36,872 nt of DNA from Thioalkalivibrio sp. (GTDB lineage Bacteria > Pseudomonadota > Gammaproteobacteria > SpSt-1174). The notes beneath the pieces are model-generated. The model was not told where the DNA came from. It worked only from the letters and a program-made list of their open reading frames with translations, and did not search any database. Made by a program: the position numbers and the translations under genes. The stretch lies in NCBI GenBank assembly GCA_011046015.1, contig DSBO01000125.1, positions 1-36,872 of the forward strand. The letters are read 5' to 3'. Below, piece by piece: positions 1 through 36,872 of this stretch. Position 1 is the first letter of the stretch, and every line of letters begins with the position of its first letter.

Positions 1-80
1 CCCAAACACCCAAACACCCAAACACCCAAACACCCAAACACCCAAACACCCAAACACCCAAACACCCAAACGCCCGAACG
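1..80. repeat. Octamer tandem repeat (CCCAAACA)n
   Basis: Eight perfect head-to-tail copies of CCCAAACA fill bases 1-64. Two decayed copies, CCCAAACG and CCCGAACG, follow, and then ordinary sequence. The array begins at the window edge, so its full length is unknown. It lies downstream of the hit gene, which reads leftward into it. Arrays like this change length by replication slippage. No function can be read from it. Confidence 0.95.
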
Positions 81-110
81 CCCTTACAACGGTTCACGTA
101 CCACGTCTGA

Positions 111-455
111 CTAACCCGGCGGCCACCCCAGCGATCGTCCGCCCAGCACGTGCAGGTGCACGTGAAACACGCTCTGCCCTGCACCGGCGCCGCAGTTCAT
201 CACGGTGCGGTAGCCGCTCTCCGCGATGCCGTCGACCTCCGCCACCTGCTGCGCACCGAGGAAGAGCTTGCCCATCAGCGTCGCATCGTCCTGCTCGGCG
301 TGATGAAGCGTCTCGATGTGCTTGCGCGGAATGACCAGCACGTGGGTCGGCGCCTGCGGGTTCAGATCACGAAAGGCGATGACGTCGTCGTCCTGATACA
401 CCACCTCCGCCGGAATCTCGCCGGCCGCGATACGGCAAAAGATGCAATCGGACAT
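111..455 (-). CDS. hinT: HIT family (histidine triad) purine nucleotide phosphoramidase, HinT-like
   Basis: Small cytosolic nucleotide hydrolase of the HinT branch, whose members cleave AMP-amine phosphoramidates such as AMP-lysine. The 114-residue product opens with CIFCRIAAGEIPAEVVYQDD, the typical HinT N-terminus with a CxxC, and ends with the histidine triad HVHLHV followed by LGGR. The ORF track starts 14 codons earlier. I chose the ATG at 455 because AAGGAG lies five bases upstream and because the family begins with MSDCIFC-like sequence. The gene is last in the leftward recR direction but is separated from recR by a palindromic repeat element, so it may have its own promoter. The family call is firm; the physiological substrate is unknown. 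Confidence 0.93.
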   Translation of the reverse strand: MSDCIFCRIAAGEIPAEVVYQDDDVIAFRDLNPQAPTHVLVIPRKHIETLHHAEQDDATLMGKLFLGAQQVAEVDGIAESGYRTVMNCGAGAGQSVFHVHLHVLGGRSLGWPPG

Positions 456-483
456 AGCTACTCCTTCATTCATCGTGTTTTTC

Positions 484-540
484 GCCACAGAGGGCACAGA
501 GCATAAAAGCCACCTCGATCACCTCTGTGTCCTCTGTGGC
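484..540. repeat. Dispersed palindromic repeat, CACAGAG type, copy 1
   Basis: Left arm GCCACAGAGGGCACAGAG (484-501) and right arm CTCTGTGTCCTCTGTGGC (523-540) are inverted repeats of 18 bp with one mismatch around a 21-base loop. A second copy with perfect arms lies at 20170-20241. Both share the right shoulder CTCGA(A)TCACCTCTGTG, so this is one repeat family and not a chance hairpin. It sits between recR and hinT and could fold in the transcript as a processing site or terminator. Confidence 0.85.
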
Positions 541-566
541 AAACAAAGCCTTCGCAACAGGCCCTC

Positions 567-1163
567 TCAGTATTGTTTTCTGCCCTGAAAGGCATGCGAC
601 AGGGTCTGGCTGTCGGCGTACTCGAGTTCGCCGCCGATGGGAATGCCGTGCGCGAGCCGGGTGGTGGAGATACCGCGCTCGGCGGCCAGCTCGCTGATGT
701 AGTGCGCGGTCACCTCGCCTTCCACGGTAGGGTTGGTGGCGAGGATCACTTCCTGCACCTCGCCCTCGTCGAAACGGCGCTCGAGTTCGTCCAGACCGAG
801 TTCTTCGGGGCCAATGCCGTCGAGCGGCGAGAGGTGCCCCATGAGCACGAAGTACAGGCCGCGGTACACCGACGCCTGCTCGATGGCGAGCACGTCAGCC
901 GGCGTCTCGACGATGCACAGCTGCTCGCCCTGCCGAGCCGGGTTGGCGCAGATGCGGCAGACCTCCAGCTCGGTGAGCGTGCGGCAACGCTTGCAGTGGC
1001 CGATCTTCTCCACCGCCTCGCGCAGGGCATCGGCCAGGCGCAGGGCGCCGTCGCGCTCGCGCTCGAGCAGGTACAGCGCCATGCGCTGCGCCGACTTCGG
1101 GCCGACCCCCGGCAGGATCTTCAGGGTGTCGACCAGGTTCTGCAGTACGGAGCGTTCCGACAT
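567..1163 (-). CDS. recR: Recombination mediator RecR
   Basis: RecR works with RecF and RecO to load RecA onto gapped, SSB-coated DNA. The 198-residue product has the family's usual length and domain order: N-terminal helix-hairpin-helix ([20 protein letters not shown]), a C4 zinc finger ([16 protein letters not shown]), then a Toprim domain ([15 protein letters not shown]) and the C-terminal [20 protein letters not shown] segment. The start is 10 bases from the ybaB stop, so it is cotranscribed with dnaX and ybaB, the classic proteobacterial order. No strong Shine-Dalgarno precedes the ATG, which suggests translation tied to ybaB. Confidence 0.97.
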
Positions 1164-1173
1164 GCGACCGCGA

Positions 1174-1497
1174 TCAGAACGGCAGCTTCATGCCGCCCGG
1201 CAGGTTCATGCCGGCGGTGATGCCCGACATGCGCTCGCTGGTCTCGCGATCCACCTTGTGCACGGCATCGTTGGTGGCCGCCGCGATCAGGTCTTCGAGC
1301 ATTTCACGGTCATCGCCCATCAGGCTATCGTCGATCTCGACGCGGCGCACCTCGTGCTTGCCGGTCATGGTGACCTTGACCATGCCACCGCCGGACTCGC
1401 CCGTGACTTCCATCGCGGCGATTTCTTCCTGCGCCTTCTGCATGTCGGCCTGCATCTTCTGGGCCTGCTTCATCAGGTTGCCAATTCCGCCTTTCAT
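1174..1497 (-). CDS. ybaB: YbaB/EbfC family nucleoid-associated protein
   Basis: A small dimeric DNA-binding protein of the YbaB/EbfC family, which is found between dnaX and recR in most proteobacteria. The 107-residue product begins [20 protein letters not shown], an amphipathic helix rich in Met and Gln that forms the tweezer-like dimer arms. The central strand ([19 protein letters not shown]) and the C-terminal [16 protein letters not shown] are typical. GGTGAGAG upstream of the ATG is a plausible ribosome site. It lies 13 bases after dnaX and 10 bases before recR, so it is one transcript. Confidence 0.96.
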
Positions 1498-1510
1498 CGT
1501 CTCTCACCTA

Positions 1511-3286
1511 TCATTTACTGGTCAGGGGTTTTACCGATCCCGGGATCAGTTCGGCACCGAAGGTCTCTCTCAGCGCCCGAGCCACGGAATCCTCGGCTAT
1601 AGACTGTTCCGCCGCCTGCTGCCGTTCGGCCACGCCGCGTTCCACGGCCTGTGCGGGGGTGTCCTCGACGTGGTCGACGATCTCGATGACGAGCTTCAAC
1701 GGCTCGCCAAAGTGATCCGACAACGCCTTCTCGATACGTTCCTCCACACTCCGGGTGCGCAGGCTCTCCTGTGCCCGCGCGAGCATCAGGGTGACGCGAC
1801 CGCCCTCGATGGCCTTGAGCGAGCAGTTCGTGGCCAGCGACCGGGCCATGGCCCGCAGGCCGAGCTGGTTCACCAGTGTGTGCCAGTTGATGTCGCTGAC
1901 ATCCCGGGCGGATGCCGCCTCGGCCACCGCGGTGGGCTGTGCCGCCATGGGCGCCGCCGGGGCTTCGACCACCGGAGTCGCCGGCACCGGCCGGGCGGCG
2001 GGAGACGGGTCGGGCGCCGGCGGGGTTGTCGGGGCCGGCGGCCTCAGCGCAGGGCCGGATTCAATCGTTTTTTTTTGCGCCGGGCGCGCGGCGCTGACCG
2101 CGGCCAGGGCCTCGTCGCGGGCGTTCGCCGTCTCGCCGGACGGGGCCGCCGGGGCCGCATCTGCGCGTGGACTCGCCCCGCCACCGGCTGCCGCTGACGC
2201 CTCCACGGGACGGAAGGCCTGCATGCGCAGCAACACCATCTCGAACCCGGCCTGCGGGTTCGGGTTGAGCGGCAGGTCGCGCCGGCCCAGCAGCGCGATC
2301 TGGTAGTAGAGCTGCACGTCTTCCGGCGAGAGGCGCTCGGCCAGCGCGCAGATGCGCGCGGCATCGGATTCGACGCTGTCCACCGCCTCCGGCACGATCT
2401 GGGCGAGCGCCACCTGGTGCAGCAGGGCAATCAGGTCATCCAGCACGCCCTCGAAATCCGGCGCCTGCTCGGCCACCCGCGCCACGGCGTCGATGAGGCC
2501 GCGGCCCTCGCCGGCCGCCACGGCATCGAGCAGTCCGAAGACGTGCTCGCGCGAGATCCCGCCGAGCATGTCGCGCACCTCGGCGTCGGTCACCGCCCCG
2601 CCGCCGAAGGCGATGGCCTGGTCCAGCAGGCTCAGCGCATCGCGCATGGAGCCGTCGGCCGCCACCGCGATCTGGTCGAGCGCGGCGGCATCGGCACGGA
2701 TGCCCTCCTGCTCGAGGATGTGTGTGAGGTGGCCGGAGATCATGGTGGCCGGCATGCGCTTCAGGCTGAACTGCAGGCAGCGCGAGAGGATGGTCACGGG
2801 CAGCTTCTGCGGGTCGGTGGTCGCCAGCAGGAACTTCACGTGTGGCGGCGGCTCTTCCAGGGTCTTCAGCAGGGCGTTGAAGCTGTGCCCCGAGAGCATG
2901 TGCACCTCGTCAATGAGGTAGACCTTGAAGCGCCCGCGGGTGGGGGCGTACTGCACGTTGTCCAGCAGCTCGCGGGTGTCCTCCACCTTGGTGCGCGAGG
3001 CGGCATCCACCTCGATGAGATCGACGAAACGGCCCTCGTCGATCTCGCGGCAGGCGGCGCACTCGCCGCAGGGCCGGGCCGTGATGCCCGTCTCGCAGTT
3101 CAGGCACTTGGCGAGGATGCGCGCCACGGTGGTCTTGCCCACCCCACGCGTCCCGGTGAACAGGTAGGCGTGATGCAGGCGATCCTCTTCCAGCGCGTTG
3201 ACCAGCGCACGCAGCACGTGGGTCTGCCCCACCATCTGCTCGAAATTACGCGGGCGCCACTTGCGCGCAAGGACTTGATAACTCAT
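1511..3286 (-). CDS. dnaX: DNA polymerase III subunit tau/gamma (clamp-loader ATPase)
   Basis: The clamp-loader ATPase that opens the beta clamp; the full-length tau form also binds the polymerase core and DnaB. The 591-residue product shows Walker A (GTRGVGKTT), a zinc module (CLNCETGITARPCGECAAC), Walker B (LIDEVHML) and the SRC arginine-finger motif (ILSRCLQF). A linker rich in Ala and Pro (about residues 375-475) follows, then a C-terminal tau domain. I start at MSYQVLARKWRP (3286) rather than the upstream in-frame codon at 3328, because the family begins here. The linker carries a run of nine A residues in the coding strand (codons 404-407) that looks built for gamma production by slippage; see the separate entry. 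Confidence 0.97.
   Translation of the reverse strand: MSYQVLARKWRPRNFEQMVGQTHVLRALVNALEEDRLHHAYLFTGTRGVGKTTVARILAKCLNCETGITARPCGECAACREIDEGRFVDLIEVDAASRTKVEDTRELLDNVQYAPTRGRFKVYLIDEVHMLSGHSFNALLKTLEEPPPHVKFLLATTDPQKLPVTILSRCLQFSLKRMPATMISGHLTHILEQEGIRADAAALDQIAVAADGSMRDALSLLDQAIAFGGGAVTDAEVRDMLGGISREHVFGLLDAVAAGEGRGLIDAVARVAEQAPDFEGVLDDLIALLHQVALAQIVPEAVDSVESDAARICALAERLSPEDVQLYYQIALLGRRDLPLNPNPQAGFEMVLLRMQAFRPVEASAAAGGGASPRADAAPAAPSGETANARDEALAAVSAARPAQKKTIESGPALRPPAPTTPPAPDPSPAARPVPATPVVEAPAAPMAAQPTAVAEAASARDVSDINWHTLVNQLGLRAMARSLATNCSLKAIEGGRVTLMLARAQESLRTRSVEERIEKALSDHFGEPLKLVIEIVDHVEDTPAQAVERGVAERQQAAEQSIAEDSVARALRETFGAELIPGSVKPLTSK
2044..2080 (-). promoter_or_regulatory. A9 slippery tract in dnaX with close stops in both other frames
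   Basis: The coding strand reads GCG CAA AAA AAA ACG ATT GA at codon 403 onward, with nine A residues at 2076-2068. A -1 shift gives AAC GAT TGA, which stops after two codons (about 408 residues). A +1 shift, or loss of two bases, gives CGA TTG AAT CCG GCC CTG CGC TGA, which stops after seven codons (about 413 residues). Either product would keep the ATPase and oligomerisation domains and lack the tau domain. E. coli makes gamma by ribosomal frameshifting on an A-rich site, and Thermus thermophilus by transcriptional slippage on an A9 run. Which mechanism works here cannot be told from sequence. Confidence 0.7.
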
Positions 3287-3326
3287 GAGGAATTCAGGGC
3301 GAACCGGTTGGCCTACGGAGGCCCAC

Positions 3327-3332
3327 ACTATA
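3327..3332 (-). promoter_or_regulatory. Possible extended -10 promoter for dnaX-ybaB-recR
   Basis: On the minus strand the sequence is TGATATAGT, an extended -10 element (TGn plus TATAGT, five of six bases matching the consensus) about 40 bases before the dnaX ATG. No good -35 is visible at 16-18 bases, which is common for extended -10 promoters. It lies downstream of the bidirectional terminator at 3375-3399, as a new transcription start should. Confidence 0.45.
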
Positions 3333-3374
3333 TCAGAGAGTGGCCGCGAGCCGCACCAGCCGGACGGGCAAAAG

Positions 3375-3399
3375 AAAAGGCCGGACAGGCCGGCCTTTT
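3375..3399. terminator. Bidirectional intrinsic terminator
   Basis: AAAAGGCCGG ACAGG CCGGCCTTTT-type hairpin: a GC-rich 6-bp stem (GGCCGG/CCGGCC) with a 5-base loop, flanked by four A on one side and four T on the other. The flanks can pair or act as the U-run in either direction. It ends the leftward DUF4168 gene and insulates dnaX from it. Confidence 0.8.
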
Positions 3400-3423
3400 C
3401 GGTGCGCGCAGTGCCGCCAGGGC

Positions 3424-3810
3424 TTACTGCAGCTTGCTTTCCACCTTCTCGCGCAGCGCCGGATCCTGGTCCAGGGCCTGCACCACGTTGTTGTACTCCG
3501 GCACGCTCAGGCCGCTCTCTTCAACGGCGCTGACCATCTTCTGCTGGGTCTCCTGCTGCAGGGCAGCCGCCTCTTCCTGGCTGCTCACCTGCTCCAGCTC
3601 GGTGGCGAATTCCTGCTGCAGCTCCTGAATGTCCGCATAGGCGACGACAAATTTCTCCAGCGTGGCGTCATCCACGTTGGTGGCCGCACCCTGCTGCATG
3701 CCAGCCGGCGGCTGCGACTGCGCACCCGGCTGGGCCATGGCGGCCCAGGGCGAAAGCACCAGGGCGGTACCGAAGGCGGCGGCGATCAGCGTGTGTTTGA
3801 CGTGGTTCAT
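3424..3810 (-). CDS. Secreted DUF4168 domain protein
   Basis: A 128-residue exported protein. Residues 1-26 form a signal peptide with a basic start, a hydrophobic stretch (LIAAAFGTALVLSPWAAMA) and an AxA cleavage site (AMAQP). The mature part is rich in Gln and Glu and is predicted helical. It has the DUF4168 pattern LEKFVVAYADIQELQQEF near its start and QALDQDPALREKVESKL at its end. The start is well supported by AAGGAGG seven bases upstream. The gene stands alone between two terminator or hairpin structures. DUF4168 proteins have no established function; similar ones are periplasmic and small. The family call is good and the role is unknown. Confidence 0.85.
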   Translation of the reverse strand: MNHVKHTLIAAAFGTALVLSPWAAMAQPGAQSQPPAGMQQGAATNVDDATLEKFVVAYADIQELQQEFATELEQVSSQEEAAALQQETQQKMVSAVEESGLSVPEYNNVVQALDQDPALREKVESKLQ

Positions 3811-3948
3811 GTGTCCTCCTTTGCTGCTTCAAGTTGAATGCACCGAAGCAGGGAGCAAGGGCTGTGCCAGACAGCCCTGAACCGCGGCACCATGCGGTCG
3901 CGGGCCCGTAATACCCGCCACACTCCCGCCGACAGCCGCCGGATGCCT

Positions 3949-3980
3949 GGGTCAGATTGGCACATGTGGCAGCCTGACCC
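3949..3980. repeat. 32-bp imperfect palindrome downstream of the response regulator
   Basis: GGGTCAG at 3949-3955 is mirrored by CTGACCC at 3974-3980, and the centre CACATGTG is itself a perfect palindrome. Of the 32 bases, 26 lie in symmetric pairs. It begins eight bases beyond the stop of the leftward sigma-54 regulator gene. It could be a dyad operator or a transcript hairpin; no T-run follows, so it is not a standard terminator. Confidence 0.6.
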
Positions 3981-3987
3981 GGCCGAC

Positions 3988-5391
3988 TCAGCCGCCCCCC
4001 TCCTCCAGATAGCGGTACAGCGTGCGTCGGCCGATACCGAGTACCTGCGCCGCACGGCGCTTGTTGTTGTTCATCCGCTCCAGTACATGGCGTACATAGC
4101 GCTGCTCGACCTCTCGCAGCGGCGGCAGCTGGCCGGCCGGAACCAGCACCGGCGGGCCCTCGCCCGGCGCGGCTGGCACCGCGACGCCCTGGCGCTTCGC
4201 GCCCTCGCGGATACGGGCCGGCAGGTCCGCCACGCCGATCTCCGTGCCGCGGCAGAAGGCCACGGCACGCTCGATGGCATTGGACAGCTCGCGCACGTTG
4301 CCGGGAAAGTCATAGGCCCGCAGACACTCGATCGCCTCCAGGGTGATGCCGCGCACCGGGCTGTGGCTCGCGCCGGCGAAACGCGCGACGAAATGTGCCG
4401 CCAGCAGGTCGATGTCGTCCTCCCGCTCGCGCAGCGGCGGGACGCTGAGGGCAAAGGTCTCCAGGCGGTAGAACAGGTCGGCACGAAAACTGCCGGCGTC
4501 GATGTCGGCCTCCAGGTCGCGGTTGGTGGCCGCAATGATCCGCACGTCCACCCGGCGCTCCCGGTTCTCGCCCACCGGACGCATGCGGCCATCCTGCAGG
4601 ATACGCAACAGCTTGGACTGCATCTCCGGCGGCATCTCCCCCACCTCGTCGAGCAGCAGCGTGCCGCCCTCGGCCTCGGCGAACAGCCCCTTGCGGGCGC
4701 GCTGGGCACCGGTGAAAGCCCCGGCGCTGTGGCCGAACAGCTCGCTCTCCAGGAGCTCGGCCGGAATGCCGGCGCAGTTCATGGCCACGAACGGCCCGTC
4801 GCGGCGGTCGGACTCGGCGTGCAGCGCACGGGCCACCAGTTCCTTGCCCACCCCGCTCTCGCCCAACACGAGCACCGGGCCGTTGGCGCCCGCGATGCGG
4901 CGAATCTGCTCGAACAGCTCGCGCATGACGGGGCTGCGGCCCAGCAGGCCATGAAAGTCGCCGTTTCCCAGCATGTCGCGGTAACGCGCCAGCTCCCGGC
5001 GCAGCTCGCGCCGCTCCAGCGTGCGGGCCACCGCCAGCCGCAGATGATCGAGCTGCAGCGGCTTGGTGAGGAAGTCGTCCGCCCCCTGTTTCAGCGCCTC
5101 CACCGCCTGCTCCACCGTGCCGAAGGCCGTGATGATGATGAAGCCGGGCGGCAGCGGCTGTTGCCGCGCGCTGGCCAGCAGCTGCAGGCCGTCCTCGCCT
5201 GGCAGGCGCAGGTCGCTGATCACCAGTGCCGGGGTCTCGGTGCGCAGCCGTTCACGCGCGCTCGGCACGTCGGCCGCCTCGATCACCGTGTGACCGGCGT
5301 CCTCCAGCTCCTCGCGAATCAGCTCGCGCAGGCCGGCATCGTCCTCCACCAGCAGGATGGTTGCGGGGTGATCATGCGTCATGGGATGCAT
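3988..5391 (-). CDS. Sigma-54-dependent response regulator (NtrC/AtoC/ZraR type)
   Basis: Activator of sigma-54 promoters, phosphorylated by the kinase encoded just upstream. The 467-residue product has a receiver domain at about residues 10-125 (phosphoacceptor Asp in LVISDLRLPGEDG; Lys in DFLTKPLQ). An AAA+ domain follows at about 150-370 with Walker A (GESGVGKE), the sigma-54 contact loop GAFTGA, and Walker B (GTLLLDEVGEMP). A Fis-type helix-turn-helix ends the protein (NNKRRAAQVLGIGRRTLYRYL). The start at 5391 or the ATG at 5382 are both possible; both overlap the kinase stop. Its targets are not evident in the window. Confidence 0.95.
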   Translation of the reverse strand: MHPMTHDHPATILLVEDDAGLRELIREELEDAGHTVIEAADVPSARERLRTETPALVISDLRLPGEDGLQLLASARQQPLPPGFIIITAFGTVEQAVEALKQGADDFLTKPLQLDHLRLAVARTLERRELRRELARYRDMLGNGDFHGLLGRSPVMRELFEQIRRIAGANGPVLVLGESGVGKELVARALHAESDRRDGPFVAMNCAGIPAELLESELFGHSAGAFTGAQRARKGLFAEAEGGTLLLDEVGEMPPEMQSKLLRILQDGRMRPVGENRERRVDVRIIAATNRDLEADIDAGSFRADLFYRLETFALSVPPLREREDDIDLLAAHFVARFAGASHSPVRGITLEAIECLRAYDFPGNVRELSNAIERAVAFCRGTEIGVADLPARIREGAKRQGVAVPAAPGEGPPVLVPAGQLPPLREVEQRYVRHVLERMNNNKRRAAQVLGIGRRTLYRYLEEGGG

Positions 5392-6868
5392 CCTGCTCGT
5401 CTATCTTCGGCTCCAGGGGTAGCCACAGGCAGAACCGGGCGCCGCCAAGGTCACTGGCCAGCACCTCGATCTCGCCGCCGTGGTCGCGGGCCGCCGCATG
5501 GGCCACAGCCAGCCCGAGGCCCGTGCCCTCGCCCACCGGCTTGGTGGTAAAGAAGGGCTCGAACAGGTGATCGCGCAGCTCCGGGGCCACCCCGGACCCG
5601 TCGTCATCGACCTGGTAACAGAGGCGCCCGCCGTCCACGCGCCAGCTCACGCGCACCTGGCCGGCGGCGGCTTGCAGGGCATTGCCCACCAGGTTGCGAA
5701 GAGCCTGCTCCAGCCGCATGGCGTCCACGTCGATGGTCGGCGTGGACGCCGCCTCGTCCAGCCACAGCGCCACCCCGCGGGTACGCGCCTGCTCGCGCAG
5801 CGGCTCGAGCACGGCCCGCAGCGGGCGGTCGGCCGGCATGGCCCGCAGACGCAGGGGGTTGCTGCGTCCGAAATCCAGTAGCTGACGGATGATGCGCTGC
5901 ATCCGGTCGGCCTCCCGACGGATGGCCTTGATGGCGGCAACGGCCGGCTCGGGGAGGTCGTCGCGACGCAGCAGGCGTTGGGCCTTGCCATCGACGGTGC
6001 TCAGCGGGCTGCCCAGTTCATGCGCCACGCCGCCGGCCAGCTGGCCGAGCGCGGCCATCTTTTCCGAGCGGTGCAGGCGCTCGCCCAGGGCCTGCAATTC
6101 CCCGCGCGAGCGCTCGATGGCATCGAGCATCTGGTTCACCGCCAGCGCCAGCGCCAGCACGCGGAACTCCCGCGCGCCCTGCGCGTCCAGCCGGTGGGCG
6201 AGGTTGCCCTCGCCCACGCGGCGCAGGCCACCCTCGATGCGACGCATGTGCCGGCCCACCGCCCAGCGGTGGCCCAGCAGGAAGATGAACACCAGCCCAA
6301 AGCCGGTGGCCGCCACGACCGTCAAGGTATGCAGGCGCACCTGGTGGACGTAGCCGTCGAAGTCGCTGCCCTTGCGCGTCACCTGTAACAGCCCGGAGAT
6401 GCGGCCACCGGCATCGGTCAGGGGCACGAAGTAGGAGAACACCTCCTCGCCCCCCACGCGTCCGAACTCGCCCTGCCGCTCGCCGCTGTCGGCCAGCATC
6501 GCGACGCGATCGCTGGCCATGGTGGCGTTCAGCCCCCCGCTGGCAGCGATCTCGCGGCCGTCGCTGTCATAGACGAACACCCCGTACACGCGGTCGATGC
6601 TGAAGGCCGATTCCAGGGCCTGCTGTACGGTTCGCTCATAGCCGCGCTCCAGGGCATGGCTCACCGGCAGGCGAATGGCCCGCGCGACCAGCTCGATGTC
6701 CTTCTGCATGCGTGCCTGGGTCAGGGACTCGAGATAGGTAACGCTGTACCAGCCGGTGAGTGCGGTAGCGGCCAGCAGGGGCAGCACCACGACGGCGAAC
6801 AGGGTAGCCGCAAGCGACGGGGCGTGCCCCGCCCACAGCGGCGCCAGAAATGATCTCAATTGGCGCAT
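5372..6868 (-). CDS. Membrane sensor histidine kinase
   Basis: Partner kinase of the adjacent sigma-54 regulator; the two genes overlap by about 20 bases. The 498-residue product has TM1 at about residues 17-42 (LAATLFAVVVLPLLAATAL), a periplasmic sensing segment of about 130 residues that includes a PAS/CACHE-like stretch (VYGVFVYDSDGREIAASGG), TM2 near 178-200, and a HAMP linker. The H-box is AALGQLAGGVAHELGSPLS. The ATPase domain carries an N-box (LRNLVGNALQAA), G1 (DDDGSGVAPEL) and G2 (GEGTGLGLAVAHAA). The ligand cannot be read from sequence. The 192 bases upstream separate it from a divergent secreted-protein gene. Confidence 0.94.
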   Translation of the reverse strand: MRQLRSFLAPLWAGHAPSLAATLFAVVVLPLLAATALTGWYSVTYLESLTQARMQKDIELVARAIRLPVSHALERGYERTVQQALESAFSIDRVYGVFVYDSDGREIAASGGLNATMASDRVAMLADSGERQGEFGRVGGEEVFSYFVPLTDAGGRISGLLQVTRKGSDFDGYVHQVRLHTLTVVAATGFGLVFIFLLGHRWAVGRHMRRIEGGLRRVGEGNLAHRLDAQGAREFRVLALALAVNQMLDAIERSRGELQALGERLHRSEKMAALGQLAGGVAHELGSPLSTVDGKAQRLLRRDDLPEPAVAAIKAIRREADRMQRIIRQLLDFGRSNPLRLRAMPADRPLRAVLEPLREQARTRGVALWLDEAASTPTIDVDAMRLEQALRNLVGNALQAAAGQVRVSWRVDGGRLCYQVDDDGSGVAPELRDHLFEPFFTTKPVGEGTGLGLAVAHAAARDHGGEIEVLASDLGGARFCLWLPLEPKIDEQDASHDA

Positions 6869-7060
6869 GAGTCAGAATGATACAATTTTTCGCCCCTCCT
6901 TACGAACCGGCCACCCTTCCCCACCGGCGCCGTAAACCCCACGCCCCGCATCACGACAACTGCCGTGCGGGTGAACTGGTACGGGATTTGCTGCGTACCG
7001 GGCATGGACAAACACGACCACAGCCATCGATTCCAGAGCAACGACCATGCCGGAGGCCCC

Positions 7061-7423
7061 ATGCGATACCTGATGCTCACGCTCCCCGCCCTGCTGTTCC
7101 TGAGCCTTGCCAGCGCGACGGCCGCCGGGCAGTGCCTCGAGGTCAAGGACCCGCGCATCGACCCGGATCGCACCGACACCGATTCGTCGGCCCTGGCCTG
7201 GGCGGCCCGCATCGAGAACACCTGCGACCGCGCCTACGACGCGGACATCACGGTGCACTTCACCAACGAGGAGGATGAATCCATCTATGAGGTGCGCAAG
7301 CTGATCACGGTGGAACGACGCGGCGCCACGGAAGCCGGCGCCCGGCAGTACCTGCCCGCCATCTACATGAGCGACATCACGGGCATCGACATCGACATCG
7401 AGGAACGCAAGCGCCCGTACTGA
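7061..7423 (+). CDS. Small secreted protein of unknown function
   Basis: A 120-residue exported protein. The ORF track begins 32 codons upstream, but GGAGG six bases before the ATG at 7061 and a clean signal peptide (MRYLMLTLPALLFLSLASATAAG) fix the start there. The mature part has two cysteines (GQCLEVKDP and IENTCDRAYDADITVHF) that could form one disulfide. It reads like a small beta-rich domain with a strongly acidic surface (FTNEEDESIYE). I do not recognise the family. It is transcribed away from the sensor kinase and ends 30 bases before the opposing SRP RNA gene, so the two converge. Confidence 0.8.
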   Translation: MRYLMLTLPALLFLSLASATAAGQCLEVKDPRIDPDRTDTDSSALAWAARIENTCDRAYDADITVHFTNEEDESIYEVRKLITVERRGATEAGARQYLPAIYMSDITGIDIDIEERKRPY

Positions 7424-7452
7424 GGCGGAAAAACGGAAGGGAAAAGGGTGGC

Positions 7453-7558
<106 letters not shown>

Positions 7559-7589
7559 ACCATTGAACGCGGGTGATAATGAGCGGCGC

Positions 7590-7619
7590 ATCATACCGGC
7601 TGCGGGGCGGCAGGGGCAA
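7590..7619 (-). promoter_or_regulatory. Likely sigma-70 promoter of ffs
   Basis: The minus strand has TTGCCC, an 18-base spacer and TATGAT. The predicted start near 7583 leaves a leader of about 25 nt before the paired 5' end of the SRP RNA, similar to the short precursor leader that RNase P removes in E. coli. Confidence 0.5.
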
Positions 7620-7691
7620 GCGGGCGGATCGGAGCGCGCCCTGCCACGGTGGCGCCTTGACGCTCGGACTGACCGGTCCTAAATTGAGCCC

Positions 7692-8279
7692 ATGCCCGCC
7701 GGAAGACGCGTTGCATTCGACCCACACGTCGCCCTGGAGGCGGCGATGCAGACCTTCTGGACCCGGGGCTACGCGGCCACCTCGCTGCAGGACTTGCTGG
7801 CCAGCATGGGCCTGTCCAAGAGCAGCCTGTACCAGACCTATGGTAGCAAGCAGCAGCTCTTCGAGCGCTGTATCGACCATTACCGGCATCAGTTCACCGC
7901 CACCCTGGCCGCGCGCCTCGAGACCGCCCCCTCGGCCCTCGACTTCATCCGCGACACTCTGTACGCCGCCACCGACGAGATCCGCCACGGCCATCCACGC
8001 CGCGGTTGCCTGATCATGAATACCGCCAGCGAGATCGGCCAGGACAACGAGGAGATCGCCCGCCACGTGAGTGAAGGCATCCGCGCCTTGCACCGCATCT
8101 TCCAGCGGGCCGTGGAACGTGCTCAGGCCGAGGGTGACATCCCGCTCGAACGGGACTCTGCCACCCTCGCCCACTACCTGGTCACCCACCTGGCCGGGCT
8201 GCATACCATGGTGAAGGCCGGAGCCAGTCGCCGGGAGACCAAGGCCACTGCGGCCACGGCGCTCAGGGCCCTGGGCTGA
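7692..8279 (+). CDS. TetR/AcrR family transcriptional regulator
   Basis: A 195-residue one-component regulator. The N-terminal helix-turn-helix is clear: ALEAAMQTFWTRGYAATSLQDLLASMGLSKSSLYQTYGSKQQLFERCI, matching the TetR_N pattern at about residues 12-58. The C-terminal ligand domain is of the common helical type (GCLIMNTASEIGQDNEEIARHVSEG). No gene that it obviously controls lies beside it: mscL converges on it and ffs diverges from it. It may be autoregulated through the 130-base gap shared with ffs. The ligand is unknown. The start ATG lacks a strong Shine-Dalgarno. Confidence 0.9.
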   Translation: MPAGRRVAFDPHVALEAAMQTFWTRGYAATSLQDLLASMGLSKSSLYQTYGSKQQLFERCIDHYRHQFTATLAARLETAPSALDFIRDTLYAATDEIRHGHPRRGCLIMNTASEIGQDNEEIARHVSEGIRALHRIFQRAVERAQAEGDIPLERDSATLAHYLVTHLAGLHTMVKAGASRRETKATAATALRALG

Positions 8280-8282
8280 TCC

Positions 8283-8300
8283 GCGCCCTGGTTCGGGCGC
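8283..8300. terminator. Possible terminator hairpin between converging genes
   Basis: GCGCCC TGGTTC GGGCGC forms a perfect 6-bp GC stem with a 6-base loop in the 42-base gap between the TetR gene and mscL, which converge. There is no T-run, so termination strength is uncertain. Confidence 0.35.
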
Positions 8301-8321
8301 CCCGGACGAGACAGGCGGGCG

Positions 8322-8726
8322 TCAGCCCTGCTTCTTCAAAAGGTCCCGGATTTCCGCCAGCAGGGCCTCTTCCTTGGAGGGGGGCGGCGGGGCCGCAGGT
8401 GCCGCCTCTTCCTTGCGCTTCATCGAATTGATCGCCTTGACCGCAATGAAGACGGCGAAGGCGACGATGATGAAGTCGAACACGCTCTGGATGAACACGC
8501 CGTACTTCAGCGTCACCGCCTCGGCACCCTCTTCCGCCGCCTTCAGGGTGACCGCCAGGTCGGAGAAATCGACCCCCCCGACCAGCAGGCCCAGCGGCGG
8601 CATCACCACGTCCGCCACGAACGATGAAACGATCTTGCCGAAGGCCACGCCGATGATGATCCCCACCGCCATGTCGACCACGTTGCCCTTGACGGCGAAC
8701 TCCCTGAACTCCTTCAACACGCTCAT
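8322..8726 (-). CDS. mscL: Large-conductance mechanosensitive channel MscL
   Basis: Inner-membrane homopentamer that opens under membrane tension and releases solutes during hypo-osmotic shock. The 134-residue product starts with [26 protein letters not shown], the hallmark N-terminal amphipathic helix and TM1 with the gate. A periplasmic loop follows, then TM2 ([19 protein letters not shown]) and a C-terminal coiled helix ([17 protein letters not shown]). The ORF track starts 12 codons early; GGGGAG eight bases before the ATG at 8726 supports this start. The loop between the TMs, with [12 protein letters not shown], is within the normal family range. Confidence 0.97.
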
Positions 8727-8836
8727 GGACTGACTCCCCTTTTTGTTGGTGTCCATCGCCATCCGGAGCGAGCCCGGACGATGTGCTGTTACCGCCCCAG
8801 AAGATTAGACCATGGCGAGGAGAGCAGTATGGACGA

Positions 8837-9418
8837 TCACACTGCCCGGCCGGCAGCCGTCGCCTCGGGCACTTCGACGAGCGTGCCCGTCTTGCAGTCA
8901 TAGATGTACCCGTACACGGGGATGTCACCCGGCACCAGCGGATGGGCCTTGATGCGCTTAACGTCCTCCACCACACTGGCCGCATTGTCGGCAATGGTCA
9001 GCCAGTTGATGTAACGCCCTTCCGGGGAACCGGGACCCTTGCCCGTATCGTGCCAGCCGCTGGCATCGACTGTCGCCGTCGCCAGGCTGGAGGCCAGCAG
9101 GTCGGCCATGATCTCGTTGGTGAAGGTCTCCATGCCGCAATCGGTGTGATGGATCACGAACCACTCCCGCGTCCCCAGCAGCTTGTACGAGATCACCAGC
9201 GAGCGGATGGCGTCGTCGCTCGCACGCCCGCCCGCATTGCGGATCACGTGGGCATCCCCCTCGGCCAGCCCAGCGTACTTTGCTGGATCCAGCCGCGCAT
9301 CCATACAGGTGAGGATCGCAAACCGTCGTCCGGGCGGCATCGGCAGCTTGCCCTTGTCGCCGAAGTTCGATGCATAGTCCGCGTTCGCGGCCAGTACTTC
9401 CTTGACGACCTGGCTCAT
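8837..9418 (-). CDS. Beta-class carbonic anhydrase
   Basis: Zinc enzyme interconverting CO2 and bicarbonate. The 193-residue cytosolic protein has the beta-class zinc ligands in order: Cys in [12 protein letters not shown] (with the Asp-Arg dyad) and His and Cys in HHTDCGM. Other family marks are [18 protein letters not shown]. It resembles the shorter, actinobacterial/Rv1284-type subgroup rather than E. coli Can. GGAGG sits about seven bases before the ATG. It lies alone between mscL and the Bat operon; the 55-base gap to batD could let Bat transcripts read through into it. Confidence 0.93.
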
Positions 9419-9473
9419 GACAGTTCCTCCTCCGTTGGGTTGGCTGGAAGAGCATAGTCGAGCCGGTACGGAC

Positions 9474-10745
9474 TTACCGGCCGGAGTCCCGGCGGAAATA
9501 CTCCGGCACCCAGGCCGGTGGCCGGCGCACAGGCACCCGCGGCACCACCGACTTGTGCCCCCGTTGCAGATGATCGGCCAGCTCCCGGCCCGATACGGCC
9601 GCCCCCGCCCTGCCGAAGCGCTTGCGAAGCACCGCCTCCAGCAGCCCCGTCAGGACTTCGTCCGGTCCATGGTGTTCGCACCGTGATGCGCTTTGTTCTG
9701 GGGTGGAATCTGCGTAGCCCGTCAGGACTTCGTCCGGTCCATGGTGTTCGCACCAGCGACGCAGCCAGCCCCCCGCCGTGAGATTCGCGCCCCAGCCTTC
9801 GGCCTGCGCATGCTGGCGCAACGCGGCGATGATCTCCTCCGCGTTTACCGCCGCCCGCAGCTGCACCAGCGCCCGCCGGCGCGCCCGCCTGCGTGCCCAT
9901 GCCTGTCGCAGACGGCGCCCTGCCGACACCAGGCCCACCAGCACGACCGCCGACAGCAGCAACACCAGCACGATGCGCCAGCCGATGCCCACAACGGGCG
10001 TGGCCGGCGGCTGATGCCGGACCCGCTGCAGGCGCCCCGTATCCGGGTCGAAATACTGGAACTCCAGTGTCGGCAACCGGAGCATGCCGTTACGCAGTGG
10101 CTTGAAGGGGATTTCGTGCACCACTTCACCGTGTACGCCATCGAGGGCCGGGGCCTTCTGCCGCCGGCTGGCCGGGGACAGAAACTCGATGTCCTTGGTC
10201 GACTCGAGTTGCTGCAGGATCGCGGGCAGGCTCTCCGGCAGTAGGCCCGCACCCGTCAGCCGGACGCGCCAGTAGGCCAGGCGCCCGGGCCTTAGCAGGC
10301 CGGCCGGCTCGATGCGGGATTCGATGCGCACCTCGCCCACGCTGAGCGTGGGCGGAATATAGGCCGGCAGCGCGCGCACATGCAGCGACTGTGGCGGCAG
10401 CCGGTACTCGCGCTCGGTGGTGCCACCCAGGCGATAGCCCACCGGGGGGAGGTGTAACCGGTACTCACCCGGGGCCTGCGGAAACAGCGCCCAGCCGATA
10501 CGCAGACGGTCGGACTCGCGTGCAAAGGGCAGCACCACTGCCTCCATGCCCGGGAGGTCTGGCACCTCGGTCTCGAGCACCGCAAAGCGGTCGGCCGCCG
10601 CCACCTCGACTGTCACGAGCACGGCCTCGCGGGTCCAGACGCGCTCGTCCGACAGGCGGTAGGTAAAATCCTCCGGCGCGGCCGCCAGGGCCAGACCACA
10701 GGCCACCAGCAGCCAGCCCGCCACCAGCCCGCGGCCCGTCACCAT
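9474..10745 (-). CDS. batD: BatD-like membrane protein with internal partial duplication
   Basis: Last gene of the MoxR/Bat operon. The start at 10745 overlaps the stop of the previous gene (ATGGTGA); the ORF track start 26 codons earlier lies inside that gene. The 423-residue product has a signal peptide ([23 protein letters not shown]), an Ig-like periplasmic region (about 25-270), one TM ([19 protein letters not shown]) and a basic cytosolic tail. BatD proteins are thought to act at the cell surface beside the VWA proteins, but no mechanism is established. The tail holds [12 protein letters not shown] twice, 24 residues apart, from an in-frame 72-bp duplication (see repeat entry). The reading frame is intact, so the gene is probably functional. 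Confidence 0.85.
9646..9754. repeat. 37-bp direct repeat, 72-bp period, inside batD
   Basis: CCCGTCAGGACTTCGTCCGG and the following 17 bases occur identically at 9646-9682 and 9718-9754, separated by 35 bp of unrelated sequence. The 72-bp period is 24 codons, so the batD frame survives. Perfect identity of the copies points to a recent event. Confidence 0.95.
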
Positions 10746-12586
10746 GGCGCCACCCCCTGCATCCGGGCCGGCTCGTCCAGCGGACTCACGAAGCCCTCCT
10801 CCAGCTCGAACAGCGTCTTCCACAGCAGCGGCTGGTCGTCGGCCAGGGCCTCCATGCGCAGGCGGGCAATCCCCACCGCCTGCTCGCGACGCACGCGATC
10901 ACGGTCCACCCCCTGCGTCGGCTGCGTCAGGCGCAGCCGCTCCAGCCCGCGCAGGATCAGGGCCTCGGGCAACGCGTCCGGATCGACCGGGTCCGGCACG
11001 AAGGCCTCGTTCTCGCCGTCGGCCAGCGAGACGGTCGTGTTCTCGCCGACTTCCAGCCCCTCGGCGGCCCGCCGGCTGACCGGGCCGGTGCCGGCCCGCT
11101 CCGCCAGGCCTTCGCCCAGGCGCTCCTCCACGGCCTCGAGCAACACCTCGCTCAACGCCAGATTGTGCCGGGTGGTCACGCGTTCGGGCTGGTAATTGAG
11201 GGCGTCGCGGAAGCTGGCCAGCGCGCCGGCGTAGTCGCCCAGGCGGAACTGGCTGTTGCCGAGGTTGTGCAGCGCCAGGGCACGCTCGGCATCCGAGCCG
11301 GCCGCCAGCACCGCCTGGCCGAAGCGCGCCGTGGCCGTCTCGTAATCCTCCTGCCGGTAGCGGCCCACGCCCTCGCCCAGCAGGCCACGAAACCCCGCCA
11401 CCCGGCCATAGAACTCGGCCGCTGCCGCATACTCGCCCGAGGTCAGGGCCTGATAGGCCCGCTGCTCGGCCTCGGCCGCCTGCAGCGGCGAGGACGGCAG
11501 GGGTAGCAGGAGACCGAGCAGCAGGACGGCGGCCAGGGGCGCCGTCCCTGCCATCCTCGCTCGCAGGAGCGGCGGGGCCAGCAACAGGAGAAACCCCGGC
11601 AACAGCGCCCAGCGGTAGAGTTCGCGCCAGAGGATGTCGTCCTGCGCCGCCTCTGGCGCTGGCAGGCGGGCAGCGATGCCTGCATCGTAGAGCCGGCGCC
11701 AGTCGCCATCGTCGGCACGCACCGGGCTGAAGGCTCCGCCCCCGCGGGCGGCGAGCACCTGCAGCCGCCCGGCGTCCAGGCGCGAGATCACGGGTCGGTC
11801 ATGCACGTGCAGCCAGCCGCCCTCCGGGGTCGGTACCGCCGCACCCTCGGCCGTGCCCACCCCGAGTATGTAGAGCGGCACTCCCGCCTCGGCAAGCGCG
11901 CTCGCCGCCGCCTCCAGGCGCGCCCCGTCCTCAGCGGCCGCCTCCGCCGGTTCGCCCGACGCCCCAAAGTCGCCGTCGGTGATCCACAGCAGGGCGGCAT
12001 GGTCTGTTCCGGCCAGGGCCGCGCCTGCGGCTTCCAGGGCCACGGCATGGCGGCTGCCGGCGGTGGGCAGCACCAGTGTCTCCAACTGGTCGAGGTAGAA
12101 ATCGAGCGCATCGGCATCGGCCGTGGGGGGTACGAGCAGGTGCGGGCGTCCGGCATAGACCATCACGCCGATGCGCAGGCGTCCGGCACGGGCACGCAGT
12201 TCGTCGAGTTCGATGCGCGCGCGGCGCAGACGCTGGGGCCGGATGTCCGTCGCCTGCATGGAGGGCGAGGCATCCAGTAGCACCAGCAGGGTGGCCGGGG
12301 CCATCGGCGCCTCGCCGGCCACCGCGAGCGGCACGCGGGGGCCGGCCGCTGCCACGGCCAGCAACACCCAGGCCATCCACGACGCGGCGGCGGCCGCCCG
12401 GCGCCACGGCGTGCCCGTCCCGGCGTCGGCATCGACCACCCAGGGCCGCAGCGCCGGCGCCGCGTAGCGCCCCTGGCGCTGCCGGCGCAGGGCTTGCAAC
12501 AGACCGAACAACAGGGGCTGGGTCGCGAGCAGCAGCCACAATGGCTCGCGCCACTGCAGCTGGGTGAGTTCCGCCCAGCCGATCAT
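10739..12586 (-). CDS. VWA domain plus TPR protein (BatB-BatC fusion)
   Basis: A 615-residue membrane protein. The ORF track runs on to 14056, but the real start is the ATG at 12586 (MIGWAELTQLQWREPLWLLL), which overlaps the preceding gene by ATGA. Two N-terminal TMs flank the membrane entry. A von Willebrand A domain at about residues 85-300 carries the MIDAS motif LLDASPSMQ, and a TM pair lies near 325-370. TPR repeats follow at about 375-470 (YQALTSGEYAAAAEFYGRVA; ALHNLGNSQFRLGDYAGALASFRDAL), with a Gly/Glu-rich tail. In Bacteroides BatB and BatC are separate genes; here they are one. The Bat complex is thought to be a membrane-bound VWA/TPR assembly served by MoxR. Confidence 0.88.
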   Translation of the reverse strand: MIGWAELTQLQWREPLWLLLATQPLLFGLLQALRRQRQGRYAAPALRPWVVDADAGTGTPWRRAAAAASWMAWVLLAVAAAGPRVPLAVAGEAPMAPATLLVLLDASPSMQATDIRPQRLRRARIELDELRARAGRLRIGVMVYAGRPHLLVPPTADADALDFYLDQLETLVLPTAGSRHAVALEAAGAALAGTDHAALLWITDGDFGASGEPAEAAAEDGARLEAAASALAEAGVPLYILGVGTAEGAAVPTPEGGWLHVHDRPVISRLDAGRLQVLAARGGGAFSPVRADDGDWRRLYDAGIAARLPAPEAAQDDILWRELYRWALLPGFLLLLAPPLLRARMAGTAPLAAVLLLGLLLPLPSSPLQAAEAEQRAYQALTSGEYAAAAEFYGRVAGFRGLLGEGVGRYRQEDYETATARFGQAVLAAGSDAERALALHNLGNSQFRLGDYAGALASFRDALNYQPERVTTRHNLALSEVLLEAVEERLGEGLAERAGTGPVSRRAAEGLEVGENTTVSLADGENEAFVPDPVDPDALPEALILRGLERLRLTQPTQGVDRDRVRREQAVGIARLRMEALADDQPLLWKTLFELEEGFVSPLDEPARMQGVAPW

Positions 12587-13638
12587 GTTCCCCTCCCCGT
12601 AAACTGCCGGCCGAGCCGGGCCAGGGTGAGCAGGAACAGCCCGGCCAGCAGTGGCCAGTGGTAAAGCGGCCAGGTCCAGCGCTGGGGCTCGACGTCGAGG
12701 GCGTGGGCCTCCTGCCGATTGATGGCATCGATGGCCTCGCGCAGGCTCGCGGTGTCCCGGGCGAGGAAATGCCGGCCACCGGTGGCGTCGGCCAGGCGCT
12801 CGAGCCGGGCCATGTCCACCGGGGCGTAGATGAGTCCGCCCCGTGTCTCCTCGGCCGCCGCCTCGTCGGTAGCGCCGATACCCACGGTGTAGAGGCGCAT
12901 GCCGGCCTCGGCCGCCAGGGCCGCGGCGGCTTCGGGCACGATCCCGCCGGTGGCCTGGTCGGCGTCGGTGAACAGTACCAGGAAGCGGCGCCGCTCGGCG
13001 TCTGTGGCCGGCGCGGCCCGGTCCAGCTCGCGCACGCCCAGGGCGATGGCCTCGCCCAGGGCGTTGAAGCGGCCCGCCACGCCGGTGCGCAGGCGCTGCA
13101 CCTGGGCCCGTGCGAGGTCGGTGTCCGTGGTCAGCGGCACCAGGGTGTGCGAACGCTCGGCGAAGACGATGACCGACACCCGGGCCTGCGAGAGTCCGGC
13201 GATGAAGGGGTCGAGCAGGCCCTTGAGTACGGCCATGCGCGAGACACGCTCGCCGTCGAGCACATAATCGCGCAACACCATGCTTACCGAGGTGTCCACT
13301 ACCAGCACGATGTCGCGCACCGCCGGCGGATCGGGCAGGCGCTCGCCCACACGCACGGGCTCGGCGAGTGCCAGCACTAGGCAGCTCAGGCCGAGCAGAC
13401 CGAACAGCCGCCACAGCCAGCGCCAGCGTGCGCGCGGCAGGGGCCGAGGCGGCAGCAGGTCGATCAGCGGATGCAGGTAACGGACGATGCGTCCTCCCGT
13501 CTCCGGGGCATTCGGCTGACGCCGGCGCCAGCCCCAGGTCAGCACCGCCAGCAGCGGCAGGAGCAGCAGCCAATAGGGCTGCAGCAGGGTAATCGTCCCC
13601 AGTGCGAGCCCGTCCGCCATGACCTCCCCCGGGTTCAT
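12583..13638 (-). CDS. batA: VWA domain membrane protein (BatA-like)
   Basis: A 351-residue inner-membrane protein. N-terminal hydrophobic segments at about residues 18-38 and 75-92 anchor a von Willebrand A domain with a full MIDAS: DTSVSM (about 115), a Thr in the central loop, and LVLFTDADQATGG. A C-terminal TM (LYHWPLLAGLFLLTLA) ends it. MIDAS sites bind Mg2+ and partner proteins. I use the ATG at 13638 (MNPGEV), which overlaps the upstream stop as ATGA. A second ATG at 13620 has GGGGGAGG only two bases away, too close to be the better start. It is fourth in the operon and coupled at both ends. Confidence 0.88.
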   Translation of the reverse strand: MNPGEVMADGLALGTITLLQPYWLLLLPLLAVLTWGWRRRQPNAPETGGRIVRYLHPLIDLLPPRPLPRARWRWLWRLFGLLGLSCLVLALAEPVRVGERLPDPPAVRDIVLVVDTSVSMVLRDYVLDGERVSRMAVLKGLLDPFIAGLSQARVSVIVFAERSHTLVPLTTDTDLARAQVQRLRTGVAGRFNALGEAIALGVRELDRAAPATDAERRRFLVLFTDADQATGGIVPEAAAALAAEAGMRLYTVGIGATDEAAAEETRGGLIYAPVDMARLERLADATGGRHFLARDTASLREAIDAINRQEAHALDVEPQRWTWPLYHWPLLAGLFLLTLARLGRQFTGRGT

Positions 13639-14099
13639 ACCGCCCCCCGCGGCCAGCGCCGCAGCCAGAAAGCCGCCTCGGCGAGCAGGGCCCGGAGGTT
13701 CTCGGGCGGGCAGCCGCCGGGGGCGAAACGCGCCGCCTCCAGCCGCAGCACGAAGTCCTGCCAGCGACATGCAAGCTCGGCCGGCAGCGCCGGAGCTGGC
13801 GTCCGGGGCGATAGCCGGGACAACCCCAGGCCCTGACGCAGGGCATGCGCCAGGTGCAGGGCGACGTCCCGTGGGGCGAGTTCGCCATCCCGGGCGATAC
13901 GCGCCAGCTGTCGCAGACGCCGATGCGCGAGCCCGCGCGGAGAATACAGCCACCACCAGAGCAGCCAGCCCGCCAGAAGCAGCAATGCCACGAGCGCCAG
14001 CCAGGGCAACAGCTCGACGGCCGCCAGCGCCTCTGGCGCCGGCAGTTCCACGTCAAGCAGGCCGGCGTCGAGCAGGCCGGATGCCTCGGTCGTGCTCAC
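13635..14099 (-). CDS. DUF4381 domain membrane protein
   Basis: A 154-residue protein starting with GTG (VSTTEASGLL), whose GTGA overlaps the stop of the DUF58 gene. The ORF track's ATG at 14288 lies deep within that gene and is rejected. One strong TM with Trp-rich ends (LLPWLALVALLLLAGWLLWWWLYSPRG) is followed by a basic cytosolic part that contains LARIARDGELAPRDVALHLAHALRQ. This pattern and its position between DUF58 and BatA match DUF4381, a Bat-operon companion of unknown function. It probably takes part in assembling the VWA proteins, but that is inferred from context only. Confidence 0.82.
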   Translation of the reverse strand: MSTTEASGLLDAGLLDVELPAPEALAAVELLPWLALVALLLLAGWLLWWWLYSPRGLAHRRLRQLARIARDGELAPRDVALHLAHALRQGLGLSRLSPRTPAPALPAELACRWQDFVLRLEAARFAPGGCPPENLRALLAEAAFWLRRWPRGAV

Positions 14100-15079
14100 G
14101 GCAGCGGCACCTCCCGCTCGATCGCTTCCGTTTCCGCCGCCAGGCGTCGGCAGGGAATGCCCGCCGCGCGCAGGAGCGACTCGCGCCCGGCCAGGCAGGC
14201 CTCGGCGGCCTGCGCGTAGTCGGCCCTCAGGGCCGCGTCGTCGGTGTTCACGTAGCGGGCCGCCTGGCCGGCCGCCGGCGCGAGCCACAGAGGTCCTACG
14301 GCCGGCAGGGCCTGCTCGGCCGCATCGACGATGTGCAGGGCCTGCACCGCGTGGGCATCGGACAGGGCGAGCAACGTGGGCACGAGCGTGGCATCCAGAT
14401 CGGCGAAATCGCTGATGAGGTAGATGCGCGTGCCGCGCGGCAGGCTCGCCCGCAGCACCTCCAGTGGCGCGGCCAGGGCCGGTGGTGCAGCCGCATGCCC
14501 GGCTCCCGGCAGGTGTTGAGGCGGCAGGCAGGGGGCGGTGGCGGCCCGTGCCAGGGTATAGGCCCCCGCCTCGCCCATGAGCCCGCGCAGCCAGCGGGGC
14601 CGGGCCTCCAGCATCACGCCGCCGAGGCCCGTCTGCGCCCGCGCCGCGGCAAAGGCGATCAGGGCCGCAGCGCGCGCGGCCTGTGTGACCTTCAGGCGCC
14701 TGCGCGTGCCAAAACGCATGCCCGCACGCCGATCCACCAGCAGGAACACGCCGGGCCGGCGCTCCTCGCGGAAGACCTTCACGTAGTGCTCCCCCGTGCG
14801 CGCCAGCAGACGCCAGTTGATGAAACGCGGCTCATCGCCCGGCTGGAAGGGTCGGCTCTCCTCGTAGTCGAGGCCGGCCCCGAGTCGGCGGGCGTGAACC
14901 TCGCCATGCTGGGGGTAATCCGCCTCGCGCCGGCCGGCCGCGCCCGCAGCGACCAGGACAGCGCGACGCGCGAGTTCGCGCAGGTCGGCCTCGTCCAGCA
15001 GCGGCGCCTGCACGCCGGCAGGGCCGGCCACCCCCCCGCGCCCGCGTCGCCAGGCCGAAACGGTCTGCAGCCAGCTCAT
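14096..15079 (-). CDS. DUF58 domain protein
   Basis: A 327-residue protein that normally follows moxR. The signature lies mid-protein: YEESRPFQPGDEPRFINWRLLARTGEHYVKVFREER, the DUF58 core. A VWA-like fold continues behind it (GVFLLVDRRAGMRFGTRR; TRIYLISDFADLDATLVPTL), where LLVDRRAGM replaces the usual DxSxS, so the metal site is degenerate. No TM is evident. The start is two bases beyond the moxR stop, with no strong Shine-Dalgarno, which suggests coupled translation. Its function is unknown; it is likely a client or adaptor in the MoxR-Bat assembly. Confidence 0.88.
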   Translation of the reverse strand: MSWLQTVSAWRRGRGGVAGPAGVQAPLLDEADLRELARRAVLVAAGAAGRREADYPQHGEVHARRLGAGLDYEESRPFQPGDEPRFINWRLLARTGEHYVKVFREERRPGVFLLVDRRAGMRFGTRRRLKVTQAARAAALIAFAAARAQTGLGGVMLEARPRWLRGLMGEAGAYTLARAATAPCLPPQHLPGAGHAAAPPALAAPLEVLRASLPRGTRIYLISDFADLDATLVPTLLALSDAHAVQALHIVDAAEQALPAVGPLWLAPAAGQAARYVNTDDAALRADYAQAAEACLAGRESLLRAAGIPCRRLAAETEAIEREVPLP

Positions 15080-15081
15080 AC

Positions 15082-16047
<966 letters not shown>

Positions 16048-16128
16048 GGTCACTCCGGATCGGGATTGAATACGGGATGTCTGGCGTTGACGCCGCCCCT
16101 GACGGAAACATTCCTCGCGCAGCGGCCA

Positions 16129-16788
16129 TCACTCGGTCTCCACCGGCATGCCGGCCGCCTTCCATTCGGGGAAGCCATCCTGCAGCCGGCGCGCCCTGAG
16201 ACCCTGGCCGCGCAGGCGCTCCACCGCCTCGAAGGCCAGCACGCAGTGCGGACCGCGGCAGTAGGCCACCACCTCGCCGCTGTCGCGCAGTTCGTCGAGG
16301 TGCCGCTCCAGCTCGGCCAGCGGGATGTTCACGGCACCGGGCAGGTGCCCGGCGGCGTACTCCTCGGAGGGACGCACGTCGAGCACGGTGACCTCGCCCT
16401 TGCGCGCGCGTTCCAGCAGATCCTTCACCGGCATGGGCTCCAGCGCGTCCTTCACGGTGAGGTAGGTATCCACCAGCACCTTCACGTCGGCCAGGTGCCG
16501 CTCGGCCACGCCGCGCACGCACTGCATGAGCAGCACCACGTCGTCGCCCGTCAGACGGTAATAGACATGCAGCCCCTCCTTGCGCGAGGTCACCAGCCCT
16601 ACCTGCCGCAACTGCTGCAGGTGCTGCGAGGTGTTGCGCACGGACAGTCCGGACACGCGGGCGAGATCGTCGACGTTGCGCTCGCCCTGGGCGAGAAACT
16701 CCAGCAGCTCCAGCCGGTGGCCGTTGCCCAGGGCCTTGGCCACGCGGGCGAACTGGGCGAAGAGGTCTTTCTTGAAATTACCTGACAT
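16129..16788 (-). CDS. ArsR/SmtB family regulator with C-terminal rhodanese domain
   Basis: A 219-residue fusion. Residues 10-95 are a winged helix-turn-helix (RLELLEFLAQGERNVDDLAR; SGLSVRNTSQHLQQLRQVGLV). Residues 115-215 are a rhodanese domain with the active-site loop YCRGPHC (Cys177, Cys182) and entry motif VLDVRPSEEYAAGHLPGA. The arsenic-binding ELCVC motif of classical ArsR is absent, and the only other cysteine is Cys90. The sensor is therefore likely a thiol/persulfide switch or an arsenic site using the rhodanese cysteines (inference). CCGGAG lies upstream of the ATG. It diverges from the arsenosugar-type operon across a palindrome and most likely represses it and itself. Confidence 0.92.
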   Translation of the reverse strand: MSGNFKKDLFAQFARVAKALGNGHRLELLEFLAQGERNVDDLARVSGLSVRNTSQHLQQLRQVGLVTSRKEGLHVYYRLTGDDVVLLMQCVRGVAERHLADVKVLVDTYLTVKDALEPMPVKDLLERARKGEVTVLDVRPSEEYAAGHLPGAVNIPLAELERHLDELRDSGEVVAYCRGPHCVLAFEAVERLRGQGLRARRLQDGFPEWKAAGMPVETE

Positions 16789-16803
16789 GCGCCATCTCCG
16801 GTG

Positions 16804-16829
16804 ACTATTCCACTAATCTATGGAATAGT
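16804..16829. promoter_or_regulatory. Palindromic operator in the divergent promoter region
   Basis: ACTATTCCA (16804-16812), eight bases, then TGGAATAGT (16821-16829): a perfect 9-bp inverted repeat, just 16 bases upstream of the ArsR-rhodanese ATG. It is AT-rich in GC-rich surroundings. TATCTT at 16831-16836 is a plausible -10 for the rightward operon and TAGATT (minus strand, within the spacer) for the leftward gene, so a bound dimer would block both. Arm length and spacing fit an ArsR-family dimer. Confidence 0.8.
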
Positions 16830-16927
16830 GTATCTTAATTTTGCATCCTGACCAACAGGACAGGGCGTGCCGGCCCAAACCGGCGCGCGCTGGACAACGT
16901 ATCCGCTGCGAGACAGAGGGTTATCAC

Positions 16928-17788
16928 ATGGATCTCGACCAGATCATCATGCAATACGAGCCGGCCATCCGCCTGTCGGCCTTCCTCGGCGTCTTTGCCC
17001 TGATGGCCGCCTGGGAGGTGCTCGCGCCCCGCCGCCAGCTTACCACCCCCAAGTGGGTGCGCTGGAGCAGCAACCTCGGCCTGGTGTTCCTGAACACCTT
17101 CCTGCTGCGCCTGGCCTTCCCGGCCGCCGCCGTGGGGGTGGCACTGCTGGCCCAGGAGATGGGCTGGGGGCTGTTCAACGTGGTGGACGTGCCGTTCTGG
17201 TTCGCCATCCTCGCCTCGGTGCTGATCATGGACTTTGTGATCTGGCTGCAACACGTCATGGTGCATGCCATCCCGCTGTTGTGGCGCATCCACCGCATGC
17301 ACCACGCCGACCTCGACTTCGACGTGACCACCGGCTCGCGCTTCCACCCCATCGAGATCTTCCTCTCCATGGGCATCAAGTTCGCGACCATCGTCCTGCT
17401 CGGCCCGCCGGTGGTGGCGGTGGTGATCTTCGAGGTGCTGCTCAACGCCACGGCCATGTTCAACCACAGCAACATCCGCCTGCCGCTGGCCGTGGACCGG
17501 GTGCTGCGGCTGTTCATCGTCACCCCGGACATGCACCGCGTGCATCACTCCATCGAGGACGACGAGACCAACAGCAACTTCGGCTTCAATCTCTCGATCT
17601 GGGACCGCCTATTCGGCACCTACCGCGCGCAGCCGCGCGCCGGCCACGAGGGCATGACCATCGGCATCCGCGACATGCGCGAGACGAAGCTCTGCGCCTG
17701 GCTGCCCGGGATGCTGGCCATCCCCTTCGTCGGCAAGGTGACGGGCTACGCCATCAATCGCCGCCAGTGGGGAAAGAGCGATGACTAA
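16928..17788 (+). CDS. Fatty acid hydroxylase/sterol desaturase family membrane enzyme
   Basis: A 286-residue integral membrane di-iron enzyme. Several TMs occupy residues 15-125 (AFLGVFALMAAWEVLAP; FWFAILASVLIMDFVIWLQHVMVHAI). The histidine motifs are present: HVMVH, HRMHHADLDFD, NHSNIRLP and HRVHHSIEDDETNSNFG, the usual set for the FA_hydroxylase family. Such enzymes hydroxylate or desaturate lipids or carotenoids. The track start is 29 codons too early; the first family-like residues begin at the ATG at 16928. It is the first gene of the operon under the palindrome and overlaps the next gene by eight bases. A lipid-modifying enzyme heading an arsenosugar cluster suggests an arsenolipid product (inference); its true substrate is unknown. 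Confidence 0.9.
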   Translation: MDLDQIIMQYEPAIRLSAFLGVFALMAAWEVLAPRRQLTTPKWVRWSSNLGLVFLNTFLLRLAFPAAAVGVALLAQEMGWGLFNVVDVPFWFAILASVLIMDFVIWLQHVMVHAIPLLWRIHRMHHADLDFDVTTGSRFHPIEIFLSMGIKFATIVLLGPPVVAVVIFEVLLNATAMFNHSNIRLPLAVDRVLRLFIVTPDMHRVHHSIEDDETNSNFGFNLSIWDRLFGTYRAQPRAGHEGMTIGIRDMRETKLCAWLPGMLAIPFVGKVTGYAINRRQWGKSDD

Positions 17789-18746
17789 GACCCTGACACG
17801 CATCGCCCTGCTGCTGGTGCTGGTCGCCGGCATCGCCCTGGCCATCGTCTACCGCGACGCCTTCGACGCGGCGGCGCTCGAGGCCTGGGTGGACAACGCC
17901 GGGGCCGCCGGCCCCGTGGCCTTCGTGCTGATCTATGCACTGGCCACCGTGCTGTTCCTGCCGGGCTCCGTGCTGACCCTCGCCGGCGGGGCCCTGTTCG
18001 GCCCGGTGCTCGGCACCGTTCTCAACCTCACCGGTGCCACGCTGGGCGCCGCGCTGGCCTTCCTGGTCTCGCGACACCTGGCCTCGGACTGGGTGGCGCG
18101 CAGGACCGGCGGGCGACTCAGGCAGCTCATCCAGGGCGTGGAGTCCGAGGGCTGGCGCTTCGTGGCCTTCGTGCGCCTGGTGCCGCTGTTCCCCTTCAAC
18201 CTGCTGAACTACGCGCTGGGGCTCACGCGCATCCCCTTCTGGCATTACGTGGTCGCCTCCTACGTCTGCATGCTTCCCGGCGCCATCGCCTATACCTATC
18301 TGGGATATGCCGGGCGCGAGGCCATCGCCGGGGGCGAGTCGCTGATCCAGAAGATCCTGCTCGGCATCGCCCTGCTCGCGGTCGTGGCCTTCCTGCCCCG
18401 CCTGGTCGCGCGCCTGCGCCGCGGCCCGACGCTCGACATCGCCGCGCTCAGGGCACGCCTCGATGCCGGTGACGACCTGCTGGTGCTGGACGTGCGCACG
18501 CCCGAGGAATTCACGGGCGAACTCGGGCATATCCAGGGCGCCCGCAACCTGCCGCTGGATGCCGTGGCCACAAGCAGCAGCGAACTGGCCGACTGGCAGG
18601 AGCGCCCGGTACTGCTGGTCTGCCGCACCGACAGGCGCTCGGCCAAGGCGGCGCAGATCCTGGCCCGCAAGGGGTTTGCCGACGTCCACGTCGTCGCCGG
18701 TGGCATGGAGGCCTGGAACGCGGCCGGGCTTCCGGTCGAACGCTGA
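17781..18746 (+). CDS. TVP38/TMEM64 (DedA-superfamily) membrane protein fused to rhodanese
   Basis: A 321-residue fusion. Residues 1-215 form a SNARE-associated/VTT-type membrane domain with typical glycine-rich motifs (LPGSVLTLAGGALFGPVLGTVLNL; FVAFVRLVPLFPFNLLNYALGLT) and about five TMs. Residues 220-320 are a cytosolic rhodanese domain (VLDVRTPEEFTGELGHIQGARNLPL) with the catalytic loop VCRTDRRS. The same fold is in the divergent regulator, so the locus holds two rhodanese domains. Sulfur transfer at the membrane, or selenium/arsenic thiol chemistry, are candidate roles. The gene starts inside the previous gene. Domain calls are firm; the transported or modified species is unknown. Confidence 0.9.
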   Translation: MTKTLTRIALLLVLVAGIALAIVYRDAFDAAALEAWVDNAGAAGPVAFVLIYALATVLFLPGSVLTLAGGALFGPVLGTVLNLTGATLGAALAFLVSRHLASDWVARRTGGRLRQLIQGVESEGWRFVAFVRLVPLFPFNLLNYALGLTRIPFWHYVVASYVCMLPGAIAYTYLGYAGREAIAGGESLIQKILLGIALLAVVAFLPRLVARLRRGPTLDIAALRARLDAGDDLLVLDVRTPEEFTGELGHIQGARNLPLDAVATSSSELADWQERPVLLVCRTDRRSAKAAQILARKGFADVHVVAGGMEAWNAAGLPVER

Positions 18747-18771
18747 CGATCTCAACCGAAGGAGGTACGAG

Positions 18772-19122
18772 ATGAAACGCGCACTCATCATCCTGAACGA
18801 CCCGCCCTACGGCACCGAGCGCAGCTTCAACGGCCTGCGCATGGCCAAGGCGTTGCAAAAACAGGTCGAGGACGGCGTCGACGTCTTTCTCATGGCCGAT
18901 TCGGTGGGCTGCGCCCGCGCCGGGCAGAAGATCCCGCAGGGGTATTACAACCTGGAGCTGATGCTCAAGGCCGTGCTGCGCAAGGGCCGCGTGCTGCTCT
19001 GCGGCACCTGCATGGACGCACGCGGTCTCAGGGACGAGGACCTGGTGGAAGGCGCCGAGCGCTCCACCATGGACGAACTCGGCGAACTCACCGCCGCGGC
19101 CGACAAGGTCCTGATCTTCTGA
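18772..19122 (+). CDS. DsrE/DsrF-like protein
   Basis: A 116-residue cytosolic protein with the DsrE-like fold: MKRALIILNDPPYGTERSFNGLRMA at the start and LLCGTCMDARGL with two cysteines (Cys77, Cys80); Cys47 is in SVGCARAG. DsrE-family proteins carry sulfur as persulfides between thiotransferases. Beside two rhodanese domains, this makes a sulfur-relay set. The track ORF begins 103 codons earlier inside the TVP38 gene; AAGGAGG six bases before the ATG at 18772 fixes the start. The CxxC in CGTCMDARG is kept in many such small proteins next to ArsR-type regulators (from memory). The partner is unknown. Confidence 0.85.
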   Translation: MKRALIILNDPPYGTERSFNGLRMAKALQKQVEDGVDVFLMADSVGCARAGQKIPQGYYNLELMLKAVLRKGRVLLCGTCMDARGLRDEDLVEGAERSTMDELGELTAAADKVLIF

Positions 19123-19138
19123 TCACGGTAAGCTAGGA

Positions 19139-19172
19139 TGCCCCGGTTAAAGTGCGAACTTCGATCGGGGCA
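19139..19172 (+). promoter_or_regulatory. GNRA-capped hairpin ahead of arsS
   Basis: In the 76-base gap before arsS the RNA can fold as TGCCCCG, GTTA, AAGT, GCGA loop, ACTT, CGAT, CGGGGCA. That is a 7-bp outer stem, a 4x4 internal loop, and a 4-bp inner stem capped by a GNRA tetraloop. No T-run follows, so it is not a simple terminator. It may tune arsS expression or stabilise the downstream mRNA. Confidence 0.5.
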
Positions 19173-19198
19173 CCACACGCAGGACAGGACAACCGGAC

Positions 19199-20161
19199 AT
19201 GCACGCCACACTGCCATTACTGAAAGACACCGACTTCCCCGCCATCCGCCGCGGTCGGCTCACCACGCTGCAGGTCAACCTGGGCTATCGCTGCAACCAG
19301 AGCTGCCTGCACTGCCACGTGAACGCGGGACCGAACCGCAAGGAGATGATGACGGCCGAGACCATCGACACCGTCGTCGACTTCCTCCAGGCAGGCGGCA
19401 TAGAGACCCTGGACCTCACCGGTGGTGCACCCGAACTCAATCCGCATTTCCGCGATCTCGTCGCCCGCGCGCGCGCGCTCGGCGTCCACGTGATGGATCG
19501 CTGCAACCTCACCGTCCTGAATGAACCCGGCCAGGAAGACCTGGCGGATTTCCTCGCGGCACATGACGTGGAAGTCATCGCCTCCCTGCCCTGTTACCTC
19601 GAGGAAAACGTCGACGGGCAGCGCGGCCAGGGCGTGTACCACGGCAGCATCGAAGGGCTCAAAAAGCTCAACGCACGCGGCTACGGCCAGGCCGACGGCA
19701 GCCTGGTGCTGGACCTCGTCTACAACCCGACCGGCCCCTTCCTGCCCCCGGCGCAGGCCGCGCTCGAGGCCGACTACAAACGCGAACTCGCCGCACGCTT
19801 CGGCATCGCCTTCAACCGGTTGTTCACGCTCACCAACCTGCCCATCCAGCGCTTCGGCAGTACGCTGGTGAGCAAGGGCCAGTTCGACGACTACATGCAG
19901 CTGCTGCGCGGCGCCTACCGCGCGGAGAACCTCGACGCGGTGATGTGCCGCTCGCTCTTGAGCGTGGACTGGCAGGGTTACGTCTACGACTGCGACTTCA
20001 ACCAGATGCTCGGCCTGCCGCTGGCCGTTGAGGGCAAGGCCAGGCCGAAACTGGCCGACCTCCTCGGCCGCGACCTCGAAGGCAACCCGATCGTGATCGC
20101 CGACCACTGCTACGGCTGCACCGCCGGGCAGGGCTCGTCCTGCGGCGGGGCGTTGAGCTAG
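19199..20161 (+). CDS. arsS: Radical SAM protein ArsS (arsenosugar biosynthesis type)
   Basis: Radical SAM enzyme proposed to join an adenosyl-derived group to dimethylated arsenic, giving the precursor of arsenosugars. The 320-residue product holds the [4Fe-4S] motif CNQSCLHC (Cys32, Cys36, Cys39) and MDRCNLTVL. It also has the family stretch EVIASLPCYLEENVDGQRGQG and a Cys-rich C-terminus (DCDFNQMLGLPL; HCYGCTAGQGSSCGGALS) typical of this radical SAM/Cys-rich family. Some relatives use selenocysteine; here all sites are Cys codons. It precedes arsM, separated by a dispersed palindrome. No strong Shine-Dalgarno is visible; a hairpin sits upstream. The assignment rests on these motifs and the neighbours. 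Confidence 0.92.
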   Translation: MHATLPLLKDTDFPAIRRGRLTTLQVNLGYRCNQSCLHCHVNAGPNRKEMMTAETIDTVVDFLQAGGIETLDLTGGAPELNPHFRDLVARARALGVHVMDRCNLTVLNEPGQEDLADFLAAHDVEVIASLPCYLEENVDGQRGQGVYHGSIEGLKKLNARGYGQADGSLVLDLVYNPTGPFLPPAQAALEADYKRELAARFGIAFNRLFTLTNLPIQRFGSTLVSKGQFDDYMQLLRGAYRAENLDAVMCRSLLSVDWQGYVYDCDFNQMLGLPLAVEGKARPKLADLLGRDLEGNPIVIADHCYGCTAGQGSSCGGALS

Positions 20162-20169
20162 GTTTTTTT

Positions 20170-20241
20170 GCCACAGAGGGCACAGAGGGCACAGAGCCCA
20201 CAGAGCAGAACCGCTCGAATCACCTCTGTGCCCTCTGTGGC
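20170..20241. repeat. Dispersed palindromic repeat, CACAGAG type, copy 2
   Basis: Perfect 18-bp arms GCCACAGAGGGCACAGAG (20170-20187) and CTCTGTGCCCTCTGTGGC (20224-20241). The loop adds two more GGCACAGAG/CCCACAGAG units, so the left side is a short tandem array. It lies between arsS and arsM inside the operon and would form a stable transcript hairpin. It is the same family as 484-540. Confidence 0.88.
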
Positions 20242-20291
20242 GCAAGAAAGCCTTGCAGCCAGGCAAAAAACAACCGATTCAGGAGACACCG

Positions 20292-21413
20292 ATGGACGTT
20301 CGCCAATCCGTACTCGACCGCTACTCCGAAGGCGCGCAGCAGCGCGTGGAGGCCCTGTGCTGTCCGGTGGACTACGATGCCCGCCTGCTCGAGGCCATCC
20401 CGGACGAGATCCTGGAACGCGACTACGGCTGCGGCGATCCGTCGCGTTACGTGCGCGAGGGCGACACCGTGCTCGACCTCGGCGCCGGCGGCGGCAAGAT
20501 CTGCTACATGGCCGCACAGCTCGTCGGCCCCGGGGGCTTTGTGATCGGCGTGGACATGAACGACGACATGCTCGCCCTCGCCCGCCGTCATCAGGGCGAC
20601 ATGGGAAAGAAGCTCGGCGGCAATCGCGTCGACTTTCGCAAGGGTTACATCCAGGATCTCGCGCTGGACGTCGGCGCGATGGAACGCTTCCTCGCCGAAC
20701 ACCCCGTGAACGATGCCGCGGGCTACACCCGCCTGCACGACTGGCAGGCCGCGCAGCGCCGCGAACAGCCGCTGATCGCCGATGCCTCAGTGGATCTCGT
20801 CATCTCCAACTGCGTGCTCAACCTGGTACCGGACGCGGACAAGACCCAGCTGGTGCGCGAGGTCTTCCGCGTGCTCAGGCCCGGTGGGCGCGTGGCGATC
20901 TCCGACATCGTCAGCGACGAGCCCATCCCCGAACACCTGAAGAACGACCCGGCGCTGTGGAGCGGCTGCATCTCCGGGGCCTTCCAGGAAGAGGCATTCC
21001 TCGAGGCCTTCCGCGAGGCCGGCTTCGTCGCCGTGGCCTACGACAAGTGGGACGCCGCGCCCTGGCAGGTGATCGAGGGCATCGAGTTCCGCTCGGTCAC
21101 GCTCACTGCCACGAAGCCCGAGGCCACCCCCTGCCTCGACTACGGTCATGCCGTGATGTACCGCGGTCCGTTCTCGGAAGTGTCCGACGACGAGGGTCAC
21201 GTCTACCCGCGCGGCGCGCGCATCGCCGTGTGCGAGCGCAGCTACCGGCTCCTCACCGAGGGGCCCTACGCCGACCAGTTCATCGGGTTTGCACCGCGCA
21301 ACCCGGGTGAGCCGCGCACGTTCTGTGCACCGGCCGGCACCCGCCGTCCGGCCGCCGAGACCAAGAGCCCCCTCGCGCCCACCTGCGACAGCGAGGGCAG
21401 CTGCTGTTGCTGA
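20292..21413 (+). CDS. arsM: Arsenite S-adenosylmethionine methyltransferase ArsM
   Basis: Methylates As(III) with S-adenosylmethionine. The 373-residue product has the SAM site VLDLGAGGGKICYMAAQLVG and VIGVDMNDDMLALAR. All four cysteines of the arsenic site have counterparts: LCCPVDYD (Cys23/24), DYGCGDP (Cys47), ISNCVLNLVPD and WSGCISGAF. With the N-terminal cysteine present, multiple methylations are plausible. A tail ending CDSEGSCCC is an extra, possibly metalloid-binding, feature. The start at 20292 (MDVRQSVLDRYSEG) has AGGAGA upstream; the track's earlier ATG at 20253 lacks this. It overlaps the next gene by seven bases and follows arsS, matching known arsM/arsS pairing. Confidence 0.94.
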   Translation: MDVRQSVLDRYSEGAQQRVEALCCPVDYDARLLEAIPDEILERDYGCGDPSRYVREGDTVLDLGAGGGKICYMAAQLVGPGGFVIGVDMNDDMLALARRHQGDMGKKLGGNRVDFRKGYIQDLALDVGAMERFLAEHPVNDAAGYTRLHDWQAAQRREQPLIADASVDLVISNCVLNLVPDADKTQLVREVFRVLRPGGRVAISDIVSDEPIPEHLKNDPALWSGCISGAFQEEAFLEAFREAGFVAVAYDKWDAAPWQVIEGIEFRSVTLTATKPEATPCLDYGHAVMYRGPFSEVSDDEGHVYPRGARIAVCERSYRLLTEGPYADQFIGFAPRNPGEPRTFCAPAGTRRPAAETKSPLAPTCDSEGSCCC

Positions 21414-22090
21414 GGATCTCGGTCATCGTGCCGGCGCTCAACGAGGCGGCGACGATCGCGGCCACACTCGCGCCGCTGCAGGCCGCGCGTGCGGCCGGTC
21501 ACGAGATCATCGTGGTCGACGGCGGCAGCACGGATGCCACCGTCGACCGTGCCCGTGCGCTGGCCGACCGGGTGATCGTCAGTCCGCCCGGCCGGGCCAC
21601 GCAGATGAACGCGGGGGCACGCATCGCGACCGGCGATATCCTGTGGTTTCTGCATGCCGACACCCTCGCACCCGCCGATGCGATCGATACGCTTTGCGCT
21701 GCACTCGCCGACGGACGCCGCTCCTGGGGCCGCTTCGACGTGCGCCTGTCCGGGAATCGCTGGCCATTTCGCGTGATCGAGCGCGCCATGAACCTGCGCT
21801 CCTGCCTGACGCGCATCGCCACCGGCGACCAGGGCATCTTCGTCACGCGCCAGGCCTTCGCGGCCGTCGTCGGCTATGCCGACATCCCGCTGATGGAAGA
21901 CGTCGAGCTCAGCAAGCGCCTGCGAAAACACACGCCACCGGCCTGCCTCAAGACACGGCTCGTCACCTCCAGCCGGCGCTGGGAACAGAACGGCATCATC
22001 CGCACCGTGCTCCTCATGTGGCGCCTGCGGCTGGCCTACTTCGTCGGCGCCGCTCCCGACGCCCTGGCCGAGCGCTACCGTCGTGGCTGA
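21407..22090 (+). CDS. Glycosyltransferase family 2, arsenosugar-associated (TIGR04283 type)
   Basis: A 227-residue GT-A enzyme. The family 2 core is clear: ISVIVPALNEAATIAATLAPLQ, the nucleotide-binding EIIVVDGGSTDATVDRA, and the metal-binding region GDILWFLHADTLAP (here HAD for DxD). A later GDQGIFVTRQAF and PLMEDVELSKRL complete the acceptor side. The hydrophobic C-terminus could associate with the membrane. The start is TTG at 21407, inside the last codons of arsM. This family is annotated as arsenosugar biosynthesis because it sits with arsM/arsS; the donor and acceptor sugars have not been read from sequence. It likely adds a sugar to the arsenoriboside. Confidence 0.87.
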   Translation: MLRISVIVPALNEAATIAATLAPLQAARAAGHEIIVVDGGSTDATVDRARALADRVIVSPPGRATQMNAGARIATGDILWFLHADTLAPADAIDTLCAALADGRRSWGRFDVRLSGNRWPFRVIERAMNLRSCLTRIATGDQGIFVTRQAFAAVVGYADIPLMEDVELSKRLRKHTPPACLKTRLVTSSRRWEQNGIIRTVLLMWRLRLAYFVGAAPDALAERYRRG

Positions 22091-22742
22091 CCAGGGCGAT
22101 ACCGCGGTCATCGTCTTCGCCCGCGCCCCCGTGCCGGGCGCCAGCAAGACGCGCCTGATCCCGGCCCTGGGCGCGACGGGTGCGGCCGCACTGCATGGCG
22201 CGATGATCGAGCGTACCCTCCAGACACTGGCCGCGCTGCCGCACGCGTATGACCTGCAGCTCTGGTGCGCGCCGGACACGCAACACCCGCTGTTCGCACG
22301 CCTCGCCCAACCACACCGCACAAGCCTGCACCGCCAATGCGGTGATGACCTGGGCGCACGCATGTATCATGCGCTGAACGCCGCCCTGCACGATCATGCA
22401 CAGGCCATCATCGTCGGCACCGACTGCCCCGGCCTGCTGCAAACCGATATCGAGACCGCACAGGAAGCACTGCGACATGGCGCGGACGCCGTGATCGGGC
22501 CGGCAGCGGATGGTGGTTACTGGCTGCTCGGCCTGCGCAACGTGTCGCCCGGACTCTTCGCCGACATCGCCTGGGGCGGCGACACGGTTTATGCCGACAC
22601 CGTGGCGCGTCTCGCGTCGCTGGACTGGCGCTGGCGGGCCCTGCGCACACTGGCCGACGTGGACCGACCGGAAGACCTCGTCCACGTCCCCGCCGATTGG
22701 CTGGCCGACACCTTGCTTGAAGACACAAGAGAGAACACATGA
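22083..22742 (+). CDS. Glycosyltransferase, DUF2064 (TIGR04282 type)
   Basis: A 219-residue cytosolic nucleotidyl/glycosyltransferase-fold protein. The signature IVFARAPVPGASKTRLIPALG is at the N-terminus, with QCGDDLGARMYHALNAAL and VGTDCPGLLQTDIETAQEAL in the middle and PAADGGYWLLGLR later. This is the DUF2064 pattern, with PxxGxxKTRL resembling the sugar-nucleotide transferase loop. It starts at GTG 22083 and overlaps the preceding glycosyltransferase by eight bases, and the small membrane protein after it by four, so translation is coupled throughout. Paired TIGR04283/TIGR04282 genes are usual. The chemistry is unproven; activation or transfer of a sugar for arsenosugar assembly is the contextual guess. 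Confidence 0.87.
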   Translation: MADQGDTAVIVFARAPVPGASKTRLIPALGATGAAALHGAMIERTLQTLAALPHAYDLQLWCAPDTQHPLFARLAQPHRTSLHRQCGDDLGARMYHALNAALHDHAQAIIVGTDCPGLLQTDIETAQEALRHGADAVIGPAADGGYWLLGLRNVSPGLFADIAWGGDTVYADTVARLASLDWRWRALRTLADVDRPEDLVHVPADWLADTLLEDTRENT

Positions 22743-22966
22743 ACTGGCTCGACAAACTACCGCTTGGCATGCTCGTCATCATCGCCGCGACCCTGGGACT
22801 CGCGCCCTTCCTGCCGGAACCGCATATCTGGGAAAAGCTCAAGATGCTTGTTGCGGGCGAACTCAGCCGCGCCATCGACATCTTCGACCTGCTGATGCAC
22901 GGCGCCCCCTGGCTGCTGCTCTTCGCCAAGCTCGGGCGTCTTGCGCAGAAAAAGCTCACGGTCTAG
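22739..22966 (+). CDS. Small membrane protein of the arsenosugar-type operon
   Basis: A 75-residue protein with two hydrophobic stretches, LPLGMLVIIAATLGLAPFLPE (about residues 7-27) and MHGAPWLLLFAKLG (about 52-66), separated by an amphipathic helix. Its ATG overlaps the previous stop (ATGA), which argues that it is a real gene. I do not recognise a catalytic motif. It resembles small membrane proteins sometimes annotated as RND-transporter-like because of their length and position. It may anchor the glycosyltransferases or take part in export (inference). Confidence 0.75.
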   Translation: MNWLDKLPLGMLVIIAATLGLAPFLPEPHIWEKLKMLVAGELSRAIDIFDLLMHGAPWLLLFAKLGRLAQKKLTV

Positions 22967-22978
22967 GAAGGAGGTAAC

Positions 22979-23359
22979 GTGAACGTGCGCACGACAGGCC
23001 TGATCTTCGTCTATAACGCCGACAGCGGCCTGTTCAACACCATGGCCGACATCGGCCACAAGATCTTCTCGCCCCAGACCTACGCCTGCGAGCTCTGCGC
23101 GCTCACCCACGGCTATTTCCAGGAACGCCGAGAGTGGCGCGACTTCGTCGAATCCCTGCCACTTGCCTGCGAGTTCATGCACCGCGACGAGTTCCTGCGC
23201 GCACACCCCGAGCAAGACGGGCTGCGCTTCCCCCTGGTGCTGCGCAAGAATGATGGCGCGCTGCAGGTCTGCCTCACGCGCGAGGATCTGGCCGCCTGCA
23301 GCGACCTCGACGCCCTGCAGCAGGCCATCCGTCGCTGCCTGCCGGCCGGCGATACCTGA
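22979..23359 (+). CDS. Uncharacterised CxxC protein
   Basis: A 126-residue cytosolic protein starting at GTG 22979, with AAGGAGG six bases upstream. The N-terminal half, FVYNADSGLFNTMADIGHKIFSPQTYACELCALTHG, is a recognisable conserved segment of a family of unknown function, with CELC forming a vicinal CxxC. Further cysteines (LACEFMH, QVCLTRED, LAACSD, RRCLPAG) make it thiol-rich. A role in binding arsenic thiolates or in redox is tempting, but nothing in the sequence proves it. It follows the small membrane protein by 12 bases and is probably cotranscribed. Confidence 0.8.
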   Translation: MNVRTTGLIFVYNADSGLFNTMADIGHKIFSPQTYACELCALTHGYFQERREWRDFVESLPLACEFMHRDEFLRAHPEQDGLRFPLVLRKNDGALQVCLTREDLAACSDLDALQQAIRRCLPAGDT

Positions 23360-23391
23360 TCCGAGGCACGCCCACTTCAGGAGCAACCACC

Positions 23392-23703
23392 ATGCACGCC
23401 ACCGCCGAATTGCAGGTCATCCCGCTGGGTAGCGGGGTCTCGGTACGCCCGGAGATCCTGCGGGTCATGGAGGTCCTGAAAGACTATGACTTCCTGATCG
23501 AGCCCCATGCCTCGGGCACGAACATCGAGGGAAAACTGGAGGACGTCCTCGCCGCCGTGGCGCAGGTGCATGAAGTGCTGCACGCCGAGGGGACGGTACG
23601 CCTGGTGAGCTATCTCAAGCTCGAAACCCGCACCGACAAGACGCCCACGCTCGCCGGCAAAAAACTCCAGGCCTCACCGCAAGGCCATCGAGCCAGCAGC
23701 TGA
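23392..23703 (+). CDS. MTH1187/YkoF-type thiamine-binding-like protein (DUF77)
   Basis: A 103-residue protein of the MTH1187 fold: TAELQVIPLGSGVSVRPEILRVMEVLKDYDFLIEPHASGTNIEGKLEDVLAAVAQVHEVLHAEG, then RLVSYLKLETRTDKTPTL. Family members are tetramers that bind thiamine or related small molecules. The gene is the last of the rightward unit, 32 bases after the CxxC gene. What it does in an arsenic setting is unknown; it may be a separate passenger. The final QGHRASS is a poorly conserved tail. Confidence 0.87.
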   Translation: MHATAELQVIPLGSGVSVRPEILRVMEVLKDYDFLIEPHASGTNIEGKLEDVLAAVAQVHEVLHAEGTVRLVSYLKLETRTDKTPTLAGKKLQASPQGHRASS

Positions 23704-23957
23704 AGTACAAGAAAGGGGATCGCGGAGATCGTCCGTGGTCCGTTGCAAACGCCGGTTTACCATAGCGGGAATGACGAAATCATCGCAGTGGACGCGTAAA
23801 GCACAAAAGTCACCACGGCCGACGCCCCTGTCGCGTCATCCCTGCGAACGCAGGGATCCAGTAAACGCAGGCGCCTTCATTCCCGCCTTCGCAGGAAGGA
23901 CGACTTGAAGAGCGCCGAGATGCGCCGGGGCAACCTGCCGGGAGAGCGGGCCGGCGC
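23704..23957. other. Intergenic region between convergent units
   Basis: This 254-base gap separates the rightward operon from a leftward gene. It holds the dispersed inverted repeat listed separately and a stray GCGGGAATGACG at about 23769-23780 that resembles a piece of the same family. No ORF with a credible start and no other RNA is seen. The terminator of the arsenosugar-type operon should lie here, but no clear hairpin with a T-run is visible. Confidence 0.6.
23836..23862. repeat. dRS3-like palindromic repeat (GTCATCCCTGCGAACGCAGGGATCCAG)
   Basis: A perfect 9-bp inverted repeat ATCCCTGCG-AA-CGCAGGGAT with the flank CGTCATC...CCAG matches the widespread CGTCATTCCCGCGAA-type element known from Neisseria (dRS3) and seen in many proteobacteria. 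A decayed half (CATTCCCGCCTTCGCAGGAA) follows at about 23879. Confidence 0.8.
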
Positions 23958-24644
23958 TCATTCCTTGAACAGGATGCGCAGCCTCCCCTCACGTACCTCG
24001 ATCTCCTCCACGCCGTCGGCGAAGGACTGCCAGAAGCCCGGGTCGTTGCCGAACTCCTGCACCAGGTCGATGTTCTTCAGGTTGCCGAGCCAGGCATTGG
24101 GAACCGGCACGCCCCACAGGCTCACGCCCTTCAGGATCACCACCGGCCGGCCGTTCGCGTAGCGCAGTTCCATGCCCGCCGTCACCTTGAGCGTCTCGCC
24201 GCCCAGCACGGGAAACTCCGGGTCCAGCGGCACCAGCAACTTGGCGCTGGCAAGGTTGTCGGAGAGGTCGATCGCGAGCCGGTGTGCGAGGTCGGTATTG
24301 CGTGCGAGCAGCGCGTTGAGTTCCTTCTCCGTGAAGCTGATCTCGCGGCTCGCCCCTGCCTCACTATAGGGCTCGGGGGTGAGCGGCTCACGAGGGGCCG
24401 GGGCGGCGCGACCGGCGGCGTCTCGTTGCCCGCTCAGCGGATCGAGCCGGTCCAGCTTGGCCTCCAGCACCCGCTCCTCCTTCTGGTTCAGCGTGACGGG
24501 CCGGAATTCGGCCGGGAACAGGTAGGCCCATACGATCCAGAGCGTGATGCCGACCGACAGGGCCACGGCGAGCAGTACCAGTCCAGTCGCCTTCCAGGGA
24601 AAACCGGGCCTGACGGGCACGGGCGGTTGGGGCTCGGCGTTCAT
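23958..24644 (-). CDS. Membrane-anchored protein of unknown function
   Basis: A 228-residue protein. One N-terminal TM (ATGLVLLAVALSVGITLWIVWAYLF, about residues 18-42) follows a short Pro-rich cytosolic start, so the rest is predicted periplasmic. The body begins with a variable Pro/Ala linker and continues with ISFTEKELNALLARNTDLAHRLAIDLSDNLASAKLLVPLDPEFPVLGGETL, which has the look of a lipid-binding beta-strand domain of the YpmS/LmeA kind; this is a weak guess. I start at ATG 24644 (MNAEPQPP), which has GGAG nine bases upstream; the track start is 22 codons earlier. It diverges from the GWD-like gene and may share regulation with it. Confidence 0.75.
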   Translation of the reverse strand: MNAEPQPPVPVRPGFPWKATGLVLLAVALSVGITLWIVWAYLFPAEFRPVTLNQKEERVLEAKLDRLDPLSGQRDAAGRAAPAPREPLTPEPYSEAGASREISFTEKELNALLARNTDLAHRLAIDLSDNLASAKLLVPLDPEFPVLGGETLKVTAGMELRYANGRPVVILKGVSLWGVPVPNAWLGNLKNIDLVQEFGNDPGFWQSFADGVEEIEVREGRLRILFKE

Positions 24645-24710
24645 CGTGATTGCTCCGGGTTCGTGAACACATGCGTATACCAAGCATATCAGCAACGCGA
24701 TGAAAAACAC

Positions 24711-24923
24711 CCGTCGCCGGTCCGGTCACGGCCACGCGAACCACAACGGGCTATATATGTCTTAATGCAGTCGTATCGCGCGTCTCACTCGGCTCCGCCC
24801 GTTTGCCAGGCACGGGGGGCGCCGGTAAAGTGGACGAGGAAAGCCCCGCGACGGCCTGAACGGCAGGCGACGCGGCCAATGGACGGTCCCGCACCACCCG
24901 CCCACACCTGACCCCAGCACCGC
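24711..24923. other. Divergent intergenic region
   Basis: Between the leftward membrane-anchored gene and the rightward GWD-like gene. The stretch GGGCTATATATGTCTTAATGCAG near 24749-24771 is AT-rich and could hold a -10 for either gene, but no paired -35 is convincing. Nothing else is seen. Confidence 0.5.
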
Positions 24924-27878
24924 ATGCCCAGTCGCTTCACCCGCTCACACCTGACGATCGCGCTCCTGCTGGCACTGGGTCTGCTGTTCGCGGGCGTGCT
25001 GCAGATCGCATTCGACTCGCCGGACAGGGTCGAGCGCGCGCAGATGCAGCGCTGGATCGAGGAGATGAAGACCGCCTCCCGCGGCCCCTTCTACCGCATC
25101 CGCTGGTTCTGCAACGATGGCAGCGTACTGCCGCCGGGTGAGTACGTCTGCCGGGAGCGCGGCGGCGGCGTACAGCACGGCGAATGGAACGAACGCACCC
25201 TCGCGATCCGCGCCCAGGGCTACCTGGTCGGCACCCTGCTCGCGGACCTCGACACCGCCGACTACGTCGGCCCCGCGCCGCGCCTGGACGACCTGCGCCA
25301 GATCCTGCTCGAACAGTTCCTGATCGAGAACGACGACGGCTGGGTGTTCCGTCAGGCCCGTTACTACCGCGGGGCCATCCAGGTCGAGGACGAGCGCCGC
25401 ATGGCACGCGAACTGCTGCTTGCCATGGTCGACGATCCCGCCTGGCGCGACCCGTCACGGTACCTGCTGTTGCGCGAGGCGGCCCGCCTGCTGCCGATCG
25501 ACAGCGAGCCCCCGGCCGCGGCCACGGTGCGCCAGCTCGCCATCGACATCGCCGAGCAGGACCCCGGCTTCCAGGACATGCGCGTGAAGCTGCACGGGCT
25601 GCCCGACGCGCGCGACCCCCAGCGCGTACGCGACTACGCCGCCCAACGGGGCCTGCCGCAACTGGCAGACGACTACCGGCGACTGGCCGCCGAACTCGAC
25701 ACCCTCTACGCCCCGCAGACCGCAGTGAACCGGCTCGCCGAGCTCGCCGCCGAGAGCCGCAGCCCACGGGTCAAGTCCCGGCTGCAGGCGGCGATCACTG
25801 GCCTGCGCGGCGCCCGCGAGCTGGAGACCCGCCTGCACCTAGCCGCGGACCACGCCGTGCAATGGCGCAGGCTGTTCATGGCCAGCACGGAACTGGCCGC
25901 GCCTGACCGGCTCACCCTCCTGCAGGCCGGCCTGGCCCTGGAGCAGGAGGCCTACGCCGTCGGCAGCCGGCTGGCAGAGGAAGAGACCCGCGCCGATCGC
26001 CTCACCCGCCTGCGATGGCTGGCGAGCCTCGGCGCCACCCTGCACGCGGCTGGCTTTCTCTCCGATCGCCAGTGGCAGCACCTGGACCTGCACCTCGATG
26101 TGCTGGCACTGACCCCGCAACTCGCCGCCGAGACCTATGCCGGCGAGCTGCGTTACGTCGCCCGGGTGTCGCCGTGGGCGCATCGGGCGCTGGGCTTTCA
26201 CTTCGACCCGACGGTCGAGCGCTGGACCGACATCACCCCGCTTGCCGTGCACTACATCCCCGACCGGCTGCGCGGCAGCCCGCTCCTGACCTATTCCCGC
26301 GTGCTCGACACGCTACTGGAGGACGCCAACCGGCAGATCGGCGTGCGCCACGAACTGTTCGGGCGGGAAGTCGCCGGCGGCCTGCGTGCGCTCAATCCGG
26401 GGCTGCGCCGTGGCGTGCTGCTGATGCCGCCGGCCGATCCCGAGGGCTTTCGCACGGACGGCATCTACCTGCTGCCCTCGACCACGCCCGAGCTGCCGCC
26501 GGTCGCGGGCATCCTCACCCGGGGAGAGGGCAGTTCGCTCTCGCACGTACAGCTGCTCGCGCGCAACCTCGGCATTCCCAACGTGGTGCTCGACGACGCC
26601 CTGCTCCCGTGGATCGAGCCCTATCTGGGCCGGCGCGTCGTGCTCGCCGTGACGCCGCGTGGGCGCGTGCAGATCGCCGCCGACGGCCCCGAGTGGAACG
26701 CCGTCTTCGGTCTCGAGGCCCAGGCGCCCGACGTGGTCATCGTGCCCGACCTGCGCAAGCTCGACCTGCGCAGTACCGGTCTGCGCCCCCTGGGCGAACT
26801 CCGCGCCCGCGATTCCGGCCGCACGGTAGGCCCCAAGGCCGCCAACCTCGGCGAACTGGCCCACCACTACCCGGCGCAGGTCAACCGCGGCCTGGTCGTG
26901 CCCTTCGGCGTGTTCCGCGAGTTTCTCAACCAGCCGATCGCCCCCGGCGGCCCCGCGGCCTACGATTGGCTACGCGCCGAGTACGCCCGGTTGCAGCGCA
27001 TCCTGGACCCTGCGCAGCGTCAGGCCGAGACCCGCCTGATGCTCGAACGCCTGCGCCACTGGATTGTCACCACCGACCCGGGCGACGCCTTTCGCGAGCA
27101 GCTGCACACCGCGCTGGTAGCCAGTTTCGGCAGCGCCGACACCCGCGGTATCTTCGTGCGCAGCGACACCAACGTCGAGGACCTGCCGGGCTTCACCGGC
27201 GCCGGACTCAACCGCACCGTGCCCAACGTGGTCGGCTTCGAGTCCATCGTCCAGGCGATCCAGGCGGTCTGGGCCTCGCCCTTCAGTGAACGCGCCTACG
27301 CCTGGCGCCAGGCGCACATGCGCCAGCCCGAGCACGTCTATCCGGCCGTGCTGCTGCTGGAGACCTTCCCCTCGAACAAGTCCGGCGTGCTGGTCACCGC
27401 CGACATCGAGACGGGCGATCACCGCTGGCTGAGCATCGCGGTGAACGAGGGTGTGGGCGGCGCCGTCGACGGCCAGGCGGCCGAGGAGCTGCGCGTGCAC
27501 CGCGTGACGGGGGAAACGCGCCTGCTCGCCCAAGCCACCGCGCCGCGGCGCACCGAGCCCGCGCCGGGCGGGGGCATGCGCCAGGTCGCCGCCAGCGGCC
27601 GCGGCGAGGTCCTCACCCCCGACGAGATCGAGCAACTGCGCCGCCTGGCCAACGACGTGGAACGGCGCATTCCCATGCCCATCACCGCCCACGACCGGCC
27701 GGCCCCCGCCGACATCGAATTCGGCTTCAACCACGGCCGCCTCGCCCTCTTCCAGATCCGCCCCGTGGTCGACAACCCCCGCGCGCGGCGTAGCCTCTAC
27801 CTCACCGAACTCGACGACCGGGGACTGCAGGGCCCGAAGGTGATGGTGGACCTGACGGAAAGCCCTGGAGACAGATAG
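24924..27878 (+). CDS. Membrane-anchored dikinase-like protein (phosphohistidine plus PPDK ATP-grasp; GWD-like order)
   Basis: A 984-residue protein. One N-terminal hydrophobic segment (LTIALLLALGLLFAGVLQIAF) with a basic start predicts a periplasmic body. Residues 40-500 are helical and unassigned. A swivelling phosphohistidine domain follows (GILTRGEGSSLSHVQLLARNLGIPNVV; His541), then a PPDK-type ATP-grasp at about 634-950 (VGPKAANLGEL; FVRSDTNVEDLPGFTGAGL; VWASPFSERAY; LFQIRPVV). PEP synthase has ATP-grasp before His; plant glucan, water dikinases have His first, as here, and LSHV, LPFGVF-like and WASP-FSERAY stretches resemble that group. Catalytic residues look intact. No carbohydrate-binding module is recognised. 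Its acceptor is unknown. Confidence 0.82.
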   Translation: MPSRFTRSHLTIALLLALGLLFAGVLQIAFDSPDRVERAQMQRWIEEMKTASRGPFYRIRWFCNDGSVLPPGEYVCRERGGGVQHGEWNERTLAIRAQGYLVGTLLADLDTADYVGPAPRLDDLRQILLEQFLIENDDGWVFRQARYYRGAIQVEDERRMARELLLAMVDDPAWRDPSRYLLLREAARLLPIDSEPPAAATVRQLAIDIAEQDPGFQDMRVKLHGLPDARDPQRVRDYAAQRGLPQLADDYRRLAAELDTLYAPQTAVNRLAELAAESRSPRVKSRLQAAITGLRGARELETRLHLAADHAVQWRRLFMASTELAAPDRLTLLQAGLALEQEAYAVGSRLAEEETRADRLTRLRWLASLGATLHAAGFLSDRQWQHLDLHLDVLALTPQLAAETYAGELRYVARVSPWAHRALGFHFDPTVERWTDITPLAVHYIPDRLRGSPLLTYSRVLDTLLEDANRQIGVRHELFGREVAGGLRALNPGLRRGVLLMPPADPEGFRTDGIYLLPSTTPELPPVAGILTRGEGSSLSHVQLLARNLGIPNVVLDDALLPWIEPYLGRRVVLAVTPRGRVQIAADGPEWNAVFGLEAQAPDVVIVPDLRKLDLRSTGLRPLGELRARDSGRTVGPKAANLGELAHHYPAQVNRGLVVPFGVFREFLNQPIAPGGPAAYDWLRAEYARLQRILDPAQRQAETRLMLERLRHWIVTTDPGDAFREQLHTALVASFGSADTRGIFVRSDTNVEDLPGFTGAGLNRTVPNVVGFESIVQAIQAVWASPFSERAYAWRQAHMRQPEHVYPAVLLLETFPSNKSGVLVTADIETGDHRWLSIAVNEGVGGAVDGQAAEELRVHRVTGETRLLAQATAPRRTEPAPGGGMRQVAASGRGEVLTPDEIEQLRRLANDVERRIPMPITAHDRPAPADIEFGFNHGRLALFQIRPVVDNPRARRSLYLTELDDRGLQGPKVMVDLTESPGDR

Positions 27879-27924
27879 TGGCCACCGTCAGCCCGGCAAG
27901 GGGCCACGGACAGCCGACCATCCC

Positions 27925-29232
27925 ATGACCTATGATCACCCTATGACCCGACCCGTCCGCCACGCCCTGCCCCGAGTCCTCGTCATCCTTGCGCTGTCGG
28001 TCGCGTCGGCCGTGGCGCTCGGGTACCCGATCGATGCCTACGAGGAGACCGGGATCGGGCGGCTGGAGGGGTATCGGCTGGCGAGCGAGGGAAAGATTAC
28101 GGGGAACTGGCTACCGTCGGGGGCGAAGCTGGGGCGCGACCAGATCCGGCTGCGTCTCACCGACCAGCCGGATTTCGAGATCCCGCCGGCCGACGCCGAA
28201 CTGACCCGGGCCATCGTCGATCTGCTCGGCGAATCCGCCCGCCACACCAGCGTGAGCGTGCTGGACCTGAGCGACCCGCAGGCGCCGGTCTATGCCGAGC
28301 ACAACGGGCGCGCGCTGCGCAATCCTGGCAGCGTGGGCAAGATCATGCTGGTGACGGCGCTGCTGCAGGCGCTGGCCGACCTGCATCCCGACGACATCGA
28401 GGCACGCAAGCGCCTGCTGCGCGAGACGCAGGTCACGGCCGACGCCTTCATCCGCCACGACGATCACGACGTCCCGATCTGGCGTCCCGAGATCAACCGC
28501 ATCGTGCGCCGGCCACTGCGCGAGGGCGATGTGGCCAACCTGTGGACCTACCTGGACTGGACGCTCTCGGCCAGCTCCAACGCCGCGGCCAGCACGGTGA
28601 TGAAGCAGCTCATGCTGATTCGCCACTTCGGCGCGGACTACCCGGTGTCGGCAGACGACGAACTGACCCTGTTCCGCGACATGCCCTACAAGGAGCGCAG
28701 CGCCCTGCTGCTCGACAGCCTGCTGTCACCGCTCGAGCGCAACGGCCTGGACCCGGACCAGCTGCGCCAGGGGGCGTTCTTTACCTACGAGGGCAAGCGA
28801 CGGGTGGGTGGCACCACCAGCACCAGCACGGTACGCGAGCTGGCGCGGCTGCTGGTGCACATGGAAAAAGGGGAACTGGTGGACGCGTGGTCCAGCCGGG
28901 AGCTCAAGCGGCTGCTGTACATGACCCAGCGGCGCATCCGCTACGCGGCCTCACCCGCCCTGAGCGATGCCGCCCTGTACTTCAAGTCGGGCTCGCTCTA
29001 CAAGTGCGACCGCACGCTGGACCCCAACTGCGGCAAGTACGAGGGCAACGTCTACAACCTGATGAACTCGGTGGCCATCGTCGAGTCGCCGGCCGGCGAG
29101 CCACGGATGTTCTACCTGGTGGCGCTCACGTCAAACGTGGTGGGCAAGAACTCGGCGGTCGAGCACCAGACCTTCGCCACCCGGCTGCATCGCCTGCTCA
29201 AAGCCCGGCAGTCCGTACCGGCGTCTCCATGA
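27925..29232 (+). CDS. Exported serine hydrolase, class A beta-lactamase/transpeptidase fold
   Basis: A 435-residue exported protein. After the signal peptide (PRVLVILALSVASAVALGYPI) comes about 80 residues of N-terminal extension, then a beta-lactamase-like domain with SVGK (Ser136, Lys139), SSN (217-219) and KSG (354-356), the three catalytic boxes. Longer insertions than in true class A enzymes argue for a cell-wall or ester hydrolase rather than antibiotic resistance. The start may be ATG 27925 or 27943; neither has a good Shine-Dalgarno. It lies 46 bases after the dikinase-like gene, so it is probably cotranscribed, and its 3' end overlaps the opposing hydrolase by 35 bases. Confidence 0.86.
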   Translation: MTYDHPMTRPVRHALPRVLVILALSVASAVALGYPIDAYEETGIGRLEGYRLASEGKITGNWLPSGAKLGRDQIRLRLTDQPDFEIPPADAELTRAIVDLLGESARHTSVSVLDLSDPQAPVYAEHNGRALRNPGSVGKIMLVTALLQALADLHPDDIEARKRLLRETQVTADAFIRHDDHDVPIWRPEINRIVRRPLREGDVANLWTYLDWTLSASSNAAASTVMKQLMLIRHFGADYPVSADDELTLFRDMPYKERSALLLDSLLSPLERNGLDPDQLRQGAFFTYEGKRRVGGTTSTSTVRELARLLVHMEKGELVDAWSSRELKRLLYMTQRRIRYAASPALSDAALYFKSGSLYKCDRTLDPNCGKYEGNVYNLMNSVAIVESPAGEPRMFYLVALTSNVVGKNSAVEHQTFATRLHRLLKARQSVPASP

Positions 29233-30091
29233 TGATGCCGTCCAGCTCGACGATGATCTGCTTCAGCCACTCGCCGCCGCTGGGGTTCTGCGCCAGCGCC
29301 ACGGCGATGTAGGTGCGTCCGCCATGCTCGACGATCGCGCTGTCGGCATGCCAGTCGCGCCAGGTGCCGGACTTGCGGTAGATCTGCGCATCCGGCGCAT
29401 CGGCCAGCAGGCCCTGCACGAACTTGTGCTTGATCGCCGGGTCGCCCAGCATGGTCTTCATCTCGCGCGACAGCTCCGGCGACACCAGGCGGCCGGTCTC
29501 CAGCAGGTAATAGAAGCGGGCCACCTGGAAGGCGGTCGCCCCGTGGGAGAGGTTGTGCAGCGGGTCGCGACGGTAGGCCGCACCGCGCCCGTATTCCTTG
29601 CCGACCCAGAGCCCACCGTTGAGGTTCGCATCGTACAGACGATACTTGGGCGAACTCAGCAGATCGTTGATATAGTCACGCCCCACCCGGTGGATCATCT
29701 CGGTGGCGGCGACATTGGAGGACTGGCGGATCATGCGGGTCATCAGCTGGCGTGTCTCGGTATCCAGCTTGAGCCTGCCCTCCTGCACGCGCTCGAAGGC
29801 CGCCAGCAGAATGGCGATCTTCGGCAGGCTGGCGGCGTAGACCATGTCGTTGCCGTTGACGTGGGCGAGACGCGGGCGGTCGCGATCAGTCACGTCGACC
29901 AGGGCCACGGCCAGCTGGTGGGCGCGCACCGCGCCGTCGAGCTTCAGGAGGCCGAGGCGTTCCTCGAGCCGTTTTTGCAGGGCCGGGTCGGCGGCATCCC
30001 GCAAAGAGATGCGATCACCGACCGGAGCCGCGTGTACCGCGGAGAGCAGGCTCAGCGAGAGCCCGAGGACCATCAGCAGTCGCAACAGCAT
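29198..30091 (-). CDS. Second exported serine hydrolase, class A beta-lactamase fold
   Basis: A 297-residue exported protein with signal peptide MLLRLLMVLGLSLSLLSAVHAAP. The boxes are SLPK (Ser88, Lys91), SSN (124-126) and KSGT (240-243), so the active site is complete. It is shorter than the neighbour at 27925 and close to a plain class A layout, with a compact C-terminus (ADSAIVEHGGRTYIAVALAQNPSG). AGGAGG about six bases upstream fixes the start. It reads against the first hydrolase, overlapping tail to tail, and diverges from the transporter. The pair may be ancient paralogues with different substrates. No Glu166-type omega-loop motif can be pinned by eye, so lactamase activity is doubtful. 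Confidence 0.88.
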   Translation of the reverse strand: MLLRLLMVLGLSLSLLSAVHAAPVGDRISLRDAADPALQKRLEERLGLLKLDGAVRAHQLAVALVDVTDRDRPRLAHVNGNDMVYAASLPKIAILLAAFERVQEGRLKLDTETRQLMTRMIRQSSNVAATEMIHRVGRDYINDLLSSPKYRLYDANLNGGLWVGKEYGRGAAYRRDPLHNLSHGATAFQVARFYYLLETGRLVSPELSREMKTMLGDPAIKHKFVQGLLADAPDAQIYRKSGTWRDWHADSAIVEHGGRTYIAVALAQNPSGGEWLKQIIVELDGIIMETPVRTAGL

Positions 30092-30105
30092 GGACTACCT
30101 CCTGA

Positions 30106-30164
30106 CCGTATGAAATGTAGGCATAATAGTAACTGATACGGCCCATAAGGTCAGTCTTATGACC
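30106..30164. promoter_or_regulatory. Divergent control region with nested palindromes
   Basis: The 106-base gap between the second hydrolase and the transporter holds CCGTAT...ATACGG (30106-30111 and 30136-30141), ATAAG...CTTAT (30145-30149 and 30156-30160) and GGTCA...TGACC (30149-30153 and 30160-30164), the last two interleaved. A -10-like CATAAT lies at 30122-30127. The area is AT-rich against its surroundings. It probably serves both genes; no regulator is named. Confidence 0.5.
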
Positions 30165-30197
30165 CGCAAAAATGACAATTATCAAAGATACTGAGCA

Positions 30198-31487
30198 ATG
30201 ATCATGCGTTTCCTGCGCGACACCTGCCTCGTGCGCTGTGTGCTGCTGTTCACGAATTTCCTCCTGATCATCGCCGCGGTCTATCACCTCAAGCCGGCCA
30301 GCCGTTCCATCTTCATCAGCTCGCTGGGCACCGACTACCTGCCGTACGTGTGGATCGCCACCGCGCTCGCGCTCGCGCTCACCATCGGGATCTATCACCG
30401 CCTGATCGCACACTACTCCCGCATCCACGTGGTGCTCGGGAGCTGCACCCTCGTCATTGCCATACTGCTGGCCTTCTACCCGCTGCTCAGCGACAGCGGC
30501 TTCGCCCAGGCCTTCGCCTTCTACATCTTCGTCGACATGGTCAGCGTGATCCTGGTCGAACAGTTCTGGAGCCTCACCAACACCACCTTCAGCACCAGCG
30601 AAGGCAAGCGCTGGTACGGCCTGATCGCCACCGGCGGCCTCGTGGGGGGCATGGTCGGCGGCAGCGCCTCCAGCCTCTGGATCCGCCAGTTCGGGCTGGA
30701 AACCATGGACCTGCTCCTGGTCGCCGCGGGCATCTTCGCCCTGCTCGCGCTCCTCACCCTGCTCATGGGCAAGCTCGGTCTCTACGAGGAAAAGGCCGGG
30801 GTACCCAATCACCGCGACGACTCCACCGGGGACTGGCGCGCCATCCTGCACCACCGCTACCTGCTGCTGATCGCCACGATCCTGCTGCTCGCCCAGATCG
30901 CCGAGCCGATCATCGAGTACCAGTTCATGAAGGTCGTCGAGGCCTCCATCGCCGGACGCGACGAGCGCACCGCCTACCTCGGGGCCTTCTTCAGCGTGAT
31001 GAGCGCGGTCGCCATCGGCATCAACCTGCTGATCACGCCGCTGGTACATCGCTGGCTGGGGGTGCTGGGGGGATTGTTCGCGCAGCCGCTGGCCGTGATG
31101 GCCGGCAGCCTGTGGTACATGTCGCAGGCCACGCTGCAGGCCGGCGCCTTCCTCAAGATCTCCGATCGCGGCCTGTCCTACTCCATCAACCGCGCCTCCA
31201 AGGAACTGCTCTATGTCCCCATCGAGCCGGTCCTGATGTTCCGCGCCAAGGCCTGGATCGACATGTTCGGCTACCGCCTCTTCAAGGTCGCCGGCTCCCT
31301 GCTCATCCTGCTGCTCACCCAATGGCTGCCCTGGACCCTCAGCGCCGCCCAGCTCGGCTGGCTGGTGCTCGGCATCTGCCTGATCTGGATGTTCGCCCTC
31401 ACTCACCTGGGCACCCAGTACCGGGACATCCTCGCCCGCGCCGCCGCGCTAAAGGTCGACGCCATCGGCGCCGGCAGCAGGCATTAA
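30198..31487 (+). CDS. TLC/Npt1-Npt2 family (ATP/ADP carrier-like) transporter
   Basis: A 429-residue polytopic inner-membrane protein with about 11-12 TMs. Features shared with the TLC (nucleotide exchanger) group include the early LKPASRSIFISSLGTDYLPYVW, the EQFWSLTNTTFSTSEGKRWYGLIATGG stretch, and late SYSINRASKELLYVPIEPVLMFRAKAWIDMF, which matches the conserved rickettsial/plastid pattern of RxxKELLY. Classical NTP/NDP exchangers are near 500 residues; this is shorter, like many homologues in free-living bacteria whose substrates are unknown. No strong Shine-Dalgarno precedes the ATG at 30198. Its nearness to a predicted periplasmic ATP-grasp protein suggests nucleotide supply, which is speculation. 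Confidence 0.85.
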   Translation: MIMRFLRDTCLVRCVLLFTNFLLIIAAVYHLKPASRSIFISSLGTDYLPYVWIATALALALTIGIYHRLIAHYSRIHVVLGSCTLVIAILLAFYPLLSDSGFAQAFAFYIFVDMVSVILVEQFWSLTNTTFSTSEGKRWYGLIATGGLVGGMVGGSASSLWIRQFGLETMDLLLVAAGIFALLALLTLLMGKLGLYEEKAGVPNHRDDSTGDWRAILHHRYLLLIATILLLAQIAEPIIEYQFMKVVEASIAGRDERTAYLGAFFSVMSAVAIGINLLITPLVHRWLGVLGGLFAQPLAVMAGSLWYMSQATLQAGAFLKISDRGLSYSINRASKELLYVPIEPVLMFRAKAWIDMFGYRLFKVAGSLLILLLTQWLPWTLSAAQLGWLVLGICLIWMFALTHLGTQYRDILARAAALKVDAIGAGSRH

Positions 31488-31523
31488 GCGATCCGGCCGA
31501 CGGTCAGCGGCGGACCTTTTCCC

Positions 31524-32072
31524 TCACCACATCAGGTCGTCCGGCACCTCGTAACCCGCGTAGGGGTCATCCGCATCCGGTTTCGACTCGGTGGCCGGAC
31601 GGGCCATCACGCGGCTGGCGTCGCGGTCACGGATCTTGTCCGCCACCTCGGCCGGCACCAGTTCGTAGCGTTCACCGTCGCGCACGATGTCCAGCCGGCC
31701 CCGGGCGAGCTGGGCGCGCTGGGCGGGGGTGACCGGCAGCGACTTCAGCGTCTTCCCGTCCGTGAAGTGGTAGGCCTCGTCGGCCCCCTCGCGCGGCAGG
31801 CGGTTCTGCTCGATGAGCTGGCGCACCTGCGCGACCAGCGCCTTGCGCTCGGCCGCCGCCTTGCGCTCCAGGTTCAGCTGGCGGTCGCGCTCGGCCTTCT
31901 CCGCCGCCGCCTTCTGGGCGGCCAGCGCGGCCTCGTTGGCCTGCGGCGCGGGCGACGCCTTCGGGCCCTTGTGCTTGCCCTTGGCGGCGCGCTTGTCGTG
32001 CTTCGCCTTCTTCGCCTGCTTCTCGTTCGCCACTCCCGCCTTGAGGAGCTGATCCATCAATGAGTTAGCCAT
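31524..32072 (-). CDS. DUF2058 family protein (YaiL-like)
   Basis: A 182-residue, highly charged cytosolic protein. The start [38 protein letters not shown] is typical of the YaiL/DUF2058 family, followed by a coiled-coil-like helix ([43 protein letters not shown]). The C-terminal domain contains [53 protein letters not shown]. The family is proposed to be nucleoprotein/polyphenol-related by annotation only; the function is not known. It converges with the transporter gene, 36 bases away, and diverges from ybiT. Confidence 0.92.
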
Positions 32073-32122
32073 GAACCTCTTCCACTATCCCGTTGTCTCT
32101 ATGCGGGTGCCCGGTGCTGCGC

Positions 32123-32152
32123 GCGCCCCGACCACCATGGTGATCGGGGCGC
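32123..32152. repeat. 30-bp near-perfect palindrome upstream of the DUF2058 gene
   Basis: GCGCCCCGACCACCATGGTGATCGGGGCGC is symmetric over all 30 bases except one C:A pair. It lies 51-80 bases upstream of the DUF2058 ATG and about 170 bases upstream of ybiT, within their shared intergenic region. It could be an operator or a stable hairpin in the leader of either transcript. The lack of a T-run argues against a terminator. Confidence 0.75.
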
Positions 32153-32247
32153 CGCCACCGATCGTGGCCCGCCGCGCTTCGGCCCGGCAACCCGGATGCA
32201 GAGTCTACCGCAGAACGGCACCCGGACGGGCACCATGGGCCGCCACC

Positions 32248-32277
32248 CTGCCCTTTACCGTCCAAAACCGGTACAAT
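32248..32277 (+). promoter_or_regulatory. Likely promoter of ybiT
   Basis: TACAAT at 32272-32277 is a strong -10 (five of six bases). CTGCCC at 32248-32253 is a weak -35 at 18-base spacing. The predicted start leaves a leader of about 40 bases before the TTG start codon. Confidence 0.5.
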
Positions 32278-32324
32278 CGCGCCCCTTTTACGCGCCTTCG
32301 CGCCCCCAGCCCCTGGAATACCTC

Positions 32325-33914
<1,590 letters not shown>

Positions 33915-33934
33915 TCGCGGGCCGCCCCCTCCGG

Positions 33935-33949
33935 CCCCGAGGCTCGGGG
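33935..33949. terminator. Possible terminator hairpin between converging genes
   Basis: CCCCGA GGC TCGGGG forms a 6-bp stem with a 3-base loop in the 49-base gap between ybiT and the leftward diguanylate cyclase. The following TTGGG is only weakly T-rich. Confidence 0.45.
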
Positions 33950-33963
33950 TTGGGCTACGCGCT

Positions 33964-36342
33964 TCAGCCCTCCGGCGCGGCGAACTGGCCGCCGAGCACC
34001 CGGTTTCGTCCGGCGGCCTTGGCGGCGTAGAGCTGCCGGTCAGCCGCCGAGACCAGCTGAGCGACGCTCTCGAAACCGTCGATGGCCATCACGCCGGCGC
34101 TGATCGTCAGGCCGTAACGCTGGAGATACGAGTGCTCGGAGACCGCGCGGCGGATCTTCTCGGCGACCTCGTGGGCCTGGTCGGCCGGGCACTCCGGGCA
34201 GATGAGCAGGAACTCCTCGCCGCCCCAGCGACCGAAGACATCGCTTCGCCGGATGAGCTCTTCAACGAGCGCGGCGAAACGCCTGAGTACCTCGTCACCG
34301 GCCTGGTGGCCGTGGACATCGTTGATCTCCTTGAAGTGATCCAGGTCGAAGAGCACCAGCGACAGATCACGCCCATAACGTCTCGACCGGTCGAACTCCT
34401 CGCTGAGCACGCTATCCAGGTGATGCCGGTTGAAGACGCCCGTGAGCTTGTCAGTGATCGACATCTCCTGCAGCAGCCGGTTCTTTTCCCGCAGCTCCCG
34501 TTCGGCCTGAGCGAGGCTGGCGTTGACCCGCTGGATACGCTGGTTGAGCGCCTGCGTGCGCACGAGGTAGACGGACAGCAACAGGAACAGAAACAGGGCC
34601 GCGAACAGCAGCGGCAGCAGCTTGTTCCACGGAAAGGGTTGCGAGACGCTCAGCCGCACCCAGCGGTTGTAGATCTCGTTGTGCTGTTCGACGCTCATGG
34701 AGGCCAGGGCCTTGTCCATGGCGCTGCGCAACAGCGGCCAGTCGTCGCGCACGGCGATGCCGAGATCGAAGGAGTACGGCGTCTGGCCGGAGATCTTCAG
34801 GTTGGCCAGCCCCTCGGCCTTGATGATGTGGCTCACGGCCGCGAGGTTGTCGATAAAGGCATAGAGTTCGCCACCGGCCAGGTCCTTGAGCCCCGCCAGG
34901 GCGCTGTCGTAGCGCTCCAGCGACAATCCCGGGTAGTAGCGTGAGAGCAGCTCGTCGGAGGCATAGCCACCCACCACCCCGATCACCCGGCCCTCGAGCT
35001 GATTGAAGTTGGAGATATAATCCACGTCGTCGCGGGTCACGATGATCATCGGCGAACGCACGTAGGGCGACGTGAAACTCAGGTACTCGCGCCGGTTGGG
35101 CGTCGATGCCGCGGCCGGCAGCAGATCGATCTCGCGCGCCCGCGCCGCCTCGAGTATCTCCTCCCAGCTCAGTCCCTCCACCAGCTCGAACTCGATATCC
35201 AGTGTTTCGGCGAGGATCTCCAGGTAATCCGAGGCAATGCCCCTGAAGTTCTGCTCGGCGTCGAAAAACTCGAACGGCGGCCAGCCCACCGACTCCACCC
35301 CGAAGCGCACGGTACCGAGCGAATCGAGGAACGCACGTTCCGCATCCGAAAGCTCGAGCCCGGTGTTGCGAGCGGATTCAAACACCAGTCCTGCCGCATC
35401 GCCGCCCCCCGTGTTCAGCAGCTGCAGGCTTTGCAGCCGGGTCAGGATATAGTCGATACGTCCCCGATCGAGACTGCCCAGCTCGGAGGTGTGGCGATCG
35501 ATGAGCGTCTCCATCCCCCGCGCCTCGTTCATCAACGCGGCACGTGACTTGCCCTGCGTGTTGTAGCGTTGGTAAATCAGCTCAACCATCTCGGCCTTGT
35601 GATCCAGCGCATACCGCCAGCCACGCAGCACCGCACGGCGCATGGCCGCCACGCGCTCGGGATGCGCGCTCGCCTCCTGCTGGCTGGTGAACAGCATGTC
35701 GCCATAGAGGCTCAGGCCGTAATGCCGGGGATGAATGACGTTGACCTCGTGCCCCATCTCGCGGAACACGAAGGGCTCGTTGGTCACGTAGATGGAGATG
35801 GCGTCGACGTCGCCGCTGATCAGCTGGCTGACGCGCTCGTCCCAGCCCGTGCGTATTAATCCCTCCCTGAGGATGCCCTGGTCGGCCAGCAGGGCAAGGA
35901 TATCCACGCCGTCGGAGTCGTTCTCGTAGAAGGCGAGGCGACGCCCCACCAGGTCGCGCGGCGTCGTCAGCCCGGAATCGGCCATGGTCATGATTGCATT
36001 GGCCGAGTGCTGCATGATGGCGGCGACGATCACCACCGGCTCGTGATTGGCGTGGTGCAGGAACAGCACGGAGTCCGACACACCGTACTGCGCCTCGCCG
36101 GAGAGCACCTGCTGGATGATGTTGCGCTCGGTCGCTCGCTCCCGCAGCGTGACCGTCAGCCCCTCCTCCGCGAAATAGCCCTGCTCCAGCGCCGCATAAA
36201 AACCTGCGAACTGAAACTGGTGCAGCCACTTGAGCTGAATCACCACCTCTTCATCGGCGGCGGCAGTCAGTGGGCTCGCGACAGCAGCCAGGGCCAGCAA
36301 GATGCAGCCCAGCCAGCAAGAAGACAGGGATCGGCGAGGCAC
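33964..36342 (-). CDS. Diguanylate cyclase with two periplasmic solute-binding domains
   Basis: Membrane receptor that makes c-di-GMP. I start at GTG 36342 (PRRSLSSCWLGCILLALAAVASPLTAAADEE, a signal peptide, with GGAA upstream), 40 codons after the track start, which runs into the REP array; this gives 792 residues. An NMT1/THI5-like binding domain occupies about 30-260 (VIQLKWLHQFQFAGFYAALEQGYF). A second, SBP_bac_3-type domain is at about 335-575 (VRFGVESVGWPPFEFFDAEQNFRG). A TM follows (LLPLLFAALFLFLLLSVYLVR), then a short coiled coil and a GGDEF domain with the active GGEEF motif (FGRWGGEEFLLICP). No EAL domain is present. Likely senses a small nutrient such as a pyrimidine or amino acid. 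Confidence 0.93.
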   Translation of the reverse strand: MPRRSLSSCWLGCILLALAAVASPLTAAADEEVVIQLKWLHQFQFAGFYAALEQGYFAEEGLTVTLRERATERNIIQQVLSGEAQYGVSDSVLFLHHANHEPVVIVAAIMQHSANAIMTMADSGLTTPRDLVGRRLAFYENDSDGVDILALLADQGILREGLIRTGWDERVSQLISGDVDAISIYVTNEPFVFREMGHEVNVIHPRHYGLSLYGDMLFTSQQEASAHPERVAAMRRAVLRGWRYALDHKAEMVELIYQRYNTQGKSRAALMNEARGMETLIDRHTSELGSLDRGRIDYILTRLQSLQLLNTGGGDAAGLVFESARNTGLELSDAERAFLDSLGTVRFGVESVGWPPFEFFDAEQNFRGIASDYLEILAETLDIEFELVEGLSWEEILEAARAREIDLLPAAASTPNRREYLSFTSPYVRSPMIIVTRDDVDYISNFNQLEGRVIGVVGGYASDELLSRYYPGLSLERYDSALAGLKDLAGGELYAFIDNLAAVSHIIKAEGLANLKISGQTPYSFDLGIAVRDDWPLLRSAMDKALASMSVEQHNEIYNRWVRLSVSQPFPWNKLLPLLFAALFLFLLLSVYLVRTQALNQRIQRVNASLAQAERELREKNRLLQEMSITDKLTGVFNRHHLDSVLSEEFDRSRRYGRDLSLVLFDLDHFKEINDVHGHQAGDEVLRRFAALVEELIRRSDVFGRWGGEEFLLICPECPADQAHEVAEKIRRAVSEHSYLQRYGLTISAGVMAIDGFESVAQLVSAADRQLYAAKAAGRNRVLGGQFAAPEG

Positions 36343-36414
36343 GTTCAGGGTTCCGATCGAAACATATGCCGCCAGAATAGCAGAAAAACGCCCCAAATCA
36401 CGGCTCACATGCAC

Positions 36415-36850
36415 GAGCGGCGAAAGCCGCGATGCCCATGCTGACCATTGCTGCCACCCCAATCGCGCCTCGCAGCGCTCCTACCAACCCCGCGCTTTAC
36501 CCGTAGGAGCGGCGAAAGCCGCGATGCCCCTGCCCGGCAACGCTGCCCCACCCAATCGCACCTCGCAGCGCTCCTACCCATTCGGTGTCTACCCGTAGGA
36601 GCGGCGAAAGCCGCGATGCCCATGCCGGGCAACGCTGCCACACCCCAATCGCGCCTCGCAGCGCTCCTACCAATCCCGAGCTTTACCCGTAAGCGGCGAA
36701 AGCCGCGATGCCCAGGCCCGGAGGAACTGCCACCCCAATCGCGCCTCGCAGCGCTCCTGCCACTTCAGGGTTTACCCGTAGGAGCGGCGAAAGCCGCGAT
36801 TCGCAGTGGTGCCTGCGCCCGGCGTGATGATCGCGGCTTGCACCGCTACG
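36415..36850. repeat. 92-bp tandem array of palindromic (REP-like) units
   Basis: About 4.5 units start at 36415, 36507, 36599, 36691 and 36782, a period of 92, 92, 92 and 91 bp. Each opens with GAGCGGCGAAAGCCGCGATG (imperfect palindrome) and carries AATCGCGCCTCGCAGCGCTCCTAC, whose end pairs with the start of the next unit (GTAGGAGCG). Intervening bases differ by several substitutions. The fifth is cut short and ends with ATCGCGGCTTGCACCGCTAC. The pattern resembles REP/BIME elements of pseudomonads. The array fills the 410 bases right of the cyclase gene; no ORF there is credible. Confidence 0.92.
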
Positions 36851-36872
36851 AACCCAGGAAGCAAAAAGGCCC

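Follow-up and report, generated by a model that had tools for sequence, protein, structure and literature searches.

A conserved inverted repeat between an ArsR-rhodanese gene and a divergent operon in Thioalkalivibrio sp.: a probable operator and a candidate sulfane-sulfur sensor

The regulator gene, the divergent operon and the intergenic palindrome

In the stretch of DNA analyzed here (the window; 36,872 nucleotides from Thioalkalivibrio sp.), a leftward gene for an ArsR-family protein fused to a rhodanese domain is separated by a 139-bp intergenic region from a rightward series of genes for membrane, sulfur-transfer and arsenosugar proteins. The features relevant to this report are as follows.

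16129-16788, minus strand: ArsR-rhodanese regulator, 219 amino acids, with helix 50-62 carrying R51 and loop C177-R-G-P-x-C182
16782-16787, plus strand: putative -35 element (CTGACA) of the operon promoter, read from the sequence, with TTGACA at the equivalent place in relatives
16804-16829, no strand assigned: probable operator ACTATTCCA-N8-TGGAATAGT, a variant of the family operator TATTCAA-N8-TTGAATA
16805-16811, plus strand: putative -10 element of the operon promoter (CTATTC or TATTCC; spacer, 17-18), placed from the sequence and from the promoter geometry of relatives
16928-17788, plus strand: fatty-acid hydroxylase (FAH)/sterol desaturase family protein, the most conserved target
17781-18746, plus strand: VTT (TVP38/DedA-like) membrane domain fused to a rhodanese, the second conserved target
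18766-19122, plus strand: DsrE-like sulfur-transfer protein
19199-20161, plus strand: ArsS, arsenosugar radical SAM protein (TIGR04167; 461 bits, cut-off 300)
20295-21413, plus strand: ArsM-like methyltransferase with a C-terminal CCC, below curated cut-offs
21407-22090, plus strand: arsenosugar glycosyltransferase (TIGR04283; 282 bits, cut-off 182)
22083-22742, plus strand: arsenosugar glycosyltransferase (TIGR04282; 207 bits, cut-off 134)
22979-23359, plus strand: conserved orphan protein with no Pfam or NCBIfam family, a probable member of the operon

The regulator combines an ArsR HTH domain (residues 25-68; PF01022, 42.7 bits against a cut-off of 22; NF033788, 83.8 bits against 55) with a rhodanese domain (residues 122-212; PF00581, 60.9 bits against 22.2) whose catalytic loop cysteine, C177, is invariant. 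Its AlphaFold model (pLDDT, 88.5) was matched by Foldseek to 3gw2, SmtB, NolR and SqrR.

From FAH through the second glycosyltransferase, the rightward genes overlap or are separated by gaps of no more than ca. 134 nt, so that a single transcript is likely for this group. ArsS, the ArsM-like methyltransferase and the arsenosugar glycosyltransferases also occur in a relative of the same genus (L041). The best model for the methyltransferase was NF040538, at 352.5 bits against a cut-off of 500; the protein falls under every curated arsenic methyltransferase cut-off and may represent a distinct subfamily. The orphan protein carries the motif VYNADSG...C-x2-C...THG, and its homologues are found directly under the operator at two other loci (L176 and L185). 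The rightward genes also include one for a thiamine-binding protein. Toward the contig ends, the window holds about 10 tandem copies of CCCAAACA (positions 1-83) and four copies of a 92-nt tandem repeat (36415-36800).

The original prediction for this locus was that a perfect 9+9 inverted repeat lies between the ArsR-rhodanese gene and the operon. This repeat is present exactly as described; the full site at 16804-16829 reads ACTATTCCA-CTAATCTA-TGGAATAGT, with both 9-base arms perfect and a spacer of 8 bases. By itself the palindrome is suggestive rather than decisive, because 38 of 5,000 shuffles (ca. 0.8%) of the intergenic region also contained a perfect 9+9 inverted repeat with a spacer of 0 to 20. 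No second copy of the 26-mer at three or fewer mismatches was found in the window (none expected, from 100 shuffles), and the genome-wide motif search that had been proposed found no further copy at the same tolerance in the organism's own assembly (2.2 Mb, 76% complete). A larger regulon in this genome was rejected on these grounds.

Conservation of the operator and its covariation with residue 51

It is conservation in relatives that makes the operator secure. A regulator homologue is present in 97 of the 369 genomes of the class, and among the 85 loci whose flanks were long enough, 67 have a best upstream 24-mer scoring at least 12/16 against CTATTCAA-N8-TTGAATAG, a score attained by 1.3% of shuffles. 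When the class loci were pooled with loci added from genome_contigs, a good TATTCAA-N8-TTGAATA site was found directly upstream of the ArsR-rhodanese gene at 129 of 149 nonredundant loci; in this set, 7 bases per arm are nearly fixed and the 8-base center is A+T rich. Relatives belonging to a different class of the same phylum carry this operator as well, and there too it often adjoins FAH. Class-wide, the exact operator was found in 35 of the 97 genomes with the regulator versus 10 of the 272 without it, while the reversed pattern was found in 3 of 369. One of these 10 genomes (G101) has its regulator cut by a contig end. Exact operators in regulator-less genomes (L230, L235, L240 and L242 to L244) had no adjoining regulon gene and were taken as chance occurrences. 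Weaker 22-mer matches in G000, G001 and G002 exceeded the reversed-control frequency in G001 only, and none of those that were fetched adjoins a regulon gene. On the strength of this comparison, the inverted repeat is very probably a real operator. At one locus (L220; G242:C1:2507502-2507569), a single regulator is accompanied by two exact tandem operators, 46 nt apart, and two exact operators 22 kb apart (G055:C1:1376647 and 1398413) occur in a genome whose homologue is distant (41% identity).

Promoters were inferred from conservation. In relatives, TTGACA usually precedes the operator by 23 to 24 nt (75 of 125) and overlaps the regulator start codon; it is retained where the start codon sits elsewhere (L061, L079, L139, L162 and others). 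A -10 element mostly follows 16 to 17 nt after TTGACA (89 of 104 at 15 to 18 nt, versus an expectation of 36 from shuffled sequence). A TATAAT-like box in the leftward orientation follows the operator at 15 to 18 nt (100 of 136 within 40 nt, versus 32 expected). Given these conserved and oppositely oriented positions, the operator would sit between or over both promoters. In the window, the putative -35 element overlaps the start codon of the regulator (CAT, 16786-16788), and the left operator arm itself may provide the -10 element of the operon promoter. No clear leftward -10 box was seen in the window itself, and a generic consensus promoter scanner reported no promoter there, the putative -10 element included.

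Where regulator and target lie apart, an operator remains beside the target, as seen for FAH in three genomes and for TauE/SafE in two. In 34 regulator-bearing genomes we found 19 exact operators: 15 at the regulator, 3 at FAH and 1 at TauE/SafE. The FAH-linked operators are removed from the regulator by 2.3 kb (G309) or 1.4 Mb (G247) or lie on another contig (G296); the operator at TauE/SafE is exact in G085 and has one mismatch in G126, where it lies ahead of the TauE gene. Among the targets, FAH is the most conserved and by a wide margin the commonest. In individual relatives, the genes directly under the operator include those for TauE/SafE, a rhodanese of two domains, DsrE and an MBL-fold protein, which looks like a persulfide dioxygenase and for which Pfam gives only Lactamase_B.

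The strongest computational evidence that the window regulator binds this particular site comes from residue 51. All but 6 of 149 regulators have A51, and the half-site changes with the residue: TTCAA with A51, TTCCA with R51 (the window and L041), TTCTA with G51 (L080, L087 and L099) and TTCTC with T51 (L085). Both half-sites were changed for six of six non-A51 regulators versus none of 138 A51 regulators (Fisher test, 9e-11), with sites scored ignoring the changing base and a weak false site (L108) left out. Residue 51 was the best of 218 positions, the runner-up (0.003) being some seven orders of magnitude behind. As the regulator sequences are related, the count stands for at least four independent changes rather than six, and the window operator and R51, changed in one genus only, make up a single event. 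The few extra matches from the orders of G003 and G155 included no new non-A51 regulator. The AlphaFold model places residue 51 second in helix 50-62, which is expected to be the recognition helix, and an arginine facing a G is a common protein-DNA contact. Judging from this match between residue and operator, the window regulator most likely reads the site at 16804-16829. The suggestion that the repeat serves as the operator for both promoters is thus borne out by conservation, promoter geometry, unlinked target operators and covariation alike.

Cysteines of the regulator and the putative signal

The regulator was said to lack the ELCVC arsenic motif and to have only three cysteines (positions 90, 177 and 182), two of them in the rhodanese loop, and this is what we found. 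There is no cysteine in residues 1-89 and no ELCVCDL-type pair in the HTH metal-binding motif, and across the aligned homologues the ArsR domain has no conserved cysteine. C177 and C182, by contrast with C90, are invariant: all 148 aligned proteins have the pair (CRGPxC), while C90 occurs in 14 of 149 regulators and was rejected as a sensor residue for that reason. It follows that the dithiol of this regulator sits in the active-site loop of the rhodanese domain. The further suggestion of sensing at the rhodanese site, rather than at an ArsR-domain metal site, is therefore supported indirectly, by the invariant pair and the missing ELCVC motif; C90, not being conserved, drops out of it. The invariance of C177 and C182 could, however, mirror catalysis rather than sensing.

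The explanation that we favor, and to which as a whole we give somewhat better than even chances, is as follows. The regulator would be an ArsR-family repressor that acts as a homodimer, its rhodanese domain being C-terminal; on the operator it would block its own promoter (autorepression) as well as that of the divergent operon, with R51 of the recognition helix meeting the G of each TGGAA half-site, much as A51 would meet TTGAA in relatives. Derepression would occur when sulfane sulfur, as polysulfide or persulfide, reacts with C177/C182 in the rhodanese loop and leaves the two cysteines persulfidated or bridged. FAH and VTT-rhodanese would be the core targets; in the genus of the window, the arsenosugar genes would ride on the same transcript. 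Repression, the ligand and its chemistry we infer from sequence comparison. The recurrent targets (TauE, rhodanese and DsrE) and the hosts, many of the named ones being sulfur oxidizers or symbionts of sulfur oxidizers, favor a sulfane-sulfur signal, which we would rank first, with arsenic second. We know of no sulfur role for FAH, the most conserved target, and this counts against the sulfane-sulfur reading.

It is possible, albeit rather unlikely, that the same operator and repressor serve an arsenic operon, with As(III) or a methylated or thiolated arsenical as the inducer at C177/C182, possibly joined by thiols of the partner subunit. Such a signal would suit the presence of ArsS, the ArsM-like methyltransferase and two arsenosugar glycosyltransferases in the operon, here and in L041, and the position of ArsS directly beside the regulator in L143. 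ArsS also accompanies close orthologues of the regulator (59 of 71 versus 121 of 298 genomes; odds ratio of 7.2, uncorrected for kinship and habitat). In Thioalkalivibrio jannaschii, an operon that lies beside arx/ars and includes a glycosyl transferase and a rhodanese-related protein is upregulated at 5 mM As(III) (PMC6620896), although this may be a different operon from that of the window. However, only 20 of 150 loci have ArsS in the vicinity of the regulator, the ArsS genes that lie elsewhere in G133, G082 and G036 are not accompanied by an operator at one or fewer mismatches, and the recurrent unlinked targets are FAH and TauE. Moreover, the regulator has neither ELCVC nor a third conserved cysteine.

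A general thiol-redox switch, in which oxidants would form a C177-C182 disulfide with neither sulfur nor arsenic specificity, strikes us as distinctly improbable. The invariant, vicinal-type cysteine pair would fit such a switch, as would the genes for MerA-like FAD disulfide reductases that neighbor 36 of 150 loci, but a rhodanese active-site loop is suited to carrying sulfane sulfur, the targets are of the sulfur type, and no peroxidases recur among the conserved neighbors. Lower still we place the idea that the rhodanese is an enzyme or an oligomerization module and that the inducer, e.g., an FAH-related lipid or fatty-acid signal, binds elsewhere; ArsR proteins with other ligands do exist, and the predominance of FAH among the targets would be in keeping with this, but the loop cysteines are the only fully invariant ones. 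That the palindrome arose by chance or serves only as a structural repeat, with no role in regulation, as its frequency in shuffled intergenic regions might allow, is hardly credible, being opposed and in effect already refuted by the conservation, promoter, unlinked-operator and covariation evidence.

Relation to known ArsR regulators

SqrR, SoxR, BigR, YgaV and sHdrR are likewise ArsR winged-HTH repressors with dyad operators at divergent promoters, and for the present regulator, a dyad operator at its own promoter is indicated by the comparative evidence. These proteins sense sulfane sulfur by a dithiol, which is what we predict here, and the SqrR/SoxR group has targets of the same kind (pdo, rhd and TauE; PMC12423496). 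However, the two cysteines of that group lie in the ArsR domain (C50 and C116 in Hyphomicrobium SoxR; PMC10451225), where they are absent from the present regulator, whose pair lies in the fused rhodanese loop. Characterized sulfane-sulfur ArsR proteins form tri- to pentasulfide bridges (PMC10451225). Against the BigR model (NF040642), the window regulator scored 43.5 bits, below the cut-off of 155, and it lacks the two conserved ArsR-domain cysteines of BigR, SqrR and SoxR.

Arsenic-sensing ArsR repressors resemble the regulator in their ArsR fold and in having arsenic genes in the operon but differ in operator and targets and in their HTH As(III) site, ELCVC, which is absent here. NolR, which has been solved with DNA (4omy), and SmtB/CzrA share the fold; unlike the present protein, they have no rhodanese domain, and their metal-site Cys/His residues are not conserved in it. 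The closest solved HTH domain by both sequence and fold (46 to 48% identity) is that of the Mycobacterium ArsR protein Rv0324/Mb0332, which presumably is an ArsR-rhodanese fusion too; its structures (2kko and 3gw2) span residues 1-100 only. Rv0324 has a role in bedaquiline tolerance (PMC9480834). The papers that we read gave no operator or ligand for Rv0324/Mb0332, and our literature searches found nothing on an ArsR-rhodanese operator or on an ArsR protein with a sterol desaturase.

A 2025 study notes that the two sensing cysteines are missing from many of the ArsR regulators encoded close to sulfur-oxidation genes and that these must act by some other means (PMC12423496). The ArsR-rhodanese subfamily offers a concrete alternative, with its invariant loop cysteine pair, its defined operator and regulon and its one-residue code (residue 51). 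As far as sequence comparison can tell, its operator is real and deeply conserved, and its regulator differs from the known ArsR kind by the fused rhodanese dithiol. We suggest more tentatively, and at slightly less than even confidence, that this is a widespread subfamily in which the sensing dithiol has been relocated out of the DNA-binding domain to the active site of a fused rhodanese, with a sulfurtransferase domain reading sulfane sulfur and controlling an FAH/VTT-rhodanese/TauE membrane regulon in sulfur oxidizers and, in some genera, arsenosugar synthesis. If the ligand were arsenic instead, the protein would be an unusual arsenic sensor governing arsenosugar genes. A paralogue in the same genome (L002; G000:C35:5975-6619; 50% identity) is an ArsR-rhodanese protein without this operator and with a single loop cysteine, and its gene adjoins one for a Cys-rich protein with EGKCG repeats.
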